The notes below the pieces were generated by a model. The model saw nothing but the letters and a program-made list of their open reading frames with translations. It was not told the origin of the DNA and made no database searches. From Gallaecimonas mangrovi (lineage in GTDB: Bacteria; Pseudomonadota; Gammaproteobacteria; Enterobacterales; Gallaecimonadaceae), in assembly GCF_003367375.1 (NCBI RefSeq), contig NZ_CP031416.1, positions 2,735,501 through 2,799,500 on the forward strand: 64,000 nucleotides of DNA. Direction: 5' to 3'. The translations under genes were made by a program, and so were the position numbers. Positions within the stretch are counted from its first letter, which is position 1. The number at the start of each line of letters is the position of its first letter. Positions 1 through 64,000 of the stretch are shown here, in pieces.

Positions 1-1
1 A

Positions 2-703
2 GGCCTGGCTTTTTGGAAAGCCAATGAGGCACTGCTTAAGCAGGCCCAAGCCAAATACCAAGTGCCCGCATCGGTTATTGTCGCCATTATTGGCGTTGAA
101 ACCTACTACGGTACGCACATGGGCTCCTACCCTGTGCGCGACGCGCTTTACACCCTGGGTTTTTATTACCCGCCCCGCGGCAGCTTTTTTACCAAAGAGT
201 TGGCCCAATACTTAAAACTCGCCCACCAGCAAGACTGGCAACAAAGCCCCGATGGTAGCTACGCTGGCGCCATGGGGATGGGCCAGTTTATGCCGTCAAG
301 CTATCAGGCCTATGCCGTCGATTTTGATGGCGATGGCAAACGCGACCTTTTTAGCTCCAACGCCGATGCTATTGGCTCTGTCGCCAATTATTTTCACGTG
401 CATGGTTGGCAAATGGGCGAGCCGGTGATGGTAAGCGCTTCGGTTAAAGGTAAAGCGCCGGTAACCGGCGGTTTGGACATTGACAGTACCTTGGGCCAGC
501 TAAAAAAAGCCGGTGTTACCCCAAGCGTGGCGATGGACGAAAACACCGCTGCCAAGCTGTTTGCCTTTAAGCTCAAAGACGGTACCGACTATCAGGTGGC
601 CTTCCATAATTTTTATGTGATCACCCGTTACAACCGCTCCCCCCTTTATGCGCGGGCGGTATGGACACTGGCCAGTCAGCTGGAGCAGGCCCATGACCAA
701 TAA
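2..703 (+). CDS. mltB: Membrane-bound lytic murein transglycosylase B (5' end missing)
   Basis: Periplasmic lytic transglycosylase that cleaves the MurNAc-GlcNAc bond of peptidoglycan with formation of 1,6-anhydro-MurNAc. The reading frame is open from base 2, so the N-terminus with signal or lipobox lies before the window. Family signatures are visible: IIGVETYYG near the start, which carries the catalytic Glu, then GAMGMGQFMPSSY and the DFDGDGKRDL segment, followed by NYFHVHGW. About 233 residues are present against roughly 330-360 for the family. The stop overlaps the start of rlpA by 11 bp, so translation is probably coupled. mltB next to rlpA and dacA is the usual gammaproteobacterial order. 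Confidence 0.93.
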   Translation, partial: GLAFWKANEALLKQAQAKYQVPASVIVAIIGVETYYGTHMGSYPVRDALYTLGFYYPPRGSFFTKELAQYLKLAHQQDWQQSPDGSYAGAMGMGQFMPSSYQAYAVDFDGDGKRDLFSSNADAIGSVANYFHVHGWQMGEPVMVSASVKGKAPVTGGLDIDSTLGQLKKAGVTPSVAMDENTAAKLFAFKLKDGTDYQVAFHNFYVITRYNRSPLYARAVWTLASQLEQAHDQ

Positions 704-1499
704 AACCGGGCTGTTGTTATTGGCCACGGTTTTGCTGGCAGCTTGTTCATCCACCCCTGATAGCGGTACTAGCCAACAGGGGCGTTACCGCCAGCAGCAT
801 GATGCCTACCCGGTTGATGTGCCGAAACTTGATAATGTCACCAACGCGAAAGTGATTGCCGAGCCTTATTCCAAACAAGGCAACCGCGATTACGAGCTGC
901 GTGGGCACTTTTATAAAATACTCAAAAACCCGATTGGCTTTACCCAGGAAGGTTACGCCTCCTGGTATGGCACCAAGTTCCATGGCTACCACACCTCCAA
1001 CGGCGAGGTGTACGACATGTATGCCATGACGGGTGCTCACAAAACCTTGCCGCTGCCGAGTTTTGTGCGTGTCACCAATCTGGATAATGGCAAACAGGTT
1101 GTGGTGCGGATTAACGACCGCGGCCCTTTCCATCAGGGCCGTATTATCGATTTGTCCTATGCTGCTGCCTACAAGCTCGACATGCTCAAACAAGGCACCG
1201 CCCGGGTTAAGCTGGAAGTGGTGACAGCGCCGCAAAAAGAAACGGTGTTAGCCCCTATCAAGGCTAAAAACCCCATTTTTATTCAAGTGGTTGCCAGCAG
1301 CGATAAAGACAGGGCCACGGCGGCAGCCAAGCATTATGCCGCCATGGCCAATAGCAGCTACCAGCTGGTTTTTGATCAAGGCTTGTACAAGGTACAGCTG
1401 GGGCCAGTGGCCGATGAGCTAAAAGCGGAAACCATGATTGAACAGCTAAAAAAACAAGGGGTAACTCACCCCTTTAAAGTTTATGCGGAACCTCAGTGA
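693..1499 (+). CDS. rlpA: RlpA septal-ring lytic transglycosylase lipoprotein
   Basis: Outer-membrane lipoprotein that binds denuded glycan at the division septum and, in some species, cleaves it. The start at 693 gives MTNKTGLLLL and a lipobox LLAAC with the lipidated Cys at about residue 18; an earlier in-frame codon at 648 would bury this signal. A double-psi beta-barrel (about residues 85-175) shows GYASWYGTKFHG and the RINDRGPF motif. The C-terminus (about 195-268) is a SPOR domain, which binds naked septal glycan. It overlaps mltB by 11 bp and precedes dacA by 60 bp, consistent with a cell-wall operon. Confidence 0.93.
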   Translation: MTNKTGLLLLATVLLAACSSTPDSGTSQQGRYRQQHDAYPVDVPKLDNVTNAKVIAEPYSKQGNRDYELRGHFYKILKNPIGFTQEGYASWYGTKFHGYHTSNGEVYDMYAMTGAHKTLPLPSFVRVTNLDNGKQVVVRINDRGPFHQGRIIDLSYAAAYKLDMLKQGTARVKLEVVTAPQKETVLAPIKAKNPIFIQVVASSDKDRATAAAKHYAAMANSSYQLVFDQGLYKVQLGPVADELKAETMIEQLKKQGVTHPFKVYAEPQ

Positions 1500-1559
1500 G
1501 CGACTGGGGTCAACATCCCTTGATGCCTCTGGTAACCTACACAAAATCGAAATAAGAAG

Positions 1560-2729
1560 ATGATTCTACCTATGCGCAATGCCCTTCTCTCTTTAAGCCT
1601 GCTTGGCTTAACCGCCTTTTCTGTTCAGGCAGCACGTATTGTCCCTGATGCGCCTCAGGTTGACGCCAAAGCCTATGTGCTAATGGACTATAACTCAGGC
1701 AAAATTCTGGCAGAGAACAATGGTGACAAGCGCCTGCCGCCGGCATCCCTAACCAAGATGATGACCAGCTATGTCATTGGTAAGGAAATCAAAGATGGCC
1801 GTATCAAACGTACCGATATGGTTACTATTTCCAAAAATGCCTGGGCTAAAAACTTTCCCGAGTCCTCCAAAATGTTTATTGAGGTCGGCACTCAGGTCAG
1901 CGTTGGCGAGCTGAACAAAGGCATTATCATCGATTCGGGCAACGATGCTTGTGTAGCCATGGCCGAATACATCGCTGGCACCGTTGGCGGCTTTGCTGAC
2001 TTGATGAACGCAGAAGCCAAACAGCTGGGCCTGAAAAACACCCACTTTGTTAACCCGCACGGCCTACCGGACCCGCAGCATTACTCTACTGCCCATGACT
2101 TGGCGCTGTTGGGTAAAGCCCTTATTCGCGACCTGCCGGACGAGTACAAAATTTATTCTGACGAATCGCTAACCTATAACGGCATCAAGCAATACAACCG
2201 TAATGCCCTGCTGTGGGACAAATCCATGAATGTGGACGGCATCAAAACCGGCCACTTGTCTGAGGTAGGCTATTCACTGGTTGCCTCTGGCGTGAAAGAT
2301 GGCATGCGGTTGATTTCCGTGGTTATTGGCACCAAGTCAAACTCTGCCCGCCGGGATATTTCAAAAGAATTGCTGAATTGGGGTTTCCGTTTTTATCAAA
2401 CCGTCACCCCCTTTAAAGCCGGCCAAGAATTTGCCAAGCAGCGCATCTACATGGGCGACGTTGATACCGTTCGCCTGGGCGTAATGAAAGCAACACCGGT
2501 CACTGTGCCGCGCGGCGCCGCCAGCGATATCAAAGCCGATATCCAACTGGACAAGCAGTTAAAAGCGCCACTGGCCAAGGGTGAGCGCGTTGGCACTTTG
2601 TTCTTGAAATTAGACGGTAAGGATATTGCCCAGTACCCGCTGGTATCCTTGGATGAAGTGAAAAAAGGCGGCTGGTTCTCTCGCCTTATCGACTACTTCA
2701 CCCTGCTGTTCAAAGGCTGGTTCAGCTAA
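1560..2729 (+). CDS. dacA: D-alanyl-D-alanine carboxypeptidase, PBP5/6 family
   Basis: Periplasmic low-molecular-weight penicillin-binding protein that removes the terminal D-Ala from muropeptide pentapeptides. All three active-site motifs are present: SLTK (nucleophile Ser63), SGN near residue 126 and KTG near 229. A signal peptide with cleavage near AQA/VQA lies at about residues 1-25. The C-terminal tail ends WFSRLIDYFTLLFKGWF, an amphipathic membrane anchor typical of PBP5. Length 389 aa is normal. An AAGAAG directly abuts the ATG at 1560, so the in-frame ATG at 1572 is an equally possible start. A strong terminator follows at about 2765. Confidence 0.95.
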   Translation: MILPMRNALLSLSLLGLTAFSVQAARIVPDAPQVDAKAYVLMDYNSGKILAENNGDKRLPPASLTKMMTSYVIGKEIKDGRIKRTDMVTISKNAWAKNFPESSKMFIEVGTQVSVGELNKGIIIDSGNDACVAMAEYIAGTVGGFADLMNAEAKQLGLKNTHFVNPHGLPDPQHYSTAHDLALLGKALIRDLPDEYKIYSDESLTYNGIKQYNRNALLWDKSMNVDGIKTGHLSEVGYSLVASGVKDGMRLISVVIGTKSNSARRDISKELLNWGFRFYQTVTPFKAGQEFAKQRIYMGDVDTVRLGVMKATPVTVPRGAASDIKADIQLDKQLKAPLAKGERVGTLFLKLDGKDIAQYPLVSLDEVKKGGWFSRLIDYFTLLFKGWFS

Positions 2730-2764
2730 GCTTGAAAAAGCGCTTTTAAAGCCACATATACGAA

Positions 2765-2788
2765 GACGCCCTAGGGCGTCTTTTTATT
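2765..2788 (+). terminator. Rho-independent terminator after dacA
   Basis: GACGCC-CTAG-GGCGTC at 2765-2780 is followed by TTTTT. It separates dacA from ybeD, which suggests ybeD-lipB-lipA has its own promoter in the short interval before 2832. Confidence 0.85.
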
Positions 2789-2831
2789 TGGGTTCTGTTA
2801 CAATGAGCCCCATTGATGCTGGAGTGGTAGC

Positions 2832-3095
2832 ATGCAGACCGAGTTTGACAAATATCTGGAATTTCCTTGCCAGTTCCCCTTTAAAGTCTTGGGCCAAGCC
2901 CATGACGAACTGGTAGATAAAGTGGTTGCCGTGGTGCAAGAACATGCCCCAGGCGATTACTCGCCAACCGTGCGCCCCAGCACGAAAGGCACCTACCATT
3001 CGGTTACGGTACAAGTCACCGTGACCTCCAAGGACCATATTGAAACGCTTTATCAGGCCCTTGGTGATATTGAACTGGTAAAATATGTCCTCTAA
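2832..3095 (+). CDS. ybeD: YbeD / DUF493 family protein
   Basis: Small 87-aa protein of the YbeD (DUF493) family, which has a ferredoxin-like alpha-beta fold similar to ACT regulatory domains. The residues [11 protein letters not shown] and the C-terminal pattern [18 protein letters not shown] match the family. The exact role is unknown; it is almost always located between dacA and lipB, which suggests a link to lipoate metabolism (inference). Its 3' end overlaps the lipB start by 11 bp, so the two are probably translated together. Confidence 0.88.
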
Positions 3096-3738
3096 CTTGC
3101 TGGTCCGTCAGCTGGGACGCCAACCCTATCAGCCCATTTGGGATGCCATGAAGGCATTTACCCAAGAACGCGGCCCCGACAGTGTTGACGAATTCTGGCT
3201 GGTGGAGCACGACCCGGTGTTTACCCAGGGTCAAGCAGGTAAGGCAGAACACTTGCTTTTTACCGGTGATATTCCGGTGGTTCAGGCCGACCGAGGTGGC
3301 CAGGTAACCTATCACGGGCCTGGCCAGCGGGTGTTGTATGTGCTGGTAGACTTGCGCCGCAAAAAGCTTGGGGTGCGCGACTTGGTTACCCACATTGAGC
3401 AAGCGGTGGTAGCAACCCTCGCCCACTTTGGTGTAGAAAGCGCACCTCGCGCCGATGCGCCCGGTGTTTATGTTGGCGACAACAAAATTTGTTCGTTGGG
3501 CCTACGAGTGCGCCGTGGCTGCTCCTTCCACGGTTTGGCCCTTAATGTCGCCATGGATTTGGAGCCCTTTCACCGTATTAACCCTTGCGGTTACGCAGGC
3601 ATGGAGATGACCCAGCTCAGCGCCCTGCACCCAAACACCACCCTTAGCGATGTAGATCCCATACTGGTTGCCAACCTAGCAAAGCGCCTGGGCTTTGACG
3701 ACTGGTCCTGTACAGACGGATTGGATATAGCTTCATGA
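3085..3738 (+). CDS. lipB: Octanoyl-[acyl-carrier-protein]:protein N-octanoyltransferase
   Basis: First enzyme of de novo lipoate synthesis; it moves the octanoyl group from octanoyl-ACP to a lysine of lipoyl domains. Family motifs are clear: [12 protein letters not shown], the catalytic Lys in [12 protein letters not shown] and the catalytic Cys in [13 protein letters not shown]. Length 217 aa is usual. It overlaps ybeD upstream by 11 bp and lipA downstream by 4 bp (ATGA), so ybeD-lipB-lipA form one translationally coupled unit. Confidence 0.96.
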
Positions 3739-4700
3739 GCAAGACCGTACGCATTGAACCCGGCGTTAAACTGCGCGATGCCGATAAAATGGCCCTGATC
3801 CCTGTCAAGGTCATGCCTTCTGAGCCCAAGGAAATGCTGAGAAAACCCGAGTGGTTACGGGTAAAGCTGCCCGCCAGCACCCAGCGGATTGACGACATTA
3901 AGGGCGCCATGCGTAAGCACGGCCTGCATTCGGTATGTGAAGAGGCCTCTTGCCCTAACCTGTCGGAGTGCTTTAACCACGGCACCGCCACCTTCATGAT
4001 TTTGGGTGCCATTTGTACCCGCCGCTGTCCCTTCTGTGACGTGGCCCATGGCCGCCCATTGGCACCTGACCCGGATGAAGCCGAAAAATTGGGCGTTACC
4101 ATTCGCGACATGAAGCTTAAATACGTGGTGATCACCTCGGTTGACCGCGACGACCTGCGTGATGGCGGCGCCCAGCACTTTGCTGACTGTATTAAAGCCA
4201 TTCGCAAATACAGCCCTAACATCAAAATTGAAATTCTGGTCCCCGATTTTCGTGGCCGTATGGATGTGGCCCTGGATATTCTGTCTGAAACACCGCCGGA
4301 CGTTTTCAACCATAACCTCGAAAACGTGCCACGCCTTTATAAGATGGTGCGCCCCGGCGCCAACTATGAATGGTCGCTGGAGCTGCTAAAACGCTTTAAA
4401 GAACGTAACCCGACAGTGCCTACCAAGTCTGGCCTGATGATGGGGTTGGGTGAAACCAACGATGAAATCCGCGACGTGATTAAAGACTTGCATGCCCACG
4501 GCGTAACCATGCTAACCCTTGGCCAGTACCTGCAACCTAGCCGCCACCACTTGCCGGTAGCGCGCTACGTGCCGCCTGCTGAGTTTGATGCGCTACATGA
4601 TGATGCCATGGCCATGGGCTATGAACATGCCGCCTGTGGCCCGCTGGTGCGCTCTTCCTACCACGCCGACAAACAAGCGGCCGGTGAAGAAGTAAAATAA
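3735..4700 (+). CDS. lipA: Lipoyl synthase (radical SAM)
   Basis: Inserts two sulfur atoms into the protein-bound octanoyl chain. The auxiliary cluster motif [12 protein letters not shown] and the radical-SAM motif CTRRCPFC are both intact, and GLGETNDE lies further downstream. Length 321 aa is standard. The ATG overlaps the lipB TGA (ATGA). The C-terminal RSSYHAD segment, which carries the serine ligand of the auxiliary cluster, is present. A terminator follows immediately. Confidence 0.97.
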
Positions 4701-4715
4701 CTGTTCGCAAAAATG

Positions 4716-4743
4716 AAAAAGGCGCTCTTGGGCGCCTTTTTCA
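4716..4743 (+). terminator. Terminator after lipA
   Basis: AAAAAGGCGC-TCTTGG-GCGCCTTTTT (arms 4716-4725 and 4732-4741) ends the ybeD-lipB-lipA unit. Nearly the same sequence recurs at 6956-6981, on the far side of the next two genes. Confidence 0.85.
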
Positions 4744-4832
4744 TTTAACGCATGTCCGATATGCCATGACAGGCCATTCACCCTTGCCCAATACTTCGCC
4801 CTCAGGTTCCCAGACACACTCAAGGAAGAGTC

Positions 4833-6086
4833 ATGTCACGCCAGATGCTTTCTGCGCAAACACGCAGTATTGCTGCCAATACCTTGGTCAGTTGGAAAGA
4901 CGCCGTTCAATACCCCGAGTTCTCCAAGCTGTTTGATAACGACACCCAGCGCCCCATGACAGTGAAAAAGCTTCCCGCCAAACTGTCGGCCTGGCTGGAG
5001 ACCCGGGTAAAGCTTAAACATCAAGCCTTAAAAATGCTGTGCAGCCTCAACGACTTTGACCGCATCAAAGTGGTTGAAGAGATAGTCGCCATCTCTAAAA
5101 ACCCCAGCGCGCCAGATGTATCTGTGCAGCGCAATAATGCCTTCCAGCGCCTTCGCCGTAGCCAATATCCCTTTAAGGGGTATCACTATTTGGTGGAGTT
5201 TGTTATCGCGTCATCAGGAATAGTGATAAACGAGGTTTACTTCGACAAGCAGTTATTAGGCGTGAAATCGGGCACTCCCTATCTTGAACGTAATGCTCTC
5301 TATAAGGTGCAAAGAAAAGGCCACATGGCTTTTAAAAAGGATAACCAAGACGACAAAATCGTAGATAAGCTGATTGCCAATTGGGACAACGCCGAGCCAG
5401 TTCCAGTGCATAGAGTAGAAACTCAGTATGCCGCCGTAAACGGCATGCTTAACGAACTGCCCAAGGCGACCTGGTTGATGGGCACTCACTTAGAAGCGGC
5501 CTACCAGAACCAGTCCTTTGAAGACTACACCTTGTTTCATAATCCCAGTGACAGCGCCGGAGAAGACATTCTCGAGTGTGGTTTTGATAAACGCTTTGCA
5601 GGCCGCTTTAATGGCTACAGCCACAATGTGCATCATTTGGCAGCCGTACTTCATGAAGCCCAGCAGCGTGGCCAGCGCACCCAATGGGTCGCTCATAGCC
5701 AAGGCGCCATTATCTTTGCCAGAGCGATACGTGTTCATCTAAAAGCCATTGGTACACCGCTTAACTGCCATAGCATTAGCTTGCACGGCGTGGGCTGCAA
5801 TATGGCGGATGTACGCCTGGTCTGCCAGCAAGCATTAATTCCAATTGCCTCTAGCCGCAATAACCCCTTTGATCCGGTTCCTAACATCGCCGGTGCAAAC
5901 GATCTGAGTGCATCAGGGTTGTGGCGTGCGTATAAATTTATGGGACTGATTAAGGGCGATAACAGCCTGGCAAGTTCACATACCTTGCCCTATTTGGGAA
6001 TAGAGACTTATCATCATCAGCTGCTGCTCACTGGGAATTACGGTCACGCCAAAATGGTGGCGCGTTATATAGCCAAAGGGGGCTAA
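4833..6086 (+). CDS. Unrecognised alpha/beta-hydrolase (lipase-like) protein
   Basis: 417-aa soluble protein with no signal peptide or membrane segment. I do not recognise a named family. The nucleophile elbow is WVAHSQGAIIFA with Ser289. A plausible acid is Asp347 in NNPFDPVPN and a plausible base is His383 in SSHTLPY, in the order expected for alpha/beta hydrolases. The HSQG elbow resembles the AHSxG/HSQGG elbows of lipases, including some type VI secretion phospholipase effectors; no VgrG, PAAR or other secretion gene is nearby. The first 200 residues are helical and basic with no recognised domain. The downstream gene starts 1 bp after the stop, so the two act as a pair. Start chosen at the ATG preceded by CAAGGAAGAGTC. 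Confidence 0.72.
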   Translation: MSRQMLSAQTRSIAANTLVSWKDAVQYPEFSKLFDNDTQRPMTVKKLPAKLSAWLETRVKLKHQALKMLCSLNDFDRIKVVEEIVAISKNPSAPDVSVQRNNAFQRLRRSQYPFKGYHYLVEFVIASSGIVINEVYFDKQLLGVKSGTPYLERNALYKVQRKGHMAFKKDNQDDKIVDKLIANWDNAEPVPVHRVETQYAAVNGMLNELPKATWLMGTHLEAAYQNQSFEDYTLFHNPSDSAGEDILECGFDKRFAGRFNGYSHNVHHLAAVLHEAQQRGQRTQWVAHSQGAIIFARAIRVHLKAIGTPLNCHSISLHGVGCNMADVRLVCQQALIPIASSRNNPFDPVPNIAGANDLSASGLWRAYKFMGLIKGDNSLASSHTLPYLGIETYHHQLLLTGNYGHAKMVARYIAKGG

Positions 6087-6087
6087 G

Positions 6088-6957
6088 TTGTTAGGCAAGA
6101 TTAAAGATCACCTAATACGAAAAGGGACTTCTGGCGGCCCCGACTTTGAGCATAGCGAACACTATCAGGTTGCAGCTGGGCCATATTGCATCGACATTCT
6201 GCAACCAGGCAGCATCATCCAGGGTACATCAGGTAAGTATCCATCCTCGATTGACCTTACGCATTTTGATAGCAATGCCGTTGAGGTGGATCGCGAGTGG
6301 CGCACGGGCCATCGTTTTGTCGATATTGACGCCGCCCTTTGGCGGTATCGCCAGCCTAAATGGTATCCCATTCAAGGCGAGCCCTTTACCTTTGTTACCG
6401 CAACTTGGAAGGTAGAACAGCTAAAAAAGCCACTTGAAGAAGAAAGCTGTGCTGCACTAACTACGTACCTGAAAGACGACTACTTTCAGTTTGTCGACGC
6501 GGTGGGCGGTCATAATTGGCATAAACGTCAAAAAGAAATCGCTTTTTTTGCTACTCGGGAACACCTTTCAGCCCAAGATAAGGTGGACGCTTACTATCAA
6601 AGCCTATTAGATGGAAGTGTCGATAAAAGCCATCTGGATATGGTACTTCATGATTATGAGGACGCCATAAACAGAGGGGTTGAAGCATCTAAAATGCATG
6701 TTCCCCATGAATATAAGATCGTTGCTCATAGCAACCTCAATTGGGTGCATTTTTGGTGGTCACACCATGGCGTGATCCCACACTATATTTACTACTGCAC
6801 GCCTTTGGGGACACGATATCAGCTGGTTATCCAATTTAGTCTCAATCGCATGTTGCCCAGCAACTTGGACAAATATTGGCTAGCGCAGGCTCAAGCCGAT
6901 TTTGAAAAAGTGGTCACCGGTACTACGGTGCAGCGGTTGGCATTGCCTCAAGACTAA
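6088..6957 (+). CDS. Unknown partner of the hydrolase (TTG start)
   Basis: 289-aa protein of unknown family. It begins at TTG 6088 with a good ribosome-binding site (AAGGGGG, 7 bases upstream) lying inside the 3' end of the preceding gene. It has no signal peptide or clear membrane helix and is rich in Trp, Tyr and His, for example HNWHKRQKE and VHFWWSHHG. The spacing of 1 bp from the hydrolase gene implies coupled translation. A role as partner, inhibitor or immunity protein of the hydrolase is a guess from the arrangement only. A bidirectional terminator follows. Confidence 0.7.
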   Translation: MLGKIKDHLIRKGTSGGPDFEHSEHYQVAAGPYCIDILQPGSIIQGTSGKYPSSIDLTHFDSNAVEVDREWRTGHRFVDIDAALWRYRQPKWYPIQGEPFTFVTATWKVEQLKKPLEEESCAALTTYLKDDYFQFVDAVGGHNWHKRQKEIAFFATREHLSAQDKVDAYYQSLLDGSVDKSHLDMVLHDYEDAINRGVEASKMHVPHEYKIVAHSNLNWVHFWWSHHGVIPHYIYYCTPLGTRYQLVIQFSLNRMLPSNLDKYWLAQAQADFEKVVTGTTVQRLALPQD

Positions 6958-6983
6958 AAAGGCGCCCTTGGGCGCCTTTTTCG
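6956..6983. terminator. Bidirectional terminator between the hydrolase cassette and the S41 protease
   Basis: AAAAAGGCGC-CCTTGG-GCGCCTTTTT has A- and T-tracts on both sides and overlaps the stop of the + gene. It lies 3 bp from the stop of the - gene and can serve both. Confidence 0.85.
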
Positions 6984-9900
6984 TTAGCGTTTGCTTTGGT
7001 CATATTCCTTTTTAACGTCGGTAGCCCTTGGCTGTTTTGTTACATCATCGGCTTTTAAAGGTTTGATTGGGTGGTCTTTTAGCTCTTTTTCAAGATAGCT
7101 AATCCCACGCAACAGCTGCGCATCTTTACCTTCAAAGGTGGCATGGGGCAGGTTATCCACTTCAATGTTGGGCTCCACCCCATGGCCTTCAACAATCCAG
7201 TGGCCGTCCAGCTCAAACTGCGGGAACTCGGCAACCCTTGCCATACCAAAGTCAGACAATGCATTGCGGCCGGTGAGCCAAACACCAGCGCCAGCGGTGC
7301 GCATACCAATCAACGGCGCCAAACCTAAGGCTTTAATACCGGCACTAAAGGTTTCACCATCGGAATAGGTAACCTGATCGGTCAGTACCACCAGGTGGCC
7401 ACGGAAGGCTTGCTGCATGTTGGTGTTGGCATCACCTTGTTTGGGCTGCCAGAACATCCACACCCGGCGCATAAGCTTGTCAATTATCCAGGAGTCAATA
7501 TTGCCACCACGGTTACGGCGCACATCGATGATAAGCCCGTCCTTGTTGTAGTTGGCATAAAACTCCCGCGCGAAGCTTTCAATATCGCTGGTGCCCATGG
7601 CGTAGAGATGCAAGTAACCAATTTTGCCGTGGCTGGCCTTGGTGACTTCATCGCGGTTGTGCTCAACCCAGTCGTGATAACGCAGCATGCTGTTGGTGCG
7701 TAAATCGACCGGGTAAACAATCACCTCATGCTTTTTATCACCCCGTGCCAAGGTCAGCAGTACCTGTTTGCCGGCCTGATTACGCAGCAGCAAACTAACG
7801 TCGCTTAGCTTGTTCACGGCTCGGCCATTAATGGCGGTTATCACATCGCTATTACGGGCATCAACGCCAGGTTTAGCCAGCGGGCCCGCTTGGTCCGGTA
7901 ATTCTGGGTCTGTTTCAAAGATATGGCTAATGCGTACGCCATCGTCGCCCTGCACCAATTGCGCGCCAAGGCTAGCGGCGCTAGCAGCATCGGCGTTGCC
8001 AGGAACATCGCCTACATAGACCTGTGAATGCAGTGCATTCAGTTGGCTGGTCATTTGCCCCATCAAATCAGCCAGCTCATAACGGTCAGACACCCTCGCC
8101 ACCAAGGGCTCAAAACGGGCTTTGACTTTATTCCAATCAACACCGCGCATGGTTGGGTCGTAAAAAGAAGAGCGGTGCATCAACCAAGCGTCTTTAAACA
8201 TTTGTTGCCATTCATCACTGGGGTTGATGGCCAGCTGCCATTGGTCCCCTTGCACTTGCATGTTGCTGGTATCACCCGGCATAGAGGCAAGGGCTGGCAC
8301 TATCATCATTTGTTCTGGCCGGCTTTGCCGCTGCACCAATAATTTGTGGCGGTCATCAGACAACTGGTAGCCACCAATATCGCCAGCGAAGGTTTCAATC
8401 TCTGGGGATTGGCGGTCAAAGGCAATGGTTTTTAAGCTAGAAAGACCATTACCTGCCGGGCTGTCTTGCACATAAAGACGCTCGTCGGTGACTTCCAGGT
8501 GGCTGTAATTACCTGATGGCACGGGAACCTGCCAGAGGCGCCCGGCAATGGTATCCCAGGCAATCTTTGACTTACCGTCGTCGGCTTGCTCTTTGGCTGC
8601 CAGCAATTCACTAGGACGCTGGAAAGGGAATACCGCTTTAGGATCCAGAGCCAGTGCATAGATATCGGTGCGTTTATCAAACATCGGCCCCATATTACGG
8701 TCGCCCCAAGGCGCGCCGGGGGTAGCGTTAAATGAGCGGTCAGACAAGAAATACAGCCACTTACCATCAGGGCTAAAGGCGGGCGAAGACGACTCGTATT
8801 TACCGCTGGTCAGAAATTGTTGGCGCCCTTCTTTGACATCATAAAGGATCACTTGGCTACGTTCGTGACCGTTAAGGGTAGCGGCAATGGCTAAGTAGCG
8901 GCTGTCGGCTGACCATGCCAGCTCACCAAAAGGCCCAAGGCCAGGGCCGTTGCCAAAGATCTTTTTATTGGTGCCGGTTTTAAGGTCGAACAGCCACAAG
9001 GCACCATCGTTATCGTCGTTGGCCAGATAACGGCCATCGGGTGACAGGCTTAAACTCCACCTCAAGGTGTGGCCATCGTGAGTAAGCTGTTTGGCGTTAT
9101 CACTGCCATCAGCGGCAAAACGCCAAAGTTCCTGCTCGCCACTGGCATCACAGATGGCGTAAATCCATTTGCCATCTTTGCTCATTACCGCATCACGCAC
9201 CCGGCTTTGGGCAGGGGTTGCTATTTGTACCAATCGCGAACCATCGGTGCCCGCAACGGCGACCCGGCCACGGGCGGTTAACACCACTTTACTGCCAGCG
9301 GCGTTAAGCTCGGCATCTGTGGCGTATTTAAGGGGTTCGGATAGCCAGCGCTCTTGCTCATAAGGCTCATCACTGGCAAGAGCAACGTCCAGCTTCTGGG
9401 ACGAGTCCTTAGCAATATCCAGCATCATTAAATCAGCGCCGTGCTGGAACACAATGCGGCCATCGTTGAGGCTTGGCCCGCGCACTGGCCAGTTTTTAAA
9501 GTGTGTTAACTGCTTGGCGTCACCACCGCTGGCCGCCATAGACCAAAGGTTAGGGTTACCGTCTTTGTCGGAAACATAGTAAAGACGGCCTTGATAAAAC
9601 ATCGGGTCGCTTTCTGAGCCGGCGTCTTTGCTCGACAGTAGCTGCGCCTCTTTGTTGCTGCCAAGCTTGTAACGCCACAGCTGCCCTTGCGCACCGCCAC
9701 GATAAACCTTGGCGTGGTCACCGGTTACTTGCAGGCCAAAGCGCGCAAAATAAACGTAGTCACCCTTTTCATCCAGACTGCCTTGCACTGCATTGGCGAG
9801 GGGTAAGGTGGTGGTTTTAAGTGTGCCAGGGTCAACTTCTTTTAGGATCCAGGTGCTGGACGGCCCAAAAGCATTATCGGTGGAATAGAGAATATGGCCG

Positions 9901-10259
9901 TCGTGGGTCCAGCCTTGTAAACGGACATGGCTTTGCTCGAAGGTAACTCTTTTCGGAGCACCGCCATTAACGGGCATTACATAGGCTTCCTGAGCCCCTT
10001 CGTAATTGGCAACAAAGGCCAAGGTTTTTCCATCCTGGGAAAGTACAGCACCACTTTCTTGCGCCGGGCGGCTGGTTAAACGATGGGCTTGCCCTTTGCC
10101 TAAGGTATCGACCCAAATATCCCCTTCTGATGTGAAGACTAAGGTGTTGCCATTGAGTGCCGGCTGACGGTAATAACCGACATGGTCCTGAGCCGCCACG
10201 GCGGGCACAGCAATACCCAATGCGGCCAAACAGCAAACTAAGCTGTAGCGAAGTTTCAT
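6984..10259 (-). CDS. Tricorn-type S41 peptidase
   Basis: 1,091-aa exported protease of the tricorn-like S41 family. A signal peptide covers about residues 1-22 (cleavage near AVA). Residues about 30-600 contain WD/TolB-like beta-propeller repeats such as LSPDGRYLAN and FSPDGKWLYFLS. A PDZ domain follows (about 790-860, SDVITAINGRAVNKLSDV). The C-terminal S41 core carries IIDVRRNRGG and YSDGETFSAG with nucleophile Ser966, then LIGMRTAGAG. In archaea tricorn degrades oligopeptides made by the proteasome; the bacterial periplasmic homologues probably degrade peptides, but substrates are unknown. It is monocistronic: a divergent gene lies upstream and a terminator downstream. Confidence 0.93.
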   Translation of the reverse strand: MKLRYSLVCCLAALGIAVPAVAAQDHVGYYRQPALNGNTLVFTSEGDIWVDTLGKGQAHRLTSRPAQESGAVLSQDGKTLAFVANYEGAQEAYVMPVNGGAPKRVTFEQSHVRLQGWTHDGHILYSTDNAFGPSSTWILKEVDPGTLKTTTLPLANAVQGSLDEKGDYVYFARFGLQVTGDHAKVYRGGAQGQLWRYKLGSNKEAQLLSSKDAGSESDPMFYQGRLYYVSDKDGNPNLWSMAASGGDAKQLTHFKNWPVRGPSLNDGRIVFQHGADLMMLDIAKDSSQKLDVALASDEPYEQERWLSEPLKYATDAELNAAGSKVVLTARGRVAVAGTDGSRLVQIATPAQSRVRDAVMSKDGKWIYAICDASGEQELWRFAADGSDNAKQLTHDGHTLRWSLSLSPDGRYLANDDNDGALWLFDLKTGTNKKIFGNGPGLGPFGELAWSADSRYLAIAATLNGHERSQVILYDVKEGRQQFLTSGKYESSSPAFSPDGKWLYFLSDRSFNATPGAPWGDRNMGPMFDKRTDIYALALDPKAVFPFQRPSELLAAKEQADDGKSKIAWDTIAGRLWQVPVPSGNYSHLEVTDERLYVQDSPAGNGLSSLKTIAFDRQSPEIETFAGDIGGYQLSDDRHKLLVQRQSRPEQMMIVPALASMPGDTSNMQVQGDQWQLAINPSDEWQQMFKDAWLMHRSSFYDPTMRGVDWNKVKARFEPLVARVSDRYELADLMGQMTSQLNALHSQVYVGDVPGNADAASAASLGAQLVQGDDGVRISHIFETDPELPDQAGPLAKPGVDARNSDVITAINGRAVNKLSDVSLLLRNQAGKQVLLTLARGDKKHEVIVYPVDLRTNSMLRYHDWVEHNRDEVTKASHGKIGYLHLYAMGTSDIESFAREFYANYNKDGLIIDVRRNRGGNIDSWIIDKLMRRVWMFWQPKQGDANTNMQQAFRGHLVVLTDQVTYSDGETFSAGIKALGLAPLIGMRTAGAGVWLTGRNALSDFGMARVAEFPQFELDGHWIVEGHGVEPNIEVDNLPHATFEGKDAQLLRGISYLEKELKDHPIKPLKADDVTKQPRATDVKKEYDQSKR

Positions 10260-10480
10260 GCGCTTTCTCTTTATTGTGGTGTGTGAAATTGCCTTCCAGG
10301 CAATTTAGCTAAGCTACCGAGACTAATGCCTTGAGGAAACAACAGATAAGCTGAAAAGTGTAGATTGGCCGTCAGATGACAAATTTTTTTAACCACTAAT
10401 ATTTTTTAACAATCATTTGACGAAAGGTTAAAAAGGCATCACCTTATGTACGTACGCCGATTTGCCTTGTTAGGTTGATT

Positions 10481-12478
10481 ATGCCGCATCAGAGAAATGC
10501 AAAGCTCAGTCGACGTTTGATGTTACTGGCTTTGAGTTTGAGTTTCTTAATGATGGTACTGCTGATCCCGGTTCAGTACCTGATGGATAAGAAAGATGCA
10601 CAGGGCAGTGTTACTCTCACCAGCACCCAGGTAGTTAAGGGCTTTTTGCCTACCCTGGCGGGCGCCGTATGGAATTTTGATACCGAACGCACCCGCTTGA
10701 ACCTTGAAAGCCTGCTTCAACAGCCTTTTGCCGCTTATGCTGCTATCGCTGGCGATATTAATATTGCTGTCGGCGAGAAGCCCAAAGACGGTCAGCAATA
10801 CCAATACCCTATCAAAAATGGCCAGGGTAAAGATCTAGGTCAACTGACGCTTATCTTTGATAACCATGCCATCAGTACCCATGCCTGGGATAAAGTGCGT
10901 AGCGCCTTTCTCACCTTAAGCCTTTACACCTTTATTTTGGCAGGGTTACTGCTTTGGTTGGTGCAAACACTGGTAACGCGGCGCCTATTGAGGCTGTCAC
11001 AGTTCGCGAAGGGTTTGCGCCTTGAGAATTTAGAAGCCACGCCAGCGCTTTATTTCAAGCAAAGCCAGGATGAGCTGGACCACCTCACCAAAAGCTTGCT
11101 GGACATGCGTAACCAGTTGGTTACCGACAGAAACGAGCTTAAGCGCTTTGAAGCCGAACTTGCCCGCCGGGCACATGAAGACCAGCTTACTGGCCTGCCG
11201 AACAGGTTTAGCTTCTTAGAGGCGCTTTACAAGCACCTTGAGAGTGGTGAGCCATTTACCCTGATGTTCCTTGACCTTGATGGCTTTAAAAAGGTTAACG
11301 ATGGCCTGGGCCATAGCGTCGGCGACGAGCTATTGAAAAAGACCACGCAGCGCCTGCGAGAGCTGGCCGGTGAATGCAGCTTTTTAGCCCGCTACGGCGG
11401 TGATGAATTTGTATTGTTGGTAAATCAAGCCAATGAAGACAGCATTAAAGCTATCGCCATTCGGCTAACTGAAGGCTTTACCCGGCCATTTAGCGTATCG
11501 GGCAATGTTCTGCATTTGTCCGTAAGCATCGGTATTGCTCGCCACCCTGACGACGCCGCCAATGGCGAGGAACTGATCCAACGCGCCGATGTAGCCATGT
11601 ATCAGGCAAAAAATATTGGCCGCTCACGCTACTTGTTTTTCGACCAATGCCTTTACGACAACATGCGTAATAAGCTCACCATGGAAGAGTTGTTGCGTAA
11701 GAGCATGGAGAAAAAGGATTTCACGCTGGTTTACCAGCCGATCTACAACACCACTGATGGCAAAATGAAATCAGTGGAAACCTTGCTGCGCTGGTCACAT
11801 GCCAGCCCAGATGTCTTTATTCCTCTGGCTGAAGAAACCGGCATCATTTTGCCGTTGGGGCTTTGGGTATTGGAGCAAGCCTTGGAACAGGCCTGTTACT
11901 GGCAACAGCAAGGTATTGACTTAGTGGTGTCGGTGAACGTTTCTCACAACCAGCTGCATCAAACCAATTTTGCAGACAAAGTTGCAAAATGCTTGAAAAA
12001 GAAAGGCTTAGAGCCTTCCGTTTTGCAGCTCGAAATCACCGAAACAGCACTAATGGAAGATTGGCAAGTCAGCCTGGCCAATATTCAAACCTTGCGCGAT
12101 ATGGGTGTTCGCATTGCCTTGGACGATTTCGGTACCGGCTACTCATCCCTGTCACATCTTCAGCAGTTGCCACTGGATTGCCTGAAAATTGATAAAAGCT
12201 TTATGGCCCGGATCCACGAGTCTCACCGCGACAGATCATTGGTTGAGGCATTGGTGAGTATGGCCAAAGCCTTGTCTTTAAAAGTGGTCGCAGAAGGAAT
12301 AGAAAACCAGCAGCAAATGCTGCTGGCTAAAGAGATGGGGATCCATTACCTGCAAGGCTTTTATCTTGCTAAACCGAGCCCTAAGGAGTTATTAGAGCTC
12401 AACCAGCCTTTTGCTGAGCTTGCGCCAGCTGACGGCGTATCCGCTTTATCTCAAGACGTGCGTAGCGATACTCAATAA
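10481..12478 (+). CDS. Membrane-anchored GGDEF-EAL cyclic-di-GMP protein
   Basis: 665-aa bifunctional c-di-GMP enzyme. One TM helix at about 12-32 and another at about 146-168 flank a roughly 110-residue periplasmic sensor domain. The GGDEF domain carries an intact RYGGDEF; no RxxD inhibitory site is present just upstream. In the EAL domain the signature is ETL (SVETLLRW), but the other catalytic residues look intact: NVSHNQL, EITETALM, DDFGTGYSS, KIDKSF and AEGIE. Both activities are therefore possible. The ATG at 10481 is preferred over TTG 10475 because TTAGG sits 6 bases before it. The last 80 bp overlap the 3' end of nlpI on the other strand. Confidence 0.92.
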   Translation: MPHQRNAKLSRRLMLLALSLSFLMMVLLIPVQYLMDKKDAQGSVTLTSTQVVKGFLPTLAGAVWNFDTERTRLNLESLLQQPFAAYAAIAGDINIAVGEKPKDGQQYQYPIKNGQGKDLGQLTLIFDNHAISTHAWDKVRSAFLTLSLYTFILAGLLLWLVQTLVTRRLLRLSQFAKGLRLENLEATPALYFKQSQDELDHLTKSLLDMRNQLVTDRNELKRFEAELARRAHEDQLTGLPNRFSFLEALYKHLESGEPFTLMFLDLDGFKKVNDGLGHSVGDELLKKTTQRLRELAGECSFLARYGGDEFVLLVNQANEDSIKAIAIRLTEGFTRPFSVSGNVLHLSVSIGIARHPDDAANGEELIQRADVAMYQAKNIGRSRYLFFDQCLYDNMRNKLTMEELLRKSMEKKDFTLVYQPIYNTTDGKMKSVETLLRWSHASPDVFIPLAEETGIILPLGLWVLEQALEQACYWQQQGIDLVVSVNVSHNQLHQTNFADKVAKCLKKKGLEPSVLQLEITETALMEDWQVSLANIQTLRDMGVRIALDDFGTGYSSLSHLQQLPLDCLKIDKSFMARIHESHRDRSLVEALVSMAKALSLKVVAEGIENQQQMLLAKEMGIHYLQGFYLAKPSPKELLELNQPFAELAPADGVSALSQDVRSDTQ

Positions 12479-13283
12479 AATCTTTCACATTGGTGGTTAA
12501 CGCCAATTTGAAGAAGTTAATGGCTTCGCCAGTGTCGCCATGGCGCTGGTGAAGCTTGCCAAGGTAGAAATACGCTTCACACAGTCGTTCAGCCAAGGCT
12601 TGGTTTGAGTCAATGCCGTCTTTAAGGCCATTGATAAAGTCACTCTCAGAGAGTTTTCCCTGATACAACAATACCAACTGATTCGCCCAAGCATGGCCAT
12701 GCAGGTGCTTAGCATTGGCATTGAGCTCGGTCATTGCCTTTGCAGGGTCCACCGCATCTTCTAACAGATACATCCAAACAATCCGATACGGGTCGTCAGG
12801 TTGCAGGCTCACAAACTTTTTAAGGTCCGGCACGCCAAGCTCTGGCCTGTCGCCGTAATAGAGCGCAATACCACGATTCAAATAGGCATAATCAGGCTTT
12901 GGATCTAAGGCGATGGCGGTATCCAAAGCGTCATAGGCCTGGTCAAACTCTTCGTCTGATATGGCCTGAATACCAATAAAATTATAAGCATCAGCCATTT
13001 TGGGGTTGAGCTTAACGGCCAGGTGGAAATCCCGGTTTGCTAATGCACGCAAGCCCACAGAGTCATACACCACGCCACGGTGGTAAATCACCTCGGCACG
13101 CTGCTCTTTATTGAGGTCAGCGCGGGCCAATATCTGTTCTAAACGAACCAGTTCAACTTCCGATTGAAATGGAACTGCCATAGGTTCAGCAAGAATAAGC
13201 CTGCTGTCGGTTTTACTTGTGGATGGCAAGGAGGCACAGCCTGCCAACATCAATGGGATCAGGACGGCTAGTGTCTTTCGCAT
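12399..13283 (-). CDS. nlpI: NlpI TPR lipoprotein
   Basis: Outer-membrane TPR lipoprotein that in E. coli scaffolds murein hydrolases and the protease Prc. The start at 13283 gives MRKTLAVLIPLMLAGCASL, with the lipidated Cys at 16, preceded by GAAGAGAC. TPR motifs run through AEVIYHRGVVYDSVGLRALA, ADAYNFIGIQA, DYAYLNRGIALYYGD and FYLGKLHQRHGD. An ORF extends upstream to 13364, but it reads through the pnp terminator. Position directly after pnp is conserved. Its final 80 bp are antisense to the GGDEF-EAL gene, and no terminator is visible. Confidence 0.92.
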   Translation of the reverse strand: MRKTLAVLIPLMLAGCASLPSTSKTDSRLILAEPMAVPFQSEVELVRLEQILARADLNKEQRAEVIYHRGVVYDSVGLRALANRDFHLAVKLNPKMADAYNFIGIQAISDEEFDQAYDALDTAIALDPKPDYAYLNRGIALYYGDRPELGVPDLKKFVSLQPDDPYRIVWMYLLEDAVDPAKAMTELNANAKHLHGHAWANQLVLLYQGKLSESDFINGLKDGIDSNQALAERLCEAYFYLGKLHQRHGDTGEAINFFKLALTTNVKDFIEYRYARLEIKRIRRQLAQAQQKAG

Positions 13284-13332
13284 AATCCATGTCTCTTCTT
13301 TGTTGTCGATACATCCTGCCAGAACCAAAAAC

Positions 13333-13359
13333 AAAAGGGGAGCCAAAGCTCCCCTTTTT
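13333..13359 (-). terminator. Terminator between pnp and nlpI
   Basis: AAAAGGGGAGC-CAAA-GCTCCCCTTTTT lies just after the pnp stop. On the - strand the hairpin is followed by TTTTGTTTTTGG. nlpI expression must come from read-through or from a promoter in the 49 bp before its start. Confidence 0.85.
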
Positions 13360-13376
13360 ATCAATAAGCTTAGTGC

Positions 13377-15557
13377 TTACTCAGTTTTATCTGCATCGCT
13401 GTCGATTTGTGCAGCAGGTTCGGCCTGAGGGGCTTGTTCAGTAGGCGCTTCGGCTGGCTCTTCTACTTTTTCAGGCTTAGGCAGCGCTTCTTTAATAGAC
13501 AGACGCACGCGGCCCTGACGGTCCACTTCCAAGCACTTAACCTTGACTTCCTGGCCAACTTTCAGGTGATCAGACACATTCTCGATACGCTCTTCAGCGA
13601 TCTGGCTAATGTGTACCAAACCTTCCTTACCAGGCAGAATGGCGACGAAAGCACCAAAATCAACGATCTTAGTCACTTTACCGTCGTAGATACGGCCAAC
13701 TTCAACTTCGGCGGTCAGATCTTCAATGCGGCGGATAGCCTCTTTGGCTTGGTCGCCGTTGACAGCCGCGATTTTAACGGTGCCGTCGTCATCGATTTCA
13801 ATGGTAGTGCCGGTTTCTTCGGTCAGAGCGCGGATAACGCTGCCGCCTTTACCAATCACATCACGGATCTTCTCAGGGTTGATCTTCATGGTGTGAATAC
13901 GCGGTGCGTAGGCAGAAATTTCGTCACGCGGGCCTTCGATAGCCTGGTCCATTACACCCAGAATATGGATACGGGCGTCATGGGCCTGCTTCAGCGCCAC
14001 CTGCATGATTTCTTTAGTGATGCCTTCGATTTTGATGTCCATCTGCAGAGCGGTAACGCCCTGACGAGAACCGGCCACTTTAAAGTCCATGTCGCCAAGG
14101 TGGTCTTCATCACCAAGGATGTCAGACAGTACTACGAAGTTTTCTTCTTCTTTTACCAAGCCCATGGCAATACCGGCCACAGAGGACTTGATAGGCACAC
14201 CGGCGTCCATCAGCGCCAAAGAGGAGCCGCAGACAGAAGCCATAGAGGAAGAACCGTTAGATTCGGTGATTTCAGACACCACACGCACGGTGTAAGGGAA
14301 TTCGTCGGCAGACGGCATTACCGCCAGTACGCCACGTTTAGCCAAACGACCATGACCGATCTCGCGGCGTTTGGGGCTACCAATCATGCCGGTCTCACCT
14401 ACACAGTAGGGAGGGAAGTTGTAATGGAACAGGAAGTGGTCGGTACGTTCACCGGTCAGTTCATCAATGATCTGGCCGTCACGCTGGGTGCCAAGGGTGG
14501 CAACAACCAGTGCCTGGGTTTCACCACGGGTAAAAATAGCGCTACCGTGGGTACGGGGCAGTACGCCGGTGGCAACATCCAGGGCACGCACCATTTGTGG
14601 GTCACGGCCATCAATACGCGGTTCGCCAGCAAGCACACGGCCACGGACCAAGGTTTTCTCTACTTTTGAGAAGAGATCGCCAGCTTCTTTGGTGTTGAGC
14701 TCAGGGTCGGCCTCAACCAGGCTTGCCATCAGTTCAGATTTGATAGCACCGATGGTGGCATAACGTTCCATTTTGTCTTGGATACGGTAAGCATCACCCA
14801 GTTTTTCCCAAACAGCGGCTTTGATTTTTTCTTTAAGCTCGGTGTTCTCGGCCGGCGCGCTCCACTCCCATTTCGGGGTGTTTACTTCAGCGGCAAATTC
14901 GTTAATGGCACTGATCACTGTTTGCATTTGCTGGTGACCAAACATCACCGCATCCAGCATCACTTCTTCTGGCAGCAATTCAGCTTCAGATTCCACCATC
15001 AATACCGCACCTTCGGTACCGGCAACAACGAGGTCCAGCTTGGAGGAAGGTAATTCTGCGGTGGTGGGGTTCAGCACCAGATTGTCATTGATATAACCAA
15101 CACGGGCTACACCGATAGGGCCAGCAAAAGGAATGCCGGAAATAGCCAGTGCAGCAGAGGTGCCGATCATGGCAACCAAGTCAGGGCTAACTTGTGGGTT
15201 CACAGAAACCACAGTGGCCACAACTTGTACTTCATTCTTAAAGCCATTCGGGAACAGCGGGCGGATAGGACGGTCAATCAGACGCGCAGTCAGGGTTTCG
15301 CCTTCGCTAGGACGGCCTTCACGTTTGAAGAAGCCACCAGGAATTTTACCAGCAGCGTAAGTACGCTCTTGATAGTTAACGGTTAGCGGGAAGAAATCCT
15401 TGGAAAGGTCGGCTTCTTTTTTACCGACAACAGATACCAGTACAACGGTGTCGTCCATGCTGGCAATAACAGCTGCGCTTGCTTGGCGCGCTACAGCGCC
15501 GGTTTCCAGAGTGACGGTGTTTTGACCGTACTGGAAGGTCTTAATAATAGGTTTCAC
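13377..15557 (-). CDS. pnp: Polyribonucleotide nucleotidyltransferase (PNPase)
   Basis: Phosphorolytic 3'-5' exoribonuclease of the RNA degradosome. 726 aa with two RNase PH domains (the second begins near [14 protein letters not shown], then [16 protein letters not shown]), a KH domain (about 555-615, [16 protein letters not shown]) and an S1 domain (about 620-690, [20 protein letters not shown]). The C-terminus is Glu/Pro-rich. The start is GTG, with AAGGA 7 bases upstream. A 6-bp hairpin lies just before that ribosome-binding site. pnp lies downstream of rpsO, as in E. coli. Confidence 0.97.
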
Positions 15558-15561
15558 TGAT

Positions 15562-15585
15562 TGTCCTTAGGATCAAACCGATCCT
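15562..15585 (-). promoter_or_regulatory. Hairpin next to the pnp ribosome-binding site
   Basis: On the - strand AGGATC-GGTTT-GATCCT (15569-15585) ends 3 nt before the AAGGA ribosome-binding site. In E. coli the pnp leader hairpin is cut by RNase III and used for autoregulation; a similar role here is inferred from position only, and this stem is much shorter. Confidence 0.4.
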
Positions 15586-15663
15586 TGATTTTTTGGTCGC
15601 TTACTTTGCGCGCCAAGTATATAGCAGCTTATCGGCAAGAGGTAGCCACTGGGCACCAGAACG

Positions 15664-15692
15664 CAAAAAAGGGAGCCTAAGCCCCCTTTTCT
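15664..15692 (-). terminator. Terminator after rpsO
   Basis: On the - strand GGGGGC-TTAG-GCTCCC (one G-T wobble) is followed by TTTTTT, 18 bp after the rpsO stop. It probably attenuates rather than fully separates rpsO from pnp. Confidence 0.75.
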
Positions 15693-15709
15693 TTGCAAGG
15701 TAATGTCGA

Positions 15710-15979
15710 TTAACGACGCAGACCCAGCTTACCGATCAGATCAGCGTAACGCTGAACGTCTTTCTTCTTCAGGTAGTCCAGCAGCTTACGACGCTGGGAA
15801 ACCATACGCAGCAGACCACGACGGCTGTGGTGATCTTGTTTGTGCTGGGCGAAGTGACCTTGCAGGTGAGTGATCTGGGCAGTCAACAGGGCAACTTGAA
15901 CTTCCGGGGAACCGGTATCGTTCTCGCCGCGGCTGTGTTCTGCAACGATTTTAGCTTTCGCTTCAACGCTTAGTGACAT
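15710..15979 (-). CDS. rpsO: 30S ribosomal protein S15
   Basis: Primary 16S rRNA-binding protein of the small subunit platform. 89 aa, the exact family length. Recognised from [15 protein letters not shown], the [14 protein letters not shown] motif, [25 protein letters not shown] and the C-terminal [12 protein letters not shown]. The ATG is preceded by AGGAGA. It lies between truB and pnp in the conserved order. Confidence 0.98.
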
Positions 15980-16071
15980 GATGTCTCCTAGTAGATAAAC
16001 ACATGGCCGATCACTAATTCAGCCATGCAAGAGGCGCGCATTCTACCCTAAGGCAAGCAAACTGCCAAGGG

Positions 16072-17004
16072 TCAGTGTGCCACCACCAATCGTTTGGGGG
16101 CCACTTTACCGTCATCGTCCATTTCACCGATACCAATAAAGTGCCCTTCTTCCACTATCCGCACCAAACCGGCGGCGGGTGCGCCGCTAACCTGCACCGC
16201 CTGCCCTTGTTTAATGTAAAAGGCAGTGGCGGCTTGTACCTCAACAGCGGGCAAATCCAATACCGCGCTGTCCATGGGCAACAGGAAGCTATCTAAGTAG
16301 TCGCCAGGGGTTACCTCGTCTTGGCGGGCTTGTTCTAACAGCGCTTCTAACCGCTCGAGCGTGACCATACGTTCCATTGGATAATGGGATACTTTCGTGC
16401 GGCGCAGCATAGTGACATGGGCGCCGCAGCCCAACACTTCACCTAAATCGTCAACGATGGTGCGAATATAGGTGCCCTTCGAGCACTCCACATCCAGTTC
16501 GACTTCATCGTCGTCAAAACGCACCAAGGTGAGGTTATAAACGGTAATAGGCCGCGCATCACGGGGCACTTCAATGCCTTCACGGGCGTACTTGTATAAC
16601 GGCTTGCCTTGAAACTTCAGTGCCGAATACATGCTGGGCACTTGCAGAATGTCACCGCGGAACTTATCCAGCGCTTCCAACAAATCACCCATCGCCACAT
16701 GCACTGGCCGCTCTGACACCACTTCGCCATCCGCATCGGAGGTGTCGGTACGCACCCCCAGTTTAGCTATCACACGGTAGCCTTTATCGGAATCCAACAG
16801 ATACTGCGAAAACTTGGTGGCTTCGCCAAAACAAATGGGCAGCATACCGGTTGCCAATGGATCTAATGCGCCGGTATGCCCCGCTTTTTGGGCGAAGAAT
16901 ATACGCTTTACTTTCTGCAGGGCGTCGTTAGACGACAATCCCTGTGGCTTGTCCAACAGCAGGACACCGTCAAGCGGACGGCCCTTGGACCGGCGCCTGC
17001 TCAT
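16072..17004 (-). CDS. truB: tRNA pseudouridine(55) synthase
   Basis: Makes pseudouridine 55 in the T-loop of tRNAs. 310 aa. The catalytic Asp is in [15 protein letters not shown], and the other TruB signatures [13 protein letters not shown] and [19 protein letters not shown] are present. A C-terminal PUA-like extension covers about the last 60 residues. The ATG overlaps the rbfA stop by 4 bp (ATGA), so the two are coupled. Confidence 0.96.
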
Positions 17005-17405
17005 TCGGTGTCCTCATCGTCCTTACGGTCGCTTTGGCCTTTTTTCGCTTCATCAGAAGCGATGGCTTGGCTAACCGCGTTGGAGATCCGCATCCCCTCA
17101 ATCAATGAGGTATCGTGCACAAACTTAAGCTCCGGCACGATGCGCAAACGCAGGCGTGAGCCAACCAGGCTGCGGATATAAGGTTTGGCTTCGGCCAAGC
17201 CTTTGAGGGTTTCTTTTACCTTGTCTTCGTTTTGCTCAAACAAGGTAATGAATATTTTGGCATGTGACAGGTCGCGGCTCACTTCAACGCCGGAGACGGT
17301 CACCATGCCTACTCGTGGATCTTTAACCTCGCGCTGCAAAATCATTGCGATTTCCCGTTGCAGCTCTTGGCCAACCCGACGTGTACGACTGACTTCTCTT
17401 GCCAT
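17001..17405 (-). CDS. rbfA: Ribosome-binding factor A
   Basis: Late 30S maturation factor that binds near the 16S 5' helix. 134 aa; the KH-like fold is recognised from [23 protein letters not shown] and [13 protein letters not shown]. The tail is charged ([14 protein letters not shown]). It overlaps truB by 4 bp downstream and follows infB by 63 bp, where a strong hairpin sits. Confidence 0.96.
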
Positions 17406-17425
17406 GATATTTGCCTTTTAAAGAC

Positions 17426-17454
17426 AAGGACGGGGGCGCTTGGCCCCCGTCCTT
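17426..17454 (-). promoter_or_regulatory. Perfect 12-bp hairpin between infB and rbfA
   Basis: AAGGACGGGGGC-GCTTG-GCCCCCGTCCTT is a perfect 12-bp stem. On the - strand it is followed by GTCTTTAAAA, a weak T-tract. It may be a partial terminator, an RNase processing site or a 3'-end protector that sets the infB:rbfA ratio. Confidence 0.6.
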
Positions 17455-17468
17455 AAGGTGTTTTGCTA

Positions 17469-20126
17469 TTAGAGGGTCCGAGCGACTTCCACCGTCTCGA
17501 AGACCTCAATCTGGTCACCAACGCGAACATCATTGTAGTTCTTAACGCCGATACCACACTCATAGCCGCTCTTCACTTCCGCAACGTCATCTTTAAAGCG
17601 GCGCAGGGATTCCAGCTCGCCTTCGTAGATAACCACGTTTTCTCGAAGTACGCGGATGGGCGCAGAGCGCTTAACCACACCTTCGGTAACCATACAGCCT
17701 GCAACAGCACCGAACTTGGGTGACTTAAAGACATCACGCACTTCGGCCAGACCGATGATTTCCTGCTTGAATTCCGGTGCCAACATGCCGGTCATGGCTT
17801 GTTTCACTTCTTCAAGCAGTTCGTAGATGACGCTGTAGTAGCGCAGATCCAGGTTCTCGGTTTCAACAACCTTACGGGCAGAAGCATCGGCACGGACGTT
17901 AAAGCCGAGGATAATGGCGTTAGAAGCCGCAGCCAGGGTAGCGTCGGTTTCGGTGATACCACCAACACCAGAGCCAACCACTTTGACTTTTACTTCATCG
18001 GTGCTGAGTTTCAGCAAGGAATCGGTAATGGCTTCAACTGAACCCTGTACGTCGGCTTTGAGCACCACGTTAAGCTCGGACACTTCACCTTCGGCCATGT
18101 TGGCAAACATGTTTTCGAGCTTAGCTTTTTGCTGACGGGCCAGTTTAACGTCACGGAACTTACCTTGACGGTACAGCGCCACTTCACGGGCTTTCTTCTC
18201 ATCACGTACAACAGTGGCTTCATCACCCGCTGCCGGTACGCCGGAAAGACCTAAGATCTCAACCGGAATAGAAGGGCCTGCTTCTTTAATTTCTTCGCCA
18301 AGCTCGTTGCGCATGGCGCGAACGCGGCCGTATTCCAAGCCACATAGCACGATGTCGCCTTGCTTGAGGGTACCAGATTGCACCAGCACGGTAGCAACAG
18401 GACCACGGCCTTTATCCAAACGGGACTCAACCACAACGCCTGACGCCATACCGTCTTTAACAGCGGTCAGTTCCAGCAGTTCAGATTGCAGCAAGATGGC
18501 GTCCAGAAGGTTATCAACACCTTCACCGGTTTTGGCGGAAACCGGAACAAACTGCACTTCACCGCCCCAGTCTTCGGTCAGAACATCGTTCTGCGCCAGT
18601 TCGCTTTTAACGCGGTCTGGGTCAGCTTCAGGCTTATCCATTTTGTTCACTGCCACAATCAGCGGTGAACCGGCAGCCTTGGCGTGTTGGATAGCTTCTT
18701 TGGTTTGGGGCATAACGCCGTCATCGGCAGCAACAACCAGCACCACGATATCGGTCGCTTTAGCACCACGAGCACGCATAGCGGTAAAGGCGGCGTGACC
18801 GGGAGTATCGAGGAAGGTGATCATGCCTTTCTCGTGCTCCACGTGGTAAGCACCGATGTGCTGGGTAATACCACCGGCCTCGCCTGCGGCGATTTTGGCT
18901 TTACGGATATAGTCCAGCAAGGACGTTTTACCGTGGTCAACGTGGCCCATAATGGTTACCACAGGGGCACGCGGCTCGGCTTGAGACTCATCGCTGTCAC
19001 GGTCTTGCAGTACCGCTTCTTCCAGCTCGTTCTCTTTGCGCAGCACCACTTTGTGGCCCATTTCCTCGGCAACCAGCTGAGCGGTTTCTTGGTCGATAAC
19101 CTGGTTGATGGTGGCCATGGCGCCCATTTTCATCATCGCTTTGATGACTTCGGTCGCTTTTACCGCCATCTTGCTGGCCAGTTCGCCAACAGTAATGGTT
19201 TCGCCAATTTGCACTTCACGGGTTACCGGCTGAGCTGGCTTATTAAAGCCATGCTGCATGGACGCCGGGGTACGGCCTTTGCCTTTTTTCGGTACGCGGG
19301 CACTACGACGGTCTGACTCACGTTCACGCTTGTCGCTGTTACGCTTGCTTTGACCTTTCGCTTTGGCTGCGCCACGACGACGACCTTCAGATTCACGCTC
19401 GGCTTCTACTTCTGCTTCTTTTACGTAAGCAGATTTACCGTCGTCGTCTTCGTCTTTTTTGTTCTTAGCTTCTTCAGCCAAACGCTTCTCACTTTCTTCG
19501 GCCAGCTTGCGTGCTTCTTCCTCAAGACGTTTTGCATCCGCTTCTGCCTTTTTCAAGGCTTCTTCTTCTTGCTTACGTTTAAGGGCTTCAGCTTCGGCCT
19601 TCAGACGCTGCGTTTCGGCATCGTCTTTTTTGGCGGGTTGCTTGGCAGGCTGCGCTGCGGCTTTTGCTTTCGCATCGGCTTCTTTACGCGCCTTATCTTC
19701 CGCTTCGCGCTTCGCTTTGGCTGCCGCTTCTGCGGCCGCTTTCGCTTCAGCTTCTTTACGGGCTTGCTGTTCGGCCTCTAAGCGAGCCTGCTCGGCTGCT
19801 TCGGCTTCAATGCGCGCCTGCTCTTCAGGGTCGCGTTTGACAAAAGTGCGCTTCTTACGCACTTCAACCTGCACTTCTTTGGTACGGCCACCAGTACCGC
19901 CTACAGAGAGGGTACTCTTGGTCTTGCGGGTCAGGGTCAACTTGTTAGGAGCACCTGCATTGCCACCGTGCTGCTCTTTGAGGTGAGACAGCAAGGTCTG
20001 CTTTTCGTCTTCGCTGACCTCGTCTGAAGCGCCTTTGGTGATACCCACTTCAGCAAACTGTTGGATCAGGCGATCAACCGGCGTACCTACATCATTGGCA
20101 AGTTTTTCAACTGTAACTTCTGCCAT
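17469..20126 (-). CDS. infB: Translation initiation factor IF-2
   Basis: GTPase that places fMet-tRNA on the 30S P site. 885 aa. The N-terminus ([14 protein letters not shown]) is an IF2_N domain. A long Ala/Lys/Glu-rich charged linker follows (about residues 90-290), with a second IF2_N segment near residue 310. The G domain starts near 392 with GHVDHGKTS, then DTPGHAAF and NKMDKPEAD. The C-terminal domains bind initiator tRNA. It lies 26 bp after nusA, as in E. coli. Long ORFs on the opposite strand across the linker are codon-bias shadows. Confidence 0.98.
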
Positions 20127-20152
20127 CTAAATCTTTCCTCCGTTGATCCCGT

Positions 20153-21664
20153 TTAGGCCTCGGCGTCATCACCGAACCAGCAGATGTTGCGGGCGGCCAT
20201 AATCAGTTCGCCTGCTTTGGTTTCATCCAGCTCTTCGATATCGGCCAAATCATCAACGCCTTGTTCGGCCAGGTCTTCAAGGGTACGAACGCCAACAGCG
20301 GCCAGTTTAAAGGCCAGGTGACGGTCCATCCCTTCCAGATTCAATAGGTCCTCAGCAGGCTCTGAGCCTTCGAGGCTTTCTTCATTGGCCAAGGCAGCGG
20401 TTGTTAATGCTGCTTTGGCACGGTTACGCAATTCTTCAACCAGCTCTTCATCCAAGCCTTCGATTTCCAAGAACTCAGAGGTGGGGACATATGCAATTTC
20501 TTCAAGGGTGGAGAAGCCTTCTTCTACCAACAACCCTGCAAAATCTTCGTCGATTTCCAGCTTGTCCATGAAACGCTTGAGCAGCTTGTCATTTTCAGCC
20601 TGGTGCTTGGCTTTTAAATCAGCCAGCGTCATTACGTTCAGTTCCCAGCCACTTAATTGGCTAGCTAAACGCACGTTTTGACCACCACGGCCGATGGCCT
20701 GCGCAAGGTTGCTCTCTTCTACGGCAATGTCCATAGAGTGAGCGTCTTCATCAACGATAATGGAGGCCACATCGGCTGGCGCCATCGCATTGATAACAAA
20801 TTGGGCCGGGTTATCGTCCCAAAGCACGATATCGACGCGCTCACCGTCAAGCTCACCGGATACGGCTTGAACGCGGGCACCGCGCATACCCACGCACGCA
20901 CCGATTGGGTCGATGCGACGGTCATTGGTTTTCACCGCAATTTTGGCGCGGCTGCCAGGGTCACGAGCAGCCCCTTTTACTTCAATCAGCTCTTCGCCAA
21001 TTTCCGGCACTTCAATGCGGAAAAGCTCAATCAGCATGTCAGGCTTGGCACGGCTCAAAAACAGCTGTGCACCGCGGGCTTCCGGACGAACGTCAAACAG
21101 CAGCGCGCGCACACGGTCGCCAGGACGGAATGACTCACGTGGCAGCATTTCATCCCGATACAAAACGGCCTCAGCATTGTTACCCAAATCAAGGATAACC
21201 ATGTCGCGAGTCGCTTTTTTTACGGTTCCGGTAACCAATTCACCGACGCTATCAGCAAACTGTTCAACCACTTGAGCCCGCTCAGCTTCACGCACCTTCT
21301 GCAAAATAACCTGTTTTGCAGTTTGGGTAGTGATGCGGTCAAAGGTGATGGAATCGATTTGCTCTTCGATATATTCACCGGGTTGCAGTTCGTCATTTTC
21401 TTCCATGGCACGCGCAGCGCCCAGGGTAACCTCCTTGAGCGGGTGCTCAAGAACGTCGTCACTGTCTTCGACAATCAACCAGCGGCGATAGGTGTCGAAG
21501 TCGCCAGTTTTGCGATCAATGGCGACACGGACTTCGATTTCCTTGTCATGTTTCTTTTTGGTTGCGGTAGCCAGGGCAGCTTCCAGCGCCTGAAAAATCT
21601 TTTCGCGCGGTACGGCCTTCTCATTAGAGACAGCATCGACAACCAGCAGGATCTCTTTATTCAT
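20153..21664 (-). CDS. nusA: Transcription termination/antitermination protein NusA
   Basis: RNA polymerase-associated factor for pausing, termination and rRNA antitermination. 503 aa: NusA N-terminal domain ([20 protein letters not shown]), an S1 domain around 135-200 ([19 protein letters not shown]), two KH domains ([35 protein letters not shown]) and two C-terminal acidic repeats ([32 protein letters not shown]) that contact the alpha subunit. rimP-nusA spacing is 31 bp. Confidence 0.98.
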
Positions 21665-21695
21665 CAGGATGCCTCGTTTACACCTTTGCCGTTAT

Positions 21696-22157
21696 TTAAA
21701 ACTGAGGAACCAGGTTGGCTTTATCGATATTGCTGAAAGCGAAGCGGTCTTCCTTGCCTTCGTATGCCAACAGGATTAAATCGCCTTCAATGGCAACCAG
21801 TTTGCCCTTAAAGCGGCGACGTCCCGCTACCGGCACAACCAGTTTAATCTCGATATCTGAGCCTACCACTTTCTCAAAGTGCGCAGGCACAAACAAAGGC
21901 CTGTCGAGTCCGGGTGAGGACACTTCCAGGAAATATTCGCTTTGGATGGGGTCCTCAACATCCAGAACAGAACTGACCTGATGACTGACTTCGGCACAGT
22001 TATCCACCGTTACCCCTTCAGGGCCATCGATGTATAGACGCAGTGTCGCACTGCGGCCAGCACGCACCATTTCCACACCCAACAAGCTAAAGCCAAGGGC
22101 TTCAACAGCCGGTGTCAGCATTTGTGTCAATTGTTGTTCCAGTCTTGCCAAGGGCAT
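21696..22157 (-). CDS. rimP: Ribosome maturation factor RimP
   Basis: 30S maturation factor that helps S12 assembly. 153 aa. Recognised from MPLARLEQQLTQMLTPAVEALG, YIDGPEGVTVDNCAEVSHQV and VSSPGLDRPLF. It is the first protein gene of the rimP-nusA-infB operon and follows tRNA-fMet, as in E. coli (metY). A ribosome-binding site GGAGGAATGCCC precedes the ATG. Confidence 0.96.
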   Translation of the reverse strand: MPLARLEQQLTQMLTPAVEALGFSLLGVEMVRAGRSATLRLYIDGPEGVTVDNCAEVSHQVSSVLDVEDPIQSEYFLEVSSPGLDRPLFVPAHFEKVVGSDIEIKLVVPVAGRRRFKGKLVAIEGDLILLAYEGKEDRFAFSNIDKANLVPQF

Positions 22158-22270
22158 TCCTCCAAAAACAAAAAAAGGGCTAAGCGCCCAGTATCACAGC
22201 CGACTACGCCAGGCGTAATCGATACCTCCGCAACAAGTCCCTATGGTCACTGCGCGGACTTTGTATAGCA

Positions 22271-22295
22271 AAAAGCCCCGAACATGCGGGGCTTT
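22271..22295 (-). terminator. Terminator between tRNA-fMet and rimP
   Basis: AAAGCCCCG-AACATG-CGGGGCTTT, with TTTTTGC following on the - strand. It should end most tRNA transcripts; read-through or a promoter in the 110 bp before rimP would feed the nusA operon. Confidence 0.8.
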
Positions 22296-22364
22296 CTTCA
22301 ACCTGACGTTGACTGACCCCGCATGGGGCCGGCTAACCAAAAGCAAAGCCTTTGATTAACTGTT

Positions 22365-22440
<76 letters not shown>

Positions 22441-22501
22441 TCAAAACAGGTCGGCATCTTACTGGACTTGAAGGTTTTTATCAAGCCGAAGAGCCTTTAC
22501 T

Positions 22502-22588
22502 TGGTGCCGAGAGCGGGACTTGAACCCGCACGCCAATTAAGGCACTACCCCCTCAAGATAGCGTGTCTACCAATTCCACCATCTCGGC
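22502..22588 (-). tRNA. leuU: tRNA-Leu(GAG)
   Basis: 87-nt class II tRNA starting GCCGAGATGGTGG and ending CTCGGCACCA, with encoded CCA. The anticodon loop TTGAGGG gives GAG. The long variable arm (TGCCTTAATTGGCG) is typical of tRNA-Leu. It lies between secG and tRNA-fMet, the position of leuU in E. coli. Confidence 0.95.
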
Positions 22589-22602
22589 AAATTCACTGCT
22601 CA

Positions 22603-22953
22603 TCAGTTCTTCGGAATATCGTCCGTTTTCTCTGATGCTGGCTTCTCTTGCTTCTGCGGCGCTTGCTGCTTCTGCTGAGTTGCCGGCTCGCCAAGGTTCT
22701 GCCATTTATCATCTGGCTTAGCCCGGTGAGCTGTCATATTACCAAGCACTAGGCTCAGTATAAAAAATAGCGTTGCCGCTATTGCGGTAGCCCGGGTCAG
22801 AAAATTTCCTGAACCACCGGCACCAAATACGGTATTCGAGGCACCTGCTCCGAAAGACGCTCCCATATCGGCACCTTTACCTTGCTGGATCATTACCAGA
22901 CCGATAAGGGCCAGCGCCACGAGCAGGTATACCACTAACAGAACTTCATACAT
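22603..22953 (-). CDS. secG: Preprotein translocase subunit SecG
   Basis: Small subunit of the SecYEG channel. The start at 22953 gives MYEVLLVVYLLVALALIGLV, with CAGGAAG 8-9 bases upstream; an earlier in-frame codon at 23019 would add a non-homologous leader. Two membrane helices (about 3-22 and 52-72) flank the conserved QQGKGADMGASFGAGASNT. The Gln/Lys/Pro-rich tail makes the protein 116 aa. It lies between glmM and tRNA-Leu. Confidence 0.95.
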   Translation of the reverse strand: MYEVLLVVYLLVALALIGLVMIQQGKGADMGASFGAGASNTVFGAGGSGNFLTRATAIAATLFFILSLVLGNMTAHRAKPDDKWQNLGEPATQQKQQAPQKQEKPASEKTDDIPKN

Positions 22954-23141
22954 ATCAGTAGCTTCCTGTCTCTGGCAGGGAGAGGTCCCCGCCGCGCCGT
23001 GATTGTCGCAAATTGACAACCACTGTCAAGCGGCTCCGAGTTGACTGCACTAAGGCCTATCACCTCGAAAGCGGGGCAGATATTAACGAAGCCACCTGCC
23101 TCCCGCAAGCTGATTTTTAAAAAAGGCCTTCAAGTGCTGCT

Positions 23142-24482
23142 TTATTGGGCAACCTTGGTTACCACTTCAGCAATGGATTTTGCTAGGGATTCAACAAGAT
23201 TGGCATCAGCCCCTTCCACCATCACCCGTACCAAAGGTTCGGTGCCGGATTTACGCAGTAATACCCGGCCAGTACCCGCCAATTTTTTCTCGGCATCCGC
23301 CACGCTTTCTGTGACATCATCACTGAGTAAAGGGTCTTGGCCTTTTTGGTAACGCACATTAATCAGTTTTTGCGGGTACTTGGGCATGGCTTTCGCCAGC
23401 TCAGCCAAGTTTTTTTGTGTGCAAACCAGGGCATGCATAACTTGTAGGGCAGCAATAATACCGTCGCCGGTAGTAGTGTGATTGAGGCTAATAATATGCC
23501 CGGATGATTCACCGCCCAATACCCAACCGTTCGCCTTTAAACGTTCCAGCACATAGCGGTCTCCGACGTTGGCACGCTCAAAGGCAATACCTAGGTCTTT
23601 AAGGGCGACTTCCATGCCGAAATTCGACATTAAGGTCCCCACCACACCGCCGGTTAAGAGGCCTTTTTGCTGCCAGAAATGGGCGATGATGAAAATAAGC
23701 TGGTCACCATCCACCAACTTACCGTTGCCATCCACCATCATCAGCCGATCGCCGTCACCATCCAAGGCAACGCCAAAATCGGCGCGCACTTCTTTAACCT
23801 TGGCGGATAAAGCTTTGGTGTCCGTTGCCCCAAAGCCGGCATTGATGTTAAAGCCGTCAGGGCTGGTGCCTATGGTCACCACATCAGCGCCAAGCTCTCT
23901 AAACACCGCCGGCGCAATATGGTAGGTAGCGCCATGGGCACAATCGACCACCATTCGCAGCCCTTTTAAGGACAACTGGTTGGGAAAGTTGGATTTACAA
24001 AACTCGATATAACGGCCGGCGGCGTCGTCTAACCGCCGGGCCTTACCTAGGTGCTCAGAACTGATCCCCAACATTGGCTTGTCTAGTTCGGCCTCTATGG
24101 CCAACTCCACATCATCAGGCAATTTTTCACCGTCACTGGAAAAAAACTTAATGCCGTTGTCGTGGTAAGGATTATGGGATGCAGAGATAACAATACCGGC
24201 TTCCGCACGGAAGGTACGGGTTAAATACGCGATGGCGGGGGTTGGCATCGGTCCCATTAGCTCAATATCAATACCGGCCGCAGACAGACCCGCTTCCAAG
24301 GCTGACTCCAGCATATAGCCGGAAATGCGCGTATCCTTACCAATCAAAATTTTATGGGTGCCTTGACGAGACAGCACCTTACCCACAGCATAACCGAGTT
24401 TAAGGGCAAATTCAGGGGTAATAGGCTCTTCACCGACTAAACCACGAATACCGTCGGTACCAAAATATTTGCGTTCTTTCAC
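23142..24482 (-). CDS. glmM: Phosphoglucosamine mutase
   Basis: Converts glucosamine-6-phosphate to glucosamine-1-phosphate for UDP-GlcNAc synthesis. The start is GTG 24482, giving [14 protein letters not shown]. It overlaps the folP stop as GTGA and yields 446 aa, the usual length. The phosphoserine loop [13 protein letters not shown] lies near residue 100, metal-binding DGDGDR is present, and the sugar-binding and C-terminal phosphate-binding ([12 protein letters not shown]) motifs are clear. Confidence 0.96.
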
Positions 24483-25282
24483 GCCTTGCACTCCGTCACA
24501 GTGGCTTGCCAAACCCGAATAACATCTTTAGTGGCCTGGACATCATGGACGCGGATAATACCAGCCCCTTGCTGAACCGCAATCAGGGCGCAGGCTAAAG
24601 AGCCCGGTAAACGCTCCGCTACGTCGCGCCCCAGTAAATGCCCTACCATCGACTTTCGCGACATACCAACCAGTAGCGGTAAACCCAGACTTGCAAACTC
24701 CGATAAGCGATTCAGCATGACATAGTTATCTTTTAGGGATTTACCAAAGCCAAAGCCCGGGTCTAACCACAATCTACTGCGTTCTATACCCGCGGCTTCA
24801 CATGCGACTATACGCGCTTCAAGAAAGGCTTTTACTTCGCCCATCAAGTCTTGATAAACAGGCGCTTGCTGCATGGTGCGAGGTTGCCCTTGCATATGCA
24901 TCAAACACACCAATGCTTTGGAGTTAGCCACCGCTTCAATGGCACCCGGTTCGAGTAACGCCCGGATGTCGTTAATCATGTCGGCGCCGAATTTGAGGCT
25001 CTCGCTGATAACCATGGCTTTAGAGGTATCAACGGATACTTTGACGTTAAAGCGGCTTTTTAACGCCTCAACTACAGGTGCCACACGGTCAACTTCTTCT
25101 TGTTCCGACACTTCAGCCGCGCCAGGGCGAGTAGACTCGCCACCGATATCTATCCAGTCAGCCCCTTCGCTAAGCAGTTTTTCAGCATGACGGAGCGCAC
25201 CATCAAAATCGTTATGTTTACCACCATCGGAAAACGAATCGGGGGTGACATTCAAAATGCCCATAACTTCAGGCTGACTCAT
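24479..25282 (-). CDS. folP: Dihydropteroate synthase
   Basis: Joins p-aminobenzoate to 6-hydroxymethyl-dihydropterin pyrophosphate in folate synthesis; target of sulfonamides. 267 aa. Both signatures are present: [15 protein letters not shown] and [12 protein letters not shown], plus the C-terminal IIRVHDV. Position between ftsH and glmM is conserved, and the stop overlaps the glmM start. Confidence 0.96.
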
Positions 25283-25312
25283 GGCTAGTAATTTCCTTTA
25301 GATGCAAGAAAA

Positions 25313-25342
25313 GAAAACCCCGAGCAAGCTCGGGGTCTTTTA
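25313..25342 (-). terminator. Hairpin between ftsH and folP
   Basis: ACCCCGAGC-AA-GCTCGGGGT with TTTTC following on the - strand, starting 1 bp after the ftsH stop. It probably ends or attenuates ftsH transcripts before folP-glmM. Confidence 0.75.
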
Positions 25343-27268
25343 TTAATTGGCGGGAGCCTCTCCACCGGTTGGTCGCATCGGCTTATCTGCCTCTCCTGCG
25401 GCCGGTGGCGGCGTATTTTCAGACTTAGGCGGCTGCCAGTCAGCAGGAGCCCTTACGTCACGCCGGTTCATCAGATCGTCAATCTGTTTGGCATCGATGG
25501 TTTCATACTTCATCAACGCATCTTTCATGGCATGGAGAATATCCATGTTTTCTTCCAAGATTTTCTTGGAACGCTGATAGTTGCGGTCAATAACGTGTTT
25601 GATTTCTTCATCGATAGCACGGGCTGTTTCATCAGACATGTGCTTACTTTTCGCAGCACTTCGGCCTAAGAAAACTTCACCATCGTCTTCAGCGTAAAGC
25701 AGCGGCCCCATTTTTTCGGATAAGCCCCACTGGGTCACCATCTTGCGCGCAATGTCAGTTGCCCGCTCGATGTCGTTAGAGGCACCGGTGGTTACCATTT
25801 CCGGCCCGTAGATGATGTTTTCCGCCAGGCGGCCACCAAACAGGCTTGAGATCATGCTTTCCAACTGCTGCTTGGAGTGACTAACACGGTCACGCTCAGG
25901 CAGATACATGGTGACACCCAAGGCGCGACCACGCGGGATGATAGACACCTTATAAACAGGGTCGTGCTCTGGCACCAAACGACCGACGATGGCATGACCA
26001 GCTTCGTGATAAGCCGTCATTTCCTTTTCTTTTTCGGTCATCACCATGGAACGGCGCTCAGCACCCATCATGATTTTGTCTTTGGCTTTCTCAAACTCTT
26101 CCATACCCACCAGGCGTTTGCTGGTGCGTGCGGCGAACAGTGCAGCTTCGTTAACCAAGTTAGCCAAGTCAGCACCACTAAAACCAGGGGTACCGCGAGC
26201 AATCAAGGCGGGCTCGACATCGTCAGCAACCGGCACTTTGCGCATATGCACTTTCAAAATTTGTTCGCGGCCACGTACATCAGGCAGTCCCACCACAACT
26301 TGGCGGTCAAAACGGCCAGGGCGCAGCAAAGCGGGGTCCAAGACGTCTGGGCGGTTAGTGGCAGCAATAACGATGATGCCTTCATTACCGTCGAAGCCAT
26401 CCATCTCAACCAGCATTTGGTTCAGCGTTTGCTCGCGTTCGTCATGACCACCGCCAAGGCCGGCGCCACGCTGGCGACCAACTGCGTCAATCTCGTCGAT
26501 GAAAATGATACAAGGCGCCGCTTTTTTGGCTTGGTCGAACATATCGCGAACACGGGACGCACCCACACCCACGAACATTTCGACAAAGTCAGAACCGGAG
26601 ATAGTAAAGAAAGGCACCTTGGCTTCACCGGCAATGGCTTTAGCCAGCAAGGTTTTACCGGTACCGGGAGGACCTACCATCAGTACGCCCTTAGGAATCT
26701 TACCGCCCAGCTTCTGGAACTTAGAAGGGTCACGCAGGTAATCAACCAGCTCGGACACTTCTTCCTTGGCTTCTTCAACACCGGCAACATCGGCAAAGGT
26801 TGTTTTAACCTGATCTTCCGACAGTAACCGGGCTTTAGACTTACCAAAGGACATAGCGCCTTTACCGCCGCCGCCTTGCATTTGCCGCATGAAAAATATC
26901 CACACGCCAATCAGCAACAGCATTGGGAACCAATTGATAAGAATGCTGGTTAATAAGCTGGGTGATTCCGGTGTAACGCCGGTGGCGTCCATTACGTTAT
27001 GCGCTTTCAGATCGTTGATAAGATCTTTGTCATAACCACCCGGAATAACGGTTTTGTAGTGCTCGCCACTGCTCAACGAGCCGGAAACAACACCGGACTT
27101 GTTGTCAACAACAGCACTTTTCACCTGGCCGCTTTCAACCCAAGTCAAAAACTGGGTGTAGCTGACCGCGGTACGATTCGGTTCAGAACCATTGAAGCTT
27201 TGGAATACTGCCATCAGTACAACGGCAATAACCAACCAAAGAATGAGATTTTTAGCCATGTCGCTCAA
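25343..27268 (-). CDS. ftsH: ATP-dependent zinc metalloprotease FtsH
   Basis: Membrane-anchored AAA+ protease that degrades LpxC, sigma-32 and misassembled membrane proteins. Two N-terminal TM helices ([16 protein letters not shown] and [11 protein letters not shown]), Walker A GPPGTGKT near residue 195, Walker [10 protein letters not shown], the second region of homology, and zinc motif HEAGH near 418. I choose TTG 27268 (MSDMAKN) because it aligns with the E. coli N-terminus and has AGAGGTG 6-7 bases upstream; GTG 27277 and ATG 27259 lack a suitable site. 641 aa. Confidence 0.97.
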
Positions 27269-27313
27269 CTTAAGCACCTCTTGAGGCTGTGGGGCGCGCT
27301 TACCGGCAGGGTA

Positions 27314-27943
27314 CTATAACTTATACCCTGTCGCCACAATGTATACTTCCGATGACCGTGATCGGGATGAATCGGGTTTACGTGTCTTGACACTGGTAAA
27401 AGCTGCTCTTACCGCTTTGATGTATTCTTCGAAACCTTCGCCCATAAACACTTTGACAACAAAACTGCCACCTGGTGCCATGACTTGATGGCACATATCC
27501 AATGCCAGTTCGACTAAATACATGGCACGTGGTTGGTCGACACCTTTGGTACCACTCATATTAGGCGCCATATCTGATAGCACCACATTAACTTTACGCC
27601 CGCCTATGCGATCCAAAAGGGCATTAAGTACCGCTTCTTCCCGAAAGTCGCCCTGCAAAAAGGCAACACCGGGTAACGGATCCATGGGCAGAATGTCACA
27701 AGCAATCACTTCTCCTTGTTCACCTACCAGTTCACTGGCAAGTTGTGACCAGCCGCCCGGGGCGGCCCCCAGATCCACGAGGGTCATACCGGGCCTGATT
27801 AACTTATCTTTTTGCTGAATTTCTTCGAGCTTAAAAACGGCTCGAGATCGCAAACCACGCTTTTGCGCCGCCAGCACATAAGGGTCGTCAAAATGCTCTT
27901 TTAGCCACCGACTTGAGCTGGCAGAACGTTTCTTTTTGGGCAT
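27314..27943 (-). CDS. rlmE: 23S rRNA 2'-O-methyltransferase RlmE
   Basis: Methylates U2552 of 23S rRNA; heat-shock induced with ftsH in E. coli. 209 aa. The SAM-binding motif [14 protein letters not shown] and the catalytic K-D-K-E set ([42 protein letters not shown]) are visible. It lies 45 bp before ftsH in the conserved order. Confidence 0.96.
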
Positions 27944-28018
27944 GAAAGTCTCTTGGCGTTTCTCTTAGACCATAAATGGCGATAAAATTACGGTTTTCAA
28001 CCCACAAGGGTCATATTC

Positions 28019-28312
28019 ATGGAACTCTCGCCGAAACAGAGGCAGCATCTCAAAGCCTTGGCTCATCCACTTAAGCCTGTTGTACTGCTTGGAAATAATG
28101 GCTTAACCGAAGGAGTACTGGCTGAAATAGACCAGGCGCTGGAGCACCACGAACTGATAAAAGTTAAAGTGCCAACCAAAGATCGAGAACTCAAAGAGTC
28201 GATTTTTGAAACCATCGCGCAGCAATTATCGGCTGCAAAAGTACAAATGATTGGTCACATTGTGATCATTTATCGCCCCGCAAAAGAACCTGTCATTCGC
28301 TTGCCGCGATAA
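28019..28312 (+). CDS. yhbY: YhbY, CRM-domain RNA-binding protein
   Basis: 97-aa CRM-domain protein that associates with pre-50S particles. It shows LKALAHPLKPVVLLGNNGLT and the GxxG-like turn of the KH-like fold. It is divergent from rlmE, with which it shares a 75-bp promoter region, and convergent with greA. Confidence 0.93.
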   Translation: MELSPKQRQHLKALAHPLKPVVLLGNNGLTEGVLAEIDQALEHHELIKVKVPTKDRELKESIFETIAQQLSAAKVQMIGHIVIIYRPAKEPVIRLPR

Positions 28313-28325
28313 TCATTTCCTTAAG

Positions 28326-28351
28326 AAAAAGGCCGCCAAGCGGCCTTTTTT
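28326..28351. terminator. Bidirectional terminator between yhbY and greA
   Basis: AAAAAGGCCG-CCAAG-CGGCCTTTTT has A/T tracts on both sides. Its right edge touches the greA stop codon. Confidence 0.85.
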
Positions 28352-28826
28352 ACAGGTATTCAACCTGAGTGATTTCGTATTCTTTTGCCCCTGATGGGGT
28401 ATCAACGGTCACTACGTCATCAAGCTGTTTACCCACCAACGCACGAGCGATAGGTGAACTAACCGAGATGAGGTTTTGCTTTATGTTCGCTTCATCGTCA
28501 CCGACGATGCGATAAGTCACTTCTTCGTCGGTATCAAGGTTCAGCAAGGTCACGGTTGAACCAAAAATCACCTTGCCAGTATTGTTTATTTTGGTGACAT
28601 CAATAATTTGAGCATTGCTCAATTTACCTTCAATTTCTTGAATGCGACCTTCGCAAAAACTTTGCTGCTCTCGTGCAGCATGGTATTCCGCATTTTCTTT
28701 CAGATCGCCCAGCTCTCTAGCCGTGGCAATTGCTTCAATGATCTGCGGGCGTCGAACACTCTTAAGGTGCTTAAGTTCTTCGCGCAACTGGTCCGCACCC
28801 GCCTGGGTCATCGGGATCGGCTTCAT
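28350..28826 (-). CDS. greA: Transcription elongation factor GreA
   Basis: Secondary-channel factor that rescues backtracked RNA polymerase by transcript cleavage. The start at 28826 ([18 protein letters not shown]) has GGAG 5 bases upstream and gives the standard 158 aa; the longer ORF to 28895 lacks support. The N-terminal coiled coil with the acidic tip ([14 protein letters not shown]) and the FKBP-like C-terminus ([18 protein letters not shown]) are intact. Confidence 0.96.
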
Positions 28827-29010
28827 GGCATCTCCGTTTTTGTATGGTGTGGCCAAAGACAGACAATAGGAAACCGGCAAAACCACAAAGGTCATGCCGA
28901 CAAGTCATTGGTGTTTTCCCGCATTCTAGCCAAAACATTACGTAAAGTGCCAGAGCCAGTCGCTTAACAATGTCTACACTCTACAAGATCAGCCTTTGGA
29001 GTTAGTTGCC

Positions 29011-29259
29011 ATGTCATTGTCACTGCCCCCCTCAGAGCGCCGCAAAGAGGCCAAAGATCTAAAGCAAAACTTCGATCAACTTGGAGAGTTACAACTCGAT
29101 GCTGTTTATGCATTGCTGAAAATAGGTGCCAGGCTACTGTTTGTGCGCTCTGCGCTGGTTTCTCCATTGGCGATTTTGGAACATGGTGAACAATACCTAA
29201 CAGTGGACGACGAAGGCCGGATTGATTTACACCCAGCCATTAAGATTCGCAGTCACTGA
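29011..29259 (+). CDS. Small protein of unknown function
   Basis: 82-aa soluble protein that I do not recognise. The ATG at 29011 has GGAG 9 bases before it; a TTG 15 bases earlier is less likely. The N-terminus is charged (PPSERRKEAKDLKQNFD), the middle is hydrophobic and helical (AVYALLKIGARLLFVRSAL) and there is no signal peptide. It lies divergent from greA and 84 bp before the OmpA-type lipoprotein gene. Only length, start signal and codon use support it as a gene. Confidence 0.6.
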   Translation: MSLSLPPSERRKEAKDLKQNFDQLGELQLDAVYALLKIGARLLFVRSALVSPLAILEHGEQYLTVDDEGRIDLHPAIKIRSH

Positions 29260-29343
29260 ATTAATAGTTAATTCATTATCAATGCTCTATTCTGGGCAAA
29301 AAATAGCTTTGATAAGCTTAGGGAAAATTTCGGAGTACTTTCC

Positions 29344-30015
29344 ATGTTTCAAACCAAGCGTTTAGGTATTTCGGCCTTGGCAGCGGCTATTGTGTTAGCA
29401 GGCTGCACCACTGTAGACCCTCAGACAGGCGAACAAACCACCAATAGAACTGCCACCGGCGCCACTATTGGGGCTATTGCCGGGGCTGTGCTCGGCAAGG
29501 CAACAGGTAGCCATCACCGAGACCGCGCCCTGGTCGGTGCCGCTGTTGGCGCCTTGGCTGGCGCCGCTGTCGGTAACTACATGGATAAGCAGGAACAAGA
29601 AATACGCCAACAGACCGCAGGTTCAGGTATCGACGTGCAACGCAATGGTGACAATCTGTTACTCACCATACCCAATGGCATCACCTTTGATGTGAACAGT
29701 GCGGTCATCAAGCCTGAATTTCAAAGCGTGTTAACCGACCTTGCCAGTACCCTTAATAAATACCCGAAAACCATGGTGCAGATATCTGGCCACACCGACA
29801 ACACCGGCTCTGCCGCTTATAACCAAACCCTTTCAGAAAACCGCGCTAACTCGGTGAAAAGTTTCTTGGTTGTACGTGGTGTGGTGCCACAGCGCCTAAC
29901 CACCATTGGCTACGGTGAAACCAAGCCTATCGCCAGTAATGCCACTGTCGAGGGGCGGGCCAAGAACCGACGGGTTGAGATAGAACTCATTCCGATTATT
30001 GATAACGGCCAATAA
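29344..30015 (+). CDS. OmpA-family outer-membrane lipoprotein (YiaD-like)
   Basis: 223-aa lipoprotein. Lipobox VLAGC with Cys at about residue 21, then two glycine-zipper segments (GATIGAIAGAVLG, GAAVGALAGAAVG) and a C-terminal OmpA peptidoglycan-binding domain (SGHTDNTGSAAYNQTLSENRA, GYGETKPIASN, KNRRVEIEL). Probably tethers the outer membrane to murein. The architecture matches E. coli YiaD. GGAGTACTTTCC before the ATG is the likely ribosome-binding site. Confidence 0.9.
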   Translation: MFQTKRLGISALAAAIVLAGCTTVDPQTGEQTTNRTATGATIGAIAGAVLGKATGSHHRDRALVGAAVGALAGAAVGNYMDKQEQEIRQQTAGSGIDVQRNGDNLLLTIPNGITFDVNSAVIKPEFQSVLTDLASTLNKYPKTMVQISGHTDNTGSAAYNQTLSENRANSVKSFLVVRGVVPQRLTTIGYGETKPIASNATVEGRAKNRRVEIELIPIIDNGQ

Positions 30016-30030
30016 TGCCCGTCGAGGTAT

Positions 30031-30060
30031 AAAAAAACGCCCCTTGGGGGCGTTTTTTTA
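30031..30060. terminator. Bidirectional terminator, OmpA-lipoprotein / phaC
   Basis: A7-CGCCCC-TTG-GGGGCG-T7 hairpin with tracts on both sides. The right edge overlaps the phaC stop codon. Confidence 0.87.
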
Positions 30061-31632
30061 TACCTTCACCTGCACGTATCGTCCGGGGGCATCTTCAATG
30101 CCTTCAGGTACCGTTCTGGCAGGCACCATCTCCGGCGATTGGCTATCAAGCCACTGGTACCAGTCCGGCCACCAAGAGCCCTCTTTAATACCTTCTTCCC
30201 CTTCTACCCGATAACCGTATTTATTTTTTACGGGCGGATTTACCACACCGGCAACGTGCCCAGCGCCCGAGGTCACCAACCTTTTATTGTTGCCACCAAA
30301 AAGCTTGGCCGAAGCCGAAGCACTTTGCGGCGGTACTATGTGGTCTTTCTCTGCCGCAAGCATATAAATAGGCACCCTCACCCGCCGCAGATCCATTTTA
30401 TAACCATCAAGCTTCCAGCTACCTGGTGTGGCCAAGCGGTTTTCCAAATAAGTATTTTCTATATATTCCCGGAAAAACTTGGCAGACAGGTGTGTTACAT
30501 CAGAGTTCCAGACAAGGATGTCAAAACTTGGCGGCTTTTGTCCCAACAAATAACGGTTCACAAACGCAGGCCAATACAGTTCTTGCTCACGAAGCAACGA
30601 AAAGCCGGTCGCCATTAACCGCCCGTCCATGTACCCCAGCTGGTCAGTTACCGTCATCAGGCTTTTGAGCAGTGCAGGCACCAGCAATAACCCAGGCTCC
30701 CCTGGCTCACTGAAATCCAGAAGCGTGGTAACCAGCGTCATGCTGGCAATACGTTTGGCACCACGGGCGGCTAACCATGCTGAGGCTAGCGCAAGCAAAG
30801 TACCGCCGACACAGTACCCCATGGTATGCAGCTGATTTTCTTCGGTTTCTTCACGAACCCAATTAATCGCCTCTAGCACCGCCTGCATGTATTCGGTCAT
30901 GCCAAAGTCAGCATCTTTGGCCGTGGGGTTAACCCATGACATTAAGAAGACGGTATAACCTTGGTCAACCAAGTGGCGCACAAAGGAATTCTCAGGTTTT
31001 AAGTCCAGCACGTAGTATTTGTTGATGCAGGGTGGCACCACTAATACCGGCACTTTATGAACCTGTTCGGTGGTGGGGGCATATTGAATTAGCTGAAAAA
31101 GCGGCGACTCTTTGATGACTTTACCCGGCGTTACTGCTAAGTCTCGGCCTAACTCATAAACCTTGGTATTGCCGAGCGGAATATTAAGCCCAAGAGGGCT
31201 GTTATCCATGTCTTCGACCAGAGATTCCAGCCCCCGCATTAAGTTCTCACCACCTTCTTCAAGGGTTTTTGCCAACACCTTTGGGTTGGTTAAAACATAG
31301 TGAGCAGGGTCTTGCATCTGCATGGTTTGGCGGGCCCAAAATGCTAACTGCTTTTTGTCTTTCCCTGGCAGGTGTTCGAGGTTATCAATGCTCTCCTGCC
31401 AGTAGCTGTTCATTAATTTATGGCTTTGCTGGAAGTACTGCCAACATTCTTCTGGCTTGCCATCCGATATCATTTTCTCGACATTGTCGTGCCATAGACG
31501 ACTTTGCGCTTGCCACCAGTTAGCACCTGCGGCCCAAAAAGCCTGGGGCTGATTCGCCGCCGCAGTGACCAGTTGGTCGCCCATGGCCAACATGGGAGGC
31601 CAGCAGGCCTCCCAAGGGTTCTCATGGGGCAT
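30058..31632 (-). CDS. phaC: Class I polyhydroxyalkanoate synthase
   Basis: Polymerises 3-hydroxyacyl-CoA into PHA granules. 524 aa. The catalytic triad is visible: Cys274 in the lipase-like box GYCVGGTLLA, Asp430 in AEKDHIVP and His459 in GAGHVAGVVNPP. The N-terminal PhaC domain is Trp-rich (QAFWAAGANWWQAQSRLW). The lack of an adjacent phaE or phaR points to class I. It follows phaP by 1 bp in a phaB-phaP-phaC unit. Confidence 0.95.
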   Translation of the reverse strand: MPHENPWEACWPPMLAMGDQLVTAAANQPQAFWAAGANWWQAQSRLWHDNVEKMISDGKPEECWQYFQQSHKLMNSYWQESIDNLEHLPGKDKKQLAFWARQTMQMQDPAHYVLTNPKVLAKTLEEGGENLMRGLESLVEDMDNSPLGLNIPLGNTKVYELGRDLAVTPGKVIKESPLFQLIQYAPTTEQVHKVPVLVVPPCINKYYVLDLKPENSFVRHLVDQGYTVFLMSWVNPTAKDADFGMTEYMQAVLEAINWVREETEENQLHTMGYCVGGTLLALASAWLAARGAKRIASMTLVTTLLDFSEPGEPGLLLVPALLKSLMTVTDQLGYMDGRLMATGFSLLREQELYWPAFVNRYLLGQKPPSFDILVWNSDVTHLSAKFFREYIENTYLENRLATPGSWKLDGYKMDLRRVRVPIYMLAAEKDHIVPPQSASASAKLFGGNNKRLVTSGAGHVAGVVNPPVKNKYGYRVEGEEGIKEGSWWPDWYQWLDSQSPEMVPARTVPEGIEDAPGRYVQVKV

Positions 31633-31633
31633 A

Positions 31634-31981
31634 TTAGGATTTCACCTCTTCCTTGGCGATGTCAGCAAACACTTGGCTGAATTCTTTTCTCAGCCCTTCA
31701 TTCAACTCCAAAAATGATTTGCAGTCTTGCATGAATTGCTTGTTTAAATCAGACATTTGGCTCATCTGCACCTGGCCCACCATCGCGGTGTCACCCTTGG
31801 CGGCTGCATCGTTTAATTTTTTTGCAAAGTCGATTTGGCTTTGGGTGTAACTGTCGAGAGCATCGATTTGGTATTTGCTGAACTTGGCTACATTGTCCAA
31901 AAGCACTGAGTTGATTTGCGCCAGGGGCTTAAGCACATCTTGCTGTTGGCCATTAGCCTGACGGATCCAATCTTGGAACAT
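31634..31981 (-). CDS. phaP: Phasin (PHA granule-associated protein)
   Basis: 115-aa phasin that coats PHA granules. The start at 31981 (MFQDWIRQANGQQQDVLKP) has AAGGAGATTGTT before it. The sequence is helical and amphipathic with typical phasin-like segments (NVAKFSKYQIDALDSYTQSQ, GLRKEFSQVFADIAKE). It lies between phaB (13 bp) and phaC (1 bp). Confidence 0.88.
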   Translation of the reverse strand: MFQDWIRQANGQQQDVLKPLAQINSVLLDNVAKFSKYQIDALDSYTQSQIDFAKKLNDAAAKGDTAMVGQVQMSQMSDLNKQFMQDCKSFLELNEGLRKEFSQVFADIAKEEVKS

Positions 31982-31994
31982 AACAATCTCCTTA

Positions 31995-32738
31995 TTAATG
32001 CATATGTTGTCCGCCATTGGCGGAAATGTTGGAGCCAGTAATAAATCCCGAGTCGGGAGACGCCAAAAAGGCGACGACGCGCGCTATTTCGTCAGGATCG
32101 CCAAGGCGGCCAACCGGGATTTGAGAAATGATGGAGTTACGGATCTCTTCGGGAACAGCCATGACCATTTCAGTGGCAATGTACCCAGGAGAGATGGTGT
32201 TAACGGTCACGCCTTTGCGGGCAACTTCTTGGGCCAGCGCCATGGTTAAACCATGCAGGCCTGCCTTAGCCGCCGAATAGTTGGTCTGCCCCATCTGCCC
32301 TTTTTCACCGTTAATTGAACTGATGTTGATCACACGGCCATATTGATGTTCCAACATGGTGGGTACCGCAGCCCGGCAAAGGTGATAAGCGCCGGTAAGG
32401 TTGGTTTGAATCACTTCTAACCAATCGTCTTCGAGCATTTTCTTTAAGGTTTTATCACGGGTGATCCCCGCGTTATTGACCAAAACAGATAATGGGCCCA
32501 GTTCTTTTTCTACCACTGAGATGGCACTAAACACGGCATCCTGATCGCAGATATCGGCTAAGACCATATAAGGTTCGTAGCCATGGGCTTTTTCCTGTTC
32601 AGCCCACCGCTGTGCCTTTTCCGGACAGCGGCACAAGGTCGCCACTTTGTATCCCTCCTTTGCTAAGGTTCTGCAAATAGCAGTGCCAATACCACCGTTT
32701 GCCCCAGTAACTAACGCTACCTGTCCTTGAACACTCAT
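31995..32738 (-). CDS. phaB: Acetoacetyl-CoA reductase
   Basis: NADPH-dependent short-chain dehydrogenase that makes (R)-3-hydroxybutyryl-CoA for PhaC. 247 aa from ATG 32738, preceded by GGGGGA. Cofactor motif TGANGGIG, NNAG, catalytic Ser in ISSINGEKGQ and YSAAK are present. The motif set GQTNYSAAKAGLHGFT-like and SPGYIATEMV matches PhaB more closely than FabG. First gene of the pha unit; no phaA lies with it. Confidence 0.92.
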   Translation of the reverse strand: MSVQGQVALVTGANGGIGTAICRTLAKEGYKVATLCRCPEKAQRWAEQEKAHGYEPYMVLADICDQDAVFSAISVVEKELGPLSVLVNNAGITRDKTLKKMLEDDWLEVIQTNLTGAYHLCRAAVPTMLEHQYGRVINISSINGEKGQMGQTNYSAAKAGLHGLTMALAQEVARKGVTVNTISPGYIATEMVMAVPEEIRNSIISQIPVGRLGDPDEIARVVAFLASPDSGFITGSNISANGGQHMH

Positions 32739-32862
32739 GGTTTCCCCCAAAAAGAGCAGTTGACGTTTTTTAAACCTAGTTCACGGCTAGAGCCCTAGCT
32801 CTAACTTTTTATGAAGATTTCTCGCGCAAGTGATTGATTCATGATCACGATCAAGATACGGC

Positions 32863-32878
32863 AGTGATCCAGATCACT
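32863..32878. promoter_or_regulatory. Palindrome with CRP-like core upstream of phaB
   Basis: AGTGATC-CA-GATCACT contains the GTGA-N6-TCAC core of a CRP/FNR-family operator. It is centred about 132 bp before the phaB ATG. The outer bases differ from the CRP consensus (A/T instead of T/A). No other gene start shares the region, so control of the pha unit is the likely role. Confidence 0.5.
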
Positions 32879-32994
32879 TCCTGTAAGGTGCAGAAAACAA
32901 GCTAGTTTCTGAAAAGGGTTTTGGGGGATAAAACAAAAATGGCTTTGTAACGGTTGTTAACGAAAACCGCCAAGGCACACCTTAAAAAGACACA

Positions 32995-33022
32995 AAAAAG
33001 CCCGCCGAACGGCGGGCTTTTT
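32995..33022 (-). terminator. Terminator after carB
   Basis: GCCCGCC-GAAC-GGCGGGC with A and T tracts, 15 bp after the carB stop. Confidence 0.87.
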
Positions 33023-33036
33023 ACAGGTGCAAATGC

Positions 33037-36000
33037 TTAGCACTGCTGGTGCATTTCTTGAACAGAAATCACCGATTCACGGTCAGAAACCACCAAGCTT
33101 TGGCAGGTAGCAAAGGCGGCGTTCAAGGTCGTGGTGTAGCTCACCTTGTTCATCAAAGCGCCGCGGCGCATCACCTTGGAATCTTCGATGGCCTGACGAC
33201 CCTCGGTGGTGTTGATGATATAGCTGTACTCACCGTTTTTGATACGGTCCACAATATGTGGGCGACCTTCGTGCACCTTGTTAACCAACCTTGGGTTGAT
33301 ACCGGCTTCACCCAACACCACGGCTGTACCGTGGGTGGCATCCAGTTCAAAGCCCAGCTCCACCAACTGACGCGCCAGTGCAACAGCCCGGCTCTTATCG
33401 GTATCACGCACCGAAATAAGCGCACGGCCACCTTTAGGCGTAACGCTATTGGCACCCAATTGCGACTTGGCATAAGCCTCAGGGAAGGTTTGCCCAACCC
33501 CCATAACTTCACCGGTCGAGCGCATTTCTGGGCCAAGGATAGGGTCTACACCCGGGAATTTGGCAAAGGGCAGCACCGCTTCTTTAACGCAGTAATAAGG
33601 CGGTACCACTTCACTGCTAATGCCCTGCTCTTTGAGCGACTGGCCAGCCATAACCCGGGCGGCAATTTTCGCTAAAGACAAACCGGTTGCCTTGGACACA
33701 AAAGGCACGGTGCGTGACGCACGAGGGTTAACCTCAATCAGGTAAATCTCGTTGTCTTTCACCGCGAACTGGGTGTTCATCAGGCCGATAACGTTCAGTT
33801 CAAAAGCCAGCTTACGAACCTGTTCGCGCATCCGGTCTTGAACATCTTTGCTCAGGGTATAAGGAGGCAGAGAACAGCCTGAGTCGCCAGAATGCACACC
33901 GGCTTGCTCGATGTGCTCCATGATGCCGCCAATGAGGACGTCAGTACCGTCACAGATGGCATCAATGTCCACTTCCACCGCATCGTCCAAGAAGCGGTCC
34001 AGCAGCACGGGGCTGTCGTTAGACACTTTTACCGCGTCGTTCATGTAACGGCGCAGGTCCACTTCGTCATAAACGATTTCCATGGCGCGGCCACCCAGCA
34101 CGTAGGAGGGGCGCACCACCAGCGGGTAACCGATGGTCGCCGCCTTGGAGATGGCCTGCTCCAGGTTGGTAACGGTGGCGTTCTCGGGCTGCTTCAGATC
34201 AAGACGCTCAACCGCTTGCTGGAAACGTTCACGGTCTTCAGAGCGGTCAATGGCATCCGGGCTGGTACCGATAACGGGCACGCCAGCCGCTTCCAAGGCG
34301 CGGGCCAATTTCAGCGGCGTTTGGCCGCCGTACTGAACGATAACGCCCTTGGGTTTTTCCAGGCGCACAATTTCCAGCACGTCTTCGAAGGTAATGGGTT
34401 CGAAGTAGAGGCGATCAGAGGTGTCGTAATCGGTAGAAACCGTCTCAGGGTTACAGTTAACCATGATGGTTTCATAGCCGTCTTCGCGCATGGCAAGGGC
34501 GGCGTGCACGCAGCAATAGTCGAACTCAATACCCTGGCCGATACGGTTCGGGCCACCACCGATAACCATGATTTTCTCACGGTCAGAAGGATTGGCTTCA
34601 CACTCTTCGTCGTAGCTCGAATACATGTAGGCGGTGGAGCTGGCAAATTCGGCGGCACAAGTATCAACCCGCTTATAAACGGGGAAGATATTGTTATTGT
34701 GGCGAATTTTACGCACTTCACTTTCTGCTACACCCAGAATGGCGGCCAAACGGGCATCACTGAAGCCTTTGCGCTTGAGCTTACGAAGGTAGCCGGCGTC
34801 TAAACCCGCCAGGCCTTTTTCAGCCACCGCTTTTTCTTCGTTCAGCAAGTCTTCGATTTGCACCAGGAACCAAGGGTCGATGTTGGTCAAACGGAACACA
34901 TCATCCAGGCTCATACCGGCGCGAAAAGCATCGGCGATATACCAAATGCGGTCGCCGCCAGCTTCTTTGAGTTCGCGGCGCAGAATCGAAATGGCTTCCG
35001 AGTCTTCCAAGTCAACGATAGGGTCAAAACCGCTGGCACCCACTTCCAGACCGCGCAGGGCTTTTTGCAAAGATTCCTGTTGGTTACGGCCAATGGCCAT
35101 CACTTCACCCACCGACTTCATCTGGGTGGTCAGGCGGTCGTTGGAGCCCGCAAATTTTTCAAAGTTAAAGCGCGGTATTTTGGTCACAACGTAATCGATA
35201 GACGGCTCGAACGAAGCCGGGGTTTTGCCGCCGGTAATATCGTTCATCAGCTCGTCTAGGGTGTAACCTACCGCCAGTTTGGCTGCCACTTTCGCGATCG
35301 GGAAACCGGTCGCTTTAGAGGCCAGCGCAGAGGAGCGAGAAACCCGTGGGTTCATCTCGATAACCACCATGCGGCCGTCTTTGGGGTTCACACCAAACTG
35401 TACGTTAGAGCCGCCGGTTTCAACGCCAATTTCACGCAGCACCGCCAGGGAGGCGTTACGCATGATTTGGTATTCTTTGTCGGTCAGGGTTTGTGCCGGC
35501 GCAACGGTGATGGAATCACCGGTGTGAATACCCATAGGGTCAAAGTTTTCGATAGAGCAAACGATGATGGCGTTGTCGTTGCGGTCACGCACCACTTCCA
35601 TCTCGTACTCTTTCCAGCCAATCAGGCTCTCGTCAATCAGCAGCTCGTTGGTGGGGCTTAAATCCAAACCACGGCGGCAGATTTCTTCGTATTCTTCTTT
35701 GTTGTAGGCAATACCGCCACCGGTGCCGCCCATGGTAAAGCTGGGGCGAATGATACAGGGCAGGCCGATATCATCGATGATGTCTTCGCAGTCTTCCCAG
35801 CTATGGGCGATACGAGCACGCGGTACATCAAGGCCGATGTTGTCCATGGCTTCAACGAAACGCTCGCGGTCTTCTGCTTTATCGATGGCATCGGCGGTAG
35901 CACCAATCATTTGCACGCCAAACTTTTCCAGCACGCCGTGCTTGTCCAGATCCAAGGCGCAGTTCAGCGCAGTCTGGCCACCCATGGTGGGCAAAATGGC

Positions 36001-36252
36001 ATCGGGACGTTCTTTTTCAATGATTTTGGCAACCACTTCCCAGTGCACCGGCTCGATGTAGGTGGCATCGGCCATACCAGGATCGGTCATGATGGTGGCA
36101 GGGTTGGAGTTCACCAGAATAACCCGGTAACCCTCTTCACGCAGGGCCTTACACGCCTGGGTGCCAGAGTAGTCAAACTCACAGGCCTGGCCGATAACGA
36201 TAGGGCCAGCGCCAAGGATCAGAATGCTTTTAAGGTCGTTACGTTTTGGCAT
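33037..36252 (-). CDS. carB: Carbamoyl-phosphate synthase large subunit
   Basis: Makes carbamoyl phosphate from ammonia, bicarbonate and two ATP for arginine and pyrimidines. 1,071 aa with two ATP-grasp halves: the first starts [20 protein letters not shown], the second [20 protein letters not shown]. The C-terminal MGS-like allosteric domain holds [12 protein letters not shown]. It follows carA by 3 bp. Confidence 0.98.
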
Positions 36253-36255
36253 GAT

Positions 36256-37386
36256 TTACCCCCTGGCCGCCATCAGTTCGATAAAGTGGTCAAAGAGCGG
36301 GGCCGCATCGTGTGGACCCGGGCTCGCTTCCGGGTGCCCCTGGAAGGAAAACGCCGCTTTATCAGTGCGGTGAATACCTTGCAAGGTACCGTCAAACAAC
36401 GATTTGTGAGTCGCACGCAGATTAGCCGGCAGGCTGTCTTCGTCGACGGCAAAGCCGTGGTTCTGCGCGGTGATCATTACCACATCACGGTCCAAATCTT
36501 TTACTGGGTGGTTACCGCCATGGTGGCCGTGGCCCATTTTGATGGTCTTAGCACCGCTGGCCAATGCCAATAATTGGTGGCCCAAGCAGATACCAAAAAT
36601 GGTGATGTCTTTTTCCAGCAGGGTTTGAATAGCTGCGATGGCATAGGTACAAGGCTCGGGGTCACCCGGACCATTAGAGAGGAAAACCCCATCGGGTTGC
36701 AGCGCTAATACCTCTTCAGCAGAGGTTTCGGCCGGCACCACGGTGAGTTTGCAACCCCTGTCAGCCAGCATGCGCAGGATGTTGTGTTTAACACCGTAGT
36801 CATAAGCAACGACATGATATTTAAAGTGCTCGTCACCGTACTGTTTAAAGCCTTGACCTAAAGTCCAGCTACCTTCGGTCCACTGGTAACTTTCTTTGGT
36901 GCAAACCACTTTAGCCAAGTCCATGCCCTTAAGGCCAGGGAACCCTTTGGCTGCAGCCAAGGCGTCAGCTTCATTAATATCACCGGCCATAATACAGCCG
37001 TTCTGAGAGCCTTTTTCGCGCAGAATGCGGGTGAGTTTGCGAGTATCGATATCGGCAATGGCCACAATATTGCGGGCCTTGAGGTAATCAGAAAGAGAGG
37101 CTTGATTACGAAAGTTGGAAGCAACAAGGGGAAGATCGCGGATCACCAGGCCAGTGGCCCAAATGGTATTGGCTTCTTCGTCTTCGCTGTTGGTACCGGT
37201 ATTACCGATATGAGGATAGGTCAGAGTAACAATTTGTTGGGAATACGAGGGATCAGTAAGAATTTCCTGGTAACCCGTCATTGAAGTATTAAAAACTACT
37301 TCGCCGATCGCTTTTCCAGTGGCCCCAATGGCCGTGCCCTGGAAGACGGTCCCGTCTTCAAGGACCAAGAGCGCTGGCTGACTCAA
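36256..37386 (-). CDS. carA: Carbamoyl-phosphate synthase small subunit
   Basis: Glutamine amidotransferase subunit; the nucleophile Cys is in [14 protein letters not shown], and the His/Glu pair is in [11 protein letters not shown] choose TTG 37386 ([13 protein letters not shown], 376 aa) because GGAGG lies 5 bases upstream; the ATG at 37398 is part of that Shine-Dalgarno region and lacks its own. E. coli carA also starts at TTG. It forms an operon with carB. Confidence 0.97.
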
Positions 37387-37488
37387 GACAACCTCCATAG
37401 AGTTAGTAACTGAGAGAAATCAGTAACTTACCATCGGAGCTGAGCATCAAAACGATGCGTTTTACCGAGCTTTTGGCAAATTGGCGGT

Positions 37489-37517
37489 ATGATAAAGATG
37501 TGAGCTGAGCTTGTCTA
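37489..37517 (-). promoter_or_regulatory. Sigma-70 promoter of carAB
   Basis: On the - strand TAGACA, 17 bp, TATCAT: 5/6 matches at each element. Predicted transcript start is near 37482, giving a 96-nt leader before the carA TTG. TGAAT half-sites like those of ArgR boxes sit directly upstream of and over the -35. Confidence 0.6.
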
Positions 37518-37656
37518 TTCATTTTTTAGAAAAGGTTTTCATGACGAAATTAACGTCAAGTGGCCATTTTCCCATCTTTACGTGTACGCAAACCGCTGGC
37601 AACTGACTGCATAAAGGTTAGTTATTTTCACATAAAAATTCAAAGAAAGGTAATAA

Positions 37657-37680
37657 AAAACCGGCATTGTGGCCGGTTTT
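37657..37680 (-). terminator. Terminator after dapB
   Basis: AAAACCGGC-ATTGTG-GCCGGTTTT, with TTTTTTATTA following on the - strand, 88 bp after the dapB stop. Confidence 0.78.
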
Positions 37681-37767
37681 AAAAAGCTTATGGTTATTTA
37701 TGAGGCAGACCGCTTAAACGCAAAGACCTGCCACTTAATCAGTGAAAAATTGGTAGATGCTGCTTTT

Positions 37768-38559
37768 TTAACCTTTCAGGCCCAATACGTCTTTCATATC
37801 GTATAGACCAGCCGCCCTTCCCTTTGCCCAATGGGCTGCGCGAAGCGCGCCGGTGGCAAAAGTGTCACGGTTATGGGCCTTATGGGTTAGCTCGATGCGT
37901 TCACCGTCACCGGCAAAAAGCACCGTGTGTTCGCCAATAATGTCGCCGCCACGCACCGTGGCAAAACCGATGGTTTGGCGATCACGCTCGCCGGTAATGC
38001 CTTCACGGCCATAAACAGCGCAGTTTTTTAAGTCGCGGCCCAGCGCTTTGGCAGCGGCTTCACCTAACGCCAGCGCAGTACCGGAAGGGGCGTCTTTTTT
38101 ATGGCGATGATGGGCTTCAATAATTTCGACATCGACACTGTCACCCAGCACCGAGCTCGCCAGTTCCACTAACCCCAGCAGCAGGTTAACGCCAACACTC
38201 ATGTTGGGGGCAAACACCACCGGCACCTTTTTCGCTGCTGCTTCAAGGGCGGCCTTTTGCTGTTGATTAAGTCCGGTGGTGCCAACGATAAGCGCTTGGC
38301 CATTTTCGGCGCAAAGCGCCGCCACCTTGGCGGTATTGTCTGGGGAGGTAAAGTCAATAACCACATCGCCGGTGATATTGGTGCCAAGGGCAACACCTAA
38401 TGCATCGGTACCGGCCACAGTCCCGGCATCAGTGCCAATCAGCGCATTACCGGGGCGTACCTGCGCAGCACTGAGCTGCGCTTGGCTATCAGTGGCTAAC
38501 GCCCGAATGAGTGCCCGGCCCATACGGCCGTTGGCGCCAAGAATGGCTATTTTTGTCAT
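37768..38559 (-). CDS. dapB: 4-hydroxy-tetrahydrodipicolinate reductase
   Basis: Lysine/diaminopimelate pathway enzyme. 263 aa from ATG 38559. Nucleotide-binding [13 protein letters not shown], the active-site segment [19 protein letters not shown] and [11 protein letters not shown] are present. Its ATG overlaps the stop of the RND pump gene (TGATG), so it is translationally coupled to an efflux gene; no separate promoter is obvious. In the ancestral order it sits between dnaJ and carA. Confidence 0.95.
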
Positions 38560-41500
38560 CACGCTTTCTCGTCCTCAACTGAGGGCAACACTCTAACCGC
38601 TTTTCCTTCCCGTTTCAGCGCTTCATTTAATTGCTGGCTAACATGCTCTGGCGAGCGGGTATTGCGGGCAAGCCACGCATACATAACAGGCGTCACCAAT
38701 AAGGTAAAAAAGGTCGCGATAATAATACCAAACAACACCACCACCCCTATCACGTAGCGGGTTTCAGCACCGGCGCCGCTGGCCATCACCAAGGGCACGG
38801 CGCCTGCGGCGGTGGTAATGCCGGTCATCAGAATGGGCCTTAACCGCTGGGCGCAGGCGGTGAGCAAAGCATCGGTAAAATCTTTGCCTTCATCGCGTAA
38901 CTGGTTGGCAAATTCAACAATTAAAATGCCGTTTTTGGCGGCCAGGCCAATCAGCATAATGATGCCTATCTGGCTGTAGATATTGATGGTTTGGCCGGTA
39001 AGGTAGAGCCCGACTAACGCCCCCAGCATCGCCAGCGGCACCGACAGCATAATCACCACCGGGTGAATATAGCTTTCAAACTGCGCCGCCAGCACCAAAA
39101 ACACCACACCAAGGGCCAGGGCAAAAATAAAATAAACCGATCCCGAGGCATTTTTGTAATCCAAAGAGGCGCCTTTGTAGTTAATGGTGGCCTCAGCTGG
39201 CAACAGCCGCGCTGCAAGTTCATCTAAATAATCAAGGGCTTGGCCCAAGCTGTAACCGTCGGCAAGGTTAGCTTCAATGGTGATGGCCCGCATGCGGTCA
39301 TAGCGGCTTAAGGTGGCGGCATCGGCCATTTCTTCAATCTTGATAACCGACGATAAAGGAATAAGCGCACCGCTTTTATCTGAGCGCACATAAATACCGC
39401 CAATGTCTTTGGGCGAACGCTGCTTGTCGCGTTCGCCTTCAACTATGACGTCGTACTCTTCACCACTTTTTACAAAGGTGGTGACCACCTTTGAGCCAAG
39501 CATGGTTTCAAGGGTGCCACCAATGGTGCCAATGGTAATGCCAAGATCTGCGGCGCGGGCGGTATCTACGACAATTTTGAACTGTGGCTTGGTTTCTTTG
39601 TAGTCATCGCCAATGCCTAAGAGCCCCGGGTTTTTCGCCGCTTCGGTTTCGATGATATCGCGCCACTGGCGCAGGTTTTCAAAGTCGGGGCCACCAATGA
39701 CAAATTGCACCGGCTTGGTATTACCGCGGCCAAAGGCGCTACGCACCACCGTTGACACCTTCACCCCGGCAAGGTCGCTCAAACGGGTCCGCACATCCGC
39801 CATCACCTGGCCTATTGGCCGCCGCTCGGCCCAGTCTTTTAACGACACTGTAATTTGCCCGGTATTAAAGGCCTGCACGCCGCCCCAGCCACGCGGTGCC
39901 CGCGTAATAATGCGGCGAAGCTCACCTTTACCGTCCAGCATCGGCAACAGGCGCTTTTCAATTTCGTCCATATAGGACGCCATGTAGCTATAAGAGGCAC
40001 CTTCTGGGCCATTAACCATGACCGTAAAGGCGCCTCTGTCCTCAGCGGGGGTAAATTCGCTGGGTACGTGTTCGACCAGCCAGGCCACCGCGCCAATACT
40101 GGCAACCACCATCAGCAGTACCCATATGGGATAACGGATAAGCTTATCGAGTAATCGCCGGTAACTGCCGCCAAGACGCTCCAGGAGCCGGTCCATAAAC
40201 CCGGATAAGCCGCGATGGCCCTGATGCGGGGTCAGCAATTTCGAGCACATCATTGGCGATAGCGTCAGCGCCACAATGGCAGAGAACACCACAGCAGAGG
40301 CCATGGCTACTGCGAATTCGGTAAAGAGTTTGCCAAGGTCACCTTCCAAAAAGGTAATGGGCATAAACACCGACACCAACACGGCGGTGGTGGCAATCAC
40401 CGCAAAGGAAACCTGCCGCGCACCGAGGAATGAGGCCACCAAAGGCGACTCACCACTTTCAATGCGCCGGTGAATGTTTTCAAGCATCACGATGGCATCG
40501 TCCACCACCATGCCAATAGCCAAAATAAGCGCGAGCAAGGTCAGCAGGTTAATGGTGTAGCCCAGGGCATAAAGCACAATTACCGCCCCCATTAACGACA
40601 CCGGTAACGCCAAGGCCGGCACCAGCATCGCCCGCACCGACCCTAAAAACAGGTAAATCATCACCACCACTAAGATCATGGCGATAACCAGCGTCTCGTA
40701 GACCTCTTTTACCGAACGCTCAATAAACACTGACGAGTCGTAGCCAACAATCAGCTTCATGCCCGGAGGTAGGGTTTTATTGAGCTGCTGGCGTAGCTGA
40801 TGGGCGGCGCGGGCGACTTCCAGGGTGTTGGCGGTAGAGGTTTTGGTAATGCCCAGCCCCACCATGTTCACGCCATTACCGCGAAACATTTTGCGGGTGT
40901 CATCGGTGCTTTCTTCAACCCGGGCCACATCCGACAACTTAACCAAGTATCCGTCGTTACCGCGGCCAATCACCAGGTTGGCGAAATCCTGAGGCTTTTG
41001 GTATTGGCGCTGCATGCGAATGGTAAAGTGGCGATCTTTGGCTTCAATAGAGCCGGCGGGTAATTCCACATTTTGGCTCAGCAGCGCATTTTCAACATCG
41101 GTAACGGTAAGGTTGCGGGCCGCCAGGGCTTGGCGGTCAATCCAAATACGCATTGCCGGGCGTTGCTCGCCACCAATACGCACCCGGGCCACACCGTTGA
41201 TGACAGAAAAACGGTCAACCAGGTAACGGTCGGCGTAGTCCGACAAGGCTTTAACCGTCATCCGGTCAGACAGCAGGTTTAGCCACATTACGGTTTCGTC
41301 GCTAGCGCCCGCTTTGGAAACTTCTGGCGGGTCGGCTTCTTCCGGCAAGTTATTAAGGGCCGTTGAGATTTTGTCTCGCACGTCGTTAGTGGCAGCATCA
41401 ATGTCACGGCCCACATCAAATTCGATGGTGATACTGGAACGGCCATCTTCGCTGCTTGAGCTGATGTTACGAATGCCTTCAATACCCGACACCCGGTCTT

Positions 41501-41702
41501 CTAAAAGCTGGGTAATACGCGACTCCACCACCGCTGCCGAAGCGCCGCGGTAGCTGGTTTGAATAGTCACTTGCGGCGGGTCGATGCTGGGGTATTCCCT
41601 AAGTGGCAGCTTATCAAAGGCCACCAGCCCAAAAATCACCAACAGTAATGCCAACACCGACGCCAGCACCGGCCGGCGTACCGATACATCGGTGAGGATC
41701 AT
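38559..41702 (-). CDS. RND efflux pump inner-membrane transporter (HAE1 family)
   Basis: Proton-driven multidrug pump subunit, 1,047 aa. The protein starts [20 protein letters not shown] and has the AcrB-like topology of 12 TM helices with two large periplasmic loops. The TM4 proton-relay motif [17 protein letters not shown] is intact. It resembles VexD/MexK-like single pumps more than AcrB. The periplasmic adaptor gene overlaps by 4 bp upstream; no outer-membrane channel gene is present, so a TolC-type protein from elsewhere is expected. Confidence 0.95.
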
Positions 41703-42760
41703 AGCGGTGCTCCGGGAATATCTTCACTGCGGGTTTCTACCTTGTCGCCATCACGCACCTTTAACAGGCCACGAATAATCACCTGCTGCCCGGCACTGAG
41801 GCCGTTAGTCACTTCCACCACTCCGGGCTGGCGAAGGCCAAGGGTAATGGGAAGCTCTTGCACCACATTTTGTGCGTTGACCACAAACACATAGTGCTGA
41901 CTGTTGATTTGAAATACCGCTGCCGCCGGTATCGCCAAGGCTTGGCGAGCCTCTTTAACCAAGCGAATACGCAGCAACATGCCGGGGCGCAGTAAGTCTT
42001 GGCGGTTTTGTAATTCAGCGCGCACGGTGGCACTGCGTGACACCGGGTCGATACGGGTATCAACACTGGCCACGGTGCCTTTAAAAACATGGTCAGGTAC
42101 GGCTTCGGCGCTGGCAAAAATGGCTTTACCGGAGGCCAGTATCGGCAAGAAACGCTCTGGCACGGTGAAATCAAGCTTAATGGGGCTAACGTCATCCAGG
42201 GTGGTAATAGCGGTGCCAGGACTGACCAAAGCGCCGGTACTGACTTCCCGAAAACCCAATACACCGTCAAAAGGGGCACGAATAAAACGGTCGTCCAGTT
42301 GCGCCTGGGCTTGGGCTACCTTGGCCTTGGCAATTTGCGCGGCACTTTGCAGGCGATCTAGCTCGGAGGCAGCAATGGTTTTGGTACGCACCAAATCGGT
42401 AATACGATTAAACTCGCGCAGCTGCTGTTTAAGATCTTCCTTGGCGGCATCCAGGGCGGCTTGTTCTTCCTTGTGCACCAAGGTCACCAGCAGTTGGCCG
42501 GCCTTGACCGCTTGGTTATCGTGAAAATGCACCGCTTGAATTTTGTCGCTGACGGTCGCGGTTACGGTGATTGATTCAAAGGCTTTAGTGGTGCCCAAGG
42601 CTTCGATTTCGTCAGACAACATACGTGATTGCACCGGCGCGGTAACCACCCTCACCGTTAATGCCTTGTTGGCGATAACCCTTTGCTGTTTTTGCCAAAC
42701 AACAACAGCGCTTCCGATAAGCGCAAGCAAAACCACAGCGAAAACAACAGCCTTTTTCAT
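41699..42760 (-). CDS. RND efflux periplasmic adaptor
   Basis: 353-aa membrane-fusion protein with an N-terminal TM anchor (VVFAVVLLALIGSAVVVW), a lipoyl/barrel-sandwich domain (IQAVHFHDNQAVKAGQLLVTL), an alpha-hairpin (KEDLKQQLREFNRITDLVRT) and a beta-barrel domain (DDRFIRAPFDGVLGFREVSTG). It is not lipidated. Its stop overlaps the start of the pump gene by 4 bp. Confidence 0.94.
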   Translation of the reverse strand: MKKAVVFAVVLLALIGSAVVVWQKQQRVIANKALTVRVVTAPVQSRMLSDEIEALGTTKAFESITVTATVSDKIQAVHFHDNQAVKAGQLLVTLVHKEEQAALDAAKEDLKQQLREFNRITDLVRTKTIAASELDRLQSAAQIAKAKVAQAQAQLDDRFIRAPFDGVLGFREVSTGALVSPGTAITTLDDVSPIKLDFTVPERFLPILASGKAIFASAEAVPDHVFKGTVASVDTRIDPVSRSATVRAELQNRQDLLRPGMLLRIRLVKEARQALAIPAAAVFQINSQHYVFVVNAQNVVQELPITLGLRQPGVVEVTNGLSAGQQVIIRGLLKVRDGDKVETRSEDIPGAPL

Positions 42761-42884
42761 TAACCTGGCACACCCTTACCGCATCATGCTTCTACTATCG
42801 CACTTAAGGTAAATTTTTTGTTACTTAAAAGGATGTAATGGCGCACCATTGCGATAAATAGATGTAAAACAAGAACGGCTAAAA

Positions 42885-42934
42885 TGCCATCTGGACGTCT
42901 AGACGTTGACAGCCTGTTAGCACTGGCGTAAATT
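42885..42934 (+). promoter_or_regulatory. MetJ-type operator over the promoter of the NhaC-family gene
   Basis: Three tandem 8-mers at 42885-42908 (TGCCATCT, GGACGTCT, AGACGTTG) match the met box AGACGTCT at 5, 7 and 6 of 8 positions. A promoter TTGACA (42906-42911), 17 bp, TAAATT (42929-42934) overlaps the last box, so MetJ-SAM binding there would block RNA polymerase. The downstream gene starts at 42971. Confidence 0.75.
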
Positions 42935-42970
42935 TGCGCGCTTTTACGCCGCTATCCCTTGAGGCCATTG

Positions 42971-44269
42971 ATGTCTAAGTCATCTGCATCCCCTTTACCT
43001 TTAGTGCCGTTGTTGGTTTTTTTGGCACTATTTTTAGGGGTTGGCACCTATTTCAGCCTAACCGGGGTGGCGAAAGCGTTTTACCAGCTACCGGCGCCAG
43101 TGGCGGTATTGCCCGCCTTGATTGTCGCCGTGCTTATCTCCAAAGAAAGCATTAACAAAACCGTTGAGCAGTTCTTAGCCGGTTGTGGCCATTCCAACAT
43201 TATGGCCATGTGTATCATCTACTTGCTATCGGGTGCTTTTGGCGCTGTAACCAAGGCGACTGGCGGCGTTGACGCCACCGTATATTTAGGGATGTCACTG
43301 ATCCCAACCGCGCTGCTACTGCCAGGTTTGTTCGTTATTGCCGCTTTTATTGCCACTGCCATGGGCACGTCGATGGGTACCATCGCAGCCCTGGCGCCGG
43401 TGGCCCTAGGCATAGCGCAGCACGGCGATTTGCCGTTAACCGTCACCGCCGGCGCTTTGCTCTCTGGCGCCATGTTTGGTGACAACCTATCGGTTATCTC
43501 CGACACCACCATTGCCGCCACCCGAACTCAGGGCTGCGAAATGAAAGATAAGTTTCGTGCCAACTTCCGCCTCGCTTTGCCTGCCGCCTTGCTGACCTTG
43601 CTGTGGCTCGGTTTTAGCGGCGTTAGCCACCACCCGGCCGCCCTCAAAGCCTATTCCATTTTACCGGTACTGCCTTATATCACCGTTATGGTACTGGCCA
43701 TTGTCGGCCTAAACGTTTTTGTAGTGCTGATCATTGGCATTTTACTGGCAGGGGTAGTGGGGCTGACCGGTGATTACCACTTGGCTCAGTTCGCCAAAGA
43801 TATCGATACCGGCTTTTCCAACATGCAAGAGATCTTGATATTGTCTTTGCTGATGGGCGGCCTGGCCTACTTGATGGAGCGCCAAGGCGGTTTGGCATGG
43901 TTAGCGCAAAAGCTGGGCCGCGGCAGTAGCCGCAGCGCAGGGGAGCTGTCCATTGCCGCGCTGGTGTTTACCACCAACTGTTGTACTGCCAATAACACAG
44001 TGTCGATTATTGTTAACGGGCAACTCGCCAAAGACATTGCCCAGCAAAACGCCATTAGCCCGGTACGCAGTGCCAGTTTATTGGACATTTTTGCCTGTGT
44101 TAACCAAGGGTTGGTGCCATGGGGCGCACAAGCGCTGATGCTAGGCGCCCACTTTGCCTTATCGCCGCTAGAGGTAGTGAGCAGCTCTGGCTACGTGATA
44201 TTGCTCGCCGCTATTACCTTAGCCAGCACCTTATTCAAACCGGTCCGCCAGCTACTGGTGAAACATTAA
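42971..44269 (+). CDS. metT: NhaC-family transporter, probable methionine transporter MetT
   Basis: 432-aa membrane protein with about 11 TM helices. Family motifs GTSMGTIAALAPVAL and SGAMFGDNLSVISDTTIAAT are those of the NhaC Na+/H+ antiporter superfamily. That superfamily includes MetT, a predicted Na+-dependent methionine transporter found in the methionine regulon of some gammaproteobacteria. The met boxes over its promoter are the reason for preferring MetT to a generic antiporter. The ATG at 42971 has GAGG 6 bases upstream; TTG 42959 is less likely. A shared terminator follows. Confidence 0.75.
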   Translation: MSKSSASPLPLVPLLVFLALFLGVGTYFSLTGVAKAFYQLPAPVAVLPALIVAVLISKESINKTVEQFLAGCGHSNIMAMCIIYLLSGAFGAVTKATGGVDATVYLGMSLIPTALLLPGLFVIAAFIATAMGTSMGTIAALAPVALGIAQHGDLPLTVTAGALLSGAMFGDNLSVISDTTIAATRTQGCEMKDKFRANFRLALPAALLTLLWLGFSGVSHHPAALKAYSILPVLPYITVMVLAIVGLNVFVVLIIGILLAGVVGLTGDYHLAQFAKDIDTGFSNMQEILILSLLMGGLAYLMERQGGLAWLAQKLGRGSSRSAGELSIAALVFTTNCCTANNTVSIIVNGQLAKDIAQQNAISPVRSASLLDIFACVNQGLVPWGAQALMLGAHFALSPLEVVSSSGYVILLAAITLASTLFKPVRQLLVKH

Positions 44270-44297
44270 AAAGGCCCCTCTGTTGAGGGGCTTTTTT
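44270..44297. terminator. Bidirectional terminator, metT / LysR gene
   Basis: AAAAAGGCCCCTC-TGTT-GAGGGGCTTTTTT lies between the convergent genes. The right edge overlaps the stop of the LysR gene. Confidence 0.87.
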
Positions 44298-45207
44298 AGG
44301 CCGCCAGCCACGGCTCCGTTTTAATAAAGTCGATAAAGGCCCTAAGGGGCGCAGGCACAAACTGGCGCCCGGAATAATAAAGAAAAGGCCCGGAAAACCA
44401 TTGCCACCAAGGCTCTAATATCGGCTCGAGCTGTCCGGATTGAAGGTATGGCTCAAGCCACTGCTCAAACAGGTTAACAACCCCCGTTCCAGCCACTGCA
44501 GCCTGCACCGACAATTCCATCGCCGCCCCCACATTCACAGTCAAAGGGCCGTTAACGGCAATGCTCAGTTGTTCGCCTTGGTGTGCAAACTCCCACGGCA
44601 CTATGCCACTGCGGCTAAAACGGCCATTTAGGCAGGGGAAATCTAATAGCTGGCGCGGGTGCGTGGGCCGCCCTAACCTGTCGAGCAAGGCAGGGGCAGC
44701 CGCCGTTGCGGCACGCTGCCGGCGCGGGCCAATAGGGATAGCAATCATGTCTTGCTCGAGCATTTCGTCATAGCGGATGCCAGCATCAAATCCCCCTTCA
44801 ATAATGTTACTGGCATCGCTGTTGGCAACGATGTCCAAATGAATATCGGGGTACTGCGCTAAAAACGCCGGGACGATTGACGGCAACACCAGTCGCGCAG
44901 CGCTAACAGGTACATTTAGCCGCAAGGTACCTGCCGGTTTGTCGCGAAACACATTCACCACATCTAGCGCCGCTTCCACTTCTTGCAGCGCTGGCTGTAA
45001 CCGCTGGCGCAACATTACCCCGGCGTCGGTCAATACCACACTGCGGGTAGTTCGATGAAAAAGCCTTACCCCAAGTGAGGTTTCCAAGCGGCGCACGGCG
45101 TCACTTAACCGAGAAGCGCTGCTGTCGGTTACCCGCGCCGCTTCCCGAAAACCACCGGCCTTAGCAATAGCTAAAAAGGCATGGAGATCGCCAAGTTCTG
45201 AATTCAT
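44296..45207 (-). CDS. LysR-family transcriptional regulator
   Basis: 303 aa with the N-terminal winged helix (FLAIAKAGGFREAARVTDSSASRLSDAVRRLE, read over about residues 10-45) and the effector-binding domain (GTLRLNVPVSAARLVL). It is divergent from the aldo/keto reductase gene with a 96-bp shared region holding three CGTAC repeats. By the usual LysR arrangement it probably controls that neighbour. The ligand is not known. Confidence 0.92.
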   Translation of the reverse strand: MNSELGDLHAFLAIAKAGGFREAARVTDSSASRLSDAVRRLETSLGVRLFHRTTRSVVLTDAGVMLRQRLQPALQEVEAALDVVNVFRDKPAGTLRLNVPVSAARLVLPSIVPAFLAQYPDIHLDIVANSDASNIIEGGFDAGIRYDEMLEQDMIAIPIGPRRQRAATAAAPALLDRLGRPTHPRQLLDFPCLNGRFSRSGIVPWEFAHQGEQLSIAVNGPLTVNVGAAMELSVQAAVAGTGVVNLFEQWLEPYLQSGQLEPILEPWWQWFSGPFLYYSGRQFVPAPLRAFIDFIKTEPWLAA

Positions 45208-45303
45208 TGTCCTGTATTCCGTACAAGCCGTACTGATAACACCTAATTGTCGTACAGATTAACAGCTCCTAGGCTAATAACACCTGCCAAATAGGAGCAA
45301 AAA

Positions 45304-46149
45304 ATGCACAGCACTTTCAAACTGGGTAATAAAGCCGTTTCCCGTATTGGTTATGGCGCCATGCAACTTGCGGGTTCTCATGCGTTTGGGCCCCCCAAAG
45401 ACCCGAGCAACGCCATCAAAGTGCTAAAAAGCGCCATAGAAAAAGGCGTGAATCACATTGATACATCTGATTTTTACGGCCCGCACGTTACCAATCAGCT
45501 CATTAAAGAAGCCCTGCACCCCTACCGCGATGACCTTTGTATTGTCACGAAGGTTGGCGTGCGCCGGGATGACAAAGGGGCCTGGTTGCCCGCCTCAAGC
45601 AAAGAAGACTTAATCAATGCCGTACATGACAACCTAAGAAACTTAGGGTTAGAGCAATTAGAGGTCGTCAACCTAAGGGCGATGTTTTCAGTTTCAGCCC
45701 CCGTTGAGGGCGACTTAGAAGAGCCCTTTACGGTGTTGGCTGAGTTGCAGCAACAAGGCCTCATTAAACATTTGGGCTTAAGTAATGTGACCCGAAAACA
45801 AGTGGACGAGATGCGCCGCATTGCCCCCATCGTTTGCGTGCAAAACCATTACAACCTGACCCACCGCCAGGACGATAGCCTGATTGATTTTCTGGCCGAT
45901 AACGGCATCGCCTTTGTGCCTTTCTTTCCGTTAGGCGGCTTTTCCCCTTTGCAGTCTACTAAGCTCGACGCTGCAACCAAGGCCGTTGGTGCCACAGCAA
46001 TGCAAGTCGCCTTGGCTTGGCTACTGCAACGTTCGGCCAATATTTTGTTAATCCCCGGCACCTCGTCAATTACGCACCTTGAGCAGAACCTTGCCAGCGC
46101 CAAACTGACATTACCGCCGCAAGTGCTGGAAGCGCTCAATCACCTGTAA
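45304..46149 (+). CDS. ydbC: Aldo/keto reductase, YdbC-like pyridoxal reductase
   Basis: 281 aa. Very close in pattern to E. coli YdbC (pyridoxal reductase PdxI): GYGAMQLAG, HIDTSDFYGPHVTNQLI, VVNLR, QGLIKHLGLSNVT, LIPGTSS and AWLLQRSANILL. The catalytic Asp, Tyr and Lys are visible; the usual AKR His is replaced in the VVNLR segment, as in YdbC. The predicted role is NADPH reduction of pyridoxal to pyridoxine in vitamin B6 salvage. The ribosome-binding site is TAGGAGC. Divergent from a LysR regulator. Confidence 0.9.
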   Translation: MHSTFKLGNKAVSRIGYGAMQLAGSHAFGPPKDPSNAIKVLKSAIEKGVNHIDTSDFYGPHVTNQLIKEALHPYRDDLCIVTKVGVRRDDKGAWLPASSKEDLINAVHDNLRNLGLEQLEVVNLRAMFSVSAPVEGDLEEPFTVLAELQQQGLIKHLGLSNVTRKQVDEMRRIAPIVCVQNHYNLTHRQDDSLIDFLADNGIAFVPFFPLGGFSPLQSTKLDAATKAVGATAMQVALAWLLQRSANILLIPGTSSITHLEQNLASAKLTLPPQVLEALNHL

Positions 46150-46172
46150 TTTGTTAACTGGACCTGTTTATT

Positions 46173-46196
46173 GGCCCCTGATGGGGCCTAATTTTT
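46173..46196 (+). terminator. Terminator after ydbC
   Basis: GGCCCC-TGAT-GGGGCC followed by TAATTTTT, 23 bp after the ydbC stop. Confidence 0.75.
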
Positions 46197-46333
46197 GGGT
46201 GAAGCAAGTGCAATAGCTGATCATGACCTAAAGTAGAAAAAGATAACTCGTAGCCCTTCTCGTATCACTTGCCCCGCTGCGAGTCATTTTCAACATAACG
46301 CTAACTAGACACCCTGGGCGGAGTCCGATATCG

Positions 46334-48412
46334 ATGGTGCGTGGCAGTTATCCAAACCCTGAATCAGTCCGCTTGCACTGGCAAAGAGGTACCCTTACCT
46401 ATCTGGCGGCGCTGAGCATCATTGCCCTGTTGTCGCTGTTTTCACACTTTCTGGTCCAAAGCATTGTTGAACGCCAAGAAGCAACAGCCCGCACTGTGAA
46501 CCTGGCAGGCCGCCAACGCATGCTGTCGCAGCGGATAACCCTTTTTGCCGGAGAACTGCTGAATAAAAAGGGCGACGCGGCAAACAACAGTGAGCTGGAT
46601 GAACAGTACATGGACGCCGTCAACACCATGGCACAAGTCCACAGCGCTCTCAAAAATGGCTCTACCGCACTGAATATTCCCAAGCCAAAATCCGAGCAGG
46701 TCAACAATATTTTTGAATTTGAACCGGTAAACCTTGATGCGCGGGTCAAACATTTTTTAGAAGTCGCCCACGCCGTCGATAACGGCAGCTTAGGTATGGC
46801 AGCCCGTACCCGGGCCTACCTGGAATTACAAACCATGGCCAGCCGCCAAATTCTGCAAGCGTTAGACACCTTGGTGTTGCAGTACCAACAAGACAGCGAA
46901 GCCGCTATTGGCCGCCTTATTGTTTTTAACCGTATTTCATTAGCCGCGATGTTCATCACCTTGCTGTTGGAAGGGCTTTTTATCTTCCGGCCATTACTGC
47001 TGAACTTGTATCGGCGCGAACGCCAATACCATGGTCTGTTAAAAAAAATGGACCGGGAAATTTCCGAACAAGTACATCTACAAACCTTCCATAACCTGCT
47101 GACTCAATTGCCGAACCGTTTATCCATGCTGGAAAAGATAGAAGCCTTTATTCAGGCGGCTAATCAACAGCAAAGCCACTTTGTGGTGATCTCCATCGGC
47201 CTTGACCGCTTTAAGGACGTTAACAACAGTTTGGGCTATGAAAAAGGCGATACCTTGCTGATGACCTTGGCCGAACGCCTGAAAACCATTGGCGATAAAT
47301 ACAACGGTGTGGTGGGGCACATTACCGGCGACGAATTCGTTATTTTATTGCCGCATCGCAGAAACAACGTTGAGTTGATGCGGGTGATTCGCAAACTCTC
47401 TAAATCCATTAACGCGCCCTTTAATGCCGAACAATATGCCATTCAGGTAACCGCCTCCCTTGGCCTCGCCTCTTACCCGGAAGACGGTATTGAGGCCAAC
47501 ACCTTGTTGCTGCACGCCAACCAAGCATTGCGCTCCGCCAAGGATGAAGGAGGCAATGCCTTTAGGTTCTTCCAACCAGCCATGACCGAGCAAATGCTCA
47601 GGCGTATCGAGGTTGAGCAACAGCTGCGCCGGGCGATGAGTGACCGCTCACAACTTCAGCTTTATTACCAACCTAAGGTGAATCTACAAACCGGCGCAAT
47701 TAATGGCGTGGAAGCCTTAGTGCGCTGGCAACACCCCAGTGAAGGCTTGCTGCAACCGGCCGAATTTATTGCTATTGCCGAAGACTCCAACCTTATTTTG
47801 GAGCTTGGAGACTGGGTTCTGGTGCATGCCCTTGATCAGCTTGCGACTTGGAATAACCAAGGGCTGGATATTGAAATGGCCATTAATATTTCGGCCAAGC
47901 AGTTAATGCGCCGCAACATTTGCGACAGAATTGCCGCACTTGCCCGGCAAAAGGGTTTAAAACCCGCGCGCATCGAGCTTGAGATCACCGAAAGTCACCT
48001 GATGGAAAATCGCGCCAGCATCATGGAGCAATTGAAAGACCTGGAGCGCTATGGCTTTTCGCTGGCGATTGATGACTTTGGCACCGGCCATTCCAGCCTT
48101 GCCAGGTTAAGAGACTTGCCCGTCCATACCTTAAAAATCGACAAATCCTTTGTCGGCAACGCCTTGCTGGATAAAAGAGATACGCAGTTGATTCAGGCCA
48201 TCATCAACATGGGGCATTCAATGGGGAAAAACATTGTTGCCGAAGGCATTGAAACCGACGAGCAAGCCAATTTACTGAAACTACAAGGCTGCGACGAAGG
48301 GCAAGGCTATCTGTTTACCAAACCGGTACCTGCTGACAACCTTACCCCGATGCTTAAACGCAACCAGATGCTGTTTGAGGGCCAAAAAAATTTGGCCCGA
48401 TTCAAAGACTAA
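46334..48412 (+). CDS. PilJ-sensor GGDEF-EAL protein, probable phosphodiesterase
   Basis: 692 aa. TM1 (about 22-42) and TM2 (about 203-225) flank a periplasmic PilJ-type helical sensor (TVNLAGRQRMLSQRITLFAGE). The GGDEF motif reads ITGDEF, so the first Gly is Thr and cyclase activity is doubtful. The EAL domain keeps all key residues: VEALVRW, NISAKQL, EITESHLM, DDFGTGHSS, KIDKSFV, AEGIET and QGYLFTKP. The likely role is c-di-GMP hydrolysis. It is convergent with the VOC gene, 11 bp away, without a visible terminator. Confidence 0.92.
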   Translation: MVRGSYPNPESVRLHWQRGTLTYLAALSIIALLSLFSHFLVQSIVERQEATARTVNLAGRQRMLSQRITLFAGELLNKKGDAANNSELDEQYMDAVNTMAQVHSALKNGSTALNIPKPKSEQVNNIFEFEPVNLDARVKHFLEVAHAVDNGSLGMAARTRAYLELQTMASRQILQALDTLVLQYQQDSEAAIGRLIVFNRISLAAMFITLLLEGLFIFRPLLLNLYRRERQYHGLLKKMDREISEQVHLQTFHNLLTQLPNRLSMLEKIEAFIQAANQQQSHFVVISIGLDRFKDVNNSLGYEKGDTLLMTLAERLKTIGDKYNGVVGHITGDEFVILLPHRRNNVELMRVIRKLSKSINAPFNAEQYAIQVTASLGLASYPEDGIEANTLLLHANQALRSAKDEGGNAFRFFQPAMTEQMLRRIEVEQQLRRAMSDRSQLQLYYQPKVNLQTGAINGVEALVRWQHPSEGLLQPAEFIAIAEDSNLILELGDWVLVHALDQLATWNNQGLDIEMAINISAKQLMRRNICDRIAALARQKGLKPARIELEITESHLMENRASIMEQLKDLERYGFSLAIDDFGTGHSSLARLRDLPVHTLKIDKSFVGNALLDKRDTQLIQAIINMGHSMGKNIVAEGIETDEQANLLKLQGCDEGQGYLFTKPVPADNLTPMLKRNQMLFEGQKNLARFKD

Positions 48413-48423
48413 AGTGGCTTGCC

Positions 48424-48792
48424 TTAGCGACCAGGCTGGCATATTCGCAAACGATGACCGTCAGCATCTTGCGCCAAAAAGGTATAACCAAAAGGCATCT
48501 GCTGCGGTGGCAACAGCATGTTAAGCCCCAGTGCCTGCCAAGATGCAAACCCCTTATCGACCGCACTTGCCTCCTGAACCAGAAAAACTATTTCCGCCGC
48601 CCCAGGCTCAGCGATAACGCCGGGCTTAACACTCGCCCGGTTTAACAGCGACAGCATGGCGCCATCGTCCAGTTTGAACATGACAAAATCAGCACTCTCC
48701 TGCAGCGGCTCTTGGCCAAGGAGCTGTTGATAAAGTTCGCGGCTACGGGTGATATTGCTGACATACAAAAGTGACATTGATTGAGCCGTCAT
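48424..48792 (-). CDS. VOC-family (glyoxalase/bleomycin-resistance fold) protein
   Basis: 122-aa single-domain VOC protein: SLLYVSNITRSRELYQQLLG at the start and FLAQDADGHRLRICQPG at the end form the two beta-alpha-beta units. Substrate unknown. The ATG has AAAGGAAAA before it. It lies 61 bp after the WYL regulator in the same direction, so it may be in the cdh-WYL-VOC unit. Confidence 0.88.
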   Translation of the reverse strand: MTAQSMSLLYVSNITRSRELYQQLLGQEPLQESADFVMFKLDDGAMLSLLNRASVKPGVIAEPGAAEIVFLVQEASAVDKGFASWQALGLNMLLPPQQMPFGYTFLAQDADGHRLRICQPGR

Positions 48793-48853
48793 GGCGTTTT
48801 CCTTTTAAGGGTAAAAACAGCGCCACCTTAATCAAACTCAGTGTCAATTATTG

Positions 48854-49549
48854 TCAGTAGTCGGGTGCTTCGATCCCCATGCTTTTACGCCATAGCGCTA
48901 ACAGCTGATGCCGCGATGGCGAATAATGCTGGTCGGTCGTGGCCAAGCCATTAATGCGGTCAGCCCGAAAATGCCGATAATCCTGGCGTAGCTCACACCA
49001 GGCCAACATCACCCGGCATTGGTCAAAAAAGCCCATGGCAAAAGGCCAGACCGTGCGCTGACTTTGCTGACCTTGGTTATCGGTGTAGTGAATACTGACT
49101 TTTCGCTGCTGGCGTATGGCTTGGCGGATCTGTCCAAACACCTCGCCATCCCCGGGGACCGGCTCGCCAGGGCCAATAAGCAAAGCCGTTGTCGCAAGTT
49201 CCTGACGAAGACTGGCGGGTAACACCGCCGACACTTTTGCCAGCATGTCATTAGCCGCCTGAGCCAGCGCTGGATCGCCTTTTTGGCTTACCCAGCGCGC
49301 CCCCAACACCAAAGCTTCAATCTCTTGCTCAGAAAACATCATCGGCGGTAGCGTAAAACCCGGCTTTAGCTGATAACCGATACCGGCTTCACCACTAATG
49401 TCGGCACCCTGCCCCTGTAATGTGGCAATGTCACGATACAGGGTACGAAGGCTGACATTTAAGGTTTGCGCCAGTTGCTGCCCCGTCACCGGATAACGGT
49501 GGCGGCGCAGTAACTGCATCAAATCAAGTAGGCGCTGGGCCCTCGACAT
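48854..49549 (-). CDS. YafY-type HTH-WYL transcriptional regulator
   Basis: 231 aa. The N-terminal DeoR-type helix-turn-helix (MSRAQRLLDLMQLLRRHRYPVTG, about residues 1-55, with SLRTLYRDIATLQ) is followed by a WYL domain (KVSIHYTDNQGQQSQRTVWPFAMGF, about 145-210). WYL domains sense ligands such as nucleotides or single-stranded DNA, but the ligand here is unknown. It starts 2 bp after the cdh stop, so the two are coupled. Confidence 0.9.
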   Translation of the reverse strand: MSRAQRLLDLMQLLRRHRYPVTGQQLAQTLNVSLRTLYRDIATLQGQGADISGEAGIGYQLKPGFTLPPMMFSEQEIEALVLGARWVSQKGDPALAQAANDMLAKVSAVLPASLRQELATTALLIGPGEPVPGDGEVFGQIRQAIRQQRKVSIHYTDNQGQQSQRTVWPFAMGFFDQCRVMLAWCELRQDYRHFRADRINGLATTDQHYSPSRHQLLALWRKSMGIEAPDY

Positions 49550-49551
49550 TT

Positions 49552-50304
49552 CTAGTGAGTACCCGCTAACGCAGCATCATTTAAAATAGCGCAGCTATGG
49601 TCTTGAATTTCTTCGGCTGAACCGCCCGCGTCTTGGCTGGCCATCAGCACCAACTCGCCGCTGGGTAAGGTCGCTAGCGCCATACCAAAGTCGCCTAAAT
49701 GGCCGCCGGCCTTTGGCACTTCCTTGGCAAAACGCCTGAAAACACTTTCGGTGGCAAGTTGCTGGCCAGACAAGGTGCGCATCAGATAGTGGTGGCCCAC
49801 TAACGTTTCGGACCGCCATTGCTGAGAAAGCCCGGCCGACAGCGCATTGAGTTGCTGGCGAACATCGACACGCAAGCAGGAAATGTGTACATGCAGCTGA
49901 TTTTGGGTGCGGCCATGTTGTGAGTTAATGGCAAGACCAATATCCGCATCAGCGACCTTTTGGCCACGTTTTTGGGTCAGCAGTTGCCGCTGATGCCAGG
50001 CCAAATTAAAAAAGTGGGGGGTATTGCTATTGAGTAGCGCCGGGCTTTCCATACCGGTAATTTTGTCGGTCGGCATCAGTAAGTATTGCAGTGGGCCACG
50101 ACGGTCTTTAAGGGTGACATAGCCCTGTTTTAAATCTACCGACTGACAAGGCGCTGGATCTTGCTTTTGCAGATAACCCGGTACGCAGCGCTGGCTTATC
50201 AGTTGCCACAGTGCATCCGGGTTATGGTGCGGTTTACTGGCACAACCGGTAACCAATAAAACGGGAATAAAAATAAGAAAAGCAAAAACCTGACGCGCCG
50301 ACAT
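49552..50304 (-). CDS. cdh: CDP-diacylglycerol diphosphatase
   Basis: Hydrolyses CDP-diacylglycerol to CMP and phosphatidate. 250 aa from ATG 50304, with AGGAG 5 bases upstream. A lipobox-like N-terminus (VLLVTGCASKPHH) suggests membrane attachment; E. coli Cdh is membrane-bound. The HIT-like catalytic segment RTQNQLHVHISCLR and FFNLAWHQRQLL are conserved. It lies 99 bp after the pssA stop, whose product uses the same substrate. Confidence 0.93.
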   Translation of the reverse strand: MSARQVFAFLIFIPVLLVTGCASKPHHNPDALWQLISQRCVPGYLQKQDPAPCQSVDLKQGYVTLKDRRGPLQYLLMPTDKITGMESPALLNSNTPHFFNLAWHQRQLLTQKRGQKVADADIGLAINSQHGRTQNQLHVHISCLRVDVRQQLNALSAGLSQQWRSETLVGHHYLMRTLSGQQLATESVFRRFAKEVPKAGGHLGDFGMALATLPSGELVLMASQDAGGSAEEIQDHSCAILNDAALAGTH

Positions 50305-50403
50305 GGTCGCTCCTGACGTGATGAACCCATTCTCCAATCAGGCTATTTTAACCATGCTTTGATGACAGCCAACACCGCTTATTAACAACCGTCAGGGCTG
50401 CGG

Positions 50404-51750
50404 CTATAAAATACGGTTAATTAACCGGTCGATACGCACTCTTTTCAAGCGGCGGATTAACCGTCTGACCTTTTTGGGATAATCGGTCAGGCTTTCTAAA
50501 TCGCTAAAATGGCTTACCACGCGGGTGTGCTGGCGAATGCTGCAAAGCTCTTGGCTATTTTGCGCGGCCAGCTGCTGCGCCGGGTCGTGAATAAGCACGG
50601 CGTTCTCTAAATCCAGGCGCCATGCCCGTGGATTAAGGTTATTGCCGGTAATAAGTAGCCACTGGCGGTCAACCCAAACCCCCTTCAAGTGATAACTGTT
50701 GCTCTCATCCTTCCACAGTCGAACTACCAACTGGCCTTTATCAACAAAGGTTTGCAGCCGACATAAAAAGCGCCGCAGATTCATTTCATACAAATAAGGC
50801 AAAGCGCCGATGATACGAAACGGCTGGTCAGGGGGAATATAAAAGTCATTCGCCGTTTTGTCGCCAACGATGATTTCTACCGTTTTGCCTTGTCGCAGCA
50901 GCCTTAAAATGCGTTTCACCAAGGCCCCTGGCAAATTAAAATACGGCGTGCAGATCACCAGCTTATGCTCGGTTGCATCAAACAGCTGGCCAATGACCTT
51001 ATTCAGGGCGCTGTGCTTGCCAAGGCCTACCAGTGGCGTTACCCCTAAGGCGTCAGGCTCACACACGGCATCAAACTGGTAGTTCACATCGGTGAGCGAT
51101 TTTCTAAACCGCTTCATGGTGTTCTTTAATTCACCACTGCTGGGCCGCTTAGGATCATCAAGGCGATTTACCGCCTTGGCTTGCATCAGGTGTTTTGACA
51201 CCCACTGACAAAACACATCGGCAAGCTTGGGGTTCGTCAGCAGATGGTAGCGGTCATAGCGGTATTTTTGGTGTTGATGAAGGTAGACATCGTTAATGCT
51301 AGCGCCGCTATAAAGCACGGTGTTATCAACAACAAAACCCTTTAAGTGCAGCACACCCAAAGCTTCTCTGGTATTGACAGGCACCCCATAAACCGGAATT
51401 TCAACACCCGGGTGCTCAGCTGCCATTTGGCAATACCAGTCGGCATTGGTCAGGCCTTTCGCATCACCAATGCGGCCTCGCTGTGCGCGATGCCAATCAA
51501 CATAAATACTGACCTCAAGCTCGGGCCGCTGCGTTTTGGCAGCATAAAGTGCCTGCAGCACTTGCCGCCCGGCATCATCATTTTCAAGATAAAGGGCGGC
51601 AATGCAAATGCGGGTTTGAGCGGTGGCAATTTTATCCAGCAACGCATCGCGAAAATCAGCAGCTGAGTACAGCGTAATCAGGTCATCAGCCGCTTGTGCA
51701 AGCTTGGGCAATTGTTCCAAATTGGCTTGGCGCTTAAATAAGGCAAACAT
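50404..51750 (-). CDS. pssA: CDP-diacylglycerol-serine O-phosphatidyltransferase
   Basis: Phospholipase D-superfamily phosphatidylserine synthase, first step to phosphatidylethanolamine. 448 aa (E. coli 451). Two HKD motifs: LHLKGFVVDN near residue 135 and YHLKGVWVDRQ near residue 350, the latter followed by TGNNLNPRAW. The C-terminus is rich in Arg/Lys (RRLIRRLKRVRIDRLI), which suits peripheral membrane or ribosome binding. Confidence 0.95.
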   Translation of the reverse strand: MFALFKRQANLEQLPKLAQAADDLITLYSAADFRDALLDKIATAQTRICIAALYLENDDAGRQVLQALYAAKTQRPELEVSIYVDWHRAQRGRIGDAKGLTNADWYCQMAAEHPGVEIPVYGVPVNTREALGVLHLKGFVVDNTVLYSGASINDVYLHQHQKYRYDRYHLLTNPKLADVFCQWVSKHLMQAKAVNRLDDPKRPSSGELKNTMKRFRKSLTDVNYQFDAVCEPDALGVTPLVGLGKHSALNKVIGQLFDATEHKLVICTPYFNLPGALVKRILRLLRQGKTVEIIVGDKTANDFYIPPDQPFRIIGALPYLYEMNLRRFLCRLQTFVDKGQLVVRLWKDESNSYHLKGVWVDRQWLLITGNNLNPRAWRLDLENAVLIHDPAQQLAAQNSQELCSIRQHTRVVSHFSDLESLTDYPKKVRRLIRRLKRVRIDRLINRIL

Positions 51751-51931
51751 CTACGGCGCTTCTTCTGTGTTATCCATGGTGTTGTTATGCGTGTGGCGCG
51801 CATATTACACGCACCGAACAGTAGCATCCATCTATAGGCCATATAAGCGGCAGCTTTATTGGTGAACTAAATCTGCCGTCCCCTTTCAATAATGGCCTTA
51901 ACTTAAGTCAGAAGTTCCTGACAACCAAAAG

Positions 51932-51957
51932 AAAAGGCCTGCAAATGCAGGCCTTTT
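51932..51957 (-). terminator. Terminator after the DUF885 gene
   Basis: AAAAGGCCTGCA-AA-TGCAGGCCTTTT is a perfect inverted repeat 37 bp after the stop of the DUF885 gene. Confidence 0.83.
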
Positions 51958-51993
51958 AGTGGCGTGTTACGCCGGTTCGACACCCAAAAAAAG

Positions 51994-53715
51994 TTACTGA
52001 TATTTTGGAATAAAATGCGTCTCAACCGCCTTTTTCATCAGCGGGGGTGGCAGCAAGCCCTGCGACAACACAAAGTCATTAAAGGCCTTGAGGTTAAACT
52101 TGTCTTTGAGCTTCAGCTCGGTATTTACCCGTAGCTCGCGCAGTGACATGTAGCCGTAGAAATAAGCGGTGGCTTGCCCCGGCATACGGAAGATAAAGCG
52201 CTGCACTTCATAACCGGCGGCCGCATCGCTAAGGCCAACATCTTTCATCAGCAAGGCTTTGGCATCTGCGGGGCTTATCAGCCCTAAATTCAGCATTGGG
52301 TCTAAAAAGGCCCGGGCAGCGCGGCGCAGGCGCGCTTTTAACGAGAACAACTGCCCTTCAAGGGGCATGTACGGCAAGATAAGCGCTTCACAATAAACGG
52401 CCCAGCCTTCAACGTTGGCGCTGTTGTCAGCAAAAATTGCCCGCGCCAGTGACACACCATTTTCTACCATGCTGGAGTATTGCAACTCGTGCCCAGGGCG
52501 CGCTTCATGGGCCGTCAGTGTCCAGGCAAAAGCCTTACTGGCTGAGGCATCTTTCGCATCTCCGGCAACGATTGGCAGCACAAAATCGCCATATTGCCCG
52601 GTGTTATTAATCAGCCGCGGCGGATTCATGTGGGCAAAGGGCGCATTGGCAAATTCAGCAGCGGTTTCTTCCCGCACGTTAGCTTGGCGCTTAGGCAAGG
52701 TAACGAGGTCATGGTCACGAATGATATTTTCAATCTTCGCCAGCAAATGGTGAAAGAACGGCAGTACTGCCTTACCGGTCACCCTGTCTTTGTAGAGTTC
52801 TTTCACAACATAGCGATAGTCACTATTTTTAAAGCCTTTTTCCTTGGCGACTTGATTAGCCAGCAGTTGCATCTCTTCACGAATTTCCGCGTATTCAAAC
52901 ATGGAACGGTGAATAAGCTCTTTGGGCGACATAATGACCCCAACCTGCCTAAGCTCGTCGGTGTAAAGCGGCTCGGGGATCTTGGTGGTATGGCGAGCAA
53001 TAGGCTGAATTTGGGTTTTTAGCCATTGCTTATAGTCGCTTAGCTGGCTTTGAAAGGCCGCCAGTCCCTTTTCCCAGCCGTCGATGTGGTGGCTGATAAA
53101 AAGCTGCTTGATGCCTTTGATGTAGCCGTCGCTGCTGCTGATCGCCAAATCAACGCTACGGTAGTAAGGCTTGAGCAGTTTAGGGTTTTGTTTAAGTGCT
53201 TGTTCGGTGCGAAGTTCTGCCTGCTTAACCCGGCTGGCTTGGCCGTTTAAACCGGCGTAGGCATTGAGCCTGGCTACCGCTTTTTGCATCCGCTGCTTGC
53301 TGTTGCGTTTATCCAGCAGGGTTTGTAAGCCGGTAAATACGTCTTGCCCGACATCATAAAACGGTAACTGATACTGTTCGTGGACCTTAATAGAGCTTTC
53401 TTTTTGTTTCAGAAAGCTAATCATGATGTCCAAGTCTTGGCTGACTTTCGGGTCTGTTTCCTTTTGCTTGGCAACGCTCAGGCTTTTCACCATGTCAGCA
53501 ATGGCCGACAACTCTTTTTTCTCAACGCCCAAACCCAGCTGTGTTACCTGGGTATCGTATTTTTCAATACCCAGTTCAGAGCCCCGTTCCGGGTCGAAAC
53601 TGGCCAGCTTGGTTAATACCTTGGTGGCATATTGGTTACTCTGCTCTACCCAAGCGGGCTGCGCAGCAAGAACAGAAAAGCTGGCGAGGCCCGCCAACAA
53701 TAAAAGACATCTCAT
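51994..53715 (-). CDS. Exported DUF885-family metallopeptidase-like protein
   Basis: 573 aa with a signal peptide (about residues 1-18, cleavage near LAA). The DUF885 signature TAHEARPGHELQ near residue 400 resembles a zinc-binding HExxxGH motif, and NVEGWAVYCEAL supplies a downstream Glu. The family is thought to contain zinc peptidases, but most members have no proven substrate. Transcribed alone: a terminator follows and a probable promoter overlaps a palindrome upstream. Confidence 0.9.
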   Translation of the reverse strand: MRCLLLLAGLASFSVLAAQPAWVEQSNQYATKVLTKLASFDPERGSELGIEKYDTQVTQLGLGVEKKELSAIADMVKSLSVAKQKETDPKVSQDLDIMISFLKQKESSIKVHEQYQLPFYDVGQDVFTGLQTLLDKRNSKQRMQKAVARLNAYAGLNGQASRVKQAELRTEQALKQNPKLLKPYYRSVDLAISSSDGYIKGIKQLFISHHIDGWEKGLAAFQSQLSDYKQWLKTQIQPIARHTTKIPEPLYTDELRQVGVIMSPKELIHRSMFEYAEIREEMQLLANQVAKEKGFKNSDYRYVVKELYKDRVTGKAVLPFFHHLLAKIENIIRDHDLVTLPKRQANVREETAAEFANAPFAHMNPPRLINNTGQYGDFVLPIVAGDAKDASASKAFAWTLTAHEARPGHELQYSSMVENGVSLARAIFADNSANVEGWAVYCEALILPYMPLEGQLFSLKARLRRAARAFLDPMLNLGLISPADAKALLMKDVGLSDAAAGYEVQRFIFRMPGQATAYFYGYMSLRELRVNTELKLKDKFNLKAFNDFVLSQGLLPPPLMKKAVETHFIPKYQ

Positions 53716-53780
53716 CTATACCTACCTAAAGGCCAAGGGCCACAACTTCAACAAAAAGTTTAATTCGCGCTTAGTGATAG

Positions 53781-53810
53781 CAACCCGCCTTGCATAAAAC
53801 AACTGTTTTA
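53781..53810 (-). promoter_or_regulatory. Promoter of the DUF885 gene with an overlapping palindrome
   Basis: On the - strand TTGTTT, 17 bp, TATCAC. The -35 lies in the palindrome TAAAACA-AC-TGTTTTA (53795-53810), a possible repressor site. About 60-95 bp before the start codon. Confidence 0.4.
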
Positions 53811-53973
53811 GCAGCCACGTGAGCTACGATAAAAGGCTAAAAACAGGCCGTTGAAGTCGATAAGGTTATTTATTTCAAACAATTACAAGTGTTACTCAGT
53901 AACAATTCAATAAGATGTTGAAAAATAAAAATAAGAATGGGATCACGTTTATGGGAAGCGGTGCATCGCCCAG

Positions 53974-53996
53974 AAAAAAGGGCCACAACGGGCCCT
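53974..53996 (-). terminator. Terminator after the chemoreceptor gene
   Basis: On the - strand AGGGCC-CGTTGT-GGCCCT followed by TTTTTCT, about 65 bp after the stop. Confidence 0.78.
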
Positions 53997-54060
53997 AATT
54001 AATCACCTTAAATTCGTTTTTGGCAGCCTAACAAACAAAATGGTTGCGGCTTTGAACCAG

Positions 54061-56037
54061 TTACACTTTAAATTTCTCTATAAGCTCTTGCTGATAATGC
54101 GACTGCTCCCGTAGCGACAGGCTTGCATCAGCGCTGGTTTTCGCCCCTGTGGCCGTTTGCTCGGCAGAGTCACTGATATTGACCACACTGGCGCTTATCT
54201 CCCTTGCCGTTGCACTTTGTTGTTCCGTTGCGGCGGCAATTTGCATGTTCATATCAACAATTTGTTTTACAAGCGCGGCAATTTTTTCCAGACCTTCTCC
54301 CGCTTGCTCTGCCACTTCAATATTGCTGCTGGTCTTTTCAACGTTCACTTCGATGACATCCACCACGGCCTGAATCAGTTTTTGCATGATCTCAATCATG
54401 CTCTGGATCTCACCGGTGGAGTTCTTGGTGCGGCTAGCCAAAGACCTAACCTCATCAGCGACCACCGCAAAGCCTCGGCCCTGTTCACCAGCACGCGCCG
54501 CTTCAATGGCTGCGTTTAAGGCAAGCAAATTGGTTTGCTCGGCGATGTTTTGAATGGTTTCTATAATGCTGTCTATCTTCTGGCCATATTCATTCAATTC
54601 GGTGGCTGTAGTGGCCATTTTGTTAATTTCACTGGCCTGTTCGCGGATGTTACCAATGGCTAAGCGAATACCATCGCCAACGGTCCCCATTTCGCTGTTA
54701 GTTACCTCGGCCGCCATCATGGTGTCGTGAGCCCGCTGCGCCACTTCCGCCACCGAGCTTTCCATCTCGGTCATCGCTGATGCCGTGGTTTCTAAAAGGT
54801 GACGTTGCTGGTTTACGGCATCAGTGGTGCTTTTACTGATCTGGGCGTTGGTATCGGCCACTTTTGCCAAGGCTTGTACCGATGACGAAAACGACATAAA
54901 GGTACTGCGAAGATTCTCCGCCAAGCCATTGAGATAACCGCCCAGCTCACCGAACTCGTTTTTCACCTCGGCTTCAAATTTCACCCTGAAATCGCCATCG
55001 GTCATTTTCATTAATGAACCGCGGAAATTGGTAATGGAACGGCGAATACCAATGGCTATCCAGAACGGCACCACAATGCCAATAACTAACGACACTGCAC
55101 TAATCAAGAACATGGTTTGCTTGATAAGACCAATATTGTCGTCGGTATTTTTTTGGGCCTTCATCACCATAGCGTCGGACTGTTCAACCAAGGTATTCAC
55201 CGACCCCAACAGCACGTCGATGTTGCGCTGGGTTTGCTCTAATAGCTGTGCTATCTGTTGCTGGTTTTTGTCTTGGGCAAGATACAGTTGGTAAAGCCCT
55301 TGGTTGTCTTTTAATTGAAACAACAACGGCTCCAGCATCAGGCTAAACAATTTGCCACGGTCCTTACTTTTACTTTTGATTTCATCAAAGCGATTGGCAA
55401 TCACAATGGCCATGCCATTTAAGCCTTGCTGCAAAGCCTTCAGATCGCCCTTAACTAAGAAGGCATTAAAGGTATTCACCACTTGCGTGACTTCCCTATC
55501 CAAGCCACTGATCGTCAAACGAAAATCAGTATCAGGGTCGTCAGCATATTTACCTAAATAGTGATCAAGACGCCGCTCTAGATTGCTCATGGTATTGAGC
55601 TGAACATTGATGCTGTTACCAATATCCAGGGCATTACGGTAAAGGCCTATCAGTTCTCGCGCCTCATGGCGGTATTGCTCTCGCACCTTTTTCACCTGCG
55701 TCAGCTCAGCTGATAACACCGGATTTGCGGCGATCAGTTTGGCGGGCAGCTGTTCAATGGTGTGGTCAATACGCTGGTCAAAGTCATTAAATGATGCTTC
55801 AAGTTGATCCACCACTTTCGGAGAGGTGGTACTGAAAATCGACATCACATAACGGCTTTGGTTTAAGAAGTTAATTTTTATCTCACTGGCATTTTTTGAA
55901 ACCGGTAAGGTTTCATGGGTAACCTGCTCGATATCACCTTGAATTTGGTTGACTGAAAAATAGCTAACCGATACCAAAATAAGCAGTGCCACCAATAAAA
56001 TGACGAAGCCGCCGACAATCCGTTGAACTAAAGACAT
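54061..56037 (-). CDS. Methyl-accepting chemotaxis protein
   Basis: 658-aa transmembrane chemoreceptor. TM1 (about 8-28) and TM2 (about 311-333, [20 protein letters not shown]) flank a large helical periplasmic domain of about 280 residues, the size of bimodular helical sensors such as TorS or McpS. HAMP follows, then the signalling domain with the tip [20 protein letters not shown] and [15 protein letters not shown]. No obvious NWETF-type CheR tether at the C-terminus (ends LIEKFKV). The gene starts 29 bp after that of a periplasmic binding protein, so the two are probably a ligand-sensing pair. Confidence 0.95.
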
Positions 56038-56066
56038 AAGTGTCCCCCAGTTGTTAAGCAGTCACA

Positions 56067-57023
56067 TTAATTCGCCAGATAGCTTCGAAAATTTTCTTTC
56101 GTGATGAGCTGAAAAGGCACCCAATGTGGTGAAGTAACGGGTAGGTGTTCAATAAACCGATAACACGTTTCTACCGCGGCTTTGGCCTGCCCTTTGGCGT
56201 CTTGCAAGACCGTGGCATCCAACTGCCCTTCTTCCATCTCGCGCAGTGCATCCTGGGTACCGTCAACGCCACCGGTAAGCACTTTCGAGGGCGCAATATT
56301 GGCCCCCTTTAACGCCATGATGCCGCCAATGGCCATTTCGTCGTTGTTGGCCACTAAGATGTTGAAATCAAGGTTGGACTTCAGCCAATTGTTGGTGATT
56401 TGAAAGCCGCGGTTACGTTGCCAGTCAGCGTGCTCGCTGGCCACCAACTGCATGTTGGGGTATTTGGCTAGCACCCGGCGCACGTCTTCAGAGCGCATCC
56501 GGGCCGCGGTATGGCCCTTCTCACCCATAAGCATCGCCACCTTACCTTGGTAATTGGCCATTTTTGCTAGGGCTTCCATTTCTAAAGTGCCGGACTCTTC
56601 TTCATTGGAGCCTACATAGGCGGTTCCCTTTGGCAGGTCGGCAAGGTTGGGAAATGGCTCATTATTGAGGAAAACAACAGGGATGTTACCCGCAGCATCA
56701 ATGAGCTGCTGGTTATCAGCTTGGTTAGTGGAAACCGGCACAATGATGATGGCGTCAGCGCCAACACGCACATAACTTTTGATCTGCGCTAACTGCGTGT
56801 TGAAGTCCTTTTCAGCAAAATTAACAAAGATGGTGTCACCACGTTTGTCTACCTCTGCTTCTAGGTTTTCAGCAATTAGATTAAGAAAGTTATCCTCGTT
56901 ATTCATCGATACGGCAATAAAACGGGCTTGCACTTGGGGTGCAATCAAAAGCAGAAATAACAAGAGAAAAAGAAAATGAGGTCTTAGCGTATAAAAGCGT
57001 TGAACAAGCTTAACTGCCGACAT
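56067..57023 (-). CDS. Periplasmic sugar-type binding protein paired with the chemoreceptor
   Basis: 318-aa periplasmic binding protein of the RbsB/LuxP/TorT class (type I fold). A signal peptide covers about residues 1-34 (FLFLLLFLLLIAPQVQA). Family segments: ADAIIIVPVSTNQADNQQLI, VGSNEEESGTLEMEALA, GHTAARMRSEDVRRVLA and ILVANNDEMAIGGIMALKGA. No ABC permease or ATPase gene is near, so it is not part of a local importer. Its gene precedes the chemoreceptor gene by 29 bp. The ligand is unknown; a sugar is plausible because a sugar porter gene lies upstream. Confidence 0.92.
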   Translation of the reverse strand: MSAVKLVQRFYTLRPHFLFLLLFLLLIAPQVQARFIAVSMNNEDNFLNLIAENLEAEVDKRGDTIFVNFAEKDFNTQLAQIKSYVRVGADAIIIVPVSTNQADNQQLIDAAGNIPVVFLNNEPFPNLADLPKGTAYVGSNEEESGTLEMEALAKMANYQGKVAMLMGEKGHTAARMRSEDVRRVLAKYPNMQLVASEHADWQRNRGFQITNNWLKSNLDFNILVANNDEMAIGGIMALKGANIAPSKVLTGGVDGTQDALREMEEGQLDATVLQDAKGQAKAAVETCYRFIEHLPVTSPHWVPFQLITKENFRSYLAN

Positions 57024-57123
57024 CGCGCCCCCTGCTGCATCGCACGAAATAAAGTCGTTTAACTATAGACGAGATAGCAGCAGTTAACGTTTGAGTAACA
57101 GAAAAATGCCGAAGATAAGCAAT

Positions 57124-57150
57124 AAAAAAGGGGCCCTGGGCCCCTTTTTT
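57124..57150 (-). terminator. Terminator after the sugar porter gene
   Basis: AAAAAAGGGGCC-CTG-GGCCCCTTTTTT abuts the stop codon of the sugar porter gene and separates it from the binding-protein/chemoreceptor unit. Confidence 0.87.
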
Positions 57151-57151
57151 A

Positions 57152-58537
57152 TTAAGAAGCTTGTGGTTCGGGTTCACCAATAGCCCGTAACCTCACTCCA
57201 TCCATCAGGTTTGCTTCAATATGCTCTAAAGCAACCCCTTTGGTTTCAGGCACATACAATATGGTGACTAAAATAAAAACAATATTGAGGCCAGCATAAA
57301 GCCAGAAGGTATGGGTAGTACCAATGCCATCAAGCAGGCTCAGGAAAGTGGCCCCTAACACCATGTTGGCAACCCAGTTCATGGTAGTTGAGCAGGAAAT
57401 ACCAAAGTCACGGCCTTTAAGCGGCTGAATTTCAGAACACAGTATCCACACCATTGGCGCCGCACTCATGGCATAACCAATGATACAAATCACCGCCATA
57501 GCTACAGCAAGGTAAGCCAAAACGGGCGCATGATTGCCGTTGTGAATAACCTCCAGCAACAAACCCAGGCAGAACATGCCCACCCCCATAATGGCAAAAC
57601 CGATTTTTAAAGCCGGCTTGCGTCCCCAGGTATCAATAAAGGGGGCCAAAATGGCGGTTGTGATAACAAAGGCCAGCCCCACCAGCACGGTACTGATCAT
57701 TTGCTCCAAATGCGTTGTAAAGCCGGCCATCTTGAATACGGTTGGCGAGTAATACATCAAGATATTCATGCCAGTAAATTGCTGCATAAATTGCAGCGTC
57801 ATCCCCAGCATCACGCTGCGGCGAAAATTCTTGTTACTTCTAAAAAGGTGAAAACCGGACTGCTTTACCTTCAAGCTATCAACGATGTCTTCGTATTCTT
57901 GATGGGCTTGGCTGTCGGTATGGCGGATCTCGTGAAGAATCGTTTTAGCTTCAGCAATACGGCCACGAGACGCCAGCCAACGAGGGCTTTTGGGCATCAT
58001 CATCACCGCAAAAATCAGCAGTGCTGCCGGTATAACCAACACCGCGAACATCGCGCGCCAGTTTCCACTTAAGCCAAAGTAGGTATCCGATAGAAACGCC
58101 AATACGATGCCGGAGTTAATCATCACCTGATACATGGCGATACGTTTGCCACGCACTTCCTTGGGTGACATTTCAGACAAGTACAGAGGCGCTGAGTAGG
58201 AGGCGATACCGATCGAGAATCCCTGGATAACCCTAAATATCAGCATGATGTCGATATTACTGGCAAAGGCACAGCCTAAGGTGCCAATGGCAAAGAGTAC
58301 GCCGCTCCCAAGTAGACTAGAACGACGCCCCAAACGGGAAGAAAGCCAGCTATTACACACCGAACCTAACGCGGCCCCCAGCATCATGGTGCTGACTATC
58401 CATTCTTGCTGCTTGATGGTGATCTGCCAATCCGTGGTGATAAAGGGCAATGCACCCGCAATGATCCCAATATCAAGGCCGAAAAGCAGGCCCGCTAGTG
58501 CAGCTGCAACGGGCACCAAGCGTTTTCTACTGAACAT
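57152..58537 (-). CDS. Sugar porter of the major facilitator superfamily
   Basis: 461-aa transporter with 12 predicted TM helices. Sugar-porter signatures are clear: GLLFGLDIGIIAGALPFI, RLGRRSSLLG, QGFSIGIASYSAPLYLSEMSP, PKSPRWLASRGR, QQFTGMNILMYYSP, DTWGRKPALKIG and VPETKGVALEHIE. It is similar to GalP/AraE/XylE proton symporters; the sugar cannot be named. It has its own terminator and a 417-bp upstream region. Confidence 0.93.
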   Translation of the reverse strand: MFSRKRLVPVAAALAGLLFGLDIGIIAGALPFITTDWQITIKQQEWIVSTMMLGAALGSVCNSWLSSRLGRRSSLLGSGVLFAIGTLGCAFASNIDIMLIFRVIQGFSIGIASYSAPLYLSEMSPKEVRGKRIAMYQVMINSGIVLAFLSDTYFGLSGNWRAMFAVLVIPAALLIFAVMMMPKSPRWLASRGRIAEAKTILHEIRHTDSQAHQEYEDIVDSLKVKQSGFHLFRSNKNFRRSVMLGMTLQFMQQFTGMNILMYYSPTVFKMAGFTTHLEQMISTVLVGLAFVITTAILAPFIDTWGRKPALKIGFAIMGVGMFCLGLLLEVIHNGNHAPVLAYLAVAMAVICIIGYAMSAAPMVWILCSEIQPLKGRDFGISCSTTMNWVANMVLGATFLSLLDGIGTTHTFWLYAGLNIVFILVTILYVPETKGVALEHIEANLMDGVRLRAIGEPEPQAS

Positions 58538-58954
58538 ACAGAGTGATACCTATTTATATTAGAAATTCATAAAATGCACTCATTCATACGTAACGCGTAC
58601 GGCAAAAATAAGGCACCTTTACGTTCACGGAACACAATACCGAAGTTAACCAACGAAACCCCGATCGAAAAACGTAATAAATAATTTCGTATTACAATAT
58701 GATTGTATTATTATAAGCCACTAAAACCAGAGGGTTAAACTAAATAAAAACAGTGAGTTATAATAAAAACGCCAAGAAAATAGCGACATGACGAGCGCGT
58801 AAGCCAATTAACCCTTTGGTAAGATCACACATCTTTATCGAGGCTTTAGAGCAGGGAAAATACCGACTGAAGCCACGGTGTTAAGCCCTAGGCGAGCAGG
58901 AGCCAGGCATGCGAAACTAAGCCCTTTGTGCATGAACCAAAGGAACGCTGTTTA
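58538..58954. other. Divergent intergenic region, sugar porter / CDF gene
   Basis: About 417 bp. Left part: an inverted CGTA-ACGCG-TACG at about 58590-58602 and TACAAT-ATG-ATTGTA (58693-58707) in AT-rich DNA, possible operators for the porter. Right part: a GC-richer, probably structured leader (58842-58954) before the CDF gene. No supported small ORF. Confidence 0.6.
58842..58954 (+). promoter_or_regulatory. Probable structured leader of the CDF gene
   Basis: GGCTTTAG (58842-58849) pairs with CTGAAGCC (58867-58874), one G-U, around a loop with GCAGGGAAAA. Repeated motifs follow: GAGCAGG twice, TAAGCCC twice, AGCCA twice. The conserved look and position before a metal-ion transporter suggest a metal- or ligand-sensing RNA. 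It does not match a class I can name with confidence. Confidence 0.35.
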
Positions 58955-59899
58955 ATGGCATCTGAGTCAAAAACCGTTATCTATGCCGCTATGGCAGGTA
59001 ACCTACTAATCGCCGTGACCAAATTTATTGCCGGCGGTATTACGGGCTCATCGGCCATGCTGTCGGAAGGCATTCACTCTGTTGTTGATACCGGCAACCA
59101 GCTGCTACTGCTGTTAGGTATGAAACGCGCCCAAAAACCGGCAGATGCACAGTTCCCTTTCGGCTACGGTAAAGAGATTTATTTTTGGAGCTTTGTGGTG
59201 GCGATGCTGATCTTCAGCATTGGTGCTGGCGTTTCCCTTTATGAAGGCGTTCAACACGTGCTTCATCCAGAAGAAATGCGCAACCCACTGGTTAACTACA
59301 TCGTTCTGGCACTCGGCATTGTCTTTGAAGGTGCATCCTGGGCATTTGCGCTTAACGAGTTTCGTAAGGCCAAAGGCAAATGGACCTACGTTGAAGCAGT
59401 GCAGCGCGGCAAAGATCCGTCACTGTTCATGGTGGTGTTTGAAGACTCCGCGGCGCTGTTGGGGCTATTTGTCGCCTTGGCAGGGGTAGGCCTTAGCCAG
59501 CTTACCGGCAACCCGATATTTGATGGTGCCGCCTCTATTATTATCGGCCTGATTTTAGCGGGTACCGCCGTCTGGTTGGCAGTAGAAACCAAAGGCTTAC
59601 TCATTGGCGAAAGCGCCAACAAAAGAGTGGTGGACGGTATTCGCCGCCTTGCCGAAAAAGAACCGCTGATAGAACAGGTACATGAGCTGTTAACCATGCA
59701 CATGGGGCCTGATTTCGTGTTGGTAAATATCAGCGTGCGCTTTGCCCGCCACACCAATGCCACCGAGATAGAGCAAGCCATAGCCAAGCTAGATAAAGCG
59801 ATTAAAAAAGACTTTAGCAGCGTTAAACGCGTCTTTATTGAAGCCGAGTCTTACTATGGTGTGGATAGCCTTCCGGTGGAACACGCTGAAAACAGCTAA
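58955..59899 (+). CDS. Cation diffusion facilitator (CDF) metal transporter
   Basis: 314 aa from ATG 58955, with AAAGGAA about 10 bases upstream; GTG 58928 is less likely. Six predicted TM helices. The TM2 metal site is SEGIHSVVDTGNQ (His-x3-Asp) and the TM5 site is FEDSAALLGLF; the latter form is typical of the ZnT9/SLC30A9-like branch. A C-terminal cytoplasmic ZT-dimer-like domain follows (about 225-305). Probable Zn2+ or similar cation export; the ion is not determined. Confidence 0.9.
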   Translation: MASESKTVIYAAMAGNLLIAVTKFIAGGITGSSAMLSEGIHSVVDTGNQLLLLLGMKRAQKPADAQFPFGYGKEIYFWSFVVAMLIFSIGAGVSLYEGVQHVLHPEEMRNPLVNYIVLALGIVFEGASWAFALNEFRKAKGKWTYVEAVQRGKDPSLFMVVFEDSAALLGLFVALAGVGLSQLTGNPIFDGAASIIIGLILAGTAVWLAVETKGLLIGESANKRVVDGIRRLAEKEPLIEQVHELLTMHMGPDFVLVNISVRFARHTNATEIEQAIAKLDKAIKKDFSSVKRVFIEAESYYGVDSLPVEHAENS

Positions 59900-59911
59900 T
59901 GTAGCCCAGCG

Positions 59912-59940
59912 AAAAAAGGCGCCTGTTGGCGCCTTTTTTA
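59912..59940. terminator. Bidirectional terminator, CDF gene / M48 gene
   Basis: AAAAAAGGCGCC-TGTT-GGCGCCTTTTTT, 12 bp after the CDF stop and 2 bp from the stop of the M48 gene. Confidence 0.87.
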
Positions 59941-59941
59941 T

Positions 59942-60730
59942 TTACGGTTTCTTACATTGTGGGCGTATCGCTGCGCGTTGATATAGCGGCATCACTTTTG
60001 GCACCTCGGCACTCAGCGCTTGAATACGGCTGGCAGGGCTGGGGTGCGTCGACAATAACTGCGGTGGGGTTTGGCCACCGCTTTTTTCCATGTTTTGCCA
60101 CAGCACCACGGCTTGGTTGGGGTTGAACCCGGCTTTGGCCATTAACTCCAGGCCAATTTGGTCAGCCTCCGATTCATGCTTGCGTGAATAGGGCAGTAAA
60201 ATGCCAACCGTGGCCCCCACGCCTAAGGCCGCCATATAAAGGCCTTTGTTATCGATATCTGACATGCCCAAGGCAACAGCCGCCAGCACCGACACCCCGG
60301 TGTAGATTTGATTTTGCGTCAATCGCTCATTGGCATGATGCGCAAGCACATGCCCAACTTCGTGGCCGATCACCGCCGCCAACTGGTCCGGTGTTTGTGC
60401 AACGGCTAAAAGGCCGGTGTAAACGCCTATCTTCTTGCCCGGCAGCGCAAAAGCATTGACCTCTTTCGAATCGAACACCACCACTTCCCAGTTGCCTTGC
60501 TGCTCGGCGGGCAAAACCCGGGTAATAGCACCTGCAACGCACTGCACGTATTGATTGGTTTTCGGGTCCTTGTCTATTTTTTGCTGCTTTTTCAACTCTT
60601 CAAAAGACTGGTCACCCATTTGCGCCATTTTGGATTCGTTGTTGAACAGCAACTGGCTGCGACCGGTTGGGCTGTGGCTACAGGCACTGAGCAGAAAAAC
60701 CAGCAACGCGGCCCCAAGACACTTTTTCAT
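59942..60730 (-). CDS. M48-family metallopeptidase lipoprotein (LoiP-like)
   Basis: 262-aa lipoprotein with lipobox LLSAC (Cys about 17). Zinc motif HEVGHVLAHHANE near residue 125 and a third ligand in ESEADQIGLELMAKAG. The size and architecture resemble E. coli LoiP/YcaL outer-membrane proteases of envelope stress. Divergent from the GNAT gene with a 100-bp spacer. Confidence 0.91.
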   Translation of the reverse strand: MKKCLGAALLVFLLSACSHSPTGRSQLLFNNESKMAQMGDQSFEELKKQQKIDKDPKTNQYVQCVAGAITRVLPAEQQGNWEVVVFDSKEVNAFALPGKKIGVYTGLLAVAQTPDQLAAVIGHEVGHVLAHHANERLTQNQIYTGVSVLAAVALGMSDIDNKGLYMAALGVGATVGILLPYSRKHESEADQIGLELMAKAGFNPNQAVVLWQNMEKSGGQTPPQLLSTHPSPASRIQALSAEVPKVMPLYQRAAIRPQCKKP

Positions 60731-60830
60731 CCGTTACTCCCCAAAAACTTTTCCTTATTGTTTCCTCAGCTTAGAGTATCTTCAACTGTCAGTTTGCTTG
60801 TTCTGGTTACAGCCACGTTTTGGAGGTCCC

Positions 60831-61316
60831 TTGGCTTTTCACATTCGCCCCATGACCCTTGCCGATAATGCCGCCGTTGCAAAGGTTATTCGTGATGTCT
60901 CGGCAGAGTTCGATTTAACCGCCGACAAAGGCTTTGGCGTAGCAGATCCCCAGTTGGATAACCTGTTTGCCTATTACCAGGAGATGGGTGGGCGATATTG
61001 GGTAGTAGAGCTGGATGGCAACATTGTCGGCGGCGGCGGCGTCACGGCACTCAGTGGCGCCAGTGACACCGTTTGTGAACTACAAAAAATGTATTTTATG
61101 CCACAGCTAAGAGGCTTGGGTGCCGGTAAAGCTCTGGCACTGTTAGCCATGGAAGAAGCGCGTAAAAGCGGCTTTAAATTGTGCTACCTGGAAACCACTG
61201 CCGTGCTAAAAGAAGCGCTGGCGCTTTATCAAAAACTCGGCTTTAAGCAGCTTACCCAGCCAATGGGCAGCACCGGGCATAATGACTGCGAGATTTGCAT
61301 GGCAAAGACCCTATAA
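60831..61316 (+). CDS. GNAT-family N-acetyltransferase (TTG start)
   Basis: 161 aa. The start is TTG 60831 (MAFHIRPMTLADNAAV), with GGAGG 5 bases upstream; the ORF extends to 60555, but that part is antisense to the M48 gene. Acetyl-CoA motif A is MYFMPQLRGLGAGKALALLAMEEA, and motif B is YLETTAVLKEALALYQKLGFKQL. Substrate not known. A terminator follows at once. Confidence 0.88.
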   Translation: MAFHIRPMTLADNAAVAKVIRDVSAEFDLTADKGFGVADPQLDNLFAYYQEMGGRYWVVELDGNIVGGGGVTALSGASDTVCELQKMYFMPQLRGLGAGKALALLAMEEARKSGFKLCYLETTAVLKEALALYQKLGFKQLTQPMGSTGHNDCEICMAKTL

Positions 61317-61345
61317 AAAAGCCCGGTTAAACCGGGCTTTTTTAT
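61314..61345. terminator. Bidirectional terminator, GNAT gene / ABM-like gene
   Basis: AAAAAAGCCCGGTT-AA-ACCGGGCTTTTTT between convergent stops. Confidence 0.87.
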
Positions 61346-61641
61346 AGCTCCGACTTCACTTCATAGTGCTGCACAACCAAAGAGCCGGGTTTAATACTAT
61401 TGATAAGTTCCCGGTTAGTGGGGTCGTCATTGAAGGTACGTTCCGCGGCTAAAGCGTGTTCCAAGGTTTGCCAATAGACTAAATCCAACCATTGGCGCCG
61501 GGCTTCGTTGTAGCTCAGCTTGCGGCCTAAAAAGCCAGGGCAGCGCTTAAGGTAGCTACCGCAGCGCTGGGCTGCACTGATAAAGTCTTGGTCGGTAATA
61601 CCGTCGGCCAGCGAACAATGCACCGTTAAAATAACGCTCAT
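61342..61641 (-). CDS. Small ABM-like protein of unknown function
   Basis: 99-aa protein with a pattern like the dimeric alpha/beta-barrel (antibiotic biosynthesis monooxygenase-like) fold: MSVILTVHCSLADG, FISAAQRCGSYLKRCPGFLG, WLDLVYWQTLEHALAAE and LVVQHYEV. No catalytic motif can be named. It is flanked by terminators on both sides, so it is monocistronic. Confidence 0.72.
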   Translation of the reverse strand: MSVILTVHCSLADGITDQDFISAAQRCGSYLKRCPGFLGRKLSYNEARRQWLDLVYWQTLEHALAAERTFNDDPTNRELINSIKPGSLVVQHYEVKSEL

Positions 61642-61666
61642 ACTTCCCTTCCCTGCCCTTTGGGCA

Positions 61667-61700
61667 ATAAAAAAGCCACCGGATGGTGGCTTTTTTATTT
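61667..61700. terminator. Terminator after dnaJ
   Basis: AAAAAAGCCACC-GGAT-GGTGGCTTTTTT ends dnaJ on the - strand, directly at its stop codon. Confidence 0.87.
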
Positions 61701-62850
61701 AACCGGAAAGGTCGTCGAAGAAGCGTTTTACGCTATCGAAAAACCCTTCGGCCTTGGGCTTGTGCCTTTTAGCCGACTCCCCGGTGAGGGTCTTTTCCAA
61801 CTGTTCCAACAGCTCACGCTGCTCAGAGGTGAGGTTAACAGGGGTTTCCACCACTGTTTTAACCATCAAATCGCCGACTACGCCACCGCGTACGGATTTA
61901 ACGCCCTTACCTCGTAAACGGAACATGCGACCGGTTTGCGTACCCTCAGCCACCTTCAACTTAACGCGACCATCCAGGGTAGGAACTTCAATTTCGCCGC
62001 CCAGGGCCGCGGTGGTGAAGCTGATCGGCATTTCGCAATAGAGGTTCGAGCCGTCGCGCACAAAGATCGGGTGATCTTTTACATGCACTTGCACATAAAG
62101 GTCACCTGCCGGTGCGCCAAACTGGCCTGCTTCACCTTCACCTGCCAAGCGAATACGATCGCCAGTGTCGACCCCTGCCGGGATCTTCACATTCAAGGTC
62201 TTGGTTTTCTGAATTCGGCCTTGGCCATGACACTTGTCACAAGGGTCGGTGATCTCTTTGCCCGAACCGCCACAAGTGGGGCAGGTTTGTTGCACCGCAA
62301 AAAAGCCTTGGCGCATCTGTACCTGGCCCAAGCCATTACAGGTATGGCAGGTTTTGGCACTGGTTCCGGGCTTGGCACCGCTGCCATCGCACTTATCACA
62401 AGCGGCGTAGGTGGGTACCTTAATCTCTTTGGAGACACCGCGAACCGCCTCTTCCAAGGACAGTTCCATGTTGTAACGAAGGTCAGCACCACGGGCTTGT
62501 TGACGACCACCGCCACCACGGCGACCACCGCCAAAGATGTCACCGAACACATCACCGAAAATATCGGCAAAGTCAGCGCCACCGGCTCCGCCGCCAAAGC
62601 CACCGCCGCCGCCGCCCATATTCGGGTCAACCCCGGCATGGCCATAACGGTCATAGGCTTCGCGCTTATCGCTATCGGTGAGGATCTCGTAAGCTTCTTT
62701 GGCCTCTTTAAACTTGGCCTCTGCTTCGGCGTTGCCAGGATTGCGGTCCGGGTGATACTTCATGGCCAGCTTTTTATAAGCTCGCTTGATGTCTTTCTCG
62801 TCAGCACCGCGTTCAACACCCAGTACTTCGTAGTAATCACGCTTAGACAT
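61699..62850 (-). CDS. dnaJ: Chaperone protein DnaJ
   Basis: Hsp40 co-chaperone that stimulates DnaK ATPase. 383 aa: J domain with YHPDRNPG, a Gly/Phe-rich region ([13 protein letters not shown]), a zinc-binding domain with four CxxCxGxG repeats ([32 protein letters not shown]) and C-terminal substrate-binding domains ([19 protein letters not shown]). It follows dnaK by 65 bp with an intercistronic hairpin. Confidence 0.98.
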
Positions 62851-62875
62851 AAATCTCAGGTCCGCTTAACGGTTA

Positions 62876-62897
62876 ACGGGCGCCTTGTGGCGCCCGT
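62876..62897 (-). promoter_or_regulatory. Hairpin between dnaK and dnaJ
   Basis: ACGGGCGCC-TTGT-GGCGCCCGT is a perfect 9-bp stem without a T-tract on the - strand. It is probably an RNA processing or stability element that lowers dnaJ relative to dnaK. Confidence 0.55.
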
Positions 62898-62915
62898 GTC
62901 TATAAGGCCGGGGCC

Positions 62916-64000
62916 TTACTTCTTATCGTCGTCTTTGACTTCTTCGAATTCGGCGTCAACGACATCGTCACCGCCTTGGCCAGCGCTTTGCTGTTCTTGG
63001 GCGCCACCAGCTGCTTGTTCCTGCTGCATTTTTTGTTGCAGGATCTCCATCAGCTTACCGGACGCTTCCACCAGCGCTTGCTGCTTGGCTTCGATCTCAG
63101 CCTTGTCGGTGCCTTTAACAGCTGTTTCCAGCTCGCCAAGCGCGGCTTCGATTTTGGCTTTATCGTCAGCACCTACCGCATCGCCTGCTTCTTCAAGCTG
63201 CTTACGGGTGCCGTGAACCAACGCATCGGCTTGGTTACGGGTGGTAACCAGTTCTTCGAACTTTTTATCGTCCTCGGCATGCGCCTCGGCGTCACGTACC
63301 ATTTTATCGACTTCGTCCTCAGACAAACCAGAAGAGGCCTTGATGGTGATCTTCTGCTCTTTGCCAGAGTTTTTGTCTTTGGCAGAGACGTGCAGGATAC
63401 CGTCAGCATCGATATCGAAGGTCACTTCGATTTGCGGCATGCCGCGCGGTGCTGGCTGAATGCCGTCGAGGTTGAACTGGCCCAAAGACTTGTTGTCGCC
63501 ACTGCGTTTACGCTCACCCTGCAGCACATGGATGGTTACCGCAGACTGGTTGTCTTCAGCGGTAGAGAACACCTGGCTGTGCTTGGTGGGAATGGTGGTG
63601 TTTTTCTCGATGAGTTTAGTCATCACACCGCCCATGGTTTCGATACCCAGTGACAGCGGGGAAACGTCCAGCAGCAGTACGTCTTTCACGTCACCGGCCA
63701 ACACGCCACCTTGCACCGCTGCACCTGCAGCCACGGCTTCATCAGGGTTGACGTCTTTACGCGGCTCTTTACCGAAGAATTCGGTAACAGCTTGCTGTAC
63801 TTTCGGCATACGGGTCTGACCGCCAACCAGGATAACCTCGTCGATATCGGATACAGACAGGTCGGCGTCGCTCAGGGCCACTTTCAGCGGCTCTAAGGTA
63901 CGGCTGATAAAGTCTTCAACCAAGGATTCCAGCTTGGTGCGGGTAACCTTGATGTTCATGTGCTTAGGACCGGTCGCATCGGCCGTGATATACGGCAGGT
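62916..64000 (-). CDS. dnaK: Chaperone protein DnaK (5' end beyond the window)
   Basis: Hsp70. The frame is open to the window edge; the upstream codons read [15 protein letters not shown], so the start lies past 64000. About 361 codons are present: the end of the ATPase domain ([17 protein letters not shown]), the substrate-binding domain ([20 protein letters not shown]) and the helical lid. The C-terminus ends in an acidic EEVKDDDKK. Confidence 0.98.

Follow-up and report, generated by a model that had tools for sequence, protein, structure and literature searches.

A predicted tandem MetJ operator upstream of a metT-like gene of the NhaC family in Gallaecimonas mangrovi

In the 64 kb stretch of the Gallaecimonas mangrovi genome analyzed here (the window), three adjacent met boxes precede a gene of the NhaC family. 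They very probably form a tandem operator, through which MetJ represses this gene, metT, coding for a probable ion-coupled methionine importer. The reading is founded on four direct observations: the boxes themselves, the fact that they are conserved, their association with metJ and with methionine genes, and the place of the protein within the MetT clade.

The operator may be envisaged to act as follows: at high SAM, SAM-bound MetJ dimers would sit side by side on boxes 1 to 3, covering the -35 region and blocking polymerase from starting; when SAM drops, MetJ would be released and metT expressed, leading to methionine uptake. Repression by MetJ would apply to this metT by analogy with published work on orthologues: MetJ repression ratios of 0.08 and 0.21 are reported for Vc.metT and Sh.metT (PMC3228920). 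Methionine as the substrate, and the coupling ion, are presumed.

Met boxes and promoter of metT

All the features described here lie on the plus strand. Box 1 (42885–42892, TGCCATCT), box 2 (42893–42900, GGACGTCT) and box 3 (42901–42908, AGACGTTG) match the consensus AGACGTCT at 5, 7 and 6 of 8 positions; box 2 is conserved in all four congeners. Box 3 overlaps by 3 bp the -35 hexamer, TTGACA (42906–42911), identical in all five species of the genus aligned; the -10 hexamer TAAATT (42929–42934) is identical in four of the five, G. mangrovi included, and differs in L027. The spacer is 17 bp long, and the promoter matches the consensus at 10 of 12 positions. A likely ribosome-binding site, TTGAGG, is found in the sequence at 42959–42964, ahead of the ATG at 42971. 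The three adjacent octamers of the original prediction, and their overlap with a TTGACA-N17-TAAATT promoter before the start codon, are thereby confirmed in their positions.

The array scores 18 of 24, the top value of the window, where the next best is 15; the octamers flanking it match at one (before) and two (after) of 8 positions. When the 210 bp intergenic region was shuffled preserving dinucleotides, none of 2000 sequences reached 18 of 24 for three boxes (1/2000 were as good for two boxes, 3/2000 for four). Single boxes, in contrast, are at chance frequency in the window (164 octamers with at most 2 mismatches, against 169 expected): what counts as evidence is therefore the tandem order of the boxes, together with conservation. 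Scoring with a MetJ matrix, a check proposed with the original prediction, was carried out with a matrix trained on 12 further tandem sites from this genome: position 42885 ranks first in the window for three boxes, with 18.9 versus at most 6.9 elsewhere. Its two-box score, 16.7, is near the bottom of the range of the training sites (15.9–22.4), which places the metT site among the weaker operators of the genome.

The runner-up array of the window (15/24), found at 26341 within an ftsH-like ORF, was set aside. A riboswitch in place of MetJ was also considered, and rejected: no Rfam model matches at gathering score in the metT region (window or L018), nor at metT in eight relatives, picked for the absence of boxes, of metJ or of both.

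Conservation of the operator

Met boxes were also sought before orthologues, as had been suggested, and were found in all four congeners, in 10 out of 14 other relatives and in 65 out of 80 named loci. In the congeners the array scores 16, 17, 19 and 18 of 24, and the alignment features a block, CGTC(T/C)(A)(G/A)ACGTTGACA, kept over boxes 2 and 3 and the TTGACA hexamer, within diverged surroundings. The 14 relatives lie outside the genus and carry both metJ and an orthologue of at least 55% identity; arrays scoring at least 16 were counted. In the remaining four of the 14, G023, G046, G054 and G058, no array is present between -300 and +40. In G034, where metJ is present, the homologue is only 41% identical and features no array. 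None is found either in the metJ-less relatives G026 (57% identity), G025 (45%) and G052 (40%), which score 11–12 of 24; the homologues of the last two are distant, so that the contrast with metJ-less genomes comes down to G026.

For the named orthologues, 420 bp of upstream sequence were scored in the best 80 of 566 confirmed loci: the count of 65 refers to scores of at least 17 of 24, and 71 of the 80 reach at least 16. The 15 loci below 17 thus include nine below 16. Many of the 80 loci come from near relatives, and they are not to be read as 80 independent cases. Of control stretches of equal length, taken from the same loci, 1 out of 1195 reaches the array threshold.

metJ and the regulon of the genome

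The complete 4.07 Mb genome contains one copy of metJ (PF01340, 189 bits, E 3.1e-56), the absence of which would have spoken against the MetJ reading. The metJ/metB genes have boxes of their own, the upstream sequence reading AGGCGTCA AGATGTTT AGACGTCT. Scanning the genome for two adjacent boxes, with at most 3 mismatches, returned 18 places, versus 5 for the reversed pattern. By position, the 18 places form 12 clusters, 11 of which, that of metT included, are located beside methionine or B12 genes, as assigned from ORFs and family models: metK, mtnK with an mtnA-like ORF, metA, metE, metB/metJ, metF, metT, two short MetE-like genes, a PLP enzyme of Cys/Met metabolism, and a gene resembling a TonB B12 receptor, preceded by a cobalamin riboswitch. 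The twelfth cluster, within an rpoA-like ORF, is probably a chance match. The PLP enzyme reaches no NCBIfam cut-off among the 25 models listed; the TonB receptor gene is a partial sequence, whose best match is the B12-receptor model, below its cut-off.

Some of these loci have features of their own. In L015 a met-box pair at 1501–1516 (2172125–2172140 of the genome) lies 46 bp ahead of the cobalamin riboswitch (1563–1737, 117.6 bits). To judge from the sequence, the B12-receptor-like TonB gene may be under double control, by MetJ and by the riboswitch; the same double control is described for btuB in PMC3228920. The two short MetE-like genes (L012 and L013, at 1074511 and 1077103 of the genome) are 2.6 kb apart, each preceded by tandem boxes. 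The mtnA-like ORF (L005, 1–1482, minus strand) runs for about 160 residues past the match to the IF-2B domain, still open where the locus ends: the extension is either a fusion or a frame artefact.

The MetT-like protein

The metT-like gene (42971–44269, plus strand) codes for a 432 aa protein of the NhaC family, scoring 69 bits against PF03553 (cut-off 23). A terminator-like hairpin, identified by consensus match and readable on both strands, follows at 44274–44291 (plus strand), and suggests a transcript with metT as its only gene.

In a tree of 44 rows, the sequence is placed in the clade of the Shewanella and Vibrio genes named MetT in the literature (31 rows, support 93/98), beside its congeners; the metT loci of S. 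oneidensis and V. cholerae are represented here by Shewanella sp. ANA-3 and by other species of Vibrio. The grouping of all 12 paralogues as one is weak (34/12), and, because of long branches, the deep part of the tree is unsure. Identity to the best 80 named orthologues is 55–61%, to the other NhaC-family genes of the same genome about 30%. The orthologues of Shewanella sp. ANA-3, Vibrio diabolicus and Aeromonas enteropelogenes have arrays scoring 18, 19 and 16; no array is found before eight paralogues of the same three genomes (11–13), or before the four NhaC-family paralogues checked in G. mangrovi (0 out of 4; 11–12). The A. enteropelogenes genome shares its coordinates with G049, and the two are probably one genome. 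Contig 81 of G053 contains a second orthologue-like copy with an internal stop.

The predicted model of the protein (pLDDT 87.3, pTM 0.84) matches MleN, presumably a malate/lactate antiporter, as well as TRAP, ArsB and INDY-type carriers, by Foldseek and VIA-align. MleN (9a59, a computed integrative model) is the closest fold in the PDB (Foldseek TM 0.73; VIA-align Z 30.3, rmsd 4.6 over 416 residues), yet it is only 20–22% identical in sequence, and a PDB sequence search with the MetT-like protein gave no match with E up to 1. NhaP and NHA2 appear in Foldseek as weak rows (TM 0.15–0.16), and NhaA-type folds are absent from the 50 VIA-align matches listed. The modelled fold speaks for an elevator-type solute carrier, and by itself would indicate no substrate.

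A further element comes from the genomic context: MetQ (PF03180) is found in 0 of 5 genomes of the genus, compared with 25 of 59 genomes overall. Without MetQ an importer would otherwise be missing, and MetT is the probable main methionine importer of the genus.

Behind a genuine operator, the carrier may still serve a different cargo, as a Na+/H+ antiporter proper or as a transporter of a related sulfur compound; this is rather unlikely. The family names reached by profile matches are indeed only those of NhaC and ArcD-like antiporters. Transport by MetT is termed predicted in PMC4239095, and a Vibrio NhaP antiporter of unknown substrate is also placed under MetJ in PMC3228920. However, the protein, although sharing PF03553 with NhaC, scores 78 bits against the NhaC equivalog TIGR00931, well below the curated cut-off of 370, its fold is like those of the INDY, TRAP and ArsB substrate carriers, and no MetQ was found in the genus, where an importer would otherwise be missing; Gram-positive genes named MetT are, in addition, under SAM riboswitches (PMC2940859). 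The original prediction had preferred a methionine transporter (MetT) to a Na+/H+ antiporter: clade membership and the score below the NhaC cut-off support this choice, methionine transport itself being deduced.

Relation to known MetT systems

The association of MetT with MetJ is already in print, in 2011 and 2014. In PMC3228920 (2011), MetT is described as a transporter of the NhaC family, present in Alteromonadales, Aeromonadales and Vibrionales and with metboxes before it in nearly every case; in PMC4239095, metT belongs to the core MetJ regulon and codes for a predicted sodium-dependent methionine permease. The window case is a further member of this known regulon and transporter family, to which it adds one genus. 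The gene, likely to be labelled 'Na+/H+ antiporter', is more correctly called 'probable methionine importer MetT'.

The G. mangrovi gene resembles the metT genes of Vibrio and Shewanella, as presented in PMC3228920 and PMC4239095, in family, in the upstream met boxes and in the presence of metJ in the genome. It differs from them in two points of arrangement: within the genus Gallaecimonas, box 3 extends into the -35 hexamer, and the divergent neighbour of metT is an RND efflux operon. No difference of mechanism is shown. Gram-positive MetT, such as cpe2317 of C. perfringens, shares with it the NhaC superfamily and the control by methionine/SAM status, but is controlled, according to PMC2940859, by an S-box riboswitch, whereas the metT region of the window has no Rfam match.

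Divergent RND efflux genes

The intergenic region of metT is shared with the gene of an RND efflux adaptor (41699–42760, minus strand), which forms with 38559–41702 a divergent efflux operon. Since this adaptor/pump-metT pair is kept in all four congeners, and the boxes are about 125 bp from the adaptor start, the operator might serve the efflux operon, either alone or jointly with metT. This is quite improbable: the adaptor is found in none of 98 other orthologue loci, most of which still feature boxes before metT; the boxes overlap the -35 of metT itself, and no minus-strand promoter-like site was found in the intergenic region. Boxes preceding metT without RND neighbors indicate that the operator belongs to metT, and make sole control of the RND genes unlikely. 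Should the operator, against expectation, also control the pump within the genus, a multidrug-type pump would be tied to methionine/SAM status.

That the three octamers are a chance match is hardly credible: single boxes are as frequent as expected by chance, and one genomic cluster out of 12 is probably fortuitous, but the array, unequalled in 2000 shuffles, is kept in congeners and orthologues and missing from paralogues.

Two leaders are also found on the minus strand of the window: a ribosomal S15 leader at 15923–16030 and a rimP leader at 22170–22328.
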